Assembly: GCA_002722055.1 (NCBI GenBank)
Contig: PBKD01000015.1
Location: 1-64,000 of the forward strand
Source of the DNA: Rhodospirillaceae bacterium
Lineage (GTDB): Bacteria; Pseudomonadota; Alphaproteobacteria; SHVP01
Reading direction: 5' to 3'
DNA length: 64,000 bases
Of this stretch, positions 1-64,000 are shown in pieces (positions within the stretch are counted from its first letter, which is position 1; each line of letters begins with the position of its first letter). A program made the position numbers and the translations under genes. The notes beneath the pieces were generated by a model. The model was not told where the DNA came from and ran no database searches. It saw only the letters and a program-made list of their open reading frames with translations.

Positions 1-374
<374 letters not shown>

Positions 375-465
375 TTTATTGCAAACCGTGCGTGTGCAGT
401 AATCAATCCAAGTATAATTTATACAAGAACATCCAAATATTCTTTATATGTTAAATGATTTTAGT

Positions 466-585
466 TGGCCTGGTGGTTATTGCGGAGGGCCCCCACTCGA
501 TCCCATTCCGAACTCGGTTGTGAAATCCTCCAGCGCCGATGGTACTTCGTCTTAAGGCGTGGAAGAGTAGGTCGCTGCCAGGCCA
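466..585 (+). rRNA. 5S ribosomal RNA
   Basis: A complete 5S rRNA with the internal conserved block CGAACTCGG and terminal helix GGCCTGG/CCAGGCC. The helix extends outside the mature gene: 455-473 pairs with 578-596 over 19 positions with one G-U wobble, which probably marks the precursor processing stem. It lies about 90 nt after 23S and 50 nt before tRNA-fMet. The ends are good to within a few bases. Confidence 0.96.
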
Positions 586-635
586 ATTAAAATCATACTC
601 TTATTTATATTTTAAAACTTTTGATCTTTTTTTGA

Positions 636-712
636 CGCGGGGTGGAGCAGTCTGGTAGCTCGTTAGGCTCATAACCTAAAGGTCAGGGGTTCAAATCCTC
701 TCCCCGCAACCA
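636..712 (+). tRNA. initiator tRNA-Met (CAU)
   Basis: A 77-nt tRNA with anticodon CAT at 670-672 and an encoded CCA end at 710-712. Initiator hallmarks are visible: unpaired C1 and A72 (636 and 708), and an A11-U24 pair in the D stem. The anticodon stem is TTAGG/CCTAA, so two of the three usual G-C pairs next to the loop are kept and the third (29-41) is A-U. It closes the rRNA operon. Confidence 0.95.
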
Positions 713-951
713 ACTTTAATCACTAAAAAATTACTCTGCAGTTCTTTATGTTAAATATTTCCAATAATTACTTTACTTTTTGAGCCATAACCAGACACCA
801 AATTGTATTATTTTATTGGAAAATACTGCTATTATTTCCTAGCAAACTATAACTATACCAGAATCTAAAGATATAAAATAAAAACAATATACTTAATTAG
901 GCTTTTTTTAAATTATTAATATTAGCATAAACACTAATGAAATTCATTAAT

Positions 952-990
952 ACCCTCGTGGTGAAATTGGTAGACACAAAATACTTAAAA
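952..990 (+). pseudogene. truncated tRNA-Leu(UAA), 5' half only
   Basis: The sequence reads like the 5' half of a bacterial tRNA-Leu: acceptor strand ACCCTCG (952-958), TG, a D arm containing GAAATTGGTAGACAC, then an anticodon loop CTTAAAA with anticodon TAA. The 3' side of the anticodon stem no longer pairs properly. No long variable arm, GGTTCAA T arm or CGAGGGT-ACCA acceptor end follows; instead the DsbA-like gene starts at 1006. I call it a remnant, because a working gene would need the missing half. Confidence 0.7.
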
Positions 991-1005
991 TGGTTATCAT
1001 TTTGA

Positions 1006-1620
1006 ATGGATATAAGCGTTAAAATATATTCTGATTATGTTTGTCCATTTTGCTTCTTGGCAGAAGAACCACTAATGCAAGCTGTTGATTCATTTGATGG
1101 CGCCCAAATAGATATAGAATGGATGCCATTTGAATTACGTCCATATCCAACTCCTACATTGAAGCCAGAAGGTCAGTATCTCAGAGAATCTTGGAAGCAT
1201 TCAGTATACCCCATGGCGGAATCTATGGGCATAGCTATAAAGTTACCTGGTGTTTCGCCTCAGCCGTATACAAGGCTTGCCTTCGAAGGAAGTTTTGCTG
1301 CATCAGCTCAAAAAAAATCCAAAGAATATAACCATAGAATGTTTACTGCTTTTTTCCAAGATGGCTTAGATATAGGAAAGCAAAGTATATTAGAGTCTTG
1401 TGCAGCAGAAATAGGATTAGACTCTAATAAGTTTAGATCAGATCTAAGCTCGGGACGTTTCCGAAGTGAATGCCAACGTCAACTATTAATTGGTCGAGAC
1501 CTTTTAAAAATTTCATCAGTGCCTACATTTATAATAAATAATGATGTTAGAATTCCCGGAGTTCTCTCTAAAGAAACGCTGGTATCTATATTTGAAAAGC
1601 AACTTAGTTATCATAGATAG
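1006..1620 (+). CDS. DsbA-family oxidoreductase (FrnE-like)
   Basis: A 204-residue thioredoxin-fold protein of the DsbA/FrnE/2-hydroxychromene-2-carboxylate isomerase group. The redox motif CPFC is at residues 13-16, right after the first beta strand, and the cis-proline loop VPTFIIN is near residue 171. There is no signal peptide, so it is probably cytoplasmic, as for FrnE proteins. The ATG lies only about 15 nt after the tRNA-Leu remnant and has no clear Shine-Dalgarno sequence. The gene stands alone and converges with the luciferase-like gene at 1712. The substrate is unknown. Confidence 0.88.
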   Translation: MDISVKIYSDYVCPFCFLAEEPLMQAVDSFDGAQIDIEWMPFELRPYPTPTLKPEGQYLRESWKHSVYPMAESMGIAIKLPGVSPQPYTRLAFEGSFAASAQKKSKEYNHRMFTAFFQDGLDIGKQSILESCAAEIGLDSNKFRSDLSSGRFRSECQRQLLIGRDLLKISSVPTFIINNDVRIPGVLSKETLVSIFEKQLSYHR

Positions 1621-1711
1621 TTGTTCTACCTAATATAAAGTTTGGAAATTGAATTTTTTTTCTAGTAACCAAAAAATAATTTCTAAATATAAATTTATAA
1701 GACAGCTATCT

Positions 1712-2749
1712 TTAATTAAAGCTAGGCATAACTTCATTAATAAATGTTAAAAGGGAATTTTTCTTTGCTTCAAAATTTATACCTGAGTCAATCCAATAAG
1801 AAAATTCATCAAACCCAAGGTCTTCATATTTTTTTATAAGTTCAATTATTTCTTTAGAGGTACCAATTGCTAAATTATTTTTCAATATTTTAGGTGAGCA
1901 ATTTGGTATAGCTTCAATTTCTTCAAAAGACATTCTTTTAATTTGTCCTTGGTTGATTGGCTTTTCATTTTTAAACCATGCATTAAAATAAGCGTAAAAT
2001 TTAGAAAATTTTTGAGCAGCCTCATCTAATTCTTTTTGATTATTACTTACATAAGTATGTTGTAAAAGCATTATTTTTAAATTTGAGTGGAGGTTAAACT
2101 TCTTTTTAGCATCTATGAATCGGTTCATCAAAGTAATTACTTCTTCGTAACCTTGAGATAGGGGTGTTACTTGAACATTACAATTATTATTAATAGCAAA
2201 CTCGTGGCTACTTGGGTCTCTTGCAGCAATCCAGATAGGTGGGCCATTTGATTGTAAAGGTTTTGGTATAGAAGTAGATTTAGGAAATTTATAGAACTTA
2301 CCATTGTGGGAGTAATTTCCGTTCCATAAACCTCTAATTACTGGGACTATTTCTCTTAATCGTTCACCAGCTTCAAGTGCATCCATCCCAGGGATTAATC
2401 TATCATACTCATAACTATAGGCTCCTCTTGCAACACCTAATTCCAAACGACCAGAGGTTACGATATCCGTAATTGCAGCCTCTTCGGCTAGTTTTATAGG
2501 ATTCCAAAATGGGGCGACAATTGTTCCAGTGCCTAATCTAACATTATTTAATTTATTTGCTAAGTCTGCAATACTGACAAAAGGGTTTGGAGCAATTGTG
2601 AAGTCCATACAATGGTGCTCTCCAGTCCAAATTGTGTGCATACCCCCTTTATCTGCGATTTTGCACAAATCTATAAAGTCGTTATATAAATCTATGTATA
2701 ATTGGTTGTTATTATAACGTTCCATATGAACAAAAACAGAAAATTTCAT
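1712..2749 (-). CDS. LLM-class flavin-dependent monooxygenase (luciferase-like)
   Basis: A 345-residue TIM-barrel enzyme of the bacterial luciferase-like family. Family features are the N-terminal WTGEHH segment (about residues 41-46), the RLGTGTIVAPFWNP stretch and GRLELGVARGAY. Such enzymes use FMNH2 and O2 to oxygenate small organic substrates, with a separate reductase supplying the flavin. The ATG is 15 nt downstream of the alpha/beta hydrolase at 2764, so the two are probably co-transcribed. A pairing of monooxygenase and hydrolase suggests degradation of a ketone, ester or sulfur compound, but the substrate cannot be read from the sequence. Confidence 0.9.
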   Translation of the reverse strand: MKFSVFVHMERYNNNQLYIDLYNDFIDLCKIADKGGMHTIWTGEHHCMDFTIAPNPFVSIADLANKLNNVRLGTGTIVAPFWNPIKLAEEAAITDIVTSGRLELGVARGAYSYEYDRLIPGMDALEAGERLREIVPVIRGLWNGNYSHNGKFYKFPKSTSIPKPLQSNGPPIWIAARDPSSHEFAINNNCNVQVTPLSQGYEEVITLMNRFIDAKKKFNLHSNLKIMLLQHTYVSNNQKELDEAAQKFSKFYAYFNAWFKNEKPINQGQIKRMSFEEIEAIPNCSPKILKNNLAIGTSKEIIELIKKYEDLGFDEFSYWIDSGINFEAKKNSLLTFINEVMPSFN

Positions 2750-2763
2750 AAAATTAAATCACC

Positions 2764-3576
2764 CTATTTTGAGTTCATAGTAATAAATGATTCTATTATT
2801 CTATTTACTTCGTCAGAATGTGACATCATAGCCATATGTCCAGCTCCTTTAATTTCATTAAAAGCACCTAAAAAACAAAAATTTGCCATATTTTTACTCA
2901 TCAGAGTTGTGGAGTTTAAATCTTCTGATCCAGTGATGAAAGTAATTGGTACCTGAATTTTTTTAAGCACTTCTTTAGCTATACCTCTTTGATTTGCAAA
3001 AACATCATAAGCATTAAGATATCCTTCTTTATTAGATTCTAACAACCATTGTCTGCAAACATTTGAAATCTCATTTAAATAACCTTTTGGGCTTTTCCCA
3101 AACCATCTAACTATTGTTAGCTCTATTTCTTTATTCATATTTTGTGATTTAAGTTCTCTTAAACGTAATTTTACTTTTTTTAGCGCTTCATCGCTTCTTT
3201 GATAGATACAGTTTAATGCTATAATTCCTGCGCAATTTTTTTTACGTTGCTTAGCATAATTAATTGCAATTAACGCGCCTAAAGAATGACCAATAATTAT
3301 AAATGAATTATGAATTACTTCATCCACAAATAATTTAATTTCTTCTATGTATGAATTTAAATTATTAGATTCTATTTTCAAATTATCACTCTCGCCATGA
3401 CCAGGTAGGTCAATTGCAAAAATAGTATAATCTTGGCTAAAAAAATTTATTTGAGCAGACCAACTTTCTGCTTTTAAGCCAACACCATGAATCATTAAAA
3501 GATTAGGTCCGTTTCCAGCTTTAAAATAAGCAATATTATTTTTAGATTTATTTCGAGGAAGTGGTTTCCACATCAT
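2764..3576 (-). CDS. alpha/beta hydrolase
   Basis: A 270-residue single-domain alpha/beta hydrolase. The oxyanion region is MIHGVGLK, the turn before the nucleophile is DLPGHGESD, and the nucleophile elbow is GHSLGA with serine. The C-terminal catalytic histidine is in GAGHMAMM. It is the first gene of a two-gene minus-strand operon with the luciferase-like monooxygenase. Start choice is ambiguous between two adjacent ATG codons (MMWK). The substrate is unknown. Confidence 0.9.
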   Translation of the reverse strand: MMWKPLPRNKSKNNIAYFKAGNGPNLLMIHGVGLKAESWSAQINFFSQDYTIFAIDLPGHGESDNLKIESNNLNSYIEEIKLFVDEVIHNSFIIIGHSLGALIAINYAKQRKKNCAGIIALNCIYQRSDEALKKVKLRLRELKSQNMNKEIELTIVRWFGKSPKGYLNEISNVCRQWLLESNKEGYLNAYDVFANQRGIAKEVLKKIQVPITFITGSEDLNSTTLMSKNMANFCFLGAFNEIKGAGHMAMMSHSDEVNRIIESFITMNSK

Positions 3577-3737
3577 GCCCTAGTTCTTTAAAAAAAGGTC
3601 AATATTTTTAATTTCATTTAATAATCCTTTAAAGGTATAAAGTTTAAAATGCATTTATTTTATGATACTATTAATTTAACCTAAAATTAGCATATATAAT
3701 TTAAAATTTAATTATTTTTCTCTATAATTCTGTTTAT

Positions 3738-4595
3738 ATGCGTAAAGTAATTGATATAAAAAACTGTATGAAAACATTTGAAGGTGACGGAATACCTGTA
3801 ACTAGGGCCTTTCCTATTCCTTCAATGAGAGAGTATGATCCATTTTTACTTTTTGATCACTTTGGTCCTATTAATTACGAACCTGGGGGTGCTACAGGAG
3901 TGCCAGCGCATCCTCATTGTGGATTTGAGGCAGTAACTTATTTACTTGAAGGGGAGGTTGAGCATAAAGATTCATGGGGTGGTCAAGCAATAATTGAATC
4001 AGGAGATATTCAATGGATGACAACTGGATCTGGTCTTATACATTCTGAGTTGGTGACCAAAAAATTTAAGATTAATGGTGGTATAATGCAAGGCTTGCAA
4101 ATTTGGGTGAATCTTCCTGCTAAAGATAAAAATGTCAAGCCATGGTATCAGCATATAAAAAAAATTGATATACCAACTATAAATAAAGAAGATGGTGTAA
4201 TTGTAAAAGTTCTTGTGGGAAATGTAGAAAATATTTTTTCTTCTATTCAAACACAATCGCCGGTTTCTATTTTTGATATTCAATTTAGTGAACCAAAGCA
4301 AGTCACTTTTGATATCAATAGAAGACAAATTGCTATGATATATATTATTGATGGAGAGCTTAAATTTTCTGAAGTAAATAAAATAGCTAAAAAAGGTCAA
4401 ATGGTTTTCTTTGATCAAAGTAGTGATGAGATTCAAATAATTAGCAAATCAATCAGGGGCTCTTACCTTGTTTTAGCCGGGGAGCCATTAAATGAAAATG
4501 TTGTTCGCTATGGTCCCTTTGTAACCAATACTGAGCATCAAATGAAACAAGCTATAGCTAATTTTCAAAATGGAGAAATGGGTAAATTATCTTAA
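3738..4595 (+). CDS. pirin family protein
   Basis: A 285-residue bicupin of the pirin family. The usual iron ligands are present: His58 and His60 in HPHCGFE, and His102 and Glu104 in GLIHSE, with further conserved acidic residues in LLEGEVEH. Bacterial pirins include quercetin-2,3-dioxygenase-like enzymes and redox-sensing regulators; the sequence does not separate these. The gene is divergent from the hydrolase at 2764, with 161 nt of AT-rich spacer holding both promoters. It has no obvious functional partner nearby. Confidence 0.92.
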   Translation: MRKVIDIKNCMKTFEGDGIPVTRAFPIPSMREYDPFLLFDHFGPINYEPGGATGVPAHPHCGFEAVTYLLEGEVEHKDSWGGQAIIESGDIQWMTTGSGLIHSELVTKKFKINGGIMQGLQIWVNLPAKDKNVKPWYQHIKKIDIPTINKEDGVIVKVLVGNVENIFSSIQTQSPVSIFDIQFSEPKQVTFDINRRQIAMIYIIDGELKFSEVNKIAKKGQMVFFDQSSDEIQIISKSIRGSYLVLAGEPLNENVVRYGPFVTNTEHQMKQAIANFQNGEMGKLS

Positions 4596-4759
4596 ATTAA
4601 ATTTAGTTATCATTTTTCTTTATTTTAATAATATTTAACAAAAATTTCTATAGAAGGTAATTGGATAGAAATTTTTTTCTAAAATATAAATTATTTTATT
4701 AAAATTCTAAATTTTACTGTAAATTATTTTTTTATTATTTTTTTTTCAAAAATGAGGGG

Positions 4760-5182
4760 ATGCTTTTGGATAACTTTACTCCTTTTTCAGCAATTGTTGG
4801 TGGGGTTCTTATTGGCCTTTCTATTTGTATTCTCCTTTTTTTTAATCACAAATTAGCTGGTATAAGTAGTGTTATAGGAGGGTTATTTAAATTCAATTTT
4901 GATGATAAACTCTGGAGGATATTCTTTCTTTTTGGAATGATTTTAGGTGCGTTAATTTGGTTTGAGTTTAATGAGAGTTCAATAGTAACCTTTGACTCGA
5001 ATCCTTGGATCATTCTTGCTGGAGGTTTGCTTACAGGTTTTGGAACACAGCTAGGTTCTGGATGCACTTCAGGGCATGGGGTTTATGGCATTGCAAAATT
5101 CTCAATTCGCTCAATAGTAGCAACTTTCATTTTTTTGTTTTTCGGAATGTTAACTGTTTTTATTCAACGCAATCTTTTCTAG
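4760..5182 (+). CDS. YeeE/YedE family membrane protein, first half
   Basis: A 140-residue integral membrane protein with hydrophobic segments near residues 8-28, 33-45, 52-70, 82-98 and 115-136. The family signature GSGCTSGHGVYG contains the conserved Cys102. With the next gene it forms the two-protein version of YeeE/YedE transporters, which include thiosulfate carriers in characterised members. The ribosome binding site GAGGGG (4754-4759) abuts the ATG directly, so the true start may be the in-frame TTG at 4766. It ends 8 nt before the second half gene. Confidence 0.9.
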   Translation: MLLDNFTPFSAIVGGVLIGLSICILLFFNHKLAGISSVIGGLFKFNFDDKLWRIFFLFGMILGALIWFEFNESSIVTFDSNPWIILAGGLLTGFGTQLGSGCTSGHGVYGIAKFSIRSIVATFIFLFFGMLTVFIQRNLF

Positions 5183-5190
5183 GTAGAGTT

Positions 5191-5604
5191 ATGAATAGAA
5201 TAAACTTTATATCTTTTTCTTGTGGTATTCTTTTTGGTTTAGGTTTGGCAGTTTCTGAAATGACAAACCCTATGAAAGTTAAGGCTTTCCTTGATATAAC
5301 AGGAAAATGGGATCCAAGTTTAGCATTTGTTATGACTAGCTCTATAGCCGTAACCTATATTTTTTTAAAATATATATATTTAAAAAGAAAAAACTCTAAA
5401 ATTTTTACAGAAATAAAACTTAATGTATTTGACTTTAAATTAGTTGTTGGTGCAATTATATTTGGAGTTGGTTGGGGGCTTGTTGGGTTTTGTCCAGGCC
5501 CATCAGTAGCAGCTTTATCTGACATTCAAATTAACACAATATACTTTGTCATATCAATGATTGTTGGAATATTAATACATAGATTTTTATATAAAAAATT
5601 ATAA
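5191..5604 (+). CDS. YeeE/YedE family membrane protein, second half
   Basis: A 137-residue membrane protein, partner of the gene at 4760. It carries the matching signature GVGWGLVGFCPGP with Cys101 near the C-terminal half. I chose the ATG at 5191 because it follows the upstream stop by 8 nt and starts the family domain; a longer open frame to 5005 only overlaps the first gene. The pair probably imports a sulfur compound such as thiosulfate, inferred from family members. No sulfur-regulator gene is adjacent. Confidence 0.9.
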   Translation: MNRINFISFSCGILFGLGLAVSEMTNPMKVKAFLDITGKWDPSLAFVMTSSIAVTYIFLKYIYLKRKNSKIFTEIKLNVFDFKLVVGAIIFGVGWGLVGFCPGPSVAALSDIQINTIYFVISMIVGILIHRFLYKKL

Positions 5605-5773
5605 AGAATTCTTATAAATTTATAACTTACGACCAAAAAAATTCATTGGGCCTCAGTTTTATGAGATAAATTATCAAAAATACTCAAAATATAAAATATA
5701 AATATAATTATTTGTATAATGATTGTAATAATTAGTTATTTATAAATGATAAATATTCAAAGGATAAAAAGAT

Positions 5774-6454
5774 ATGTCTTTAAAATTAATTTATTTCAAA
5801 ATGCAAGCTTTAGCAGAGGCCCCACAAATGCTCATGAACTATGCAGGTATTGAATATGAATACATTATGGCATGGGATTACTACAATGATGAGTGGAAAA
5901 ATATTAAACCTAAAATTCCTTTCAAGCAATTGCCACTTCTTATTATAGATGAAAAACATGAGATACCTCAAAGTCTTGCAATATTGTCTTATATAGAAAA
6001 ACTTGCTGATTTGAATATTGAGGATCCCATCATTGCTGCAAAAGCAGATGCTATATTAAATGGAGCTCAGGAGTTGTTTATTCCGCTAAACCCTACAGTC
6101 AATTTTGCAGTAGGAGAAGATTTCAATAATAAGAGAGATGAGATGATGCCATCTTTATTGTCTAAATTTGATGACCTTGATAGATTACTAAAATTAAGCA
6201 ATGCAAGATATTTCATTGATGATAAACCTCGTGCATGTGATTTTTTAGCTTTTCATCATCTAGAATTATCAAGAAAACTTGATAGTTCAATTTTAAATAA
6301 ATTTCCAAAATTGAAAAAGTTTGTTAACGACATAGAGGAAATTGATTCAATTACTGCTTACTTAGATAATAGACCTGAGTTAATAGATGTAAGCATAGCT
6401 CCTAAACTTGTAATTGATGGAGTTCCAGAGTCTACTGGTGTTAAGAAAGAATAG
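5774..6454 (+). CDS. glutathione S-transferase-like protein
   Basis: A 226-residue protein with an N-terminal thioredoxin-like domain (residues about 4-80, conserved cis-proline in KQLPLLII followed by IPQSLAI) and a helical C-terminal domain with the N-capping-like segment ARACDF. It resembles sigma-class or prostaglandin-synthase-type GSTs and has a Tyr near the N-terminus (YFKMQ). A clear AAGGAT ribosome site precedes the ATG. It is 10 nt upstream of a TauD-like dioxygenase gene and probably co-transcribed with it. The substrate is unknown. Confidence 0.85.
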   Translation: MSLKLIYFKMQALAEAPQMLMNYAGIEYEYIMAWDYYNDEWKNIKPKIPFKQLPLLIIDEKHEIPQSLAILSYIEKLADLNIEDPIIAAKADAILNGAQELFIPLNPTVNFAVGEDFNNKRDEMMPSLLSKFDDLDRLLKLSNARYFIDDKPRACDFLAFHHLELSRKLDSSILNKFPKLKKFVNDIEEIDSITAYLDNRPELIDVSIAPKLVIDGVPESTGVKKE

Positions 6455-6464
6455 ATTTATTTTA

Positions 6465-7556
6465 ATGTTTGATAGCTTTGATACTTCAGCTGCTTGGAAT
6501 CCAGACCAACTCAAAGAAAAAAAGGATTGGATTTTTGAGATTAATAAGGAAGCTAGTGATTATATTGCAGAAAATATCAAGAAGGTTTTTGAACCAAAAA
6601 AAGATTTATTTGATTATAGTAGAGATGAATTTGATTTAGGTCCTATACTTGAAAATGTATCAAATGCAGCAAAGAAAGCTTATTATGGTTATGGTTTAAG
6701 TTTAATTAAAGGTTTACCAAGAAATACACTTAATAATCAAGAATTCAAATTATTAATATGGGCTATTGGCCTGCATCTTGGTGTTGCTAGGCCTCAAGGA
6801 ATGTTTAGCCAATATATTTCTGAGGTTAAAGCTACAGGAATGAATTACCGCTCTGATGCAGGACGTGGGTATAACTCAAATGCAAAATTAGATTTTCATA
6901 CTGATGGTTGTGATCTTGTAGGTTTAGCTTGTTATAATAAAGCTATGGAAGGAGGTCAAAGCCTTATTGCTAGTAGTGTAACCGCTTGGCAGTTACTTTT
7001 ATCAGAACGACCAGACCTTGCTGAGGTGGCTTTGGAAAATTTTTACTTTAGTCATAATGAAGAACAGATACCTGGTGAATGTCCGTATTATGTTCAACCG
7101 CTTTTTGACTTTGCTAAAGGTCATCTTTTTGGTAAATGGAATTGGAATAGAGTAAGAACAGCTCAAAAAATGGATGATATTCCAAAACTAAGTTTAATTC
7201 AGCTTGAGTGTATTAACTTTTTAGAGGAAATTTTGCGAAGACCGGATGTGCTTTTTACTTCATGGTTTGAACCTGGAGATCTACAATTTATAAATAATCA
7301 TGTAATTTTACATTCAAGAACAGGTTTTAAGGATTTTGAGGAAATTGAAAGAAAGCGTTTATTAATTCGTATATGGATTGCTCCACCTTATTCATTACGA
7401 TTACCAGATTCATGGAAAGATTTTTGGAAATCAATTGATCCTGGATCTGTTAGAGGAGGTATTTATGGAAAAAATTATGACAATAAATGCAGACTTTTTG
7501 AAAAAAGACAATCTGAATTAATGGGCATGACCTTACCTAGTTCATTAAGCACTTAA
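6465..7556 (+). CDS. TauD/TfdA-family 2-oxoglutarate-dependent dioxygenase
   Basis: A 363-residue non-heme Fe(II)/2-oxoglutarate dioxygenase. The iron ligands are His145 and Asp147 (DFHTDG) and His283 (VILHSR), with Arg302 as the likely 2-oxoglutarate ligand. I chose the ATG at 6465 because it sits 10 nt after the GST stop; a longer frame would overlap the GST. It is a paralogue of the gene at 54446, sharing the DLVGL/DIVGL and Gly-Gly segments. The substrate is not known, and it lacks the N-terminal domain of gamma-butyrobetaine hydroxylases. Confidence 0.88.
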   Translation: MFDSFDTSAAWNPDQLKEKKDWIFEINKEASDYIAENIKKVFEPKKDLFDYSRDEFDLGPILENVSNAAKKAYYGYGLSLIKGLPRNTLNNQEFKLLIWAIGLHLGVARPQGMFSQYISEVKATGMNYRSDAGRGYNSNAKLDFHTDGCDLVGLACYNKAMEGGQSLIASSVTAWQLLLSERPDLAEVALENFYFSHNEEQIPGECPYYVQPLFDFAKGHLFGKWNWNRVRTAQKMDDIPKLSLIQLECINFLEEILRRPDVLFTSWFEPGDLQFINNHVILHSRTGFKDFEEIERKRLLIRIWIAPPYSLRLPDSWKDFWKSIDPGSVRGGIYGKNYDNKCRLFEKRQSELMGMTLPSSLST

Positions 7557-7753
7557 ATTTCTAGAGAGAAAATCTCTTCAAAACGTTGATTCAATATTTT
7601 AGCAATACTTAGAGATAAAACTGTTGACGGTACAAATAAACCATTTTCAACTGTATTTATAGTTTTTCTGCTTACTTGAACTAAATCTGCAAGCTCAGCT
7701 TGAGTTAAGCCAATCTTTTTTCTATATTTTTTAATATTGTTTGATAATTTCAT
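7553..7753 (-). CDS. small XRE-family helix-turn-helix regulator
   Basis: A 66-residue protein that is essentially one Cro/CI helix-turn-helix domain: the recognition region is GLTQAELADLVQVSRKTINTVE-like across residues 15-38, followed by a short tail. It resembles small YozG/Xre proteins that are often encoded beside membrane proteins. Its 3' end overlaps the dioxygenase stop by 4 nt on the opposite strand. Upstream, two TGTAAC palindromes (7799-7816 and 7842-7859) lie between it and the divergent prsW gene, which suggests autoregulation and control of prsW. Confidence 0.9.
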   Translation of the reverse strand: MKLSNNIKKYRKKIGLTQAELADLVQVSRKTINTVENGLFVPSTVLSLSIAKILNQRFEEIFSLEI

Positions 7754-7798
7754 TTTATTTTTCTCTTAAATTAAGAAACAAGTATAATAATGTATTTA

Positions 7799-7816
7799 TG
7801 TAACATAATAGTTACA
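7799..7816. promoter_or_regulatory. operator-like palindrome 1
   Basis: A perfect inverted repeat TGTAAC-N6-GTTACA. It lies 46 nt upstream of the XRE regulator start and in the spacer to divergent prsW. A near-identical second copy begins 43 bp away, about four helical turns, so the two sites lie on the same DNA face. Binding by the neighbouring regulator is inferred. Confidence 0.6.
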
Positions 7817-7841
7817 AAATTAAAATGATTATTTTACTAAA

Positions 7842-7859
7842 TGTAACAAATATGTTATA
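7842..7859. promoter_or_regulatory. operator-like palindrome 2
   Basis: An imperfect second copy, TGTAAC-N6-GTTATA, with one mismatch to site 1 and the same 6-nt spacer. It is nearer to prsW. Two spaced copies of the same palindrome in a divergent regulator/target spacer are typical of XRE autoregulation. Confidence 0.55.
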
Positions 7860-7957
7860 TTTACGAAAATGTATAATTATCTTTAAATTCAAGAATTAAA
7901 TAATTTAATATTTTTTGATATAAAATATTTATTGGAAATAAAGTTTGAGGAAATTAA

Positions 7958-8611
7958 ATGATTGTAACTCTACTTTTTACAATTTTGCCATCAATTTTAA
8001 TTATGTTGTATATTATATTTTCTGATAGGTTTAGAGAGCCTTTTCTCAATATAATTTATGCTTTTATTTTAGGTTTTATAATAATTATTCCTGCTGGTTA
8101 TTTAAATTATTTTTTTATTTTTTCACAACAAAACCCTGAAAGATTAGTTTTTATAGCTGGTTTTACTGAAGAGATTATTAAGTTTATAACATTATTCTTC
8201 TTCCTTAAGGGTATGGATGCATTTAATGAGCATATGGACTCCATTGTATATGCAACACTTTTATCGTTAGGTTTTGCTACCTTAGAAAATTTTGATTATG
8301 TATTTTTTCTTAATCAGGACATTTCATCTCTAGCAATAGCAATACTAAGAGCATTTACAGCCATACCACTACATGCAAGTTGTGGCATAATCATGGGATA
8401 TTTCTTTGGTTTATTTGTTTTTAAAAAATCTAAAATTAATTTGATTTTAAGTTTAGTTATTCCAATAGCAGTTCATAGCTTTTATAACTCTATATCAGGA
8501 ACTATTTATTTATACATATTTATTATAATGGTAATTATTTATGCAATTTCACTTCATAGGAAAGTCGCTAGGTCTCAAAAATTAAAAATGTTTGAACAAG
8601 AAAATTATTAA
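7958..8611 (+). CDS. PrsW family intramembrane metalloprotease
   Basis: A 217-residue polytopic membrane protein. It has the PrsW/CPBP-like motifs inside membrane segments: FTEEIIKF with Glu71-Glu72, FATLENFDY with Glu110, PLHASCG with His139 and AVHSFYN with His173. Known PrsW cleaves an anti-sigma factor in Bacillus; in other bacteria the role is mostly open. It is divergent from the small XRE gene and shares its operator-bearing spacer. No anti-sigma or sigma gene is nearby. Confidence 0.9.
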   Translation: MIVTLLFTILPSILIMLYIIFSDRFREPFLNIIYAFILGFIIIIPAGYLNYFFIFSQQNPERLVFIAGFTEEIIKFITLFFFLKGMDAFNEHMDSIVYATLLSLGFATLENFDYVFFLNQDISSLAIAILRAFTAIPLHASCGIIMGYFFGLFVFKKSKINLILSLVIPIAVHSFYNSISGTIYLYIFIIMVIIYAISLHRKVARSQKLKMFEQENY

Positions 8612-8625
8612 AAATGAATCATTAT

Positions 8626-9909
8626 TTATTCAAAATTATTCTGAAGTTTATTTTGATATATTTTAAAATAAAAAATTAAAGCCATAGCTAGAAAGCATGC
8701 TATTCCGGCTGTAATAAATATAGGATTATAACTAAGAATTATATCCCGGGAAATTCCCGCACTATATGCTGCAAATGCTGCTCCATATTGATGTGCAGCA
8801 AAAATCCATCCAAAAATTACGGGCCCACTAACAATTCCAAAAAACTTACTTGTTAGCCTAACAGTCGGGGGAACAGTAGCAATAAAATCTAAACCAAAAA
8901 AAATAGCCCATACAGATAATGCATAAAAATCAAAATTACTGTAAGGAAGGTAGAGTAAAGATAAACCCCTGAAAGAGTAATATATTGCTAAAAGAATAAA
9001 ATTATCATACCGGTCTGACAGCCAACCCGACCCCATGGTGCCAAGAAAATTGAATACACCCATTATTGCTAAATAGGAAGATGCAAGAACTATTCCTATA
9101 TTATTGTCAAAGCAAAAAGGGATAAAGTGTTGTGAAACTAGACCAGTTGAGGTAAACCCACAAATAAAAAAGGTACCAGCTAGAATCCAAAATGCAGGAT
9201 GTTTTAATGCTTTAAATAAATTTTTGAAACTAATTACAATAGGGTTTTCTGTAACCTCGGGAGGGTGGAAGATTTGTTTATCTCCATAAGGAGGTAAACC
9301 TAATTCTTTAGGCCAGCTTTTACCAAGAAAAATAAATAAAACTGAACATAAAATACAACCAAATAGTCCTGGAAGTACAGCTATTTTCCAGCTAAACGCA
9401 GAAGCTAACCAAGCAATCAATGGCACAAAAGTTAATTGTCCAGCAGCAAAGCCAGAAGTAAGAATTCCAACAACTAAACCTCTTCTAGAATTAAACCATC
9501 GAGTAGCAACGGTGGCTGCTAGTCCCAAACCCAAAATACCAGATGCGATTCCTAAACATAAACCAATTCCAAAAAATAAATGCCATTTTTCAGATACAAA
9601 AATTACTGTAGTTAAACCTATGATTGAAAAAATACATGAAATAGTTACAACTTTGGGTATACCCAATTTTAGCATCAAAGCACCACCAAATGGTGCCATT
9701 GATGCTAATATAAATAGCATTACAGCAATTGCAGATGAAATATCTGAGATATTCCAGCCATAAGTTTTTGTTAATGGGATGATAAGCACTTGGGGGATAC
9801 TAACTACAGCTGAAGAAAATACTGTAGTCAAAAAAGTCATCAATGCTATTACCCAGCCATAATAAATTCCGTAATCGGAAAGTTTTTTTTCTAAAAAATG
9901 AGCATACAT
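8626..9909 (-). CDS. MFS transporter (monocarboxylate / oxalate-formate type)
   Basis: A 427-residue protein with about 12 hydrophobic segments. The N-terminal YYGWVIALMTF segment, the periplasmic-loop region and the mid-protein cytoplasmic loop (about residues 195-230) resemble bacterial MFS members of the oxalate/formate antiporter and MCT groups. It converges with prsW, 14 nt away. The 3' neighbours give no clue to the substrate, which is likely an organic acid, but this is inference. Confidence 0.88.
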   Translation of the reverse strand: MYAHFLEKKLSDYGIYYGWVIALMTFLTTVFSSAVVSIPQVLIIPLTKTYGWNISDISSAIAVMLFILASMAPFGGALMLKLGIPKVVTISCIFSIIGLTTVIFVSEKWHLFFGIGLCLGIASGILGLGLAATVATRWFNSRRGLVVGILTSGFAAGQLTFVPLIAWLASAFSWKIAVLPGLFGCILCSVLFIFLGKSWPKELGLPPYGDKQIFHPPEVTENPIVISFKNLFKALKHPAFWILAGTFFICGFTSTGLVSQHFIPFCFDNNIGIVLASSYLAIMGVFNFLGTMGSGWLSDRYDNFILLAIYYSFRGLSLLYLPYSNFDFYALSVWAIFFGLDFIATVPPTVRLTSKFFGIVSGPVIFGWIFAAHQYGAAFAAYSAGISRDIILSYNPIFITAGIACFLAMALIFYFKIYQNKLQNNFE

Positions 9910-9940
9910 ATTTTTATCTAGCGATGCTAAGTTTACTTCA

Positions 9941-10462
9941 TCAATTATTATTCATGTATTCTATGAATGATAGTACGTTTTGTCTTCCTTTTCCATAATC
10001 TATAAGTTGTATAGGATTTGCTGGTTTGCTTGAAATTGTAATTTCAATTATGCCTTCTTCTTTTTTTTTCAAAAAAATCTCAATATTTTCACCAAAACTT
10101 TTCCAACTTATTCCTGTAGTTGCTTGAATGAGGTTTTCTTCCTTTTTTGATGCATATAGTTTTCCTTTGAATGATTTGATGCCATCTAGACTTTTTTGAA
10201 ATGTATCTTCAAAACTTCCTGAAACAATAAATGTTTCTGATTGATTAGGGCTAACATCTCTTCCATATTTTTTTTTAAGTTTTTTAGTTTTACGCTTTTG
10301 CCACCAGCCAATAGTAATTGACATAAAGACTCCAAAGAAAATACCATTCAACAATCCTTTATAAATACCCGCACTGATTCCTTCAGAAGTCCCAATACTT
10401 ATGCCTTTTATGATTGCATAACCGCCACCAAACCATATAAAAAGTTTTAGGTAGATATTCAA
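9941..10462 (-). CDS. hypothetical membrane-anchored protein
   Basis: I do not recognise this 173-residue protein. The N-terminus has glycine-rich hydrophobic stretches with a repeated pattern (ISIGTSEGISAGIYKGLLNG, about residues 21-40) followed by a second membrane segment and a Lys/Arg-rich stretch near residues 55-66. The rest (about 70-173) looks like a small soluble beta-rich domain. Topology would put that domain in the cytoplasm if the positive-inside rule applies. It lies 31 nt upstream of the MFS gene on the same strand and may be co-transcribed. Confidence 0.75.
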   Translation of the reverse strand: MNIYLKLFIWFGGGYAIIKGISIGTSEGISAGIYKGLLNGIFFGVFMSITIGWWQKRKTKKLKKKYGRDVSPNQSETFIVSGSFEDTFQKSLDGIKSFKGKLYASKKEENLIQATTGISWKSFGENIEIFLKKKEEGIIEITISSKPANPIQLIDYGKGRQNVLSFIEYMNNN

Positions 10463-10595
10463 TTGTTTATATACCTCTTTTAAATAAAATATATTTATAG
10501 AATATATCTATCATTGTTTAACTTAAAATCATCTTAATTTAATATCTAGTTTAAACAAGGGAAAATGATTTGATATTAATTAAGGTAATTTTTAT

Positions 10596-12005
10596 TTATA
10601 TATGGATTGCCCCTGAGCCTAGTGATAGAGCTGCTTCTTTAACAGCCTCGTTCATAGTTGGGTGAGCGTGACAAGTTCTGGCAATATCTTCAGCTGAAGC
10701 ACCAAACGCCATAGCTGTAGCAATCTCATGTATTAGTGTTCCTGCATTAGAACCAATAATATGAGCGCCAAGTAATTTGTCGGATTTGCTATCTGCTAAT
10801 AACTTGACAAAACCTTGAGTATCTCCTGTTGCCCTGGCTCTGCTATTAGCTAAAAAAGGAAATGTTCCTTTATTAAATGATTTTCCAATATTTTTAAGTT
10901 CCTCTTCTGTCCTACCAATGGAGGCCACTTCTGGATTGGTATACACTATTCCAGGAATAAGGCCATAATCTACATGGCCTGCTATACCCGCCATTATTTC
11001 AACAGCAGCAACACCATCTTCTTCAGCTTTATGTGCAAGCATCGGGCCTTCAATTACGTCACCTATAGCAAAAATTCCTTTTATGTTTGTTTGAAATTTT
11101 TTATCTACTTCTATTCTTCCAATTTTTGATAGTTGAATACCAAGTTTTTCTAATCCTAAACTTTCATTGTAAGGTTTTCTGCCTACAGCAATTAAGACTA
11201 CATCGCTATTAAGCTCTGAATGAACTTTACTTTCGCTATCAGTTAGTGAGATTTTTAGTGATGATTTATCTTGTTTAATTGATTTAACCAAACTATTAAG
11301 ATGGAACTTGATACCATCTTTCTCTAAAATAGTTTTGAATTTACTTGCAACTTCGTTATCCATACCTGGAAGAATTCTTGGTAAGGAATCAATTACTTGA
11401 ACTTCAGAACCCAGTCTTGACCAGACAGTTCCCATTTCTAGTCCAATATAACCTGCGCCAACAACTAACATTTTTTTAGGTATTTTATTTAATTCAAGAG
11501 CACCTTTGGAAGAAATAATTTTTTTTTCATCAATTTCTATACCTGGTATTGAAATAGGTTCAGATCCAGTAGCAATTATAATTTTTTCACAATTATATTT
11601 ACCTTTATCTTTTCCATTTTGAATAATCACTTCGCCAGGTTTGCTTATTGTACCAGTTCCAAAAAGTCTACTAATTTTATTTTTCCTAAATAATTGATCA
11701 ATTCCTTTCGTAAGGCCATCTACAATATCATTTTTATTATTCATCATTTTATCAATGCTTAGTGATAAACCTTTAAAATTTACTCCGATTTTTTGGAGAT
11801 TATTTTCAGTTAATTCTGCAAATTTTTCCGATGAATTTAATAACGCTTTTGAAGGAATACACCCCTCATTTAGGCAAGTCCCACCTAAAGTATTATTTTT
11901 TTCTACACAGGCAACTTTGAAACCTAATTGAGCCGCTCTTATTGCTGCAACATAACCTCCCGGTCCACCGCCAATAATAATTAAATCAAATGAGTTTGTT
12001 GTCAT
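10596..12005 (-). CDS. lpdA: dihydrolipoyl dehydrogenase (E3)
   Basis: A 469-residue FAD disulfide oxidoreductase that reoxidises dihydrolipoyl groups with NAD+. It has the N-terminal GGGPGG FAD motif, the redox disulfide Cys44/Cys49 in GGTCLNEGCIPSK, a NAD motif GAGYIGLE near residue 185, and the C-terminal catalytic HAHPTMNE. It is the last gene of the minus-strand run sucA-sucB-lpdA, 21 nt after sucB. It serves the 2-oxoglutarate dehydrogenase complex; whether other complexes share it is not visible here. Confidence 0.97.
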   Translation of the reverse strand: MTTNSFDLIIIGGGPGGYVAAIRAAQLGFKVACVEKNNTLGGTCLNEGCIPSKALLNSSEKFAELTENNLQKIGVNFKGLSLSIDKMMNNKNDIVDGLTKGIDQLFRKNKISRLFGTGTISKPGEVIIQNGKDKGKYNCEKIIIATGSEPISIPGIEIDEKKIISSKGALELNKIPKKMLVVGAGYIGLEMGTVWSRLGSEVQVIDSLPRILPGMDNEVASKFKTILEKDGIKFHLNSLVKSIKQDKSSLKISLTDSESKVHSELNSDVVLIAVGRKPYNESLGLEKLGIQLSKIGRIEVDKKFQTNIKGIFAIGDVIEGPMLAHKAEEDGVAAVEIMAGIAGHVDYGLIPGIVYTNPEVASIGRTEEELKNIGKSFNKGTFPFLANSRARATGDTQGFVKLLADSKSDKLLGAHIIGSNAGTLIHEIATAMAFGASAEDIARTCHAHPTMNEAVKEAALSLGSGAIHI

Positions 12006-12026
12006 GAATAATCCTGTAAGTTTTAT

Positions 12027-13253
12027 CTAGATATTTAAAAGTATTCTTCTTGGATCTTCTATAGATTCTTTAATTCTTATCAAAAAAGAAACAGCCTCTC
12101 TTCCATCAATAATTCTATGGTCATATGAAAGAGCTAAGTACATCATTGGTCTTATTTCAATATTGTCCCCTATAGCTATAGGCCTCTTTTGTATTTTATG
12201 CATACCAAGAATACCACTTTGAGGTCTATTTAATATTGGAGTTGACATCAAAGAACCATATATTCCCCCATTAGAAATGGTAAATGTTCCTCCGTTTAAA
12301 TCAGATGGAAGTAATTTCCCTTCTCTAGCCTTAAAGGCAAAATTTGCTATTTCATTTTCTATTTGGGCTATATTCTTATCCTGAGCATCTTTTAATACAG
12401 GAACCACTAGACCTTGGGGAGTCCCTACAGCTACCCCTATGTTATAATAATTTTTGTAAATAATTTCATCGTCAACTATCTCAGCGTTTACAGCTGGAAA
12501 CTCTTCCAATGAAATTATTGAGGCTTTTACAAAAAAACTCATGAAACCAAGTTTTATATTATGGTTTTTTAAAAAATCATCCTTAAACTCATTTCTTAAG
12601 TTAATGACAGCTGTCATATCAACTTCATTAAATGTTGTTAACATTGCTGCCGTATTTTGTGCTTCTTTCAAACGGTGTGCAATAATTTTTCTTATCTTAG
12701 ACATAGGTACTCTTTTTTCCCTGTCATCTTTATTTGGAGAAGGCTTATTATTATTTGATATAATAGCAGTATCAGATATATTGTTTTTTTGTATTTTATC
12801 TTTTGAAATTAAATTAGAAAGAATATCACCTTTAGTTAACCTTCCATCTTTACCAGATCCCTTGATAGAACTTGGATCTAACTTATGTTCTTCAACTAAT
12901 CTTCGAACTGCCGGTGAAAGTTCATTATTTATATTTGATTCTGATGATAAATTTATTTGTTCTTGTGGTTTATTTTGCTCAAGATCCAAAGTTTGATCTT
13001 CTAAAATCGTTTTATTACTTTCATCTAGTATAGCTAATACATTTTCAACCTCTACAGATGATCCTTCAGAAACAAGAACATTTGCAATTATTCCATCAGT
13101 GGGAGAGGGTACTTCTAATGTAACCTTATCAGTCTCTAATTCAACTATAGGCTCATCTACTTTTACTGGATCTCCTTTTTTTTTGATCCATTTAGCAACT
13201 GTTGCTTCCACAACAGATTCTCCCAATGGCGGAACTTTAATTTCTATTGGCAT
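12027..13253 (-). CDS. sucB: 2-oxoglutarate dehydrogenase E2 (dihydrolipoyl succinyltransferase)
   Basis: A 408-residue E2 subunit transferring succinyl groups to CoA. Domains in order: one lipoyl domain with Lys43 in ETDKVTLE, a Ser/Asn-rich linker, a peripheral subunit-binding domain (about 112-146), and the acyltransferase core with active-site YDHRIIDGR near the C-terminus. A strong AAGGAG ribosome site precedes the ATG. It lies 30 nt after sucA and 21 nt before lpdA. Confidence 0.97.
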
Positions 13254-13283
13254 ATTCTTATATTCTCCTTATATAAAGAAATA

Positions 13284-16160
13284 CTATTCTGCTGCAGCAT
13301 TTGTATGTTTTGTCTCAGCTTTTAGTGCGTCCTCGATAATATTTTTTTGCTCCATAAGGTGTCTTCTTGCAGTACCCGTGGCCGGTGACGCTGACGGTGA
13401 TCGACCAATATAGGTTGGTTTGTCATTATTCATTTTAGATTCAATCATAGATTTTTCTATGTGATCTCTTATAAAATACCAAGCTCCCATATTCATAGGC
13501 TCTTCTTGGCACCAAACTACCTCAGCATTAGGTGTTTGTAAAAAAAGTTTTTTTAGATTATTTGCAGGAAAAGGATATAACTGTTCTACTCTAATAATTT
13601 TTATTTCAAATTTTTTAGCCTTCTCTCTTTCCTCATAAAGATCATAAAATATTTTTCCAGAACATAAAATTACTCTAGTCACTTTAGAGTCAGTTACTTT
13701 GGAATTTACTTCATTCAAAACCCTATGGAAGCTAGTTCCTGGACCAAAATCATCTATTTTTGAGACGCAGTTTTTATGTCTTAAAAGTGATTTTGGTGTC
13801 ATAATAACTAAGGGTTTTCTAAAATCTCTATTTACTTGTCTACGTAAAACGTGAAAGTAATTTGCTGGTGTGGTACAATTAACCACTTGCATATTATCTT
13901 CAGCACATAGTTGAAGATATCTCTCTAAACGAGCAGAAGAGTGTTCTGGGCCTTGTCCTTCATAACCATGAGGTAAAAGTAGAACCAAACCATTCATTCT
14001 AAGCCATTTCGATTCACCTGCGCTTATAAATTGATCAATAACTACTTGTGCTCCATTTGCAAAGTCTCCAAACTGAGCCTCCCACATTACTAATGCATTA
14101 GGTTCAGCTTGTGCAAATCCATATTCAAAACCCATAACAGAAGCTTCTGATAATGGTGAGTCAATAATCTCAAATTTTGCTTGATTTTTATCTAAGTTTG
14201 CCAGAGGTATATATCTATTCTCATTTTGCTGATCTATAAAAACTGCGTGTCTTTGACTAAAAGTTCCTCGGGAACTATCTTGTCCCGATAACCTAACTAC
14301 AAACCCATCCTTAAGAACGGAACCAAAAGCAAGTCCTTCTGCTGTAGACCAATCTATATTTTTTCCTGAGTTTATAGAGTCCTCTCTATTCTTTAAAATT
14401 CTTAATAATTTTTTATGAACATTAAGATTTTTAGGAACTGTCGTAAGAATTTTTCCAATATTTTTTAATTCGTCAATATCAACGGCAGTGTCACCACGTC
14501 TATCTTCTCCATAAGCAACTTTAAGGCCTGTCCATTGACCTTTAAGCCAGTCTGCATCATTCGGTTTATAAGCTCTTCCTGCTTCAAATTCGTTTTCTAA
14601 ATATTTATAATGTTCATCATGCATTTTTTGAGCTTGTTCACTATCAAGAATTTTTTCACTTAAAAGTTGTTTTAAATATTTTTGTCTAGTAGTAGGTTGT
14701 TTTTCAATTTGTTTATACATTAATGGCTGAGTAAATGATGGTTCATCACCTTCATTGTGGCCATATCTTCTGTAACAAATTATATCTAGAACAACATCCA
14801 TTCCAAAAGTTTGTCTAAACTCCATAGCTACTCTTGATGCATGAACAACCGCCTCTGCATCATCGCCATTAACATGAAAAATTGGCGCCATTACCATTTT
14901 AGCTACGTCTGTCGGGTATGGAGACGATCGAGAATAAGCAGGGCCAGTAGTAAATCCAATTTGGTTATTTATGATAATATGGATTGTTCCTCCTGTTCTA
15001 TAGCCTCTTAATGCTGAAAATGCAAAAGTTTCAGCAACAACACCTTGTCCTGCAAATGCTGCATCTCCGTGAAGTATGACACCTAAGACCTCTTTAATAT
15101 CTTCTGACTTTCTTTGAGATTGTTTGGCTCTCACTCTTCCGACTACAACTGGATCTACAATTTCTAAATGAGAGGGATTAGGAGCTAGACTTAAGTGTAT
15201 ATTTTTATCGTCAAAAGTTATGTCCGCAGATGAACCCATGTGATACTTTACATCACCTGACCCGCCGGCACCTTCTGGGTTGACTGGGTTACCTAAAAAC
15301 TCAGATATAATTGCTTTAAATGGCTTATTTAATACATTATGTAAAACATTTAAACGACCTCTGTGAGCCATGCCTAGTACAACTTCTTTTAGACCAACTT
15401 GGCCACCTCTTTTAAGAATTTGAAGTAGTGCAGGTATAAGTGACTCTCCTCCATCTAGTCCAAATCGTTTTGTACCTATATATTTTTTATGCAGATAATT
15501 TTCAAAATTTTCAGCAGCTAATAAATTATTATAAATAGCTATTTTACCGTTTCTAGAAAACTCAGTTCTATTTTCGATTTTTTCAATTCTTTCTTGAATC
15601 CAGGCTTTTTGATCTGGATCTTGTATATGCATAAACTCAACTCCAATAGTTCCACAATATGTTTTTTTTAATGCATCCATAATTTCGGAAAGAGTAGCAG
15701 TTTCTTTTCCTAAAACATTATTTATGAATATTGGACGGTCATAATCTTTATTTGTGAAGCCGTATGTTGCAGGGTCTAATTCTGGGTGTATTTCTCTGTT
15801 CTGGAGATTAAGTGGATCTAGGTCTGCAAGAAGATGGCCTCTTATTCTGTAAGCTCTTATGATCATAATTGCTCTTATTGAGTCAAGAGTAGCGGATCTG
15901 ACATCCCCAGCCATCAGACTTCTATTTCCAGCTATCCCTTTAGCCACGGCTTTTATTGAATTTTCTGGATCCTCTGCATTTATTATTTTAGATTTTGTTT
16001 TACCCCAATTTGGTAAGTCTTCAACTTCATTTGATATTTTGCCAAGATCTTCAAACCATTGAGCCCAATTGGAGTCAACTGACGAAGGGTCTTTAGACCA
16101 AAGGGAATGCAATTCTAATATTATTGTCGCATTTGAGCCTGATAGAAAACTATCATCCAT
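13284..16160 (-). CDS. sucA: 2-oxoglutarate dehydrogenase E1
   Basis: A 958-residue thiamine-diphosphate-dependent decarboxylase of the TCA cycle. The N-terminus (FLSGSNA) matches the usual SucA start; further on are MAHRGRLNVL, HGDAAFAGQG, and the C-terminal pyrimidine-binding domain with LLLPHGYEGQGPEHSSAR. Length is normal for the family. It opens the sucA-sucB-lpdA operon; the 226-nt AT-rich spacer upstream presumably holds the promoter. Ahead of it on the same strand is nth, not sucCD as in many relatives. Confidence 0.98.
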   Translation of the reverse strand: MDDSFLSGSNATIILELHSLWSKDPSSVDSNWAQWFEDLGKISNEVEDLPNWGKTKSKIINAEDPENSIKAVAKGIAGNRSLMAGDVRSATLDSIRAIMIIRAYRIRGHLLADLDPLNLQNREIHPELDPATYGFTNKDYDRPIFINNVLGKETATLSEIMDALKKTYCGTIGVEFMHIQDPDQKAWIQERIEKIENRTEFSRNGKIAIYNNLLAAENFENYLHKKYIGTKRFGLDGGESLIPALLQILKRGGQVGLKEVVLGMAHRGRLNVLHNVLNKPFKAIISEFLGNPVNPEGAGGSGDVKYHMGSSADITFDDKNIHLSLAPNPSHLEIVDPVVVGRVRAKQSQRKSEDIKEVLGVILHGDAAFAGQGVVAETFAFSALRGYRTGGTIHIIINNQIGFTTGPAYSRSSPYPTDVAKMVMAPIFHVNGDDAEAVVHASRVAMEFRQTFGMDVVLDIICYRRYGHNEGDEPSFTQPLMYKQIEKQPTTRQKYLKQLLSEKILDSEQAQKMHDEHYKYLENEFEAGRAYKPNDADWLKGQWTGLKVAYGEDRRGDTAVDIDELKNIGKILTTVPKNLNVHKKLLRILKNREDSINSGKNIDWSTAEGLAFGSVLKDGFVVRLSGQDSSRGTFSQRHAVFIDQQNENRYIPLANLDKNQAKFEIIDSPLSEASVMGFEYGFAQAEPNALVMWEAQFGDFANGAQVVIDQFISAGESKWLRMNGLVLLLPHGYEGQGPEHSSARLERYLQLCAEDNMQVVNCTTPANYFHVLRRQVNRDFRKPLVIMTPKSLLRHKNCVSKIDDFGPGTSFHRVLNEVNSKVTDSKVTRVILCSGKIFYDLYEEREKAKKFEIKIIRVEQLYPFPANNLKKLFLQTPNAEVVWCQEEPMNMGAWYFIRDHIEKSMIESKMNNDKPTYIGRSPSASPATGTARRHLMEQKNIIEDALKAETKHTNAAAE

Positions 16161-16386
16161 TTTTGATTTTCTTTCAATGTAATATTAATTATTTTTTATA
16201 CATAATTTTTTGTGGAATGTACTAAATCAATTCATTAATTGTTCTCTGAATATAAAACAAAAACACAACATATACACTATAAAATATCTACAACTTTGGC
16301 CTAATATATATATTTATATATTATATCGCAATATATTAATTTTTTATAAATCTATATAATATTTCAAGTATCTAGTGAATAAATTA

Positions 16387-17040
16387 TTAGGATTTAATCG
16401 TTTTGACCGGTTTTCTTCTAGTTGGGTAGCAAGTTGAGCAAATTCTGCACTTAATTCCAAAGCATGATCTTGCTTGACAATACTCCCTTCCATAATAGAT
16501 TATTTGAATATGAAGTTTATTCCAGAGATGTTTTGGAAATAGATTTTTTAGGTCTTTTTCAGTTTGCTTTACATTTTTTCCATTACTTAGGCCCCATCTT
16601 TGAGCTAATCTATGTATATGTGTATCAACTGGAAAAGCAGGGTACCCAAAACCTTGCGACATCACTACACCAGCTGTTTTATGACCAACACCAGGTAATG
16701 TTTCTAAATCCATGAAAGTATTAGGAATAGTCCCATTAAATTTATCAACTAATATTTTTGATAGGTTTCTAATAGCTTTTGATTTTTGGGGGCCAAGGCC
16801 ACAAGGCTTTATTATTTTATAAATTTTTTCTTGAGAAATTTTTTGCATTTTAAAAGGATTATTTGCAAGTTTAAAAAGTTTTGGAGTTACTTCATTTACA
16901 CGAACATCTGTACATTGAGCACTTAGTAGCACAGCAATCAATAGCTCAAAATTACTTTTATGTTTTAATGGAGCTGAAATTTTGGGATAAATTTCATCCA
17001 ATATTTCAATAATTATATCTATTCTCTCATTTTTTTTCAT
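16387..17040 (-). CDS. nth: endonuclease III
   Basis: A 217-residue base-excision glycosylase/AP lyase for oxidised pyrimidines. The helix-hairpin-helix LPGVGHKTA carries the catalytic Lys, the catalytic Asp is in FPVDTHIHR, and a C-terminal cysteine cluster (CQARSCFGIKCRICSTC) binds the [4Fe-4S] centre. Its start is immediately after the DUF2784 gene (stop and start are one base apart), so these two are co-transcribed. Confidence 0.96.
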   Translation of the reverse strand: MKKNERIDIIIEILDEIYPKISAPLKHKSNFELLIAVLLSAQCTDVRVNEVTPKLFKLANNPFKMQKISQEKIYKIIKPCGLGPQKSKAIRNLSKILVDKFNGTIPNTFMDLETLPGVGHKTAGVVMSQGFGYPAFPVDTHIHRLAQRWGLSNGKNVKQTEKDLKNLFPKHLWNKLHIQIIYYGREYCQARSCFGIKCRICSTCYPTRRKPVKTIKS

Positions 17041-17041
17041 T

Positions 17042-17416
17042 TTAATTTTTAATTCTTTTAGGCGGGAAATAAAACCATATAAATATTGTCCATAAAAAAC
17101 AAATAAAATAAATTAAAATAAAATAACTCAATGAAAAGTCCCAAAACAGTATATTTCCTAACCATTTAGATACAAAACTTTTTGTGACAGGGTTTCCTCT
17201 TAATGAGTTTTCAATAATTGTAAGTGGGCAAATAAAACCTAAAATTGTCTCAAAAAAAATTATACCTATTAATAATAAATGTATTAATCTAATATAAAAA
17301 TTTGAGGCTAAAGCCAAATTTAGTTTATAACCTATGGGAAAAAATAAACCCAGAATTACAAAAAATGCTATAAAAAAATGAAAAAAAAGAATAAAATCTG
17401 CTAAAAATATATTCAT
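17042..17416 (-). CDS. DUF2784 membrane protein
   Basis: A 124-residue protein with about four hydrophobic helices. The segment CPLTIIENSLRG between helices 2 and 3 is characteristic of DUF2784. No function is known for the family. It lies directly upstream of nth on the same strand. Assignment rests on motif and topology. Confidence 0.75.
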   Translation of the reverse strand: MNIFLADFILFFHFFIAFFVILGLFFPIGYKLNLALASNFYIRLIHLLLIGIIFFETILGFICPLTIIENSLRGNPVTKSFVSKWLGNILFWDFSLSYFILIYFICFLWTIFIWFYFPPKRIKN

Positions 17417-17477
17417 TATAAATATTATTTTAGTACTTTAATTTTTTTTTTATACAATAAAATTACTAGGGGTAAAA

Positions 17478-18149
17478 ATGGATCTTGTGTTCATATATTT
17501 AGATATTCCTTTTTGGAGGGCAGAAGTTGGAAGAATTGCTTTATTTATGGGTAACGTGAGCTTTAAAGATTTAAGAATTACTAGAGAAGAGTTTCTTGAA
17601 ATAAAAGAAAATGGTAAACTTAACGCTAAATATTCTATCCCATTTCATCAGCTTCCTTGTTTGGTGGTAAACGGTAAATCAATTGCCCAAACAGCAGGAA
17701 TAGCAAGGTTTTGTGGCAAATTAGCTAAACTTTATCCTGTTGAGGATAATGTAAGTTCTGGTTTGGTGGATCAGTATATAGATTTTGCTACAGATATAAC
17801 TGTCTTAATTTCTCAATCTAGTAAGATAATTGATGCAGGTGAGAAGAGATTAAGTAGAGAGAAATTGTACAAAAATGAACTCACAAAAAGAATTCTAATG
17901 CTAGAAAAATCTATAAATAAAGAAAATAATTGGTTAGTTGGTTTTAATATTACAATTGCTGATATTGCTATTTGGAGATTAATGGGTTGGCTATCTAGTA
18001 ATAATTTGGATGGTATACCGGATGATATTTTATTTAAGTATCCTAAAATTAGAAAAATCTGTTTAAATGTTGATAATCATCCACAAATAAAAGCATGGGT
18101 AAAAAAAACATATCCAAAAGATTATAATAGAGGTAACTTTATTAAATAA
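17478..18149 (+). CDS. glutathione S-transferase-like protein
   Basis: A 223-residue protein with a GST layout: thioredoxin-like domain with the cis-proline segment HQLPCLVV and following SIAQTAGIARF (residues about 54-76), then an all-helical domain with ITIADIAIW (about 155-163). The Tyr near the N-terminus (IYLDI) may be the glutathione-activating residue, as in sigma-class enzymes. It is distantly similar to the GST at 5774. It is followed 43 nt later by the PD-(D/E)XK gene. Confidence 0.85.
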   Translation: MDLVFIYLDIPFWRAEVGRIALFMGNVSFKDLRITREEFLEIKENGKLNAKYSIPFHQLPCLVVNGKSIAQTAGIARFCGKLAKLYPVEDNVSSGLVDQYIDFATDITVLISQSSKIIDAGEKRLSREKLYKNELTKRILMLEKSINKENNWLVGFNITIADIAIWRLMGWLSSNNLDGIPDDILFKYPKIRKICLNVDNHPQIKAWVKKTYPKDYNRGNFIK

Positions 18150-18192
18150 TAGTTTAGAAGAATTATTATTAATATAAAACAAGGAGAATTTT

Positions 18193-18969
18193 TTGCCTAG
18201 GCATCGAGGTATATATAATCCAAAAAATCCTTTGCCATATGAATTAAGTAGATCTAGGATTGAAAACTTTATTAGATGTCCTTCGTGTTTTTACTTACAA
18301 CAAGTTAAAGGAGTAGTATTTCCAAGTTTTCCAGGTTTTAATTTAAATGAAGCAACAGATATTCTTTTAAAAAGAGACTTTGATAAATATAGAGGTCTGG
18401 AAGAAACACACCCATTCTTGATTAATATAGGTAAACACCACTTGATTCCTTTCTCTCATCCAGATTTTAATCTTTGGACTCAAAGTATTCATTTTGCATC
18501 AGAAGGTAGAATGAATTTTATTCATGAGCCTACAAATTTAAAAGTAGGAGGTGGATTAGATGATGTATGGATAAACAAAAAAACAAACGAATTACATGTA
18601 ATTGATTATAAAAGTACTTCCCAAAGAACTAAAGGAAAAGAAATATCCTTAAATGATCCATGGAAGATCTCTTATAAACGCCAGATGGATTTTTATGTTT
18701 GGGTTATGCAAAAAAAGGAATTTAATATAAGTAAAATAGGGTATTTTTTATATTGTGATGGTGACAGATTTGCTGATTATAGTTTTCTAAACTCAAAAGA
18801 TGCTAGCATGAAATTTAAGATGACTTTAATTCCATATGATGTAGATTTTTCTTGGGTGGAGGAGGCGCTTTATAATATTAAAAGCTGTTTAAATCTAAAT
18901 TCTCCTCCTAGTCATTCAAAAAACTGTGAGTATGGAAATTTTATATCTCAAATCGATCTTATTAATTAA
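18193..18969 (+). CDS. PD-(D/E)XK nuclease family protein (RecB-like)
   Basis: A 258-residue protein starting at TTG; AAGGAG lies 6-7 nt upstream and supports this start. Near the N-terminus is SRSRIENFIRCPSCFYL, the usual RecB/CRISPR-Cas4-like helix, with two cysteines. The nuclease core shows GGGLDDVWI (metal-binding Asp) and HVIDYKST (D-x-K motif). The four-cysteine cluster of Cas4 is not complete, and no CRISPR is present. A DNA repair or processing role is likely but unproven. Confidence 0.8.
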   Translation: MPRHRGIYNPKNPLPYELSRSRIENFIRCPSCFYLQQVKGVVFPSFPGFNLNEATDILLKRDFDKYRGLEETHPFLINIGKHHLIPFSHPDFNLWTQSIHFASEGRMNFIHEPTNLKVGGGLDDVWINKKTNELHVIDYKSTSQRTKGKEISLNDPWKISYKRQMDFYVWVMQKKEFNISKIGYFLYCDGDRFADYSFLNSKDASMKFKMTLIPYDVDFSWVEEALYNIKSCLNLNSPPSHSKNCEYGNFISQIDLIN

Positions 18970-19100
18970 AAATTGATATATGAATCTGTTTATAATAAAT
19001 AGATCCATATAAAATTTAGAAACTTCATATTTATTAAGTAGAAATTTTGTGACATTCGAGTAGGTATGCGAATAGAACTGAGAGTAATTAATAATAATAT

Positions 19101-19502
19101 TTAATTATTGATAGTTTTTTCAGATAGCGCATCTAAGATTGGGCAATTAGGTCTATCATCGCCTTGGCAAGCTGTTGCCAAAGTATTTAATTGGTCCTTA
19201 AGACTCTTAAGTTCTGATAGCTTTGCATCGATTTCAGCAATTTTTTCTAGCGTAAGTGACTTTACTTCTTTGCTTGACCTATCTTTATTTTCGTATAGAG
19301 CAAGTAATTCTCTGCATTCTTCTATACTAAAATTAAATTTCCTCGCTTTACCTACGAATTGAAGCTTAGCAACATCATTTTCAGAAAATTCTCTATATCC
19401 AGTATTGGTGTCTATATATGGTTTGATAATACCAATATCACTATAAAATCTTACAGTTTTGACTGTTAGTCCTGAAAACTTTGCTGCTTTACCTATATTC
19501 AT
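19101..19502 (-). CDS. cueR: CueR-like MerR-family copper regulator
   Basis: A 133-residue MerR protein: winged helix at 1-70, dimerisation coiled coil at about 78-108, and a metal loop. The loop has Cys112 and Cys120 spaced C-x7-C, the same positions as in E. coli CueR, and Ser77, which in CueR-type proteins goes with monovalent Cu+/Ag+/Au+ selectivity. A 19-nt perfect palindrome lies just upstream, placed as the spacer of a rightward MerR-type promoter. The neighbouring DUF4396 gene is its likely target. Confidence 0.88.
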   Translation of the reverse strand: MNIGKAAKFSGLTVKTVRFYSDIGIIKPYIDTNTGYREFSENDVAKLQFVGKARKFNFSIEECRELLALYENKDRSSKEVKSLTLEKIAEIDAKLSELKSLKDQLNTLATACQGDDRPNCPILDALSEKTINN

Positions 19503-19509
19503 TTTTTTC

Positions 19510-19540
19510 TTGTCTCTCCTGTAACAGGAGAGTTTAAATT
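19510..19540 (+). promoter_or_regulatory. MerR-type promoter with palindromic spacer
   Basis: A perfect inverted repeat with 9-nt arms around one base (CTCTCCTGT-A-ACAGGAGAG) spans 19514-19532. Reading rightward it is flanked by TTGTCT (19510-19515) and a -10-like TTAAAT/TAAATT (from 19534 or 19535), giving an 18-19 bp spacer. Long spacers filled by a dyad are the hallmark of MerR-regulated promoters. Transcription would lead to the gene at 19646. Confidence 0.65.
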
Positions 19541-19645
19541 TAATATTAAATTAGGTCAATAAGTAATATAAATGCAATTTCCATGAAATATTTTATAGCT
19601 AAATATATTTATACGCTATAATTCTTACAAATGTCGGAGGTCTAA

Positions 19646-20092
19646 ATGGAAGCTATAATTGAACCCTTAAGAATTAATTGGAAATGTAAGCATACATGGC
19701 CTAAAGCAATGTATAATACACTTTGGTGTCTAATTGGTTGCTCTATAGGAGATCTCGGCACCATATATTATTTTCAAGTTAATAATATTGACTGGCCTGT
19801 GATGTTAATAATGGGACTTGCGATTATAAATGGATTAATAACCTCAATAATATTAGAAACAATTATTTTGTTAAGACAAATGAAGCTAAGTATAGCATTC
19901 AAAACTGCCATAGGTATGTCACTTATTTCAATGGTATCAATGGAGGTTGCAATGAATCTTGTTGATTGGTTAATTACTGGTGGAGCTATGTTATACTGGT
20001 GGATTATTCCTCCAATGCTGATTGCAGGTTATGTAACACCCTTACCATATAATTATTGGAGATTGAAAGTCTTAGGAAAAGCATGTCACTAG
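19646..20092 (+). CDS. DUF4396 membrane protein, probable copper-responsive gene
   Basis: A 148-residue protein with about four membrane helices. The segment NTLWCLIGCSIGD (residues about 24-36) and the later MEVAMNLVD match the DUF4396 pattern as I know it. Possible soft-metal ligands are Cys14, His16, Cys28, Cys32, several methionines, and a C-terminal Cys-His. The family has no established function. The CueR-like gene is divergent and a MerR-type promoter points at this gene, so a role in copper handling is inferred. A GGAGG ribosome site precedes the ATG. Confidence 0.8.
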   Translation: MEAIIEPLRINWKCKHTWPKAMYNTLWCLIGCSIGDLGTIYYFQVNNIDWPVMLIMGLAIINGLITSIILETIILLRQMKLSIAFKTAIGMSLISMVSMEVAMNLVDWLITGGAMLYWWIIPPMLIAGYVTPLPYNYWRLKVLGKACH

Positions 20093-20169
20093 AATATCAA
20101 GTAATTAATTTAATCATATATAGAATTTCTACTAACTATATTTGGTTACAATAAAGTTTGGATAACAGT

Positions 20170-21369
20170 ATGAAGTCTCAATCTAATATTCAATCAAAAA
20201 AAGAATTAATCCCAGATGCTAGGTGGCGTGATTTTGGTAAGCATTTTTTAAGGTTAGAAAATAGTCATGATGAGTCAGCATCTCAAGATTTTTATTTAGA
20301 GATGTATCGTTTCCTCGGAAAGGTATTAGGGCCTGAGAGAAAAACAGTTTATGAGTTAAAAATTAAGAAAGAATTTAAAGAAAAATACGGTCATTCTCCC
20401 AAAGACCGCCATCAAGTTAGAAACGCTGTAAAGAATAGTCCTTTTTTTCAGTTTTGGGGGCATATGAGATCTAATATAAATCAAGAAATGTTTTATAAAA
20501 ATCAACTAATAGTTGAGAGACAAATTAAAAATTTAGAGAGTAAAGCTAAAGTTAGGCCAAAAAAGAATATGGGTAAACTTGCTCTAAACCCTGATTTAAA
20601 AGTTCCAAAGTATCAAAGCTTTGATATGCATTGGATGCCTGGGGGTTATCATACTGAGATTTCTGATAAAGGTGATATATCTGCAGGAGCACTTTATGAC
20701 TCAGGAGGGATTTATTTAATGACTAATGGATCGCTTGGTCCATTTAATGACGGTGCTGCTTATTCTCTAATTAATTTTTTAAGAAAGGATCTCCCTCATT
20801 TCAAACCTAAAAATATATTAGACCTAGGCTGCACTGTAGGTCACAATACTCTACCATTTAAAGAATTTTGGCCCCTTGCAAAAGTTACAGGAATTGATCT
20901 TGGCGCTCCTGTTTTAAGATATGCTCATGCGCGTTCTACAAAAATGGGCTATGCTATTAATTATTCTCAGCAAAATGCTGAAAAAACAGATTTTAAAAAC
21001 TCTTCTTTTGATTTAGTTGTATCTACAATGTTTTTGCATGAAACATCTAAAAAAGCTATAAGCAAAATATTTAAAGAAACTTATAGAATTTTAAAGCCTG
21101 GTGGTTTAATGGTTCATGTAGAGCAGCCACCTTTCAGATATTTTGATGATCCATACGAGCAATTTGTTAGAGATTGGGACACTCACAATAATAACGAGCC
21201 TTTTTGGGGGCCTATGCATGATTTAGATTTAAATAAAATAGCCTATAATTCAGGTTTTAAAAAAGAAAATATTTTTGAAAAAATGATTCCTTTAATTAAA
21301 CCTGAGGTAAAAAATAAGTTTTCTAAAGGTGTAGGAGAGTGGTTTATTTTCGCGGGATGGAAATTATAA
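20170..21369 (+). CDS. class I SAM-dependent methyltransferase
   Basis: A 399-residue protein if started at ATG 20170; an in-frame TTG at 20158 would add four residues. The C-terminal half holds a Rossmann methyltransferase: motif I LDLGCTVGHNT, acidic motif II GIDLGAP, and DLVVSTMFLHE followed by ILKPGGLMVHVE. The N-terminal about 200 residues are charged and helical with no family I recognise. The substrate is unknown. It converges with the double hydrolase at 21406. Confidence 0.85.
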   Translation: MKSQSNIQSKKELIPDARWRDFGKHFLRLENSHDESASQDFYLEMYRFLGKVLGPERKTVYELKIKKEFKEKYGHSPKDRHQVRNAVKNSPFFQFWGHMRSNINQEMFYKNQLIVERQIKNLESKAKVRPKKNMGKLALNPDLKVPKYQSFDMHWMPGGYHTEISDKGDISAGALYDSGGIYLMTNGSLGPFNDGAAYSLINFLRKDLPHFKPKNILDLGCTVGHNTLPFKEFWPLAKVTGIDLGAPVLRYAHARSTKMGYAINYSQQNAEKTDFKNSSFDLVVSTMFLHETSKKAISKIFKETYRILKPGGLMVHVEQPPFRYFDDPYEQFVRDWDTHNNNEPFWGPMHDLDLNKIAYNSGFKKENIFEKMIPLIKPEVKNKFSKGVGEWFIFAGWKL

Positions 21370-21405
21370 TCTAATTAAATTATTTAAATTAAATAAACAG
21401 TTACT

Positions 21406-23055
21406 TTACTCAGCTAAAAATTTATTAATATAATTTACTAATTTTTTTTCACTTTGAGGCTTTTCAATTTTACTAGAATTCTTAAAAATATTTGATATTT
21501 CATCCCTAAATTTATCAGCTTTATCTATTTTATTCCCTAAAAGCAGTGTTTTTGTTTTTATATCTTTATTGATAATTTCTTGAGTATATGAGAAACATGC
21601 TTTTGTATAATTATGATATGTTTCAGGTGATGTCATTAATTGAATAAAGTCCTGTTGAGTTTTTTTTGGATTATTAGAGATAGATAAGTTTCTAATGTTA
21701 ATCTCATTTGTTTTAAACCACGGCCAAAATAATTTTGAATCTAGCAAATAATCCCATGCTGTTATTAATTGAGTTCCATCTTTTTTTGGTTTTAAGTTTG
21801 GAAAGAAATTCTTTACAAAATCTTTTTTATTTTTAGATTTAAGAATTATAGGATTTATAAGTATTAGCGAATGGAACAGCGATGGGTATAAATCTAAAGT
21901 ATTGATGGCTAAAGCAGCACTAGCATCAAAAGAGATTATAGAAGCATTTCTAAGTTTGAGTTTATTTAAAATCAAGTATAAATTTTTTGAATAAGAGGAA
22001 ATTTTATTTTTATATTTTATATTTTCAGAAAAACCATTACCAGGTATATCAAAAGAGAGCACTTTTCTAAATTGTGATAATTCTTTTTGTAATTTAATAG
22101 TGCTAATACTATTTTTTGTTATTCCATGAAGAATTATAACTGGTTTATGATTTTCTTTTCCATGAATTCTAATTAGCTGTTGTGAGTTATTTATATTAAT
22201 AAAAGAAATAAATGATGGTTGATTTGTATTTATTTTTGAAGATTTAAATTTTAATTTTTTACAATTTTTATTAATATTTTTAATTAATTCATCTTTATCA
22301 AAAACCTTTATTATTTTTATATTTTGTTTAAAAGATTTTACCCTATTCACGTGTTTTTCTAATACATCATCTTTTCTTGAGTATAGAAGGGTATGTGTTT
22401 TAATTTTTGCAAATGCCATGTATGTATTATGAGAGAAGGCTGCTTTATAGCCCTTAATATAATTTTCTTCTGCTCGCAATTTAGATATTACAACATTGTG
22501 TATGTAGTTAGGCGAGGGTAATTTTCTTTTTATTCTATTTTTTTTATTAAACCAGGGGTAAAAAATTGTTTGGTCTCTTGTGTGGTGCCAGGCTCTAATC
22601 AGGTGTTCCCCATGTTTTTGTGGCTTAAATTTAGGAGTATAATTTTTTAATAGCTGTTTTTTTTCTTCGTTACTATAAAAAGAAATACCATCAATAATCA
22701 GACACTTAATTTTTTTGTGATTTATCGCAACCTCTAAAGCAATGTGTGCGCCTGTATGAGTGCCATAAAGAATACATTGATTTATATTTAATTTTATTAG
22801 TGTATTTATTGTTGCATTTGCGAAGTCTCGAGCTGTTGGGTTATTTTTTTTTAATGGGTCTGATAAACCATAGCCAGGTGTATCAAGGGCAATAATTTGA
22901 AAATCTTTTGCAAGTTCATGTAATGGTTCAATTACAAACCTTCCATCTTGTGGGCTTGCGTGTAATAAAACAAATGGTTTACCCTTTCCAGATATCCAGT
23001 AATGAACAATACGTCCATTTACGTTAATAAATCTTCTGAATATTTTTGCTAACAT
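21406..23055 (-). CDS. tandem double alpha/beta-hydrolase-fold protein
   Basis: A 549-residue protein made of two alpha/beta hydrolase domains, about 1-265 and 280-549. Each domain has the fold landmarks (LLHASPQ and DTPGYGLSD; ILHGIT and DIPGNGFSE). Each also repeats the cap pattern of Lys-Pro-x-Lys, Gly, Ala-Trp and Pro-Trp-Phe (around 142-169 and 422-447), which points to internal duplication. At the nucleophile elbow neither domain has serine: the first reads GTHTG with His100, the second SFDAS with Asp377. Activity and substrate are open. Confidence 0.82.
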   Translation of the reverse strand: MLAKIFRRFINVNGRIVHYWISGKGKPFVLLHASPQDGRFVIEPLHELAKDFQIIALDTPGYGLSDPLKKNNPTARDFANATINTLIKLNINQCILYGTHTGAHIALEVAINHKKIKCLIIDGISFYSNEEKKQLLKNYTPKFKPQKHGEHLIRAWHHTRDQTIFYPWFNKKNRIKRKLPSPNYIHNVVISKLRAEENYIKGYKAAFSHNTYMAFAKIKTHTLLYSRKDDVLEKHVNRVKSFKQNIKIIKVFDKDELIKNINKNCKKLKFKSSKINTNQPSFISFININNSQQLIRIHGKENHKPVIILHGITKNSISTIKLQKELSQFRKVLSFDIPGNGFSENIKYKNKISSYSKNLYLILNKLKLRNASIISFDASAALAINTLDLYPSLFHSLILINPIILKSKNKKDFVKNFFPNLKPKKDGTQLITAWDYLLDSKLFWPWFKTNEINIRNLSISNNPKKTQQDFIQLMTSPETYHNYTKACFSYTQEIINKDIKTKTLLLGNKIDKADKFRDEISNIFKNSSKIEKPQSEKKLVNYINKFLAE

Positions 23056-23148
23056 AAACTTAATATTAAATATTAAATAAAATAAAAAAAGAAATTTATT
23101 TTTAAATATTATTAAACTATACTTTAACTCAAGGAAATAGGAGAAAAT

Positions 23149-23565
23149 ATGATGATTGAAGAATTTAACGGTGTTTTTTACTTAATTATATATATAGTTT
23201 TATTTATTGGTTCTGTTTTCTATGCATTTCAGACCTTGATAGGAACTGCTAAATTCATTGATAAATATAGCATTGATCAGTCAGGTGCATTTATGGTCCG
23301 TTTTGTAGGTACTTTTATTAGTGCTTTTGCCCTTATACAATTATATTTATTTTTTGATGGAATAGAAGGTCACTGGGCTTTTTTCCTTTTTGGTTTATTA
23401 CAGTCAGTCATAGCTTTTGTGGCAAATTTAATTACAGTTGAGTTCTCTCATTACAAAACTAATAAAGGAGAAAAAATTACAAAAGAAGGTTATTTAGCGC
23501 CACTTGTATTTACAGTCCTATGGTTAATTTTAATTTATGGAGTTCAGGATAAGATTTATCTTTAA
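23149..23565 (+). CDS. hypothetical four-helix membrane protein
   Basis: A 138-residue protein with hydrophobic segments near residues 9-30, 48-67, 73-93 and 115-131. I do not recognise the family. An AGGAG ribosome site precedes the ATG pair; the first ATG at 23149 and the second at 23152 are both possible. It lies 25 nt upstream of the ceramidase-like gene, so a shared transcript is likely. Confidence 0.75.
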   Translation: MMIEEFNGVFYLIIYIVLFIGSVFYAFQTLIGTAKFIDKYSIDQSGAFMVRFVGTFISAFALIQLYLFFDGIEGHWAFFLFGLLQSVIAFVANLITVEFSHYKTNKGEKITKEGYLAPLVFTVLWLILIYGVQDKIYL

Positions 23566-23590
23566 TCTTTAATCTTTATTTTTTTTAGTT

Positions 23591-24238
23591 TTGGGAAGTA
23601 ATCACTTCGATATCTATTGTGAGAGAACTGGTTCAGAATTCTGGTCTGAACCAGTTAATGCTTTAACAAATTTTGCATTTATATTATCTTCACTTATTTT
23701 AGCATTTTATCTAATTAAAAAAAAATCAAACAAAGGTGATATTGTAAATTGGATTTTTATTTTTTTAATTTTTTTAATCGGATTAGGGAGTTGGTCATTC
23801 CATACTTTAGCTAATTCTATTTCACTGCTTCTTGATGTCATTCCAATTGGTATTTTTATTATTCTTTATACATGGTTTACTTTTCAAAGATTAGTATATA
23901 TTAACAGTTTTTTTCCATATGTGGCTGTATCAGGTATTTTGGTTCTTTCTTTTTTACTATCATTTATCCCTTTATATGGAAGTCAATCATATCTTGGAGC
24001 TTTAGTTTTTCTATTTTTAGTTGGTATATATTGTAAAATTTATAGAAATTCAAAATTTTCATCATCCTTGATTTTTGCAAGTTTTATTTTATTTATTTCT
24101 ATAATATTTAGAACTATCGATATGCATATTTGTGAAATCTTTTTTATAGGAAGCCATTTTATCTGGCATATTTTAAATTCTATTTTATTATTTGTAGTTA
24201 CAAGGGTAATGATTGATTATGGTAATAAAAGAGGTTAA
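23591..24238 (+). CDS. ceramidase-like (CREST family) membrane hydrolase
   Basis: A 215-residue protein with about seven membrane segments, starting at TTG. The N-terminal DIYCERTG...EPVNALTN segment is typical of bacterial alkaline-ceramidase-like proteins. CREST metal-site features are visible: S-x3-H in GSWSFHT, Asp in LLLDVIP, and H-x3-H in SHFIWH near residue 190. The family hydrolyses amide bonds in lipids such as ceramide in characterised eukaryotic members; the bacterial substrate is unknown. No sphingolipid synthesis gene is in the window. Confidence 0.82.
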   Translation: MGSNHFDIYCERTGSEFWSEPVNALTNFAFILSSLILAFYLIKKKSNKGDIVNWIFIFLIFLIGLGSWSFHTLANSISLLLDVIPIGIFIILYTWFTFQRLVYINSFFPYVAVSGILVLSFLLSFIPLYGSQSYLGALVFLFLVGIYCKIYRNSKFSSSLIFASFILFISIIFRTIDMHICEIFFIGSHFIWHILNSILLFVVTRVMIDYGNKRG

Positions 24239-24245
24239 CTAAATC

Positions 24246-25472
24246 TTATTTAATAATATTTTTAATTAATTTATTTTCCCAGTCTATCCTTTTTTCCCAG
24301 TTTTCAAGCTTATCTATATAATCTCTTGGATAAGATTGAAGTTTGAATAAATATTCTGGGTTTTCAACTAGTTCTTGTAATTCTAATCTTAAGGATTTTT
24401 GGAAGTTCTTTAAAGGAAGTTTTATGCATATTTGATCTGGTATAATCATAAAAGTATTGGTGTCTCTATAATTCTTATGATCAGCTTCAGGTAAAATAAA
24501 TGAAAGACCTGCTGCTAGTGCTTCAAGGTTTGAATTAGATAAATTACCCATAATATTAAATGAAATATATAAGCTGCATTTAAGTAATATTTCAGCAACC
24601 TTATCATGTGGAATTGAGCCATAAAAAATAAAGTTTGAACTAGTATTTGAATCCCTAACTTTATTTTTTAATTCTCCAAGTTTTTCTCCATCGCCAATAA
24701 TATGTATAATTAGATTTTTTTTATATTTATCATCTAATGAAAGGATTGTTTCAATTATTTCAGTAGTCTGCTTATAAGGGTCAATTCTTCCTAGGATAGC
24801 AATATTAATCTTATCAACTAGCATATTTACATTTTTTACTTTTAAATATTTATTAACACCATTTAGTTTGGTTTCCCTTGGAGTTTTTTTATTCAGAATT
24901 TCGTCTAAAAAATTATTTATACCACTTCCATCTTCTGTTCCGATAACTAATGAGAATGGGGATTTGTAACACCATCTATCAATTTTTTGTATTATTGATT
25001 TGCCTTTAAGTATTTTTTTCATTGAAGGCGTAACCCCCAGAACTCTTAATATTACAGGTGTATCAGTAAATCGAGATATTATTGATCCAGCTAAAATATT
25101 TGATCTATCAATGTAAACGATATCTGGTTTAAGTTTTTTATAAAACTTCCAAACTTTTATAGTTTGCCTTATTAAACTTATATGGCCTCTGAATCTTCCA
25201 AATATTTTTGGTATTTTTTTTACTCCTGTCAAAACAACTGTATTTGCTTCTAATCCTTTAATTTTAAATTTTTTATCTCTTCTTTCTTCCCACATATCTT
25301 TAAAATAGAAGCCTGACTCTCTTGCGGTAAATATTATTGACACTTCATCATTATCTTTTACAAATTTCTCTATTAATTTATATATTGCAGGTGATCCGCT
25401 TGGGTTCCAATTAGATTCAATTATACTACTTTTAAACCCACTCATTAATCTGCAATTGATTAGTATTTTCAT
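24246..25472 (-). CDS. glycosyltransferase (GT4-like)
   Basis: A 408-residue protein with a GT-B layout. The C-terminal nucleotide-sugar domain has INIAILGRIDPYKQ (about 222-235), HIIGDGEKLGEL and a Glu-containing segment NSNLEALAAGLSFILPE (about 313-329). It probably builds a cell-surface glycan or glycolipid. No polysaccharide cluster surrounds it. It ends 7 nt after the ceramidase-like gene on the opposite strand. Confidence 0.87.
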   Translation of the reverse strand: MKILINCRLMSGFKSSIIESNWNPSGSPAIYKLIEKFVKDNDEVSIIFTARESGFYFKDMWEERRDKKFKIKGLEANTVVLTGVKKIPKIFGRFRGHISLIRQTIKVWKFYKKLKPDIVYIDRSNILAGSIISRFTDTPVILRVLGVTPSMKKILKGKSIIQKIDRWCYKSPFSLVIGTEDGSGINNFLDEILNKKTPRETKLNGVNKYLKVKNVNMLVDKINIAILGRIDPYKQTTEIIETILSLDDKYKKNLIIHIIGDGEKLGELKNKVRDSNTSSNFIFYGSIPHDKVAEILLKCSLYISFNIMGNLSNSNLEALAAGLSFILPEADHKNYRDTNTFMIIPDQICIKLPLKNFQKSLRLELQELVENPEYLFKLQSYPRDYIDKLENWEKRIDWENKLIKNIIK

Positions 25473-25513
25473 CTTAAAATCTACTGTTTTTTTTGTTGTA
25501 GTTATTAATAATT

Positions 25514-26785
25514 TTAATTAGCACTAACTTTAATTATATCTTTCCATCTAGTGGTAAATTTAGAGGATACATTATGTTGTTTCATTTTCCATTCAGATTT
25601 TTTACTTTTTATTCCTAATTCTAAACAATTTCTTCCAAATTTTTCATTAATCTTATCAATTGCTTGCATTAACTGATAATTCTCTTTTTTAGTATCAGGA
25701 AAGAAGCCAGGTATAATTGTTTGTTTAGGGAAAAGGTCAAGCAATAAAACACCGCCTTTTCTATATAAATAGCGATCTTTCCATAGTCTGTTAAATATTC
25801 TTCGTGCTTCTAGTACTAGTACTATACTATCAGATGTTGGGGTTATTAGAGTGCTTACTGCACTGTTAGAATACTGTTCAATATTTTTATTAAATCTATC
25901 TGTAGATACAAAAACTTGGATAGCCCGGCATGCTAATTTTTTTTTGCGAATTTTTGATGCTGCTATTTGTACAAACAGTCTGATAGCATCAAATACTTTT
26001 TCTTTTTCTCCGACCGCTTTACCAAAAGTACGAGAGCAACGAACAGACTTACTCTGTATTGGCTCTAATTCTAATCTATGACAGGGTATGCCCTTTATTT
26101 CTTTAAGAGTTCTTAGTCCTGTGATACCCATTTTTTTACGTATCCAGATCTCAGAAGATTTTTTGAGTTCTAGAGCATTAAAGATTTTATTTATATGAAG
26201 CATTTTTGACCATTGCCTTCCTATTCCCCAAACGTCTTCAATATGTATATTTTGTAAAACCATATCTATTTCAACATCATTTGTATTATGGAGGCTAAAA
26301 ACTCCTTTAGTAGTTATATCAGATTTTGCGATTTTATTAGCAACCTTAGCTAATGTTTTAGTAGGACCAATTCCTATTGACACTGGTATTCCTACCCATT
26401 TAAATATTGTTTGGCGTATTTTTTTACACCATTTAACAGGATCATTTGTGATTGATTCGAGATCAAGAAAGCACTCATCAATACTATATATTTCAATATC
26501 TGGGCACTTTTCAGCTAGTATACTCATTACTCTTGATGACATATCACCATAAAGTGCATAATTAGATGAAAACGTATTTATACTATGTTTTTGAATAATA
26601 TTTTTTATTTTGAAAACAGGTACACCCATACTGATACCTAGCTTTTTCGCTTCTTGAGATCGTGCTATTACACATCCATCATTATTTGAAAGTACTATCA
26701 AAGGCTTTTTATTTAATTTTGGTTGAAACACTCTCTCACAAGATGCATAGAAGTTATTACAGTCAATTAAAGCAAATATCGACAT
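25514..26785 (-). CDS. umuC: UmuC, catalytic subunit of DNA polymerase V
   Basis: A 423-residue Y-family translesion polymerase. The catalytic residues are in the N-terminal DCNNFYASCE and in SIDECFLDL (about 102-110), followed by little-finger sequence. Length is normal for UmuC. Its start is 4 nt after umuD, forming a umuD-umuC operon on the minus strand. The SOS box at 27235 should control it. Confidence 0.96.
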   Translation of the reverse strand: MSIFALIDCNNFYASCERVFQPKLNKKPLIVLSNNDGCVIARSQEAKKLGISMGVPVFKIKNIIQKHSINTFSSNYALYGDMSSRVMSILAEKCPDIEIYSIDECFLDLESITNDPVKWCKKIRQTIFKWVGIPVSIGIGPTKTLAKVANKIAKSDITTKGVFSLHNTNDVEIDMVLQNIHIEDVWGIGRQWSKMLHINKIFNALELKKSSEIWIRKKMGITGLRTLKEIKGIPCHRLELEPIQSKSVRCSRTFGKAVGEKEKVFDAIRLFVQIAASKIRKKKLACRAIQVFVSTDRFNKNIEQYSNSAVSTLITPTSDSIVLVLEARRIFNRLWKDRYLYRKGGVLLLDLFPKQTIIPGFFPDTKKENYQLMQAIDKINEKFGRNCLELGIKSKKSEWKMKQHNVSSKFTTRWKDIIKVSAN

Positions 26786-26789
26786 TATA

Positions 26790-27212
26790 TTATCGATTAT
26801 AATGTTTTCGTATACTGTGGATCACAACTCCCCAAATTTCACATCCATTTTCATCAATAGGTATGTCAGGAAATAAGCTATTCTCAGCAGATAATAGCCA
26901 AGATTCATTTATTTTTTTGAGGCGCTTTAAAGTCATTTCACCTTGAATAACTGCGATAACAATATCTTTCTCTTGTGGATAAAGACTTCTATCAACTATT
27001 AGTAGATCTCCGTCAAATATTCCTGAGTTTTTCATAGACTCACCCTCAACGCGTGCAAAAAAGGTAGCTGCTGGCTTTTGTATTAAATATTCATTTAAAT
27101 CTAACTTATTCTCAGTATGGTCATCTGCTGGACTAGGAAATCCTGCAGAAACGTTAGAGCTATACACAACTATTGGTATTTTAGAAGGTTTTTTATTGGT
27201 AAATAAAAGCAT
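26790..27212 (-). CDS. umuD: UmuD, self-cleaving polymerase V subunit
   Basis: A 140-residue S24 peptidase-family protein. The self-cleavage site is the Ala23-Gly24 bond in VSAGFPSPA, the nucleophile is Ser59 in GESM, and the general base is Lys96 in MTLKRL. RecA-stimulated cleavage makes UmuD', which pairs with UmuC. It is first in the umuDC operon, 22 nt downstream of an SOS box. Confidence 0.96.
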   Translation of the reverse strand: MLLFTNKKPSKIPIVVYSSNVSAGFPSPADDHTENKLDLNEYLIQKPAATFFARVEGESMKNSGIFDGDLLIVDRSLYPQEKDIVIAVIQGEMTLKRLKKINESWLLSAENSLFPDIPIDENGCEIWGVVIHSIRKHYNR

Positions 27213-27234
27213 AGATATCCTCTAATTATAACTA

Positions 27235-27249
27235 GAACAAATCATGAAC
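27235..27249 (-). promoter_or_regulatory. SOS (LexA) box, GTTC-N7-GTTC
   Basis: On the minus strand the sequence is GTTC-ATGATTT-GTTC, an exact match to the direct-repeat LexA operator of alphaproteobacteria. It sits in the 93-nt spacer between divergent umuD and alkB, so one box may control both. Confidence 0.8.
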
Positions 27250-27305
27250 ATATGTTATAAATTGTCAAGGAAGTTTATAAAAAAATTCTATTTTTAAGGG
27301 TTATT

Positions 27306-27893
27306 GTGAATAAAAAAATGATAGAAAAACAAAAAATAGCTGAAACAAATATATTTGTATATAAACGTTTCTATTCAAGCCAAGAAACCTTGGAGGTAAT
27401 GAAAGGATTAAGGGAAGAAATAGAATGGAAAGAAGTAAAAATAAAAGTATTTGGAAAAGAGTATTTATCACCAAGGTTAAGTGCTTGGTATGGGGAAAAA
27501 TCATATAAATACTCAGGTTATAAGTGGGATCAAAAACCCTGGCCTCAAAGCGTAATAAGGATAAAAAAAAATATTGAAAAGTTAACATTACTAAAATTTA
27601 ATGGTGTATTAGCCAACTTATACAGAAGTGGTCAGGACTCAATGGGTTGGCACTCAGATGATGAGAAAGAACTAGGATCTGACCCTATAATCGCCTCGAT
27701 AGTTTTTGGTTCAACAAGAAGATTTTTACTGAGAGATAAAAATATAAAAAATAGGAAAAAAGAAATTAAATTTGAAGATGGAGATCTTATGTTGATGGGT
27801 AATGGTGTGCAAAAAAATTGGGAACATTCAATCCCAAAGACGGCAAAGAATGTAGGAGAAAGAGTAAATCTAACATTTAGATTAATATATTAA
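27306..27893 (+). CDS. alkB: AlkB-type DNA dealkylase (ALKBH2/3-like)
   Basis: A 195-residue Fe(II)/2-oxoglutarate dioxygenase that repairs alkylated bases. Iron ligands are His116, Asp118 (WHSDDE) and His174 (WEHSIPK); Arg186 and Arg192 (GERVNLTFR) fit the 2-oxoglutarate site. The pattern matches the ALKBH2/ALKBH3-like group rather than E. coli AlkB. I accept the GTG start because AAGGG lies 5 nt upstream; ATG at 27318 is the alternative. It is divergent from umuDC across an SOS box, so damage induction is likely. Confidence 0.92.
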   Translation: MNKKMIEKQKIAETNIFVYKRFYSSQETLEVMKGLREEIEWKEVKIKVFGKEYLSPRLSAWYGEKSYKYSGYKWDQKPWPQSVIRIKKNIEKLTLLKFNGVLANLYRSGQDSMGWHSDDEKELGSDPIIASIVFGSTRRFLLRDKNIKNRKKEIKFEDGDLMLMGNGVQKNWEHSIPKTAKNVGERVNLTFRLIY

Positions 27894-27904
27894 GTCGCTA
27901 TGTC

Positions 27905-28279
27905 TTATAAAAAGGGGTTAATATTTTTTTTTGTATTTGCATAGATACGGTTTTGACTAGGCTGAGGGCTTAATTTGTCGATTAATTTAGACAAAAGATC
28001 CGAGAGCTGGTCGTATCTTGAAGCTTTTTCTGAGGCTTTGATTGATTCTATTCTAGACTTAGACAAATCTAGAATTGCTTTGTCATATTTCACTTGTAAA
28101 TCTACTTTTTCTTTTTTTAAAAATTCTATTTGGGTTTTATAATCATTTATTCTTTCTTCTGCAGAAGATTTTATTTCAGAGATTATGGACCTATAAACAT
28201 TATCCTTATCTTGGATAATTTTTTCATAAAGTTTATCAATCTTGTCTGAAGTTTCAGTATTGCTAAGAATACGATTCAT
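27905..28279 (-). CDS. hypothetical coiled-coil protein
   Basis: A 124-residue charged protein, mostly predicted helix with heptad-like spacing from about 25 to 80 (many Lys, Glu, Ile and Leu). A second helix near 80-105 (YDQLSDLLSKLIDKLS) precedes a short polar tail. There is no signal peptide and no recognisable domain. It converges with alkB, 11 nt away. Function is unknown. Confidence 0.65.
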   Translation of the reverse strand: MNRILSNTETSDKIDKLYEKIIQDKDNVYRSIISEIKSSAEERINDYKTQIEFLKKEKVDLQVKYDKAILDLSKSRIESIKASEKASRYDQLSDLLSKLIDKLSPQPSQNRIYANTKKNINPFL

Positions 28280-28409
28280 AATAAAAAATAATTTCCTTTA
28301 TAGATAGCCCAAAAAATAATATTATGATGTAAGAGTACTTCATATAATTAAATTTTCAAAAAAGTTTTTATGGTTAATATAAATAATATATAAAAAATTT
28401 GGAGGTAAT

Positions 28410-29294
28410 ATGGCTGAAAATTCAATAATTTATATAAATGGTGAGTTTAAGCCTCTAGCTGAAGCAAAAATATCAGTGCTTGATCAAGGTTTTTTGCTTG
28501 GAGATGCTGTTTTTGATGTGGTTTCTGCATGGAATGGATACATATTTAAATTGGATGAGCACCTTGATAGGTTTGAAGATTCACTAAGAGCAACAAGAAT
28601 GAACTGTTCACTAGATAAGGAAGGCTGGCGCAAGGCAATTATAGATACAGTAAAACTAAATAATCTAAAAAGTGCAAGTATAAGATTTATTGCAACTAGA
28701 GGTATATCAAAAGAAGTTATTGCCGATCCAAGAGATAATTCTCCAACTGAAATTATCTGGGTAGCTCCATATGTCTTTCTAGCTGATGAAACTGGTCGAA
28801 AAGAAGGAATAAAATTGATGATTAGCCATTTAAGAGGTTTCACCCCAGATACTTTAGACCCAAGGTACAAATGTGTCGATCGTCTTCATTACCAGTTAGC
28901 TAAAATGGAGGCTTTAGATGCTGGGTATGATGATTTGATTTGGTTAGATAATAATGGGCATGTTGCAGAGGGGCCTGCTTCAAACATATTTATAATTAAA
29001 AATGGAATTATGTATACACCAGGTGATGGTATATTAAGAGGAATTACACGGCAAGTTTTCATTGATTTAGCAAAAACTATAAATATGGAGGTTAATTTAT
29101 GTAATATCTCTACTTTTGATTTATTCACTGCTGATGAGATCTTTACAACTAGCACAGCAGGTGGGGCATTACCAATAAAGGAAGTTTCTGGAAGAAAAGT
29201 TAAAGACTCAGTTCCAGGAACTATTACAAAAAAATTAGACTCATTATACTGGAGACTTAGAGAATCAGGAGAAGGATCTACATTAATTAACTAA
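28410..29294 (+). CDS. class IV PLP aminotransferase (BCAT/D-amino-acid transaminase group)
   Basis: A 294-residue fold-type IV aminotransferase. N-terminal motif LDQGFLLGDAVFD is typical, the PLP lysine is probably Lys154 in PRYKCVDRLH, and GHVAEGPASNIF and TTSTAGGALPI bind the cofactor phosphate. The sequence does not decide between branched-chain, D-amino-acid and omega-amino (R)-selective activity. A GGAGG ribosome site precedes the ATG. It converges with the Fe-alcohol dehydrogenase gene. Confidence 0.88.
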   Translation: MAENSIIYINGEFKPLAEAKISVLDQGFLLGDAVFDVVSAWNGYIFKLDEHLDRFEDSLRATRMNCSLDKEGWRKAIIDTVKLNNLKSASIRFIATRGISKEVIADPRDNSPTEIIWVAPYVFLADETGRKEGIKLMISHLRGFTPDTLDPRYKCVDRLHYQLAKMEALDAGYDDLIWLDNNGHVAEGPASNIFIIKNGIMYTPGDGILRGITRQVFIDLAKTINMEVNLCNISTFDLFTADEIFTTSTAGGALPIKEVSGRKVKDSVPGTITKKLDSLYWRLRESGEGSTLIN

Positions 29295-29308
29295 AATCTT
29301 ATAATTAA

Positions 29309-30466
29309 TTATAAGGCAGCCTTATAAATATGAAATGCGTCTTTTTCATTTAAATCTCTAGGGTTATTTACAAGAAGTCTAGTTTGATTCATCGCTTCTC
29401 TGGCTAACATGTTTAATGAATTACTTTTAATTCCGACTTCGCTGAGTTTTTGTTGGAGCCCGCATCTCTTTGACAATTCGCTAAGTTTTTCTACAAATTC
29501 TTGTGCTATCTCTTGACTACTATTTCCTTTTAAATTTGGAAAGACACAATAAGCGATTTCCGAATAAATATGAGGTGATGTAACTGCGTTAAATTTTAAA
29601 ACATGAGGGAGAACTAGTGCATTTGATAAACCATGTGGAACTTTAAAATGTCCACCAATAGGATAAGCTAAAGCATGAACTGCAGCAACTGGAGAATTTG
29701 CAAAAGCTTGTCCAGCAAACATAGACCCAAGTAGCATATTTGATCTAGCTTCAATATTTGATCCACTATGAACTGCTGTTTCAATAGACTTACCCATTAA
29801 CCTGAGAGCTTTTTTTGCTAAGCTTCTTGAAATAGGATTATTATTTTGACTTTTTGATGTATAAGCCTCAATAGCATGAACCATTGCATCAATTCCTGTT
29901 GCAGCTGTTATGTGAGGTGGGAGACCCATAGTAAGTTCTGGGTCTAAGATTGCAGCATCTGGAATTATTTTATTTGATACTACACCCATTTTTTCACTCT
30001 TACCTGTTGTAACAATGGAAACAGGAGTAACCTCAGACCCAGTTCCAGCAGTTGTAGGAATTAGGATTAAGGGGAGTCTGTGTCCTTTAATATTATCTAT
30101 ACCATAAATTTCATTTAATTTTTCCTGTTGTTTGGATAATACTGCTGTCACTTTAGCAACATCTAAGGAAGATCCCCCGCCAATTCCTATTATACCATCC
30201 ACTGACTTTTCAATAGATAAATTTGTTGATTCTAGAATATTAGACTCTGGAGGGTCGGCCTGAACATCTGAAAAAATGGTATAATCCACATTTGCTTCTT
30301 TAAGGCTTCTAAGCGCTTTTTCAATAATTCCAGTTTCTATTATACCTTTATCTGTAATAATCAATATTTTATTGCCAATTTTTTTTAAAGTAATATTTCC
30401 AAGCTGTTCTAAACACCCAGAGCCAAATTTTATAAGAGGTGTAGTATTAAATTCAAAATGCTGCAT
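29309..30466 (-). CDS. iron-containing alcohol dehydrogenase
   Basis: A 385-residue group III alcohol dehydrogenase. It has the NAD-binding GIGGGSSLD segment, and metal ligands in [13 protein letters not shown] and [17 protein letters not shown] chose ATG 30466, which starts the family domain ([12 protein letters not shown]); the open frame further upstream is low-complexity and overlaps the divergent gene's leader. It faces away from the HpsN-like gene across 136 nt, so the two may be co-regulated. The substrate is unknown. Confidence 0.9.
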
Positions 30467-30602
30467 AATTATTCTCAATCTATTTTTAATTATTAGATCT
30501 AAATATTTTGTTGTGTATTTTTGTAATGAATTTATAATCTTTTTTGGACAAATTCTACAAATATTATTTATTTTATTAAATTTTTTTTTAGTTGGTTTAT
30601 AT

Positions 30603-31910
30603 ATGGCAAAATACTTAAAAAAAAGTAAATCCCAAGCTGAAAGAACAGTTGACGATATACAAATTAGGAAAGTAGTGGAAAAACTTTTACTGGATATAGA
30701 TGCAAGGGGTGACGAAGCCATCTATGAAATGTCAAAAAAATTTGATAATCATAATCCAGATAGTTTTCAATTAACAGAAAACCAAATCAATAATTTAATT
30801 TCAAAAGTTTCAAAGCGTGATATAGATGATATTTTATTTGCTCAACGACAAATAAGACAATTTGCAAAAAAACAAATGGAGAGTTTAAGTGATATAGAGG
30901 TTGAGACAATACCTGGTGTTATTCTAGGCCATAAAAATATACCAGTTGATTCAGTAGGCTGCTATGTTCCAGGGGGGAAATTTCCAATGGTAGCTTCTGC
31001 TCATATGTCAGTAGTTACAGCTAAAGTCGCTGGAGTAAAAAGAGTGGCATCAACAGCTCCCGTTCATAATGGTGAACCTAATCCTGCAATTGTAGCAGCA
31101 ATGCATTTTGCTGGAGCAGATGAAATTTATACATTAGGTGGAGTTCAGGCTGTAGGTGCATTGGCTCTAGGTACTAAAAGTATAAAACCTGTTGATATGT
31201 TGGTTGGTCCCGGAAATGCCTATGTAGCTGAGGCAAAAAGGCAGCTTTATGGAAGAGTAGGCATAGATTTATTTGCTGGTCCAACTGAAACTTTAATCAT
31301 TGCGGATGATACAGTTGATGGTGAAATATGTGCTACGGATTTATTAGGGCAAGCAGAACATGGTTATAACTCTCCTTGTGTGCTTGTAACAAATTCTGAA
31401 AAACTTGCAAATGAAACAATAATACAAGTAGAAAGACTCCTTAAGATACTGCCTACAAGAGAAACTGCAAGTGAGAGTTGGGAAAACTTTGGAGAAGTAA
31501 TTTTATGCTCTAATTATGATGAGATGGTTAAAATTTCAAATCAGATTTCATCAGAACATGTTCAAGTTATGACTGAGGATGATGATTATTTTTTAAATAG
31601 AATGAGAAATTATGGAGCGCTCTTTTTAGGACCAAGAACTAATGTTTCTAATGGGGATAAGGTTATAGGTACTAATCACACTTTGCCAACAAAAAAAGCA
31701 GGGCGTTACACTGGAGGTTTATGGGTTGGTAAATTTATAAAAACTCATACATATCAAAAAATATTAAATGATGAGGCGGCTGTAAAAGTGGCAGAATATT
31801 GCTCCAGACTTTGTATGCTGGAGGGTTTTGTTGGTCATGCAGAGCAAGCAAATATTAGAATAAGAAGGTATGGAGGGAAAAATATTCCATATGGAAAGGC
31901 CTCTGATTGA
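30603..31910 (+). CDS. hpsN: HisD-family dehydrogenase, HpsN-like (sulfopropanediol/sulfolactate type)
   Basis: A 435-residue Zn/NAD-dependent dehydrogenase of the histidinol-dehydrogenase superfamily. The segments [25 protein letters not shown], split here around residues 115-140, and [12 protein letters not shown] look like HpsN (2,3-dihydroxypropane-1-sulfonate to sulfolactate oxidation) rather than biosynthetic HisD. I chose ATG 30603, where the domain begins. Its stop overlaps the TTG start of an SDR gene (TTGA). The context is not histidine synthesis. The symbol is given on family resemblance. Confidence 0.75.
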
Positions 31911-32674
31911 TAAAATTACCTAACACACCTTCATTTCGCCTTGATGGTAAAAAAGCAGTAGTTGTTGGGGCAAGTAGTGGTATTGGCCTTGGGTGTGCTG
32001 TAGCATTAGCTTCAGCCGGTGCTAATGTCTCCCTAGTCTCTAGGAGGGTTGATCTATTAAATGATATTGTTAATTCAATTAATCAAAAGGGGTGGAAATC
32101 CAACGCACATAAATTAGATGTTACTGAAGTGAGTAATATAAAAAATTTTTTTGATACTCATGAAACTTTTGATATTGCAGTGTTTAGTGCAGGTATAGCA
32201 AAACATTCAACAGCATTAGAAACCCAAGAGTATGATTATGACAATGTCATGTCGGTTAATACAAAAGGAGCTTATTTTTTTGCTCAAGCTTATGCTGAAA
32301 AATTAATTTCTAAAAAATCAACCGGATCATTGGTATTTATATCTAGCCAGATGTCTAAAGTAGGTGGTCTTGAAAGAGCAGTTTATAGTGGAACCAAGCA
32401 TGCGTTAGAAGGTTTTCAAAAATCTATGGCAACAGAATGGGGGGCATACGGAATTAGGGTAAACTCTATTTGTCCAACATTTATAAAAACCTCATTAACC
32501 GCAAGTACCTTTGCAAATAAAGAACATTTAAAGTGGATTAAAGAAAAAATTAAAATTGGAAGAGTGGGAGAGGTAGAAGATATAATGGGTGCTGTAGTTT
32601 TTTTGGCATCTGATGCCTCATCTTTAATTACAGGTACATCTATAGTTATAGATGGGGGCTGGACTTCTTCTTAA
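31907..32674 (+). CDS. short-chain dehydrogenase/reductase (SDR)
   Basis: A 255-residue classical SDR: cofactor motif GASSGIGLG (about 22-30), catalytic Ser in VFISSQMS and Y-x3-K in VYSGTKHAL (about 158-166), and a C-terminal [12 protein letters not shown]. It starts at TTG inside the overlap with the HpsN-like gene, so translation is coupled. In known dihydroxypropanesulfonate pathways SDR-type dehydrogenases accompany HpsN, which fits, though the substrate is inferred. Confidence 0.9.
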
Positions 32675-32709
32675 AATGAGTAATGTTAATATTTTAATAT
32701 TTTTATAAT

Positions 32710-33651
32710 ATGAATAATCAGGATTTTATAATTCTTGATGGAGCAACTGGAACAGAGATATCTAGATTGGGTGGGGCTATTGATAATATTTCTTGGTCAG
32801 CACTTGCTAATATAACTCACCCCAATATAGTTCGTTCTATTCATGAAAAGTATTTAAAAATTGGTGTTGACGTTATTACTACTAATACTTTTTCATCATG
32901 TAGACATGTTTTAGAGGGTTCTAATTTAGGCAGTGAAACAATAAAAATAAATCAAGCAGCCGTTCGTCTTGCAAAAGAAGCTTGCTATAACGTTTCCCCG
33001 TCTAAAAATGTATTAATTGCAGGAAGCATGTCTAACACATTAGCTTGGAAAAAAGGTAAAGGGTATCCCGACCCTAAATTTATTCCTAATATACATACAG
33101 AGAAAAATAATTATAAAGAGATGGCTTATACTTTAGCTGATTCAGGAATTGATATTTTTATAATGGAAATGATGCTCGATATTGAACATTCCTCAATGCT
33201 ATTAGAAATTGTAAAAGAGATTGGATTACCTGTATGGGTAGGTTTAAGTTGTAGTGAGAGAATAAATGGTGAAATTATAGGTTATGATCTTTCTGTTGAG
33301 AGATCGAGTGGTATAGATCAAGATTATATAAAGCCTAAAAATGAGACACTAGAGGATATTTTTAATGCTTTAAAAAAATTTGAGCCTGATGTATTTGGGG
33401 TTATGCACTCAAATATTAAAGTTACTCATAAAGTGATCGAATATTTATCTAATCATTGGTCTAAACAAATAATGGCATATCCAGAAATAATTGATTATGA
33501 TTATTCTAAACATAAATATAATGCTCTTATTTCACCAAAGAAATTTGCATATAGATGTAAAGATTGGTTGCAAATGGGTGTAAATATAATTGGTGGTTGT
33601 TGTGGGACAACCCCAAATCATATAGAAGAATTAATTAAAATAATTGATTAA
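32710..33651 (+). CDS. homocysteine S-methyltransferase family protein with altered zinc site
   Basis: A 313-residue protein of the BHMT/MmuM barrel family: N-terminal LDGATGTE, ITTNTF, and the C-terminal pair Cys297-Cys298 in GGCCGT. The third zinc cysteine, normally in an N-C segment of the fifth or sixth strand, appears replaced: the aligned segment reads FGVMHSN with His233. It lies 36 nt after the SDR and is probably in the same operon. It may use a thiol other than homocysteine, or a different methyl donor. Confidence 0.85.
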   Translation: MNNQDFIILDGATGTEISRLGGAIDNISWSALANITHPNIVRSIHEKYLKIGVDVITTNTFSSCRHVLEGSNLGSETIKINQAAVRLAKEACYNVSPSKNVLIAGSMSNTLAWKKGKGYPDPKFIPNIHTEKNNYKEMAYTLADSGIDIFIMEMMLDIEHSSMLLEIVKEIGLPVWVGLSCSERINGEIIGYDLSVERSSGIDQDYIKPKNETLEDIFNALKKFEPDVFGVMHSNIKVTHKVIEYLSNHWSKQIMAYPEIIDYDYSKHKYNALISPKKFAYRCKDWLQMGVNIIGGCCGTTPNHIEELIKIID

Positions 33652-33662
33652 ATTTCTAAGAC

Positions 33663-35126
33663 CTAAGTACCACAGAAAGTTTGATAAACTCGTTCATCCG
33701 GGTTTGGAGTGGCAGTATAAAATATATCATCAATTTTTTTTGAATATGGATTATTAATAACTTCTAGAATATCCTCTAATGGTTGATAATTTTCATTATT
33801 TATTGCTTCATTAATCACTTTTTCCACAAGGTGATTTCTTGGAATATATAATGGGTTTATTTTTTTCATATTGGTAGATATTGTTTTAAATTCCAACCCT
33901 TGTTTATTTATTCTTTCAAACCATTCATTTTTCCAATTATTTATTTCAGAGTTATTGTTTTCATTTGTAATATATTTATCACACAAGTTTCTAAAGGTAA
34001 TTGTAAAATCAAGATGGTTTTTAGACATGATGTTAAGAAGATTGTTTATCAAAATTTCGTCGCTAGTCTGAATTTTTTCTATTCCTATTTTTTTACCCAT
34101 GATATCTAACCATTTTTGTTTAAAAATTTTTGGATATTCATTTATAATTTCATTTGCTTGTGAAATAGCAATTTTTTCATCATCGTTAATCAATGGAAGA
34201 ATAGACTCAGCAAATCTAGCAATGTTCCATTGAGCAATCCCAGGTTGATTGCTAAATGAATATCTACCATTAAAATCTATAGAGCTAAATACAGTGCTCG
34301 GGTTATATTCGTCCATAAAGGCACATGGTCCAAAATCTATAGTTTCGCCTGAAATAGAAGTGTTATCGGTATTCATCACTCCATGAATAAAACCGGCACT
34401 CATCCATCTAGAAATTAAGTAAGTCTGGTTTTCTTGTACTTCAATTAATAATTCAAGATATGGATTTTTTTTATTCTTAATATGTGGAAAGTGTCTATTT
34501 ATTGTAAAATCACAGAGTTTCTTTAGTTTATTTTGGTCGTTCAAAATTTGACAAAACTGAAATGTTCCAACCCTTAAATGGCTAGAAGCAGATCTTGTAA
34601 GAATTCCTCCAGGTAATGTTTTTTCTCTGAAAACTTTTTCTCCTGTTGAAACAATTGCTAAAGATCTAGTTGTAGGAATAGATAAGGCATTCATTGCTTC
34701 ACTAATTATGTATTCTCTAATAACGGGACCAAGAGGAGCTTTTCCATCACCATTTCTAGAAAATTTTGTTTTGCCACTTCCTTTTAGTTGAACATCAACT
34801 AAAGTTCCATCTTGCTTAGCTAACTCTCCAAGTAGAATAGCTCTACCATCTCCAAGGTTAGGTACAAAATTTCCGAATTGATGACCTGAATAGGCTAGAG
34901 CAATAGTTTTAGCTTTATCTGGTATATAATTTCCAGAAAAAAGGTCCTTAATTAAGTTTGTATCTTCAATATTAAAATTTAATTCTTGAGATAATAATTT
35001 ATTATACTTTATTAATTTAGGATTTTTGATTTTTTCAGGTTTGAGTATTTCAAAAAAAACATTTGGTAAGCTTAAGTAGCTATTACTAAATGGCCAAAAT
35101 TGATTATTTTTATTTTGAAAGTTCAT
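33663..35126 (-). CDS. selO: SelO (YdiU) protein adenylyltransferase
   Basis: A 487-residue pseudokinase-fold enzyme that AMPylates proteins in characterised members. Visible family segments are YSGHQFG, GDGRAILLGE, LKGSGKTKFSRNGDG, REYIISEAM and the metal-binding region HGVMNTDN...DFGPCAFMD. The protein ends in Cys-Gly-Thr, with cysteine third from the end, the position where eukaryotic SelO has selenocysteine. It converges with the operon ending at 33651. Confidence 0.95.
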   Translation of the reverse strand: MNFQNKNNQFWPFSNSYLSLPNVFFEILKPEKIKNPKLIKYNKLLSQELNFNIEDTNLIKDLFSGNYIPDKAKTIALAYSGHQFGNFVPNLGDGRAILLGELAKQDGTLVDVQLKGSGKTKFSRNGDGKAPLGPVIREYIISEAMNALSIPTTRSLAIVSTGEKVFREKTLPGGILTRSASSHLRVGTFQFCQILNDQNKLKKLCDFTINRHFPHIKNKKNPYLELLIEVQENQTYLISRWMSAGFIHGVMNTDNTSISGETIDFGPCAFMDEYNPSTVFSSIDFNGRYSFSNQPGIAQWNIARFAESILPLINDDEKIAISQANEIINEYPKIFKQKWLDIMGKKIGIEKIQTSDEILINNLLNIMSKNHLDFTITFRNLCDKYITNENNNSEINNWKNEWFERINKQGLEFKTISTNMKKINPLYIPRNHLVEKVINEAINNENYQPLEDILEVINNPYSKKIDDIFYTATPNPDERVYQTFCGT

Positions 35127-35137
35127 TGTTTAAATAT

Positions 35138-35488
35138 TTAAATTTTTATCCCAAAAATTGAACTTGCTCTGAGCATAATTATATAAAGCAAAATTGTAGC
35201 TATACAAGCAGTTAGAATTGCTATCCAAAATGAAAATCCATTTTTTAGACATATGGGTAGGATAATAAAAAAGGGAAGTGAAGGTAAAACAAAAAAAAGA
35301 GTAGAATATGAATGTTCGACTATTTTGCCTAAATCTTGAGTGTCATTCCATAACCAAATTATCCCAATTACTGAAATCAATGGTAAAGAAGCAATTAGTC
35401 CTCCTAAACCTGGATATTTTTTTGCAACTTCAGAGATTATACCTATCATAATTCCAGATATAAGAGATTTAAAAATTAAATAAAGCAT
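35138..35488 (-). CDS. DUF3147 membrane protein
   Basis: A 116-residue protein with about four membrane helices. The GLGGLIASLPLISVIGIIW segment (about 27-45) resembles DUF3147. No function is established for the family. It lies 11 nt upstream of selO on the same strand, so they are probably co-transcribed. Confidence 0.75.
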   Translation of the reverse strand: MLYLIFKSLISGIMIGIISEVAKKYPGLGGLIASLPLISVIGIIWLWNDTQDLGKIVEHSYSTLFFVLPSLPFFIILPICLKNGFSFWIAILTACIATILLYIIMLRASSIFGIKI

Positions 35489-35572
35489 GGTATATTAATA
35501 ACTTTCTATTATATTTTAAATTTAACTTAAATTTTTTATAAATAAAGATTAAATTATAATTTATTATTGCCT

Positions 35573-36136
35573 ATGAACTTACACGATTATGATATTAGCA
35601 GGTTAAAACAACTAATTATACTCTATACCAAGAATAATAGTATTTTGGTTAGGGATGAAAAAGCCCATAAAAGCTTTTTATCTGAGTCCGGCTTTACCTC
35701 TGAGGAGCATCAGATTGCTATATCAGCTGTAAAAGAGAGTGTACTTCAAGAGATTTCATTAGAATTAATCCAAAATTTTACAAGAAACTCTGAGGTTATA
35801 TTTAGTGCAAGTGATAAGAAACATAATATAACTACAGAGGGCATGTTAAATATTCAGAACTATTTTAAACAGGCATATAATATTTTCCCTTTGGATCAAA
35901 AAAAAGAGCTTTTGCCTTTGTTTTATAATCATGATTTAACCGATCAGAGTTCAATTTTTTTCCAAGATTTTTTAACTAATAATTATTATTTTAATATATT
36001 TTTAATGTTTTTAGATGAAGATAAACTAAACTTTGATATAGTAAAGAAGCAATATTTAGATGATGAAAATAATAAATATACTAAGTTATACCCAATGTAC
36101 GAAAAAATCATGTCGCTATCTTCTATGTTATCATAA
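35573..36136 (+). CDS. hypothetical protein
   Basis: A 187-residue soluble protein starting at ATG 35573; an in-frame TTG at 35567 is the alternative. The sequence is polar and mostly helical by composition, with no signal peptide, cysteine cluster or nucleotide-binding motif. I do not recognise a family. It is followed by a predicted exported protein gene 21 nt later. Confidence 0.65.
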   Translation: MNLHDYDISRLKQLIILYTKNNSILVRDEKAHKSFLSESGFTSEEHQIAISAVKESVLQEISLELIQNFTRNSEVIFSASDKKHNITTEGMLNIQNYFKQAYNIFPLDQKKELLPLFYNHDLTDQSSIFFQDFLTNNYYFNIFLMFLDEDKLNFDIVKKQYLDDENNKYTKLYPMYEKIMSLSSMLS

Positions 36137-36157
36137 TCTTTATCATATGAGGTGATT

Positions 36158-36598
36158 ATGAAATTAATTTTTTATTCATTTATAATTTTTTTCTCTTTAG
36201 CTGGAAACGCTTGGTCTTCAATTACTGAATATAATTGTGTATCGAAAAAAATAGAAGATTATCAAAAAGTCCCAATAAGATTTCAAATTAATAAAATTGA
36301 GGAAAATGGTGCCAAATTCTCTTTGGTAAGTATTAAACAAACTCATAAAAAAACACTTAAAGGTAAATGGAGCGATTGGTCTTTTGTGGAATTAGAAAAT
36401 AAAGATAAAAATAAATTAGTATGGTTTTCGTATATTGATGAGATGCAAAATAGAGAAATACTCAAAGTTCCTGTGCACAGATTTAGATTTGATTATTTAA
36501 ATTTAAGCTTAGTTACTGAACGAGCTTATCAACCTCTTGGCGTACTTTCTGCTTTATTAGGTCATTATTCATGCAGAGTTGTAGGAAGAGCTTTTTGA
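36158..36598 (+). CDS. hypothetical exported protein
   Basis: A 146-residue protein with an N-terminal signal peptide (MKLIFYSFIIFFSLAGNAWS, likely cleaved after about residue 20). I chose ATG 36158 because GAGGTG lies 5 nt upstream; GTG at 36152 would sit inside that ribosome site. The mature part has Cys28 and Cys141-area cysteines that may pair. No family is recognised. It is likely periplasmic and ends with TGA. Confidence 0.7.
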   Translation: MKLIFYSFIIFFSLAGNAWSSITEYNCVSKKIEDYQKVPIRFQINKIEENGAKFSLVSIKQTHKKTLKGKWSDWSFVELENKDKNKLVWFSYIDEMQNREILKVPVHRFRFDYLNLSLVTERAYQPLGVLSALLGHYSCRVVGRAF

Positions 36599-36606
36599 AA
36601 AGATTA

Positions 36607-37488
36607 TTAATTTGGTGCATAGATTATTGATAGTATAATTGCAATTGTAATTATTATAATCCAAAAAAATTTATTTCTTGGTATTTTTTCTCCTAACCAA
36701 ATCCATGACACTACAGATGTAACTATTGCAAAAGTAGAGAATCCTATTGTTGCTCCAATTCTCCCATTATTCACAGAGCCATATAAGAATGCTGCTAATG
36801 CAAGAGTTTCAAGTATTGCTTGTACTAAAACAAAAATTCTAGTCGTTCCTTTAGGTAAAGCAAAATTTTTTCGATTCATATTATTAAATATGAAAAATAT
36901 TAGTATAAACACAAAAGCACTTATTCTATTCAAGTATAAGGCATGTTCTGCTCCTAAAAATTCTATTGATTCTTGAGCAAAGAAAAATCTTAGAGCTATT
37001 GTAATGCCAGCTCCAACACCCAAGAGAGCTGTAACTCTTAACCATTTTGAATCATATTTCTTTTCATTAGAGAGATTCTTTGATTTTGATGAAAGCATAA
37101 CTATTCCAAAAAAAACTACTAAAGAAGCTAAAAGTTGTGTGAGGGTAAACAACTCACCAATACTTACATTAATAAGGATTAAAATTACCGAATAACTAGC
37201 TGTAGCAGGTGAGGCAACATAAACTGGTCCTCTTGCAAGTGCTTTATAAAGAAATGCAACAGCAATTAAGTTGAGAAACCCAGAAATTACTGAAGCTGTC
37301 CAACTATATAAATCCCAAGATGGCCAATTCCAGTTGATCAAAAACCATATAGTCATCAAAACTGAGGAAAGACTCATGATTATTAAAATAAGTATTGTAA
37401 TAGATAATCTTTGGCTAGTTATGCGCGCTATTGTGTCAGAGGTTCCTATTAATAGTGCGCCCAACAATCCCCAAAAAATTGAAGTCAA
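36607..37488 (-). CDS. EamA/DMT-family transporter
   Basis: A 293-residue protein with about ten hydrophobic segments in two repeats, the drug/metabolite transporter layout. The end of the first repeat carries TASYSVILILINVSIGE, and the second repeat ends with the equivalent WIWLGEKIP. The substrate is unknown. It starts 14 nt after the luciferase-like gene on the same strand, so the two may work together. Confidence 0.88.
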   Translation of the reverse strand: MTSIFWGLLGALLIGTSDTIARITSQRLSITILILIIMSLSSVLMTIWFLINWNWPSWDLYSWTASVISGFLNLIAVAFLYKALARGPVYVASPATASYSVILILINVSIGELFTLTQLLASLVVFFGIVMLSSKSKNLSNEKKYDSKWLRVTALLGVGAGITIALRFFFAQESIEFLGAEHALYLNRISAFVFILIFFIFNNMNRKNFALPKGTTRIFVLVQAILETLALAAFLYGSVNNGRIGATIGFSTFAIVTSVVSWIWLGEKIPRNKFFWIIIITIAIILSIIYAPN

Positions 37489-37502
37489 TGATTTTTTCCT
37501 TT

Positions 37503-38588
37503 TTAAAACGGGTCGAAATTTTTAAGTTCAGGTATTACATATTCACCAAATAATGAAATAGATTTCATTAAGTCTTGTTCTGGAAGGTCCGAGAAGTTAA
37601 ATTCACCAAAAAAAGTATTAAAATGTCCTTCAGATGAGGTTTTTTTTAATTTTTTTATTATTGTTTCAGGTGACCCTATAAACATTAAATCATTTTCAAG
37701 AATATATTTAGGGTTAAACATATTCTTCATAAGGTTAGCAGTTTTTTTATCTTTAGTTGCATTAACTCTTTTTTCAAACCTTGAAACTCTCTCTTCAAAA
37801 GTACCAGTTTCTGGTGGTTCTAAAATACCTTCATATGCTTTGCTTGCTCGAATTAATGCATTATCAATCGCTTTTTCATCTGTTTCATCAACATATATTA
37901 CAGTAGAATATGCGATATTTGGTTTACTTTTCCATCCATAACTTATCCATTGAGATAAAAATTCTTTGTATTTTATAAAAGCTAGCTCTCTTGGGTAAAC
38001 TAAAAAATAACCAGTATTGATTCCGTTCTTTGCACAAAAATTTAATGTTTCTGAATCCCTGCTTTGTATCCATAATGGAGGATGTGGATTCTGAATTGGC
38101 TTTACTGCTAGCTTGGCATTTTTTGTAACAAAATTATTGCCATTAAAATCAAATTTTTCTTTAACACTAAAAGCAGTTTTAAGGTAATCTACAAATTCTA
38201 TTGTTGGCGATTTTCTCTCGTCATACTTTATATTAAATGGTTCGAAATATATTGGATTTACCCCTGGCACGAGGCCTAACTCTAACCTACCTTCAAGCAT
38301 TTGATCAATAATTGCAATTTCTTCTACAAGTCTAAGTGGGTTATAAAGAGGTACAATATAACCCATTGGTCCAACTCTAATATTTTTAGTTTTTAAGCCG
38401 GCCCCTGTTGCAAATATAGTTGGTGAAGACATAAGACTTTCATCTGGCCTAAAATGATGTTCAACACAAAATGCATAATTAAAGTTTAATTGATCGCAAA
38501 GCTCTATTTCCTTCCATAGTTGCTTATATCTATGAGCAGTAGTTAAACCAGTTTTAGTCCAAACATGAGAGAAGTGAGCAAATTGCAA
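37503..38588 (-). CDS. LLM-class flavin-dependent monooxygenase (luciferase-like)
   Basis: A 361-residue member of the luciferase-like family, with CVEHHFRPDE (about 41-50), VGPMGYIVPLYNPLRL and GRLELGLVPG segments. It is a distant paralogue of the enzyme at 1712. It sits upstream of an EamA transporter gene on the same strand, which could move its substrate or product. The substrate is unknown; a reductase partner is not seen. Confidence 0.9.
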   Translation of the reverse strand: MQFAHFSHVWTKTGLTTAHRYKQLWKEIELCDQLNFNYAFCVEHHFRPDESLMSSPTIFATGAGLKTKNIRVGPMGYIVPLYNPLRLVEEIAIIDQMLEGRLELGLVPGVNPIYFEPFNIKYDERKSPTIEFVDYLKTAFSVKEKFDFNGNNFVTKNAKLAVKPIQNPHPPLWIQSRDSETLNFCAKNGINTGYFLVYPRELAFIKYKEFLSQWISYGWKSKPNIAYSTVIYVDETDEKAIDNALIRASKAYEGILEPPETGTFEERVSRFEKRVNATKDKKTANLMKNMFNPKYILENDLMFIGSPETIIKKLKKTSSEGHFNTFFGEFNFSDLPEQDLMKSISLFGEYVIPELKNFDPF

Positions 38589-38748
38589 GATAGACTCCTT
38601 AATAATTTAAAATCATTATTTAGTAGGAATTAATTCAAATAAAAAATAAATATACATGTTTTTTTCTCTAAGGTATAAATAAATGACTTTCTTGATTAGG
38701 TAAATTTGATTATTTTAGTATAAACCTATATTTTCTAGAGGGATTTAT

Positions 38749-40044
38749 ATGTCTAGTTCTGATAAATTTAATTTTAATACATTATCACTTCATGCGGGTC
38801 ATAGGCCTGATCCATTAACAGGTGCTCGAGCGGTGCCAATATATCAAACAACTTCATATGTTTTTGAAGGAGTTGAGCAAGCGGCGTCTTTATATAATCT
38901 AGAACGTGCTGGTCATATTTATTCAAGAATATCGAACCCAACTGTTTCTGTTCTTGAGGAAAGACTAGCTGCTTTAGAAGGTGGTGTAGGTTCAGTTTGT
39001 ACTGCAAGTGGTCAAGCTGCACTTCATTTAGCTATTGCAACTTTAATGGGCTCGGATTCACATATTGTTGCTTCTTCAGCCTTATATGGAGGGACACATT
39101 ATATGTTGAAGTATACGTTACCAAGATTTGGTATAAATACGACTTATGTGCATCCGAGAGATATTCAAGGTTTTAAATCGGCTATTCAGTCAAATACTAA
39201 ACTAATATATGGCGAAACAATAGGTAATCCAGGATTAGAAGTCTTTGATATACCCGCTGTTTCAGAAATTGCTCATAGTAAATCTATACCATTAATGATT
39301 GATTCGACATTTACAACACCCTATTTATCTAAACCCATAGACATGGGTGCCGATATTGTAATGCATTCAGTGACAAAATTTTTAGGAGGACATGGTATAG
39401 CAATTGGTGGTGCTATTATTGATGGTGGAGGGTTTGATTGGGGAAATGCTGAAAACTTCCCAACATTAAATAAGCCTTATGAAGGGTATGACGGTCTAAA
39501 CTTTTTTGAAGAGTTTGGTCCCGCAGCTTTTATTATGAGAGCTAGAGCCGAGGGTTTAAGAGATTTTGGAGCGTGTATGAGTCCTGCTAATGCATTTTAT
39601 ATCATACAGGGCGTAGAAACTTTGTCTGTAAGAATGAAACAACACTGTGAAAATGCATATAAAATTGCTGAATTTTTAGAATCAAATGAAAATGTTTCTT
39701 GGGTAAGTTATCCGGGTCTCCAAAGTCATCCAGATCATAAACTAGCAAAGAAAATACTTCCCAAAGGCTCAGGTGCAATTCTTACATTTGGTATTAAAGG
39801 GGGAAAAGAAGCAGGAAAAAAATTTATTGAAAAACTTAATCTTTTTTCCCACCTAGCTAATATTGGGGATGCTAAATCTTTAGTTATTCACCCAGCAAGC
39901 ACTACTCATCAGCAAATGACTTCTGAAATGCTAGAATCTGCAGGTATAGGAGAAGATTTAGTTAGGCTTTCAATTGGTATTGAGGATGATGATGACTTGA
40001 TGTACGACTTGAAGCAAGCTCTTAGAGCTTCGCAAAGGTTTTAG
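38749..40044 (+). CDS. metY: O-acetylhomoserine sulfhydrylase / Cys-Met PLP enzyme
   Basis: A 431-residue gamma-family PLP enzyme. N-terminal [12 protein letters not shown] and [15 protein letters not shown] are typical of MetY; the PLP lysine is in [10 protein letters not shown]. Length favours MetY over the shorter cystathionine synthases. It makes homocysteine from O-acetylhomoserine and sulfide, feeding the homocysteine methyltransferases elsewhere in the window. A GAGGG ribosome site precedes the ATG. The 160-nt leader showed no riboswitch I can defend. Confidence 0.92.
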
Positions 40045-40045
40045 T

Positions 40046-40846
40046 ATGATTATTGATATTGATAACAAAAAATTTTTTGCATCTAATGGCGGCAAAAAAT
40101 TTGATTCAAACAAGAAGTGTATAATTTTTATTCATGGTGCTGGTATGGATCATACAGTTTGGTCTCAGCAGTCAAGATTCTTTGCTAATAAAGGTTATTC
40201 AGTGATTTCAATTGATTTAGAAGGGCATGGTAAGTCTGAAGGTGAAGCGTCAGATGATGTAAAATATATAGCAAAGTCAATTAGCAAAGTAATTAATTAC
40301 CTTAAGATCAAGGAGGTTGCAGTTATTGGTCATAGCCTTGGAGCTCTCATTTCAATTGAATTAGCAAAAATTGATACCAAAATAATATCTGAGTTGGTGT
40401 TACTAGGTGTATGTTTGCCTATGAATGTAAGTGAAGAATTGCTAACTAACGCTCAAAGAAATAATCAGGATGCTTTCAATTTTATTACCATGTGGGGTCA
40501 CAGTAACTCTACTCATTTAGGTCAAAATATAGTTCCAGGCATATGGTTAACGGGTTCTTCAATAAAATTACTTGAGACAAGTTCTAATGGTGTTCTTTTT
40601 TCTGATTTAATGGCTGTAAAAAATTATAAAGAAGATAAGAAAGGGTTGCAAAAAATTTTATGCTCAACATTGATAATTTGTGGAAGCGAAGATATGATGA
40701 CTCCATTGAAAAATGTTGTTATTTTAGAAAAAAATATTAATAAATTGAGTAAAATAGTTATTCCTAATTGTGGCCATATGATGATGTTAGAGGAGCCGGA
40801 TATAGTCAGGTCAGAAATAGCTTCTTTTTTAAATAGCTCTAGATAG
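40046..40846 (+). CDS. alpha/beta hydrolase
   Basis: A 266-residue alpha/beta hydrolase: FIHGAGMDH oxyanion region, DLEGHGKSE turn, nucleophile elbow GHSLGALIS, and the final His in CGHMMMLEE. It starts one base after the metY stop, so it is co-transcribed and probably coupled. MetX-like acetyltransferases share this fold but are longer and have different motifs, so I do not call it MetX. The substrate is unknown. Confidence 0.88.
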   Translation: MIIDIDNKKFFASNGGKKFDSNKKCIIFIHGAGMDHTVWSQQSRFFANKGYSVISIDLEGHGKSEGEASDDVKYIAKSISKVINYLKIKEVAVIGHSLGALISIELAKIDTKIISELVLLGVCLPMNVSEELLTNAQRNNQDAFNFITMWGHSNSTHLGQNIVPGIWLTGSSIKLLETSSNGVLFSDLMAVKNYKEDKKGLQKILCSTLIICGSEDMMTPLKNVVILEKNINKLSKIVIPNCGHMMMLEEPDIVRSEIASFLNSSR

Positions 40847-40904
40847 TAAATTTAATTTATTTTTAGTGTAATTATTTTTTTGAGTTTATGTTAATGATGA
40901 CTTT

Positions 40905-40923
40905 ACATATTATTTTAATATGT
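40905..40923. promoter_or_regulatory. palindrome upstream of formate dehydrogenase operon
   Basis: A perfect 8-bp inverted repeat ACATATTA-TTT-TAATATGT in the 178-nt gap before fdsG, followed by CCCTTTTTT. It could be an operator for the fds operon or a weak AT-rich terminator for the metY operon. No regulator gene is adjacent. Confidence 0.35.
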
Positions 40924-41024
40924 AGCCCTTTTTTAATTGCTAAATTTTTTTTTAAATGAATTATTGGATTAGTAATATTATCTATATTGTAATTAATATT
41001 TAATAAAGTTAAGCGAGTTAAATT

Positions 41025-41459
41025 TTGGATTTTAAAAAATTAGAAAATATAATTGAAAATAATAAAAGCAAAGAAGGCCCTCTTTTGCCTATTTTCCATG
41101 AAATAAATGATTTTTTCGGTTATGTAGATAAAAGAGCAATCCCTACTATAGCTCTTTCTCTTAATTTATCTGAGGCAGAGGTATCTGGGGTTCTAAGTTT
41201 TTACCATGATTTTAAGACCAGTCCTCCTTGCAAAAATATAATTAAACTTTGTATGGCGGAGGCTTGTCAATCAATGGGTTGCAATGAACTATATACAGAA
41301 ATATCTAATCTAATTACCAATGATAACGATACGACACTTGAAAAAGTTTATTGTTTGGGTAATTGTTCTTTATCACCTGCAGCTATTATAAATAAGAAAT
41401 ATTTTGGGCGTTTGACTTTAGAAAAGCTAAAGGATTTTTTATATAATGAAGATAAATAA
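41025..41459 (+). CDS. fdsG: NAD-dependent formate dehydrogenase gamma subunit
   Basis: A 144-residue NuoE-like [2Fe-2S] protein. The cluster cysteines are in LCMAEACQSMGC and YCLGNCSLSPA. It starts at TTG. It passes electrons within the soluble Mo/W formate dehydrogenase. It overlaps fdsB by 14 nt, which suggests coupled translation. Confidence 0.92.
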   Translation: MDFKKLENIIENNKSKEGPLLPIFHEINDFFGYVDKRAIPTIALSLNLSEAEVSGVLSFYHDFKTSPPCKNIIKLCMAEACQSMGCNELYTEISNLITNDNDTTLEKVYCLGNCSLSPAAIINKKYFGRLTLEKLKDFLYNEDK

Positions 41460-42963
41460 AATATATATACCAAATGATTCTTCATCTTTATCTGTAGGGT
41501 CAGAAGAAACATTTACAGTCTTTAATAGCTTAATAAGTGATAAAAATATTGATATAGTTAGAACTGGTTCTAGGGGGTTATTTTGGTTAGAGCCCCTTGT
41601 TGAGTTTGATACCGAAATTGGTCGGATTGGTTTTAAAAATGTGTCATATAAAGATGTTCCAAAAATATTAACTGAATATCAAAATCATCCTTCTTATATA
41701 GGTATAGTTGAAGAAATAGAATTTTTAAAAAAACAGAAAAGAGTCACATTTTCAAATTGTGGAAAATATAATCCAATTTCGATTGATGATTATATAAGTA
41801 ATGGTGGCTTTACTGGTTTAAAAAAGGCTTTGACTTTTGATCAAAATAGATTAGTTGAAATTATTACCAAATCTGGATTAAGAGGTAGAGGTGGGGCAGG
41901 GTTTCCTACAGGTATAAAATTCAAAACAGTTTTAGGTGCTAAAGCAGAAAAAAAATATATAGTTTGTAATGCTGATGAGGGCGATAGTGGCACTTATGCT
42001 GATAGAATGCTAATGGAAGGTGACCCATTTTTATTAATTGAAGGGATGATTATTGCTGGGATAACCGTTGGTGCAAATAAAGGTTATATATATCTTCGTT
42101 CAGAATACCCTGAAGCTTATGCTAAATTAAACCTTGCTATAGAAGCTGTAAAAAAAGAAAAATTAATTGGTCATAATTTGCTAGGGTCAAATAAATGTTT
42201 TGACCTAGAAGTTAGATTAGGGGCAGGAGCATATATATGTGGTGAAGAAACTTCTCTATTGGAAAGCTTAGAGGGTAAGAGAGGTCAAATTCGTTCGAAG
42301 CCACCACTCCCAGCTTTTGAAGGTTTATTCGGTTTTCCTACAGCCGTTAATAATGTTATAACTTTAGCCTCAATTCCTATGATTATTAAAAAGGGTCATG
42401 AATTTTATTCATCCCTTGGCTCAAGGAATTCTAGAGGGACTCTAACAATTCAGCTATCTGGGAATATAAAAAATGGGGGTTTAATAGAAGTCCCATTTGG
42501 TATAAAATTGAGTGAAGTTTTAAATAATTATGGGATTGGAACTATAAGTGGTAGACCTATTAAAGCAGTTCAGGTGGGTGGACCTTTGGGAGCTTATTGG
42601 TCTGAGAGGTTATTTGATACTCCTTTAGATTATGAAACATTTCAAGAGAATGGTGGAATGATTGGTCATGGGGGAGTTGTTGTTTTTGATGATCAAGTTG
42701 ACCTAAGAGCTCAAGCCAAATTTGCAATGGAGTTTTGTTCGTTTGAGTCATGTGGTAAATGTACTCCCTGTAGAATAGGTTCTGTTAGAGGAAAAGAGAT
42801 TCTAGATAAAATAATAATTGGTGATAATGTGAAAAATAATATTAAACTTTTGCTGGATTTGTGTGATGTTATGGAACATGGTTCCTTGTGTGCTTTTGGT
42901 GGCTTAATTCCTGTTCCAGTAAGGAGTGCAATCGAAAATTTTAAGGAAGATTTTTTAATTTAG
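41446..42963 (+). CDS. fdsB: NAD-dependent formate dehydrogenase beta subunit
   Basis: A 505-residue NuoF-like subunit that binds FMN, NADH and a [4Fe-4S] cluster. An N-terminal thioredoxin-like part (about 1-100) precedes the core with GLRGRGGAGFPTG, NADEGDSGTYADR, GAGAYICGEETSL and the cluster motif SCGKCTPCRIG plus a later Cys in SLCAFGG. It is the NAD+-reducing unit of the complex. It lies 14 nt upstream of fdsA. Confidence 0.95.
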   Translation: MKINKIYIPNDSSSLSVGSEETFTVFNSLISDKNIDIVRTGSRGLFWLEPLVEFDTEIGRIGFKNVSYKDVPKILTEYQNHPSYIGIVEEIEFLKKQKRVTFSNCGKYNPISIDDYISNGGFTGLKKALTFDQNRLVEIITKSGLRGRGGAGFPTGIKFKTVLGAKAEKKYIVCNADEGDSGTYADRMLMEGDPFLLIEGMIIAGITVGANKGYIYLRSEYPEAYAKLNLAIEAVKKEKLIGHNLLGSNKCFDLEVRLGAGAYICGEETSLLESLEGKRGQIRSKPPLPAFEGLFGFPTAVNNVITLASIPMIIKKGHEFYSSLGSRNSRGTLTIQLSGNIKNGGLIEVPFGIKLSEVLNNYGIGTISGRPIKAVQVGGPLGAYWSERLFDTPLDYETFQENGGMIGHGGVVVFDDQVDLRAQAKFAMEFCSFESCGKCTPCRIGSVRGKEILDKIIIGDNVKNNIKLLLDLCDVMEHGSLCAFGGLIPVPVRSAIENFKEDFLI

Positions 42964-42977
42964 ATTTAGGTTTTAAA

Positions 42978-45806
42978 ATGACATATTTTAAAGATTTAGG
43001 TACACCCAAGAAAAAATCTGACAAACTAATTTCTGCAGAAATTGATGGTCAAAAGGTTGATATTGTTGAAGGTACTTCGATTCTTAGAGCGGCTGCAGAA
43101 ACTGGTATAGATATTCCTAAACTTTGTGCAACTGATAGTTTGGAGCCTTTTGGCTCTTGTCGTCTTTGCTTAGTAGAGGTGGATGGGGTTAAAGGTATGC
43201 CTGCATCATGTACTACTCCTATCCAGGACGGTATGAAGATTAACACTCAATCAAAAAAACTTGCAGATATTCGTAAAGGTGTAATGGAGCTTTATATAAG
43301 CGATCATCCATTGGACTGTTTAACTTGCTCTGCAAACGGTGATTGCGAGCTGCAAGATATGGCAGGGGCAGTAGGTTTAAGAGAAGTAAGGTATGGGTTT
43401 GAAGGTAAAAATCATTTAAGTGTTAGTAAAGATGATTCAAATCCTTATTTTTCTTTTGACCCCTCAAAGTGTATTGTTTGCTCTAGATGCGTCCGAGCAT
43501 GTGAAGAGCAGCAGGGAACTTTTGCTCTTACAATAGATGGAAGAGGTTTTGACTCTAAGGTAACTACTGGAGAAAAAGAATTTTTAGACTCTGAATGTGT
43601 GTCTTGTGGAGCTTGTGTTAATGCCTGTCCTACAGCTACATTGATAGAAAAAACAGTTGTCCAAAAAGGTATTCCTAATAGGGCGGTTGAGACTACATGC
43701 GCATACTGTGGTGTGGGCTGTTCATTTACAGCTGAATTACAAGGGGATGATGTTGTAAGAATGACTCCTAACAAAAATGGTAAAGCAAATTTTGGTCATT
43801 CATGCGTTAAGGGTAGATTCGCTTGGGGTTATGCAACTCACTCAGATAGAGTTAAAACTCCTCTAATTAGAGAATCTATTGATAAGCCATGGACAGAAGC
43901 ATCTTGGGATGAAGCGATTAATTATGTTGCTAATAAATTTAAAGATATACAAAAAGAATCTGGCGTTGACTCTATAGGTGGTATAACTAGCTCAAGGTGT
44001 ACAAATGAGGAAACATTTTTAGTACAGAAACTTATTAGAACTGCATTTGGTAATAATAATACTGATACTTGCGCAAGAGTCTGTCATTCTCCAACTGGTT
44101 ATGGTTTAAAAACGACATTTGGAACATCTGCTGGCACCCAGGATTTTGAATCAGTTCTTGATTCAGATTTAATAATGGTAATTGGTGCTAATCCAACTGA
44201 TGCACATCCAGTTTTTGCATCACTTATGAAGAGAAAATTAAGAGAAGGTGCTAAATTAATTATTATTGATCCTAGAAAAATTGATTTAGTAAGGACTCCA
44301 CATGTGGAAGCCTCTTATCATTTACAACTTCGACCTGGTACTAATGTAGCGCTAATTAATTCGGTTGCTCATGTAATTGCTAAGGAAAATTTACTAGATA
44401 TAAATTTTATAAATGAAAGATGTGAAAAAGAAGAATTTAATAATTGGTTGAAATTTATTATTCAAGAAAAAAATTCACCTGAAGAAATGGAAAGTGTAAC
44501 GGGTGTACCAGCGGAAATAATTAAAAAAGCTGCCCGATTATACGCTAACTCTAAAAATTCTTCTATTTATTATGGTTTAGGTGTTACTGAGCATAGTCAA
44601 GGAACAACCATGGTCATGGGAATGGCGAATTTAGCTATGGCTACAGGGAATTTAGGCCGTAAAGGTGTTGGCGTAAACCCATTGAGAGGGCAAAATAATG
44701 TCCAGGGAGCATGTGATATGGGCTCTTTCCCTCACGAGTTTTCAGGTTATAGACATGTTTCTGATGACTCAGTGAGAAAAATTTTTGAAGACTATTGGAA
44801 GGTTAAATTGGATCCAGAACCTGGGTTGAGAATTCCTAATATGTTGGATGCTGCATTAGATGGTACTTTTAGAGGAATATATATTCAGGGTGAAGATATT
44901 GCTCAGTCAGACCCAGATACTAAACATGTAATGTCTGCATTATCATCTATGGATTGTGTTGTTGTTCAAGATCTCTTTCTTAATGAGACAGCTAAATTTG
45001 CGCATGTGTTTCTTCCTGGGTCATCTTTCCTAGAAAAAGATGGTACTTTTACCAATGCAGAAAGAAGGATTTCAAGAGTAAGAGCTGCTATGAAGCCTCT
45101 TGCTGGTTTAGCAGATTGGGAAGTAACAATGGCTCTTTCTAATGCTCTTGGTTATAAAATGAACTATGATCACCCATCAGAGATTATGGATGAAATTGCT
45201 CAATTAACTCCTACTTTTTCTGGGGTTAGCTATGAATTATTAGATAAAGTTGGAAGTATTCAATGGCCGTGTAATGAAAATGCTCCAAATGGAACCCCGA
45301 TTATGCATGTAGGTAAATTTGTTAGAGGTTCAGGTTTATTTATGATAACTGATTACATTCCTACTGATGAAAAAACTGGCCCACGTTTTCCTCTTATATT
45401 AACAACTGGAAGGGTTTTATCTCAATACAATGTTGGTGTTCAATCGCGAAGAACAAAAAATAATATTTGGTACTCTGAAGACATATTAGAAATTAATCCT
45501 TTTGATGCAGAGTCAAGAGGTATAAATGATGGCGATTATATATCACTTCAAAGTAGAAAAGGCGCTACAAAATTGAAAGCAAAATTTTCAAATAAACTTC
45601 AGCCAGGAGTTGTTTATACAACATTTCATCATCCCGAGACAGAAGCAAATGTTATAACAACAGAATTTTCAGATTGGGCAACCAATTGTCCTGAGTATAA
45701 AGTTACAGCTGTAGAAGTAAGATTAAGCAACTATAAAGATGAAGTTAAACTTGCTAAAAAACCAAAAGATTTAAAAAGTTCTAAAAGTTTGTCACAAATA
45801 AAATGA
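42978..45806 (+). CDS. fdsA: NAD-dependent formate dehydrogenase alpha (catalytic) subunit
   Basis: A 942-residue Mo/W-bis-MGD enzyme oxidising formate to CO2. Domains in order: N-terminal [2Fe-2S] (about 18-95), NuoG-like HPLDCLTCSANGDC, two [4Fe-4S] motifs (CIVCSRCVRACEE and CVSCGACVNACP), the CAYCGVGC cluster, and the molybdopterin domain. The metal ligand is cysteine in ARVCHSPTG, so it is not a selenoenzyme. Its stop overlaps the fdhD start (ATGA). Acts in the cytoplasm with FdsB and FdsG. Confidence 0.97.
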   Translation: MTYFKDLGTPKKKSDKLISAEIDGQKVDIVEGTSILRAAAETGIDIPKLCATDSLEPFGSCRLCLVEVDGVKGMPASCTTPIQDGMKINTQSKKLADIRKGVMELYISDHPLDCLTCSANGDCELQDMAGAVGLREVRYGFEGKNHLSVSKDDSNPYFSFDPSKCIVCSRCVRACEEQQGTFALTIDGRGFDSKVTTGEKEFLDSECVSCGACVNACPTATLIEKTVVQKGIPNRAVETTCAYCGVGCSFTAELQGDDVVRMTPNKNGKANFGHSCVKGRFAWGYATHSDRVKTPLIRESIDKPWTEASWDEAINYVANKFKDIQKESGVDSIGGITSSRCTNEETFLVQKLIRTAFGNNNTDTCARVCHSPTGYGLKTTFGTSAGTQDFESVLDSDLIMVIGANPTDAHPVFASLMKRKLREGAKLIIIDPRKIDLVRTPHVEASYHLQLRPGTNVALINSVAHVIAKENLLDINFINERCEKEEFNNWLKFIIQEKNSPEEMESVTGVPAEIIKKAARLYANSKNSSIYYGLGVTEHSQGTTMVMGMANLAMATGNLGRKGVGVNPLRGQNNVQGACDMGSFPHEFSGYRHVSDDSVRKIFEDYWKVKLDPEPGLRIPNMLDAALDGTFRGIYIQGEDIAQSDPDTKHVMSALSSMDCVVVQDLFLNETAKFAHVFLPGSSFLEKDGTFTNAERRISRVRAAMKPLAGLADWEVTMALSNALGYKMNYDHPSEIMDEIAQLTPTFSGVSYELLDKVGSIQWPCNENAPNGTPIMHVGKFVRGSGLFMITDYIPTDEKTGPRFPLILTTGRVLSQYNVGVQSRRTKNNIWYSEDILEINPFDAESRGINDGDYISLQSRKGATKLKAKFSNKLQPGVVYTTFHHPETEANVITTEFSDWATNCPEYKVTAVEVRLSNYKDEVKLAKKPKDLKSSKSLSQIK

Positions 45807-46615
45807 GTATTATAGATAAAAGTATAACAACCGTTACTTCTGAGGTGAAAAAGTATTTACCAAGTGGTTTTGAAAAAATTAACGATCAAATTGCCATTGA
45901 GACTCCAGTTCTTATTAAATTTAACTCCAAAAAGTATGTTGTTATGATGGCTAGTCCATCAGATTTTGAAGATTTCGGAATTGGGTTTACTATTTCTGAA
46001 GGTTTAGTTGAAAGTATAGATAACATCGATTCTGTTTCTTTTGAAAAGTTAGAAAGGGGAGTGAGCATAAATATAGAACTTTCTAATAAGCATGTTTTAA
46101 ATATTTTTCAAAAGAATAGAAACATAGAAGGTAGAACAGGTTGTGGTATATGTGGGATTAATGAGATTGATAATGCATTACGACCTTTGAAGCCATTAAG
46201 CATTGAAGGCCCGACTTTAAATATAGATTTAATTTTTTCTGCTATTAACCGTTTACCGGAAAGTCAGAATGTAAATAAAGAAACAGGTTCAGTCCATGCA
46301 GCAGCATTCTTTGGTTTAGATGGAAAATTGATGGGTATTAGAGAGGATGTAGGTAGGCATAATGCTCTAGATAAACTTATAGGTTGTTTGGTTAGAAAAA
46401 AAATTAACCCTTCTAAGGGTTTTATTGTTATTACTAGTAGGTGTAGTATGGAAATGGCTCAAAAGACTATTTCTTTTGGTTGTCCTGTGCTTGTATCGGT
46501 TTCTGCCCCTACATCTTTGGCTATTGATATTGCAAAACAAAACAGACTTACTGTTTTAGCTTTTGCAAGAAACGAAAAAATAAATATATATTCAGATTTC
46601 AGTAGAATTATTTAA
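45803..46615 (+). CDS. fdhD: formate dehydrogenase sulfurtransferase FdhD (FdsC)
   Basis: A 270-residue accessory protein that delivers sulfur to the molybdenum cofactor of FdsA. The catalytic cysteine region is GRTGCGICG (about 111-119), and REDVGRHNALDKLIG is the usual FdhD signature. The start overlaps fdsA by 4 nt, and fdsD begins 1 nt after its stop, so the operon is fully packed. Confidence 0.94.
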   Translation: MSIIDKSITTVTSEVKKYLPSGFEKINDQIAIETPVLIKFNSKKYVVMMASPSDFEDFGIGFTISEGLVESIDNIDSVSFEKLERGVSINIELSNKHVLNIFQKNRNIEGRTGCGICGINEIDNALRPLKPLSIEGPTLNIDLIFSAINRLPESQNVNKETGSVHAAAFFGLDGKLMGIREDVGRHNALDKLIGCLVRKKINPSKGFIVITSRCSMEMAQKTISFGCPVLVSVSAPTSLAIDIAKQNRLTVLAFARNEKINIYSDFSRII

Positions 46616-46616
46616 A

Positions 46617-46823
46617 ATGAACACACAAAAATTAATTTATATGGCAAATCAAATTTCAAATTATTTTGAATCCTATCCTGAAGAAAAAGCAATAATCTCT
46701 ACCACTAACCATATTAATAAATACTGGGATAAAAGAATGAAAAAAGAGATAATTGTGTATGCAGAAAATAATGGTGATGGTTTGAACTCTGTAGCTCTTA
46801 ATGCAGTAAATAATTTAAAATAA
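46617..46823 (+). CDS. fdsD: formate dehydrogenase delta subunit
   Basis: A 68-residue protein with the FdsD-type N-terminus (LIYMANQISNYFESYPEE) and the motif HINKYWDKRMKKEI near residues 32-45. It is the last gene of the fds operon. In studied enzymes FdsD aids assembly or stability of the complex. It converges with the MFS gene 12 nt later. Confidence 0.9.
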   Translation: MNTQKLIYMANQISNYFESYPEEKAIISTTNHINKYWDKRMKKEIIVYAENNGDGLNSVALNAVNNLK

Positions 46824-46835
46824 TTTAAATAGTTT

Positions 46836-48068
46836 TTACTCTTCTAACTCTTCTCCTCTAGGGTCTAAATTATTGATAATTGGACTAGTCTTAGGCATTA
46901 CTAGATAATCTGACTGTTCTGCTACAGATAGAGTATCTCTTCGTGACATTCTCCATAGAATAATTATAGAACTTAAACACCCAATAGCAGAAAAAAAAAT
47001 AAAAAGACCTGAAGAGTTCGTAAATTCGATAATTAATGAAGCAAAAAATGGCCCTAAAATTGCTCCTATACCAAATGCTATAACTAAACCACTTGTTGCA
47101 GAGAGTAATTCGTCCTGTTTTAGGTAATCATTTGTATAAGCAACACCTAAAGGATACATTAAAGCAATTAAACCACCAAAAATAATTGCTAGAATTAGAA
47201 AGAAATAGATATTTGAATTTAATATAGATAATAATATAGAAATAATTATTAAAAGTATAGCAACGCCAAGCATAAACTTTCTTCTATCTTTTCCATCAGA
47301 TAATTTGCCCATTGGCCATTGTAAAATTAGTCCTCCTATTGTTACACAACTTATAAATAAGGCCGTTGTATTTTTATCAAAATTATTTAGTTGAGCAAAA
47401 ACTGGGCCTATTGAATAGAAAGCTCCACTAACGACTCCTCCCATTAGTGCAAAAGTCATTCCAGTAGGGGATTTATTCCATAGTTTAACCAGGCTAAATC
47501 TCTCAATTTTTATTATTTCTGGTGGAGGTAATTTTGTAAGTGCAATTGGTATGATAGCTAAAGACATTAGAATTGAGAAAAAAATAAAAATCATAAAACC
47601 TTTTTCATCTGGTATTTGAAGAATAAACTGACCAATACCACTAAATAAATAAACAGCAATAACATAAAAAGAAAAAATTTGACCTCTGTTATCGTTTGTA
47701 GCTCGAGAATTCAACCAACTTTCAACGCACATAAACATTCCTATTGCGCATATACCAATAACAAAACGGAAAAAACCCCATAGTAAAAAATTTGTAATAA
47801 AAATGTGAAATAATGTTATTGCAGACATTGTTGAGCCAAAAACAACAAATGAGCGAATATGGCCAACTGACTCGATTAGTTTTTGAACAAAAAAGGGGCC
47901 AATTACAAATCCTATGTAATATTGAGACATAACAATACCAATTAACCAGGTTGCTATTCCACCTTCTGTTAGCTTGATAGCTAAATAGGTTGGTAATGGT
48001 CCATTTCCAAGCATTAAGATTGCAATTCCAAGAAGTAATGAGGATATAGATAAGAGGTTTTTAGTCAT
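46836..48068 (-). CDS. MFS transporter (YcaD-like)
   Basis: A 410-residue protein with about 12 hydrophobic segments. The N-terminal LGIAILMLGNGPLPTYLAIK and the later WPMGKLSDGKDRR fit the YcaD-like branch of the major facilitator superfamily. The substrate is unknown. It is the only minus-strand gene between the fds operon and the broken methyltransferase gene. Confidence 0.88.
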   Translation of the reverse strand: MTKNLLSISSLLLGIAILMLGNGPLPTYLAIKLTEGGIATWLIGIVMSQYYIGFVIGPFFVQKLIESVGHIRSFVVFGSTMSAITLFHIFITNFLLWGFFRFVIGICAIGMFMCVESWLNSRATNDNRGQIFSFYVIAVYLFSGIGQFILQIPDEKGFMIFIFFSILMSLAIIPIALTKLPPPEIIKIERFSLVKLWNKSPTGMTFALMGGVVSGAFYSIGPVFAQLNNFDKNTTALFISCVTIGGLILQWPMGKLSDGKDRRKFMLGVAILLIIISILLSILNSNIYFFLILAIIFGGLIALMYPLGVAYTNDYLKQDELLSATSGLVIAFGIGAILGPFFASLIIEFTNSSGLFIFFSAIGCLSSIIILWRMSRRDTLSVAEQSDYLVMPKTSPIINNLDPRGEELEE

Positions 48069-48141
48069 AATCTTTAAAATAAAAAATAGGGAATGTTGGT
48101 TTATATTATGGTATTTTACTTTGCAAGAAAAAAATTAGGGC

Positions 48142-49284
48142 TTAATTATTTTTATTTTCTTTTTCAAAGAACATATGTTCATAGGCCCCACTTATCCCCT
48201 TTGCCCTAGATAATGGGTAGAAGGCATCTGATCTATCTGTCATAAAATAATTAGACAAAGAGTTTAAATAAGTTTTATCTGTAGTTGCTTTTAGGACTTT
48301 TAATGTTCCTTTTTTGCCGATAGGCATTCCCTGCATATTTTGATTCAAGTAAATATTATTTGCGGTTGTGTTAATTATACTTAGGTAATTTTTTACAACA
48401 GCAGGTTCCATTTCTTGGAAGCTTGCGCTATTCCAAAATAAATCAAAGTTAAAAGATTTAAGTATTGGAAATTGCCAAGATCCAAGCATATATATTTTAC
48501 CGGGGCTTAGTTTCGGTATTTTCTTCCATTCTCTAGTCTCTCTATATGAAACTATATCATTTGGAAAAAATTTCTTTAAATATTGTTCGCAACAATATAA
48601 TTGAACTGGTAGATCAAAATTTAAAAAAGAGTTCTGAGGGTGAAGGGTTTTTATTATATAAATTTGTTTTCCAATTCCGGCGCCTAACTCAACTATTATA
48701 TTTTTATTATTAAAGTTAAAAAATTTATTACAATAAGAATAATTCATATATTTAATTAAAGAATTATAAGTATAATATGAATTACCAATTTTAAATCTAT
48801 CTTGTGGGTAACCAAAATTTTCAATATTTATTTTTTCAATCGGTAGTGCTTTATTTGACTCTCCATATAGTTTTGCAACTCTAAAAGCTGTTTCTCTTAA
48901 GTCGTTTAAAGAAGTATTATAAAAATTTATTCCCCAGTCTGGGTATTCATGCATTAGTTTTGTAAGAAATATAGATGAAATTTTTCCTTGCTCTAACTTT
49001 TTGTTATTTTTTAACTGATAAAATCTATTAGTATCTATTTTTGGTTTTTCATCAACAGCGCCCATAGACACTAGCCAGGGAATATTTTCTTCAGAACATA
49101 ATTTGAAAATACTTCCATTTATTAGATCGTCAATAGATTGATCTTGATGAAATTTTCAAAAATTAGTTGGTAAATATTCTGATGGACATTCTGAGCTATC
49201 TTTAAGAATTAGGTTTAAAAGATTTTTATCATCCTCTAAAGCCTCGTATGGTATGTAATTATTTGAAGCTATCTTTATCGACAT
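48142..49284 (-). pseudogene. putative sugar O-methyltransferase (NanM-like) interrupted by in-frame UGA
   Basis: Read from ATG 49284, the frame is 380 codons long and is interrupted only by one UGA at codon 43 (49158-49156), in the context Asn-Phe-stop-Lys-Phe. Frame and protein-like sequence continue on both sides. The uninterrupted part (GTG at 49071 onward, 309 residues) has a SAM motif IIVELGAGIGKQ and the SASFQEM segment seen in putative sugar O-methyltransferases. UGA is a normal stop elsewhere here, so this is most simply a TGG-to-TGA pseudogene; a sequencing error or restart at 49071 is possible. Confidence 0.7.
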
Positions 49285-49358
49285 TTTATACCTTTGGGAA
49301 AATATTCCTTAAAAATATAAATGAAAAGTAAACAAAGAATTAATATAGATTATATATT

Positions 49359-50276
49359 TTAATTAGCTTTACTGCTTATTTGAAACCCATTTTTAACTAA
49401 ATTTTCTCTAAGTTTTGATATATGTTTTGGACCCACCTCACAGCAGCCGCCAATAATTTTTGCTCCTGATTTGACCCACTTGATTGCAAAATCAGAATAT
49501 TTATCAGGGTTTAAATCTTTTCTTTTCTCTAAAGCATCTACTGTCCCTCCTGGCAAAAGTGCATCTATGGATGTGAAACCATTTGCATAAGCGCCTATTG
49601 TTGAAAAGTTTGACTTTAATTCTTGGAAAGATGAGTTTATAGCTTCTGGAATTGAACAATTAATTAAAATCGCATCTACGTTCAATCTTTTTAATTCCTT
49701 TATTCCCTCTATTAGTTTTTCACCAGATCTTAATGTAGAGGTATTATCGTCATTTATAGAAAAGCTTACCCATATTGGTTTTGAAAAATTTTTAGCCGCA
49801 GTAACTGCAGCTTTAGCTTCATTTATTGATGACATTGTTTCACAAATAAAAATATCTACACTTTTTGATTGTATGGATGCAATCTTATAGTATTGATCTA
49901 CTGACTCATTAAATTGAGGGCTAGTTTCAGGTCTATAACTAGCTGTTAGTGGTGGAAGGCAACCAGCAATATTAAGATCTCCATTGTGAATATTTATTGT
50001 TTTATCTTTTGAGCGTTTAGCTACACTTATTGCTTTATTTTGTAAATTTTCAAATAATTCTATTGAGCTATCTCTTTTAAGTCTTTCTGGAGTTACAGAA
50101 TAACTGTTTAGAGTTATGATTTTAGAGCCTGCCTTTATATAGTCGCAATGAACCTCCTCAACTATCTCTGGTTCATCAAGCAAAACTTTAGCTGACCACA
50201 TTGGGTGAGGTTTTTGTTTAGATTTAGCTAGAAGTTCTTGACCCATACCACCATCTAATAAAACAATTTTATCCAT
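49359..50276 (-). CDS. homocysteine S-methyltransferase family protein
   Basis: A 305-residue barrel enzyme with LLDGGMGQE at the N-terminus and all three zinc cysteines: one in ILINCSIPE and the pair in GGCCEVGPKHI. It should methylate homocysteine to methionine with a small methyl donor. It is divergent from the MTHFR gene across 113 nt; in some Firmicutes (YitJ) these two activities are fused, so the pair may act together. The donor is not determined. Confidence 0.9.
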   Translation of the reverse strand: MDKIVLLDGGMGQELLAKSKQKPHPMWSAKVLLDEPEIVEEVHCDYIKAGSKIITLNSYSVTPERLKRDSSIELFENLQNKAISVAKRSKDKTINIHNGDLNIAGCLPPLTASYRPETSPQFNESVDQYYKIASIQSKSVDIFICETMSSINEAKAAVTAAKNFSKPIWVSFSINDDNTSTLRSGEKLIEGIKELKRLNVDAILINCSIPEAINSSFQELKSNFSTIGAYANGFTSIDALLPGGTVDALEKRKDLNPDKYSDFAIKWVKSGAKIIGGCCEVGPKHISKLRENLVKNGFQISSKAN

Positions 50277-50389
50277 GATTATTTCTTTTTTTTAGGTTAA
50301 AATAAATATTCTTAACAATTATGAAAATAAATGGAACTTTTGTGTTTTGGAAGTATTAATTTAATCTAATTTGGTGTATTTAATATTTT

Positions 50390-51304
50390 ATGGATAATTT
50401 GCATAAAAATATTAATAAATTAAGTGAATCTCTCTTACAGAAGAAATTTGTTATTACAGCTGAGACTACACCTAAAACAAACACAGATTTAAATGCTTCT
50501 TTAGAAAAAGTCTTATGTCTAAAGGGCCTAGCAGACGCGGTAAATATAACTGACGGAGCAGGAGCAAAATCTCATCTTTCTAGTCTAGTTTTATCTGGGG
50601 CTATGAAGTCCAATGGTATTGAACCGATTATTCAACTTACATTAAGAGATAGAAATAGAATAGCCATTCAAAGTGATGTAATTGGGGCAGCCGCAATGGG
50701 TGTTAAAAATTTTTTGGTGCTTACAGGAGATCCTGCTGAGGTGGGAGACGAAAAAGATGCTAAGTTTGTTGGAGATTTTGATGGTTCAACAGGTTTAATT
50801 TCATTGCTAGAAAAAATTAATAATACAGGAGAATTAAATTCAGGTAGAAAAATAAATAACCCTCCAGAAATATTTCTTGGTGCTGCCGATGCTCCATTTT
50901 TACCTCCTAGTGGTTGGAAACCAGATAAACTAATTGCTAAAATAGATTCTGGAGCTAAATTTTTTCAAACTCAATATTGTTTTGATATGAAGGTATGCAA
51001 GAAATATTTTTCTATTTTATCAGACTTCGGGTTATTAGAATCAGTATACTTTTTAGTTGGCATAGGTCCATTTTCATCAAGTAAACAAGCCAAATGGATG
51101 CATGAAAATCTTCCTGGTGTGGAAGTACCTGATAAGGTGCTAAATATACTTAGCAAATCTAAAGATGAAAAAAAAGATGGTAAGAAAATTTGTTTGGAAC
51201 TTCTTGATGAATTGCAAGAAATTGACGGTGTATCTGGTGCTCATATTATGGGTCCTGGTCAAGAACAAACTGTTGCTGAAATAATTCAAGCTAAAAGAAA
51301 ATAA
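50390..51304 (+). CDS. metF: methylenetetrahydrofolate reductase
   Basis: A 304-residue MTHFR barrel. Features are FVITAETTP with the catalytic Glu, ADAVNITDGAGAKSH, IIQLTLRDRNRIAIQSD and FLVLTGDP, then FFQTQYCFD. It is closer to the YitJ-type reductase domain than to E. coli MetF. It interconverts methylene- and methyl-THF. The divergent homocysteine methyltransferase, betaine transporter and formate dehydrogenase point to C1 metabolism; in methyl-compound users the enzyme may run in the oxidative direction. Confidence 0.93.
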   Translation: MDNLHKNINKLSESLLQKKFVITAETTPKTNTDLNASLEKVLCLKGLADAVNITDGAGAKSHLSSLVLSGAMKSNGIEPIIQLTLRDRNRIAIQSDVIGAAAMGVKNFLVLTGDPAEVGDEKDAKFVGDFDGSTGLISLLEKINNTGELNSGRKINNPPEIFLGAADAPFLPPSGWKPDKLIAKIDSGAKFFQTQYCFDMKVCKKYFSILSDFGLLESVYFLVGIGPFSSSKQAKWMHENLPGVEVPDKVLNILSKSKDEKKDGKKICLELLDELQEIDGVSGAHIMGPGQEQTVAEIIQAKRK

Positions 51305-51307
51305 TTT

Positions 51308-52381
51308 TTATTTTCTTGAAATAACTGAAACAAGATTTTTTGTTGTTATTGATCCAATTATTGATGAGTTTTCTTGTACATTAGCAGAACTTTTATCAGC
51401 ATTAATTAACTCTTCAATAGCTTCTTCAACTGTTTTACTTGATTCAATAACGTAATCTGATGAGGAATGATCCTTTTCTACTATATGTTTTACTTGGATT
51501 ATTTTGCCTCTGTTTATATCTTTAGTAAAATCTGTTACGTAATCATCAATTGGATTTAAAATAATTTCCTGAGGTTTGCCTTGTTGAACCATTTCACCAC
51601 CTCGCAAAATGACAATATTATCTCCAAGTTTAAGAGCTTCATCTAAATCATGAGTAATAAATACTATAGTTTTTTTCAATTCTTTTTGAAGATCTAAGAG
51701 TATATTTTGCATATCCGACCTAATTAATGGATCTAAGGCAGAAAATGCTTCATCCATTAATAGAATATCTGGATTAGTTGCTAAAGCTCTAATTAGTCCA
51801 ACTCTTTGTTGCATTCCACCAGAGAGTTGGGCTGGATAATGGTTTTCAAATCCCCCTAAACCTACACGTTGAATCCATTCAGCAGATATCTTATTGATTT
51901 CCTCTTGGTTTTTAAATTGAATTTTGAGACCATAAGCAACATTTTCATTAACAGTTCGATGTGGAAAAAGAGAAAATTTTTGAAAAACCATTGAGGCTTT
52001 AAACTTTCTAAAGTTTCTTAGTTCTTTCGGTTCCATAGCGAGAACGTCCTCGCCATCAACTATTATTTTTCCCGAAGTAGGATCAATTAATCTATTGATA
52101 TGACGAATGAGTGTCGACTTCCCAGCGCCAGATAGCCCCATTATTACTTGTATTCCACAAGCTGGCATATCAATATTTATATCTTGAAGTCCAACAGTAT
52201 GATTATATTTTTCGAGCAGTTCTTGTTTTGAAATTCCAGTTTTTACCTTATCAAGCATTGACTTAGGATTGGGTCCAAAGATTTTGTAAAGATCTTTAAT
52301 CTCAATTTTTGTGTTATTTACTATTATTATTCTCCCTATGTTTTTGGAGTCTTTGACCAAATTTTTGTGATACGCGATCAA
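51308..52381 (-). CDS. proV: glycine betaine/proline ABC transporter ATP-binding protein
   Basis: An ABC ATPase of the ProV/OpuAA family: Walker A GLSGAGKST, signature LSGGMQQRVG, Walker B ILLMDEAFSALDP, and a reduced C-terminal CBS-like region. The open frame starts at ATG 52381, giving 357 residues and a 68-nt overlap with proW. By comparison with ProV, the protein should start about 20 residues later, near KIEIKDLYKIFG. There the sequence has a good AGGGAG site but only ATA codons in frame, so the real start is uncertain. Confidence 0.9.
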   Translation of the reverse strand: MIAYHKNLVKDSKNIGRIIIVNNTKIEIKDLYKIFGPNPKSMLDKVKTGISKQELLEKYNHTVGLQDINIDMPACGIQVIMGLSGAGKSTLIRHINRLIDPTSGKIIVDGEDVLAMEPKELRNFRKFKASMVFQKFSLFPHRTVNENVAYGLKIQFKNQEEINKISAEWIQRVGLGGFENHYPAQLSGGMQQRVGLIRALATNPDILLMDEAFSALDPLIRSDMQNILLDLQKELKKTIVFITHDLDEALKLGDNIVILRGGEMVQQGKPQEIILNPIDDYVTDFTKDINRGKIIQVKHIVEKDHSSSDYVIESSKTVEEAIEELINADKSSANVQENSSIIGSITTKNLVSVISRK

Positions 52382-53204
52382 ATATTATTGCTATTATAAC
52401 TATAGCAAGTCCATTCATGAGACCCACTGCTAAGTATTGATTTGATACTGCTCTTAGTACTTGTTGCCCTAAACCAGCCATTCCTATCATTGCGGCAATT
52501 ACAACCATTGCCAACGCCATCATAATAGTTTGGTTAACACCAGCAAAAATATTTGGAAGAGCTAATGGAATTTGTACACCAAATAATTTTTGCCAATAAT
52601 TTGCTCCAAATGCTTCTGCAGCTTCTAAAACATCTTTATCAACTAGTCTAATACCAAGGTTTGTAAGTCTTACTATAGGCGGAATAGCATAAATACAAAC
52701 TGCTATTAAACCTGGAACTTTTCCAATACCTAACAGCATTACCACAGGAATCAAATAAACAAAACTTGGGATAGTTTGCATTATATCAAGAATAGGAGTA
52801 ATAATGGATTGAACTCGATTTGACTTTGCCATCCACATACCTAGTGGAATTCCTATTGTAATACATAAAATTGTTGATACAGAAATAATAGCAAGGGTTT
52901 TCATAGTATCTTGCCACATTCCAAAGTAGCCAATTAGTAAAAACGCAACTACTGATCCTATAACAACTAATATACTCCTAGCTCCCAACCAAGCTAATAA
53001 AGCAATTACAAAAATAATTATTGGCCAAGGGGTAGCTATTAATAATTTTTCAAACCAAACTAAGAAGGATAATAGTGGTTGAAAAAAAGCCTCTAAATTA
53101 TCGCCATATGTTCTAGAAAAACTTCTGAATCCTAAATCTATAGCAATTTTTAGCTCTCGCAATCCTTTACGATCCATTGAAGGAAATTCTTCTAAAAATT
53201 CCAT
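52314..53204 (-). CDS. proW: glycine betaine/proline ABC transporter permease
   Basis: A 296-residue inner-membrane permease with about six or seven helices and the cytoplasmic EAA loop (DVLEAAEAFGANYWQKLFGVQIP, about residues 190-212). Length and order match ProW. It lies between proX and proV on the minus strand; a stem-loop separates it from proX. Confidence 0.94.
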   Translation of the reverse strand: MEFLEEFPSMDRKGLRELKIAIDLGFRSFSRTYGDNLEAFFQPLLSFLVWFEKLLIATPWPIIIFVIALLAWLGARSILVVIGSVVAFLLIGYFGMWQDTMKTLAIISVSTILCITIGIPLGMWMAKSNRVQSIITPILDIMQTIPSFVYLIPVVMLLGIGKVPGLIAVCIYAIPPIVRLTNLGIRLVDKDVLEAAEAFGANYWQKLFGVQIPLALPNIFAGVNQTIMMALAMVVIAAMIGMAGLGQQVLRAVSNQYLAVGLMNGLAIVIIAIIFDRVSQKFGQRLQKHRENNNSK

Positions 53205-53233
53205 ATTATTTAGTTATTTTAAAATAAAAATTA

Positions 53234-53263
53234 AGGGCCTACTGTTTATAATCAGTAGGCCCT
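53234..53263 (-). terminator. stem-loop between proX and proW (partial terminator)
   Basis: Perfect 11-bp arms AGGGCCTACTG/CAGTAGGCCCT around an 8-nt loop, the most GC-rich stem outside the RNA genes. On the minus strand it is followed by TTAATTTTTATTTT. Placed right after proX and before proW, it probably ends part of the transcripts or protects proX mRNA, giving more binding protein than permease. Confidence 0.7.
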
Positions 53264-53279
53264 AGAAACAACTTACAAA

Positions 53280-54287
53280 CTAAAGTGAAGCTTTTACTTT
53301 AGCAGCTACATCTGCAGGGACCCATTTGGTCCAAATATCTTCATGTTTACGAAGAAATTCAATTGCTGCATCTGCACCATCAGCCTTATTTTCTTGCATA
53401 TAAACAAGCATTGAGTTCATCACTGCTCCAGGATAAGTTCTTGCCTTAAAATAAGCTGTTGCAGCTGATCCGCCTTTCTTTTTGAACTTATCAGTCATTA
53501 GCGTATGCACAGCAGAAACCGTCCAAGAAGAAGGTTTTGGACTTGCACATTCGCCTTCAGGCTTTGAAATACAACTATCCCAATGTTCTTTTCCAACAAA
53601 TGGAACACCAAATGGTACTTTAACCATATTATATTTACCTATCATGGCTGTAGGTGACCAATAATAACCAAACCAATTTTTTCCACTATCAACAGCTTTT
53701 GCCATAGATCCATCTAAACCAGCAGCTGATCCTGGGTCAACCATTACCCAACCCTTTTTTTCCATTTCAAAAGCACGAAAAAGGTTAGCATTTACAATTT
53801 GACAACCCCAACCTGAAGGACATGTTACAAAACCTCCTTTGGATTTATCTTCTGGGGCAGGAAACAAGTCTGGTCTTTCAATTATATCCAGAACTGTTTT
53901 AAGTTCAGGGTGTTTTTTTGCAGTAGCAGGAGGGATCCACCAACCTTCACCTAAACCTGAAATGGGGGCTCCATTTGCAGAGTGCAAACGTCCTTCATCA
54001 AACGCTTTTTGAAGAGGAGCTGCAACTGAGTTTGTCCAAACTTCTGGAGCAACATCAGGCTGATTTTTTTCATTCATTGATGTAAATGTTGGTACTGTGT
54101 CGCCAGGTACAAGCTCTGCATCACAGCCCATTGCTTTTAAGATGATTTTATCTACATTAGCCATAAAGCCTGCTGAAGCCCAGTTCATTTCTGCTATTGT
54201 AACAGAACCACAGTTAGCAGCTGATGCTGTTTGAGACATAAAAGTCATAAAACCAGCTAAGATTGCGCTTAAAAAAATTTTTTTCAC
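53280..54287 (-). CDS. proX: glycine betaine-type ABC transporter substrate-binding protein
   Basis: A 335-residue periplasmic protein with a signal peptide (about 1-23, ending AASA-like before NCGSV). It belongs to the OpuAC/ProX family: AEMNWASAGFMANVDK near the N-terminus and several tryptophans (GEGWWIPP, WFGYYWSP) that fit an aromatic box for quaternary amines. Ligand could be glycine betaine, choline, carnitine or DMSP. A GGGAG ribosome site precedes the ATG. A TauD-like gene lies upstream on the same strand. Confidence 0.93.
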   Translation of the reverse strand: MKKIFLSAILAGFMTFMSQTASAANCGSVTIAEMNWASAGFMANVDKIILKAMGCDAELVPGDTVPTFTSMNEKNQPDVAPEVWTNSVAAPLQKAFDEGRLHSANGAPISGLGEGWWIPPATAKKHPELKTVLDIIERPDLFPAPEDKSKGGFVTCPSGWGCQIVNANLFRAFEMEKKGWVMVDPGSAAGLDGSMAKAVDSGKNWFGYYWSPTAMIGKYNMVKVPFGVPFVGKEHWDSCISKPEGECASPKPSSWTVSAVHTLMTDKFKKKGGSAATAYFKARTYPGAVMNSMLVYMQENKADGADAAIEFLRKHEDIWTKWVPADVAAKVKASL

Positions 54288-54445
54288 GTTTCTCTCCCGT
54301 TAAGTTTTTTTTTTTTAATAAATTAAAAATTATTGAAATATTATTACATCAGAAACTGATAATTACAATGAACATTAGTTTAAATTTCCTGAAATTCATT
54401 AGTTTTGTATTAAATGTGGATAAAATTAACAATATTTATGTTTTT

Positions 54446-55510
54446 TTATGTTATTTCAAAATTTACATTCATTTTTGTGCCTGCCACCAATATTCCTCCT
54501 CTATTTCCAATTTTTATACTATCTTGTCGATTTAAATAAATAGGGTGCAGTTTTCTTGATTCTTCTGTACATAGCCATAACCTTAATAAATGCCTTTTAT
54601 CCTTGCCGCTTGGCCAGTCTTTAAACTCTTTTCTATCATGAAGTATCTGATAATTATTTAATAATTGAATATCACCAGGCTCAAAATCCATATTTAACTG
54701 TATGTCTTTTCTTTCACAGAGTTCCTGAAAAAAATTCAGAGCACAAATTTGTTTATTTGTAAGTTTAGGTACGTCATTAAATCTCTGTGCAGATTCGATG
54801 TAGGGCCTAGTAAAATGTGTTGTTAATTGATTATCATACCAACAAAAAACTGGTAATTTATACCAAGGTTTCTTGCCTTTAGGGGTCTCACCTCTTCTGT
54901 CTATATAAAATGGTGAGCTTAATTCTTCCAAATACTCAGGTTTATTTTTGAGAATTTCATTAAATAAAGTCACTGAGCTAAGTATACTACTAGCTCCACC
55001 AGACATTGCTTTTTGTAGACATAATAAACCTACAATATCAGTAGAGTCGCAATGAAAATTTTGCCTTGCTGAGGTTTGATAAATACGAACATTTGGATCA
55101 TCAACTGATTTTGACAAATCAATTACATGCCCTAAAAGGTCCCCGTTTGCATTTTGAGATCTTGCAGAACCAATGTATTGCCCAATTCCCCAATAAGCTC
55201 TTGCAACATCTTCCATAGAAAGATCTTTGATAGGTAGCCCTTTTAATAGAACAAAACCTCGCCCTGAAATTAAATCATTTAAAATTTTTTTTAATTTGAT
55301 TTTAAGCCTTGGAAGTACAAAATTTGATGCGTTTAATTGAATAATTTGCAAATCTTTAGTATCTAGAATTGCTTGTTTAATTTCCTGTATTTCTGATTTA
55401 GATAAATAATATATCCAATTTTTATTATCCTCCATCTGATTGCTATACCACGCAGAAGGTCCTGAGATAGGAAAATTAGGGAGTTTTTCTAGATTTAAGT
55501 TATCTTGCAT
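54446..55510 (-). CDS. TauD/TfdA-family 2-oxoglutarate-dependent dioxygenase
   Basis: A 354-residue Fe(II)/2-oxoglutarate dioxygenase. Iron ligands are His153, Asp155 (NFHCDS) and His291 (QILHDR); Arg310 fits the 2-oxoglutarate site. It is a paralogue of the enzyme at 6465. It lies 158 nt upstream of proX on the same strand and divergent from the dipeptidase-like operon. Together this suggests action on an imported quaternary amine or related compound, but the substrate is inferred. Confidence 0.88.
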   Translation of the reverse strand: MQDNLNLEKLPNFPISGPSAWYSNQMEDNKNWIYYLSKSEIQEIKQAILDTKDLQIIQLNASNFVLPRLKIKLKKILNDLISGRGFVLLKGLPIKDLSMEDVARAYWGIGQYIGSARSQNANGDLLGHVIDLSKSVDDPNVRIYQTSARQNFHCDSTDIVGLLCLQKAMSGGASSILSSVTLFNEILKNKPEYLEELSSPFYIDRRGETPKGKKPWYKLPVFCWYDNQLTTHFTRPYIESAQRFNDVPKLTNKQICALNFFQELCERKDIQLNMDFEPGDIQLLNNYQILHDRKEFKDWPSGKDKRHLLRLWLCTEESRKLHPIYLNRQDSIKIGNRGGILVAGTKMNVNFEIT

Positions 55511-55653
55511 TACAAAAGTTATGACAAATGATGGTTATAAACTTATAATTTAAAAATTAATTATAGATAAAAACAATATAGAATATTATATGATTATTCT
55601 TCTAAATATTGAAATACATTTTATCTTATTTTAGTTTTAATTATAAATGAGCA

Positions 55654-56664
55654 ATGATCAAAAGCATACGAAAACACCCAAATAATAAACAATTCATTGT
55701 AGATGCATTGCAATATAATAATTGGTCTAAAGAAATATTTGAACAGATGAATAGTTCTGGTGTGGCAGCTGTTCATGTAACTATCTGCTATCATGAAGAT
55801 TTTAGGCAGACTATAGATAATATTACTAGGTGGAATAGCTTATTTCAGAAGTATAGTGATTTAATTGTTCAAGGTTGCAATATTGAAGATATTTTGAGTG
55901 CTTATGAAAGTGGACGTACGGCGATAATTTTTGGTTTTCAGAATTGTTCTCCAATTGAAAATGATATTAACCTGATTGAGGTTTGTCATAGCTTGGGTGT
56001 TAGGTTCATGCAGCTTTCTTATAATAATCAAAGCCTTCTAGCTTCAGGTTGTTATGAAAAAAATGACCCAGGTATAACTAGAATGGGAAGAGAGGTAATA
56101 AAAGAAATGAACAGAGTGGGCTTAGTTGTAGATATGAGTCATTCTGCATCTAAATCTACTTTAGAGGCGATAGAAATCTCTGAAAGGTCAATTGCTATTA
56201 CGCATGCAAACCCTCATGATTGGCATCCAGCTTTAAGGAATAAATCAAATGAGGTATTAAAAGCCTTATCTCAAAGTGGAGGTATGCTTGGTTTTTCCTT
56301 GTACCCTCATCATTTAAAGAATAAATCACAATGTTCATTGGAGGAATTTTGTGAAATGGTTGCAAGAACGGCAGATATGATTGGTATTGACTCTATTGGC
56401 TTTGGAAGTGACTTATGTCAGAATCAGCCGGATTCTGTTGTAGAGTGGATGCGGAATGGAAAATGGACCAAAAGTTTAGACTTTGGTGAAGGGTCTTTAA
56501 CAAACGCAGGTTTTCCTGATCAACCAACCTGGTTTAAAAATAATGAAGGGTTTGGTAATATAATTAGTGGCCTAAAGAGTGTAGGATTTTCTGAAGATGA
56601 AGTTAATAAAATATCTGGGGAAAATTGGATGAAATTTTTTGAAAAGTCTTTTAGTTCAGGTTGA
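55654..56664 (+). CDS. M19 membrane-dipeptidase-like protein with altered metal site
   Basis: A 336-residue TIM-barrel protein of the renal dipeptidase family. The two zinc-2 histidines are kept (His163 in DMSHSA, His184 in ITHANPH). The zinc-1 residues are not: the usual His-x-Asp near the N-terminus reads VDALQY (17-21) and the bridging Glu is Gln96 in FGFQNCSP. It may bind one metal or act on something other than dipeptides. There is no signal peptide. Its TGA stop overlaps the next gene's start region (the 562-residue protein), so the genes are coupled. Confidence 0.87.
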   Translation: MIKSIRKHPNNKQFIVDALQYNNWSKEIFEQMNSSGVAAVHVTICYHEDFRQTIDNITRWNSLFQKYSDLIVQGCNIEDILSAYESGRTAIIFGFQNCSPIENDINLIEVCHSLGVRFMQLSYNNQSLLASGCYEKNDPGITRMGREVIKEMNRVGLVVDMSHSASKSTLEAIEISERSIAITHANPHDWHPALRNKSNEVLKALSQSGGMLGFSLYPHHLKNKSQCSLEEFCEMVARTADMIGIDSIGFGSDLCQNQPDSVVEWMRNGKWTKSLDFGEGSLTNAGFPDQPTWFKNNEGFGNIISGLKSVGFSEDEVNKISGENWMKFFEKSFSSG

Positions 56665-58349
56665 AAATGCTTGATAAGGTAAGTTCAAATATTGAAATAA
56701 GATCACCAAACGAAGTTATGAAGCTTGATAGACTTGGTGTTGCATTTCCTACTAGGTTAAGTTTTAGTCGAAGATTAATTAGGTTAATGCACCGTGAAAA
56801 TTGGAAAATTTATAAAAAAACATTCAATTTGAATAGAGAAGGTTTTGGTATTGCTACATATGAGGTTGCAACACCTAGCAGATTTTATACACTAATTTGT
56901 TTCTCACATTACCTTTCTCCTGAAAATAGAACTGACAGGGTGATTGCTAATCAATGGGATGCAACATTTGTTTTATTTGATGGTGTTCCTAATAAAAGTG
57001 ATATTGAAAGACTATCAATAAATGTTCCTAAACAAGAATCAGGTAGGTTTCAAAAAACTGATTTAGTTATTAGTAGAGCAAACAAAAGTGTTCGATTATT
57101 TGGAGAAGTAACTAACTCTTTATCAAAAGGCTATCAACCAGATATTGATAAAGTTAATTCAGTTGGCTATTTAATGAGGACTACAGCTGTTTATGCAAAT
57201 GGTAAGTTTGGTCTTTGTGATAGATTTCAATATTTAAATAGGCCTGAGTTATCTCATCCGTTTCAAGTTGAAATGTTAACAGTTTATTTGATTCGATTAT
57301 TTACTTTTGACCTGATTGATCATGTTGCATACCAAATAAACAAAAAAGATTCAGTTAAACTTAGTAGAGAAATAAAAAGGCATTTAGGTATCGGCAATGC
57401 AACAGGCTTAGGTATGGCACCTTTTTTAATAAGTCATCCAGTGTTAATTCATAATTGGTTTTATGCTAGGGAGTTGTCTCTTCAAAAAGTAAGATCTATT
57501 GATGAAGTGAAAACTGAAAAGTTAAATCATTTTATTGCAGTTTCAAAAAAAGCAATACAGCATGTTAGAGAGTGGTTTGTAAATGATGAGCTTCAAACAA
57601 AAAAAACTTCTTTATTAAAAGAAATGCAGGAGGTTTTGAATTGGGTGAAAGAGAAAGATTTTTGTGATAAATATAAGCCATGGAATAATTTATTTTCAAG
57701 GTCCTCTTCTTGCCTAGGTTTAGAATGTCAGGAGTTACTTGTGTCTCTTTTGCTTGAGCCTTATCCAGAGATAATTGATGAAATAAGTGAAGGTCTTGAG
57801 GATAAAACTGAAGAGTTACTTAATGTAAATATGACTATTGGTCAAATAAAAGATATGATTGACAGAAATTATAAGTGGGCATTAGATATAGATTTTAGTG
57901 ATCCAAAACAAAATTATCATTTCTGGTATTACTCTAAAGAAAAACTTGAGCCACGAAGGGGAATAAGAGATCAAGATTTAGGAACTGAAAAAGAAATGAA
58001 AATTACTGTAGCTAAAGATATCCAATTATTTAGAAATATTATAGATAAATTAAGTAATAATGAATCTTTGGCAACATTTGTAATTCGAAATAATAACTTT
58101 AGAGATGTTGCTTCTAGGGTTCAAATTGGTTCAAAGTATAATTTTTCTGAAATTAGAGATAACATCATAAGCGATTCTTGCAAGCCGGTCGATATTCTCA
58201 GGTGTAAGTTAGCGTATTTTGGCGCATCTAAATTTGATCCTAAGTCTGACCTTTGGACAAGAATTACAATGTATCAAGGTGCTCCTTTAAATGATGAAAT
58301 ATATAACTCAGATTTTGATGATTGGTGTTTTCCAGTGAAACCGCAATAG
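56661..58349 (+). CDS. conserved protein of unknown function (562 residues)
   Basis: I do not recognise a named family. The protein is soluble by composition, with no signal peptide or membrane helix. Striking segments are NQWDATFVLFDGVPN (about 95-109), GYLMRTTAVYANGKFGLCDR (about 168-187) and GIGNATGLGMAPFLISHP (about 246-263), whose Gly-rich stretch looks like a ligand-binding turn. It begins at about 56661 with TTG or at ATG 56667, overlapping the dipeptidase-like gene, and is 6 nt from the next gene. Its job is probably tied to both. Confidence 0.8.
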   Translation: MKMLDKVSSNIEIRSPNEVMKLDRLGVAFPTRLSFSRRLIRLMHRENWKIYKKTFNLNREGFGIATYEVATPSRFYTLICFSHYLSPENRTDRVIANQWDATFVLFDGVPNKSDIERLSINVPKQESGRFQKTDLVISRANKSVRLFGEVTNSLSKGYQPDIDKVNSVGYLMRTTAVYANGKFGLCDRFQYLNRPELSHPFQVEMLTVYLIRLFTFDLIDHVAYQINKKDSVKLSREIKRHLGIGNATGLGMAPFLISHPVLIHNWFYARELSLQKVRSIDEVKTEKLNHFIAVSKKAIQHVREWFVNDELQTKKTSLLKEMQEVLNWVKEKDFCDKYKPWNNLFSRSSSCLGLECQELLVSLLLEPYPEIIDEISEGLEDKTEELLNVNMTIGQIKDMIDRNYKWALDIDFSDPKQNYHFWYYSKEKLEPRRGIRDQDLGTEKEMKITVAKDIQLFRNIIDKLSNNESLATFVIRNNNFRDVASRVQIGSKYNFSEIRDNIISDSCKPVDILRCKLAYFGASKFDPKSDLWTRITMYQGAPLNDEIYNSDFDDWCFPVKPQ

Positions 58350-58355
58350 CCATAG

Positions 58356-59054
58356 ATGCTTGTATCGTTAAGTGAAATCCAAACTATAATTTACCGTTCA
58401 GCTTTAGCTATTAATTTACCGCCAGGTATTGCTAAAGAGAATTCTTTTGCAGCCAGAAGGATGTTGTTGGAAGGTTTTAGTTCTTTAAATGTATTTGTAG
58501 AAGCTTTTGACTCATTAAGAAAAAAATTTTCTATCGAGTTTGATATCGAAGAAACTGCAGAAGGTAAATTTTTACCATTAGATAAACAAAAGAAATTATC
58601 AAGCTTATTAGTTTCACCATCAGTTTGTGATTCTCTCTCTTTATTTAGTGAAAGTAATAATAAAAAAGTTAAGGTTAATAAAATTGATGAGCCTTTAGTT
58701 TTACTATTTCATGTTCTGGAGTTATCAAAAAAGTTAAATAGGGGTTTTCAACTTACATTTAATTATGGAAGTGATGATTCTAAAGTTATTGTATGCACTA
58801 GTAATGGGTTTTTTAAATTTTCAGAAAAAAAATTTTTAGTAAAAAGTCTCAAATCTGATTTAGTTGTATTAGAAAATTTTAATGAAAAAAATCATTTGTT
58901 TAAATTTGATGGTGTAGAAAAAATTAAGTCAGATTTTTTTATTGAAGGCGAGGTCTGGGATTACTTTTCAAAATATTCGGATTTACTATTAGTTGAAGAT
59001 TCTGAAAAATCTAGAATTAATAATGCAGGAAGTGGCTTGAATGATAATGACTAG
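58356..59054 (+). CDS. DUF3726-like protein
   Basis: A 232-residue soluble protein. The N-terminal pattern MLVSLSEIQTIIYRSALAIN...GIAKENSFAARRML resembles DUF3726 proteins as I recall them (SLNE-x-A...GLAEEAGRAARW). Function of that family is unknown. It follows the 562-residue gene by 6 nt and ends the three-gene operon. The C-terminal part is lysine-rich and poorly conserved in appearance. The family call is tentative. Confidence 0.6.
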   Translation: MLVSLSEIQTIIYRSALAINLPPGIAKENSFAARRMLLEGFSSLNVFVEAFDSLRKKFSIEFDIEETAEGKFLPLDKQKKLSSLLVSPSVCDSLSLFSESNNKKVKVNKIDEPLVLLFHVLELSKKLNRGFQLTFNYGSDDSKVIVCTSNGFFKFSEKKFLVKSLKSDLVVLENFNEKNHLFKFDGVEKIKSDFFIEGEVWDYFSKYSDLLLVEDSEKSRINNAGSGLNDND

Positions 59055-59073
59055 ATTTTGGAGAAAAAATTTA

Positions 59074-60978
59074 TTATCCTATTTGATTTAAAACTGAATT
59101 GATTGCCTCGTCGATTGATATAGATTCAGTTTTTTTACTTCCTAATCTTCTTACTGACACAGTTCTATTGTTTTTTTCTCTTTCACCAATAGAATATATA
59201 AGTGGAATTTTAGCTAAGCTATGTTCGCGAATCTTATAACCAATTTTTTCATTTCTTAGATCTACTTCAACTTTTAAATTTTTTGACTTAAGTAATTTCT
59301 CAATTTCCAATGCGTAATTATCAGAATCAGAAGTAATTGTGGCTATAACTATTTGTGTAGGAGCTAACCACAAAGGTAAATTACCTGAGTAATGCTCAAT
59401 TAATATTCCAATAAATCTTTCAATTGAACCAAAAAGAGCTCTATGAATCATAACTGGTCTATGTTTCTTCCCGTCTACACCAATATAATTTGCTGTTAAA
59501 AGTTCAGGAAGATTCAAGTCTACTTGTAGAGTTCCGCATTGCCAATCTCTTCCAATTGCATCTCTCAAGACAAATTCAATTTTGGGGCCATAAAAAGCTC
59601 CCTCTCCAGAATTTATTGTATAGGGAAGGCCTGTAGCATTTATAGCTGTCATTAATGCTTTTTCTGATTTATCCCAAATTACATCATTGCCAACTCTTTT
59701 GTTTGGCCTATCAGAAAATTTAATATGTACATTTTCAAAACCAAAATCTTTATATATTTCTAAAATTAAATTACAAACTTCTACACATTCTTCTGTTATT
59801 TGATCTTCCGTGCAGAAAATATGTGCATCGTCTTGAGTAAAAGCTCTGACCCGCATTAAGCCATGAAGAGCACCTGAAGGTTCATATCGATGAACTTTTC
59901 CAAACTCTGAAAACTTCAATGGTAGATCTCTATAGCTTTTTAAACCTTGTTTAAAAACTTGAATATGCCCAGGGCAATTCATAGGTTTAAGTGCATAAAC
60001 TCTGTCTTCTTTTGCCTCTGTAGTAAACATGTTTTCTCCAAACTTTCCCCAATGTCCAGAGGTTTCCCAGAGAGATTTATCCATTATATCAGGTGTATTA
60101 ATTTCAATATATCCTGCTTCGTTTTGCTTTTTTCTCATAAAATCAATAAGATTTTGGAATAGGTTCCAACCTTTGTTATGCCAAAAGACCGCACCAGGAG
60201 CTTCTGGCTGAAAGTGAAAAAGGCCCATATTTTTTCCTAATAGCCTATGATCTCTTTTTTCTGCTTCTTCAAGTTGATTTAAATAAAGTCTAAGTTCTTT
60301 TTTATTTCTCCAAGCAGTTCCGTATATTCTTTGAAGCATAGGTTGATTATGATCGCCTCTCCAATATGCTCCTGCGACCTTAAGAAGTTTAAAACCATCC
60401 CCTAAATGTTTGGTTGAGGGTAAGTGTGGTCCTTTACATAAATCAACAAAGCTGCCTTGTTTATAAACAGATATTTCTTCTCCTTCAGGAATCGATGATA
60501 TAAGTTCTGATTTGAAATGTTCGCCTTTATCATTAAAAAAATTTAGGCCGTCTTCTCTTTTCCATATTTCTCTATTAATAACCTCATCCCTAGAAACAAT
60601 TTCATGCATTTTTTTTTCAATAACATCCAGTTCTTCTGATGAAAAAGGTTTTTCTCTTGCAAAATCATAATAGAAGCCATTTTCGATCACAGGGCCTATT
60701 GTTACCTGAGTATTGGGGTAAAGTTCTTGCACAGCTTCAGCCATTACATGCGCAGCATCATGTCTGATTATCTCAAGAGCTTCTTCATCCCCTCTAAAGA
60801 TAAAAGATATATTAGAGGGTGTATTAATTTCCCGGCTAAGATCCCAAACTTCATTACATACCTTAATTGCAATTATATCTTTTAATCGATTTGGAAGAAT
60901 ATCTCCGGCTATTTTTTTTCCTGTAGAAGGTAATTCTACATTAATTATTTTTTTATCCGGAAGCTCAAGAACAATCAT
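59074..60978 (-). CDS. thrS: threonyl-tRNA synthetase
   Basis: A 634-residue class II synthetase. Domains in order: TGS (about 1-60), editing domain with RHDAAHVMAEA (the HxxxH site), catalytic core with MNCPGHIQVF (zinc cysteine) and motif 2 VHRYEPSGALHG, then the anticodon domain. Zinc histidine lies in MIHRALFGS. Length is normal. Transcribed in the same direction as cysS but 75 nt apart. Confidence 0.98.
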   Translation of the reverse strand: MIVLELPDKKIINVELPSTGKKIAGDILPNRLKDIIAIKVCNEVWDLSREINTPSNISFIFRGDEEALEIIRHDAAHVMAEAVQELYPNTQVTIGPVIENGFYYDFAREKPFSSEELDVIEKKMHEIVSRDEVINREIWKREDGLNFFNDKGEHFKSELISSIPEGEEISVYKQGSFVDLCKGPHLPSTKHLGDGFKLLKVAGAYWRGDHNQPMLQRIYGTAWRNKKELRLYLNQLEEAEKRDHRLLGKNMGLFHFQPEAPGAVFWHNKGWNLFQNLIDFMRKKQNEAGYIEINTPDIMDKSLWETSGHWGKFGENMFTTEAKEDRVYALKPMNCPGHIQVFKQGLKSYRDLPLKFSEFGKVHRYEPSGALHGLMRVRAFTQDDAHIFCTEDQITEECVEVCNLILEIYKDFGFENVHIKFSDRPNKRVGNDVIWDKSEKALMTAINATGLPYTINSGEGAFYGPKIEFVLRDAIGRDWQCGTLQVDLNLPELLTANYIGVDGKKHRPVMIHRALFGSIERFIGILIEHYSGNLPLWLAPTQIVIATITSDSDNYALEIEKLLKSKNLKVEVDLRNEKIGYKIREHSLAKIPLIYSIGEREKNNRTVSVRRLGSKKTESISIDEAINSVLNQIG

Positions 60979-61053
60979 TTAAAACCTCAAATTAATTTTT
61001 TAACTTAAATAAGTAAAATATATTAATATAATATAAATTTAACATCTAACTTT

Positions 61054-62415
61054 TTATCGTGTCCATCTTGTTTCATCTTTTTCGTCTTTTATTGAAATTC
61101 CATTATCTAAAAGATTTTTTCTAATTCTATCAGCTTCCTGAAAGTTTTTATTTTTTCTTGCCAACGATCTTTGCCTAATAAGGTTATTGATCTCTTTATC
61201 GGTAAGAGATAAGAGATCTGATTTTTGCAACCATTCATTTGGTTCTTTTTGAAGAATTCCAAGAAAATATGATTCACGTAATAATATTCCTTTGATTTCA
61301 GATTTTAAACTATTTTTTTTTGCTTTCTGAAGATCTCTAGCTGTACTGTATAGACTGGCAATTGCTTCAGGTGTATTAATGTCATTTAATAAATTTTTTT
61401 CAACATTTGTTTGCCTTGATATTTTTGGCTTTATATCAACATTATTTAGAAGGATAGAATATAAATTATTTAGAGAATTTTCTGCATTCATCATTGTTGT
61501 GTCATTCCAATCTAAAGGCTGCCTATAATGTGCAGAAAGCAAGGCAAACCTTATAGATTCTCCCCGGTATTTATTTTTTAAATCATTCAGTATAATTATA
61601 TTATCTAAAGATTTAGACATTTTCTTTTTGTTAAAAGTTACGAAACCATTGTGTATCCAGTATTTGGCAAGAATACTATTATTTGCACATGTGCTTTGAG
61701 CATTTTCATTTTCATGATGTGGAAAAATTAAATCTTGTCCCCCTCCATGGATATCTATTGAGTTACCAAGAAATTTTTTTATCATTGCTGAACATTCAAT
61801 ATGCCAACCAGGTCTACCTCTTCCCCACGGACTACTCCATCCAGGTGTATCATTATCCGATGGCTTCCATAATACAAAATCTGAGGAATTTTTTTTATAA
61901 GGTGCAACTTCAATTCTTGCGCCAGATATCAAATCCTTCTGCTTCAGTTTTGATATTTCTCCATATTTAGGAAAAGATTCAACATCAAATAAAACATGAT
62001 TATTTGCAACATAAGCGTGATTTAATTCCACTAATTTTGAAATCATATCTATAATAGAGGAGATATTATCAGTAACCTTGGGTATAAATGTTGGCTGAAT
62101 AATACCAAGGTTTTTCATATCTTCTTCATATGCAGTTGAGTATCTTTGAGTAAGATTAGATATGTTCTCTTTATTTTTTTTAGCTGCATCATTTATTTTA
62201 TCGTCAACGTCAGTTATGTTTCTTGCATATATTACCTCAGGATAAATATCCTTAAGAATTTTAAACAAAATATCAAAAATAACTGCTGGGCGCGCGTTAC
62301 CTATATGCGGGTGATTGTATACTGTAGGCCCACAAACATACATAGTTACTCTTTCAGGATTGATGGGTTTAAATATTTCTATTTTCTTTGAAAAAGTGTT
62401 AAATAATTTTAACAT
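61054..62415 (-). CDS. cysS: cysteinyl-tRNA synthetase
   Basis: A 453-residue class I synthetase. HIGH motif is HPHIGNARP, zinc Cys is in MYVCGPTVY, further zinc ligands in WHIECSAM and HHENENAQS, and KMSKS is KKKMSKSLDN. The anticodon-binding domain is slightly short but complete. It is divergent from folE. Confidence 0.98.
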   Translation of the reverse strand: MLKLFNTFSKKIEIFKPINPERVTMYVCGPTVYNHPHIGNARPAVIFDILFKILKDIYPEVIYARNITDVDDKINDAAKKNKENISNLTQRYSTAYEEDMKNLGIIQPTFIPKVTDNISSIIDMISKLVELNHAYVANNHVLFDVESFPKYGEISKLKQKDLISGARIEVAPYKKNSSDFVLWKPSDNDTPGWSSPWGRGRPGWHIECSAMIKKFLGNSIDIHGGGQDLIFPHHENENAQSTCANNSILAKYWIHNGFVTFNKKKMSKSLDNIIILNDLKNKYRGESIRFALLSAHYRQPLDWNDTTMMNAENSLNNLYSILLNNVDIKPKISRQTNVEKNLLNDINTPEAIASLYSTARDLQKAKKNSLKSEIKGILLRESYFLGILQKEPNEWLQKSDLLSLTDKEINNLIRQRSLARKNKNFQEADRIRKNLLDNGISIKDEKDETRWTR

Positions 62416-62632
62416 GGTTACTTTGATACATAAATAAGGTTAGAAAAATAGGGGTTTTTTAAACATATACTAAAATTAATATTAATCCTCAATTTTATCT
62501 ATAATAATCAACTATAATGTCAGTAATTTAAATTTAATATAATTTTTTTTCATCTAGACCTTGTTTGAAATGAGTTTTTCTTTAAATTAATAATATATCA
62601 AGATTAAATTTAGTTATCAGAGGGTATTTTAT

Positions 62633-63238
62633 ATGAATAAAGAGCCAGATATTAAGAAACCTTCAAAAGCCGAAGCTGAAGAAGCAGTAAGAACATTAAT
62701 TAAATGGGCTGGCGATAACCCAAATAGAGAAGGCCTTTTAGGGACACCAGATAGAGTTGTCAGAGCTTATGAAGAATTTTTTCATGGTTATACAGAAGAT
62801 CCAACAGCTGTACTGGGAAGAACATTTGAAGAGACATCTGACTATGATGAAATGGTAGTTCTAAGAGATATTAGGCTGGAGAGTCATTGTGAACACCATA
62901 TGGTTCCTATCATTGGTAAAGCTCATGTTGGATATCTTCCAAGAGGGAGGGTGGTCGGTATTAGTAAAATTACTAGAGTTGTTGATATTTTTGCTAAAAG
63001 ACTTCAAATACAAGAGCAGCTTACTGTGCAAATTGCAAATGCAATTGACCGTGTATTAAATCCTTTAGGTACAGCAGTAATTATTGAAGCTGCCCATCAG
63101 TGTATGACAACTAGAGGTGTAAAGAAACCTGGAACTATAACTGTAACAAGCAGAATGACAGGTGCTTTCAGAGAAGATATTGCAACAAGAAGAGAATTTT
63201 TAAGTGTAATAAAAGGTAAGTCAGAGGAATTATTATGA
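62633..63238 (+). CDS. folE: GTP cyclohydrolase I
   Basis: A 201-residue enzyme opening the pterin ring for folate synthesis. Zinc ligands are in [11 protein letters not shown] and HQCMTTRG; the [15 protein letters not shown] segment is diagnostic. AGAGGG precedes the ATG. Its stop overlaps the hisI start by 4 nt (ATGA), coupling the two. Confidence 0.97.
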
Positions 63239-63708
63239 ATAATAGCCTGTTTAAAGATAGAGTTTCTGTTGAACAGGTTGAAGAGTCAAGTGATCTTGCT
63301 CCTAGTTTTGGAGATCAAGGATTAATACCCGTAGTTACCACTGATGTTCACTCAGGTGATGTTCTGATGGTTGGATATATGAATAAAGATGCCTTTGCCC
63401 TCACAATTGAGACAAAAAAAGCTCATTATTGGAGTAGAAGTAGAAATAAAATTTGGAAAAAAGGTGAAACTAGTGGTCTCGTTCAAAATGTAATTGAGCT
63501 CAGGATTGATGATGACCAAGATTCTTTATGGTTGAAGGTTGATGTTGAGGGTTCAGGTGCAAGTTGTCATGTCGGTTACAAATCTTGTTTTTATAGGTCT
63601 GTACCGCTTGGTGGTAATGAAAATATATCTCTTGATTTTAAAGAGAAAGAAAAAACCTTTGATCCAAAAAAAATTTACGGAGAAATTCCAAATCCTACTA
63701 AGCTCTAA
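63235..63708 (+). CDS. hisI: phosphoribosyl-AMP cyclohydrolase
   Basis: A 157-residue HisI without the HisE domain. It opens the purine ring in histidine synthesis. Motifs are [28 protein letters not shown] and the zinc-binding region [16 protein letters not shown]. Pairing with folE joins two cyclohydrolases in one operon. It overlaps the dehalogenase gene end by 4 nt on the other strand. Confidence 0.96.
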
Positions 63709-64000
63709 GTATTAATTTCATTTAAAAATTTTTTTATTGATTCACCTATTTCGGCAGGGCTATCTTCCTGAAGAAAATGGAGCCCTTTGACAGTAGTTTC
63801 TTTTTGGTTTAACCAACTTCTACAAAATTCTCTTTGATTGCCTGTTAGGATAGAACCTGGATCACCATTTATTAATAATTTAGGTATCTTATTTGATTTC
63901 ATCCAATTTAAAAAAAAATTAAATTTTTTTAATATCTCTTTAGGTTCTGAATCTATTGGTAATTGTCTTGGCCAAGAAAGAGTAGGTCTTCTATCTTCAC
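63705..64000 (-). CDS. haloalkane dehalogenase (3' end only)
   Basis: The frame stays open to the window edge, so the start lies beyond 64000. The visible 97 residues align well with the end of haloalkane dehalogenases of the LinB/DhaA group: RRPTLSWPRQLPIDSEP, IPKLLINGDPGSILTG, FCRSWLNQ, and the catalytic His in GLHFLQEDSPAEIG. The nucleophile Asp and halide-binding residues are outside the window. An internal ATG at 63902 is not the real start. Confidence 0.85.
   Translation of the reverse strand, partial: EDRRPTLSWPRQLPIDSEPKEILKKFNFFLNWMKSNKIPKLLINGDPGSILTGNQREFCRSWLNQKETTVKGLHFLQEDSPAEIGESIKKFLNEINT

Follow-up and report, generated by a model that had tools for sequence, protein, structure and literature searches.

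At the downstream edge of an rRNA operon, the window (the whole 64-kb stretch of DNA analysed here) carries the 5' half of a tRNA-Leu(UAA) gene directly ahead of a frnE-like gene, which raises the question of where this half gene came from and how it reached a site between two ordinary host genes. A preliminary description, made from the sequence alone, had suggested that an exchange at the anticodon loop joined frnE to the operon's edge, and that the transcribed half could serve as a leader. The locus reads as follows:

Window start: 23S rRNA gene, inside which the window begins, upstream of the 5S rRNA and tRNA-fMet genes
469-583: 5S rRNA (Rfam)
636-712, + strand: tRNA-fMet (ARAGORN, Rfam), the left native anchor, with the same gene and order in L044/L138
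713-802, no strand: spacer of native sequence, with an ortholog in the nearest relative as far as CAGACACCAAA (792-802)
803-990, + strand: insert, missing from the nearest relative, with features assigned from 836 onward
846-865, + strand: decayed arm-type direct repeat pair ACTATAACT / ACCAGAATC, 11-nt spacing, paired by eye
888-951, + strand: decayed tRNA-Leu promoter with its upstream region, TATACT-20-TATTAA (promoter-only profile)
952-990, + strand: tRNA-Leu(UAA) 5' half, spanning base 1 to the end of the anticodon loop (CTTAAAA)
971-976, + strand: D-arm sequence TAGACA, the putative -35 element of a hybrid promoter for frnE
991-1005, + strand: native frnE leader, close in L138 and less close in L140
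995-1000, + strand: TATCAT, proposed -10 element, 5 nt before the ATG, inside the native frnE leader
1006-1620, + strand: frnE-like DsbA-family oxidoreductase, 204 aa (open reading frame; PF01323 DSBA, E 1.9e-25)

The half itself is real, as first described. Positions 952-990 are identical to the SAR11-like tRNA-Leu gene at 36 of 39 bases; base 1 (G in the tRNA, A in the window) and two positions in the anticodon stem account for the differences. The likeness lies far above chance in the profile search reported below (E 8.2e-29). Base 991 (T) is also common to tRNA and window, which then stops matching after tRNA base 40, at the known crossover: the likeness ends in the anticodon loop (window TGG, tRNA TCC) and not at the 3' side of the anticodon stem, where it had first been placed. 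A tRNA scan of the kind suggested in the preliminary description bears out that no T arm follows, since ARAGORN found only tRNA-fMet in the window, with no complete tRNA, tmRNA or intron-split tRNA at the half, and Rfam (E<=1, positions 1-6000) returned only 23S, 5S and tRNA-fMet and no intron family. The full cloverleaf, T arm and 3' acceptor strand of a functional tRNA-Leu(UAA) are thus missing at 952-990, as is the intron after the anticodon that marks a tRNA-Leu with a group I intron. The frnE ATG at 1006 lies 15 nt past the loop, in agreement with the initial estimate. The extent first given for the feature, 952-1010, does contain the half, but related sequence continues about 115 nt further upstream (836-951).

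Comparison of the junction among relatives, also proposed at the outset, revealed an insert. The nearest relative, G001 (probably one genome with the MarineAlpha2_Bin1 contig L138, the two being counted as one relative), belongs to the same genus, has a FrnE 84% identical and shows the order 23S-5S-tRNA-fMet-frnE without the insert. By blastn, window 711-802 aligns with it at 72.8% (E 3.8e-7) and position 990 onward at 81.5% (E 8e-174), while nothing in its locus aligns with the stretch between 802 and 990, leaving an insert of about 188 bp (803-990) between orthologous flanks. The native left flank ends with CAGACACCAAA and the right one restarts at TGGTTATC; in the nearest relative 9 bases separate these flank ends (8 if the preceding A is assigned to the flank). 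Nine bases is about the size of a tyrosine-recombinase overlap. Since tRNA-fMet and frnE are already adjacent in this relative, the only one that shares the rrn-fMet-frnE order, frnE neighboured the operon before the insert arrived; the suggestion that an exchange brought frnE to the rRNA operon is therefore abandoned, the exchange having instead put about 188 bp between existing neighbours.

Among more distant relatives, frnE lies in other surroundings in L139 (FrnE 80%) and L140 (FrnE 74%), and tRNA-Leu-like sequence before frnE is absent from both, although L139 carries a complete tRNA-Lys about 410 nt upstream. The preliminary description would have read relatives without tRNA-like sequence here as evidence against it: as regards tRNA-Leu they indeed have none, but this indicates a lineage-specific insertion and not an illusion. 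G002, the second congener examined (64% complete), gave no frnE match, and L141 (FrnE 59%) was left out of the leader alignment. Because the sequence past the anticodon loop aligns with the relatives' frnE leaders, those bases are native frnE leader, and because this leader is much alike near the ATG in the nearest relative, the missing clear ribosome site is not a consequence of the insert. An ordinary displaced half beside a prophage was rejected, as the next gene is frnE with its native leader.

Two intact tRNA-Leu(UAA) genes (L031 and L037) occur elsewhere in the window's own genome, where the preliminary description proposed to look for one, but each agrees with the half at only 29/39 bases, the SAR11-like gene reaching 36/39, so that a decayed own tRNA-Leu was discarded as its source and no intact target tRNA of the same sequence was found in a survey that left 26 of 176 tRNA candidates unscored. 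DNA searches of this genome returned no second copy of the insert, its other matches being short. The 34 tRNAs found in it include no tRNA-Leu(UAG), Asp, Val(UAC), Ile(GAU) or Ala(UGC), probably owing to contig gaps or to the 26 unscored candidates. With the 101-nt module of a viral contig (L101) as query, 10 of 385 genomes sampled from the class matched, the window's own included, and the promoter part of this module was matched at length only in the window's genome and in one other, G214. A mainly non-tRNA query matched the window's own genome alone, both among 10 genomes of its order and among 398 sampled from the phylum, the latter sample evidently holding no SAR11-like genome with the module. 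By these sequence comparisons, the insert is foreign and SAR11-like in kind.

G214, a 1.2-Mb genome, belongs to another family, the probable source. It carries two copies of the module at the ends of a 1.66-kb island. An intact tRNA-Leu(UAA) gene begins with one of them, which is preceded by a direct-repeat pair; the second is a half on its own, and the sequence upstream of it resembles the end of a chromosomal gene. Judged from sequence, this is the geometry expected of an element that would bring a promoter and a 5' half, rebuild the tRNA gene and displace the original half. We call the family SAR11-like on account of its genome size and because its tRNA-Leu half is identical to that of pelagiphages. 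A 79-nt module query matched 153 of 197 sampled genomes of this family (E<=1e-6), many over the tRNA part only, and about 50 of these had at least two matches (counted by eye, with at most four candidates scored per genome).

We read 15 stretches from 14 genomes, picked for having several matches (L249-L251 lie outside this set). Stacks hold up to four copies spaced 0.9-15 kb apart, the last copy in the stretch being a complete tRNA in 13 of 14 genomes. The next gene is NAD kinase-like in 7/8 stacks with listed open reading frames (one, L285, by Pfam) and also in G214; in L294 the stack is followed by another open reading frame that is not NAD kinase-like. Among the cargo, Pfam recognised a C-5 cytosine DNA methylase, PhyH, a methyltransferase and, in a protein of 1528 aa, AAA domains of helicase type. 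Of 28 half copies, 26 match the tRNA up to base 39 or 40 and no further. In this count one copy enters twice (L283 and L284 overlap), and one of the two exceptions reflects a mismatch within the half, its end being no different. None of the 15 stretches contains an integrase open reading frame (at least 100 aa, phmmer E<=1e-5), and PF00589 matched 13 of the 14 genomes (14 matches in total) always outside the stretches read, usually as one 325-aa gene elsewhere in the genome; a 522-aa open reading frame in L282, considered as an integrase candidate, had no Pfam hit. Many tandem cassettes (L282-L295 and L248) end in arm repeats, tRNA promoter and tRNA 5' half; by eye, the arm repeats differ between cassettes and the two repeats of one pair agree.

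The insert matches such right ends. A GATAAAATAA-like motif served to divide 42 copies into 21 right ends (20 distinct: 19 from SAR11-like stretches and one from L101) and 21 others, and a profile was trained on the right ends only, the window remaining outside the training set. The profile's sole match in 64 kb is 836-989 (E 8.2e-29); at E<=1 none was obtained in 20 mononucleotide shuffles of the window, nor in L044, L138, L139 and L140. The arm part alone matched 842-884 (E 0.0019), so that the repeats at 846-865 fall within the region where cassette right ends have their arms; the promoter part by itself gave 898-950 (E 1.7e-8) and a second, chance-level match (E 0.81). As the arm, promoter and half matches follow one another in order over 836-989, the window holds a right end in the right order, with arm-type repeats beside the tRNA core. 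These repeats, which are decayed, may have served as integrase arms. The window module is 81% identical to the best module copy compared, and its decay is visible in the blurred arm repeats, in the changed anticodon stem and, by eye, in the promoter, which reads TTTACT-17-TATAAA in intact copies against TATACT-20-TATTAA in the window, a spacing of 20 instead of 17. The site differs from that of a cassette inserted in a tRNA-Leu gene, as it lies between tRNA-fMet and frnE, and the four PF00589 matches of the window's genome all lie away from its contig C15. One of them (G000:C6:167743-168857, a 236-aa open frame) is found about 570 nt from a tRNA-Val(GAC).

The same half occurs in phages. Among named phages, the best matches running past base 1 came from the Pelagibacter phages HTVC105P (E 5e-9) and HTVC109P (E 4e-4) and the Mediterranean S35C6 (E 5e-9), a member of group G8. 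In all three, a half with anticodon stem and no T arm stands behind the integrase gene, at 84 nt in HTVC105P and S35C6 and 86 nt in HTVC109P, and precedes the RNA polymerase gene. By analogy, we read it as attP, on the basis of two reports: the available text of PMC3861242 describes a G8 phage with an integrase and a 46-bp fragment identical to the tRNA-Leu of Pelagibacter HTCC7211, and that of PMC8776855 describes T7-like cyanophages that integrate in tRNA-Leu via such a site, as detected by PCR. Related phages integrate at the tRNA-Leu(TAG) of SAR11 bacteria, according to the available part of PMC6811365.

In IMG/VR, 53 stretches with a 26-nt core gave 55 copies: 20 intron-like, 14 halves with an integrase open reading frame, 14 other halves (including L087, which looks intron-type), 5 complete tRNAs and 2 cut off. 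The pelagiphage-like integrase frames, recognised by phmmer, end 27-84 nt upstream of the half in those 14 of 55 copies, consistent with the integrase-type exchange first suggested. In three viral contigs (L101, L091 and L113) the similarity extends upstream of the half, L101 being 84% identical over window 866-991, and a stricter pattern over the IMG/VR stretches added no further contig; BLAST E-values against these 53 stretches, pre-chosen by the core, carry no chance estimate. Among 50,697 named phage records, none matches the part upstream of the half at length and none covers at least 80% of the L101 module, HTVC105P and S35C6 matching the half alone. L101 is a phage contig, judged T4-like from its PhoH and methyltransferase genes, with a cassette right end standing before a gene start (3765-5095). 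It is a possible carrier phage: the last cassette of G550 (L293) encodes a homolog (E 2.7e-64) of its SHOCT-like protein. PHROGs of unknown function match this protein too, so that it may be a phage gene.

Taken together, we consider it likely that the insert is the relic of the right end of a SAR11-like tRNA-Leu(UAA) cassette or phage that recombined at a non-tRNA site before frnE. The half tRNA would be the core of an attachment site, and the insert a decayed right end made of integrase arm repeats, tRNA promoter and tRNA-Leu(UAA) 5' half. In its usual host, such an element would recombine in the anticodon loop; the half that it carries, with its own promoter, would rebuild the tRNA gene, and the original half would be displaced to the far end of the element. 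Here, in an alphaproteobacterium of another family, the element end would have been joined to the frnE leader, probably by an integrase acting at a poor secondary site, and the remainder of the element would subsequently have been lost; no integrase, cargo or left end remains at the site. That the exchange took place at the anticodon loop, as first proposed, agrees with a break lying where 26/28 SAR11-like halves stop and within a few bases of that in the phage copies.

The join would also have preserved promoter spacing. Before frnE, L138 and L140 share T(G/A)GACA-18-TA(T/A)(C/G)AT-5-ATG, which by its sequence is a predicted leaderless-type promoter and is absent from L139. The window retains the native TATCAT with the TAGACA of the tRNA D arm 18 bp away, at the position taken by a native T(A/G)GACA in two of three relatives; the tRNA-derived box would thus have replaced the native -35. 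A box with five of six bases stands at 18 bp from 0.6% of window endpoints and at 16-18 bp from 1.7%, the corresponding counts within the insert being 1/116 and 3/116. The region holds 3 promoter-like sites against a shuffled mean of 2.8, and the promoter scan, applied to a SAR11-like copy, did not return the promoter seen by eye; since the site count is no higher than chance, we infer promoter function only, and frnE may have kept a predicted hybrid promoter with a tRNA-derived -35. The proposal of a transcribed half acting as leader has lost ground, because the insert's tRNA promoter is decayed and the best promoter match starts at the frnE ATG, downstream of the half.

How the end was joined is best judged against illegitimate capture, in which a SAR11 or pelagiphage fragment acquired by transformation or abortive infection would have been fixed by end-joining or microhomology without any integrase. 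Such a capture would account for the presence of just an end fragment, for a left edge at no recognised element boundary and for a contig without an integrase gene. The native site also shows no significant likeness to the core in free register (local alignment p 0.25 for L138, 0.20 for the joined window flanks, 0.68 for L140 and 0.63 for L139). Against it, the right edge coincides with the stop point of 26/28 SAR11-like halves, and the join keeps the 18-bp promoter spacing that 0.6% of endpoints would give (1.7% for 16-18 bp). In the fixed register of the junction, the native leader agrees with the tRNA core at 12/21 positions in L138 and 11/21 in L140 (background 0.6% and 2%, from window 21-mers with at most 9 G+C) and shows no likeness in L139 (5-7/21); this comparison, much of whose score comes from the -35 box, was set up after the free alignment had failed and the promoter spacing had been noticed, and is suggestive. 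We therefore regard capture without an integrase as rather unlikely, and favour an integrase acting at a poor site over end-joining.

The remaining explanations fare worse. A complete SAR11-type tRNA-Leu gene, transferred and later stripped of its 3' half, would be expected to bring its promoter region, which the 5' half does retain; the native leader, however, resumes at the anticodon loop, and a deletion would have had to hit the old insertion point by chance, which makes this course very improbable. That the half was retained for a working transcript, as a leader or a tRNA-half-like RNA, draws on its position directly 5' of frnE and is hardly credible given a promoter decayed in spacing and hexamers (by eye), two changed anticodon-stem bases and a best promoter match starting at the ATG, past the half. 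An assembly error deserves thought at a site less than 1 kb from the contig end, at an rRNA operon, judged from the assembled sequence and not from reads; both flanks are nevertheless orthologous and in the right order in the nearest relative, so that no single false join would produce the insert, and the copy is unlike every module copy compared (best 81%), leaving this option with next to no weight.

The relic, as we read it, resembles several known systems without coinciding with any. The T7-like pelagiphage sites (Pelagivirus HTVC105P, HTVC109P, S35C6) share its tRNA-Leu 5' half, whereas the window has no phage gene, its target is the frnE leader instead of a tRNA, and its upstream part is matched by cassettes and IMG/VR contigs instead of named phages. 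In Islander genomic islands with a 5' fragment, the fragment marks the island end and the crossover lies at the anticodon loop, as in the window, which differs in lacking an intact tRNA of the same sequence, an integrase at the site and an island between two sites; by the count in PMC4383910, a 5' tDNA fragment occurs in 159 islands and a 3' fragment in 3760, and 2083 have an anticodon-centred site. The SAR11-like tandem cassettes come closest: they share the break point and the succession of arm repeats, promoter and 5' half, the window by contrast having just one end, decayed and located outside a tRNA gene, in another family. Tycheposons of Prochlorococcus and Methylophilaceae are likewise cargo elements at tRNA genes of streamlined marine bacteria (PMC10872708, in the portion available); they are described with a tyrosine recombinase, and none was found in the 15 SAR11-like stretches. 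In the accessible part of PMC12416821, tyrosine recombinases and tRNA genes are reported beside a transferred operon in Pelagibacterales. SAR11 tandem cassettes carrying a tRNA 5' half are not described in the literature searched, which included the available text of PMC7318151 and PMC9004378, with subscription papers mostly outside it; this is weak evidence of novelty.

We tentatively propose, as one possible scenario, that integrases of T7-like pelagiphages, which use the same site, move the recombinase-less SAR11-like cassettes in trans, and that cassette ends enter T4-like phages such as L101 and could leave the clade, the window being a fossil of such an escape whose D arm is now a -35 element. 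The odd half gene would thereby become a readable record of a mobile element crossing between families of marine bacteria, and would show how an attachment site could join a host promoter. If recombinase-less cassettes hold, they offer a testable route of gene gain in streamlined, abundant ocean bacteria.

Two further observations concern the viral contigs. A group I intron follows the tRNA-Leu(UAA) 5' half on several of them (L085, L096, L099, L116 and other IMG/VR stretches), reaching the Rfam gathering score in 4 of 7 stretches scanned, with 20/55 copies alike by motif. In L091 (291-3051) and L113 (268-2908), the T7-like RNA polymerase is apparently encoded by two open reading frames with an 11-nt overlap in both contigs (the first L113 frame being unscanned), which would reflect either a frameshift or a true split.
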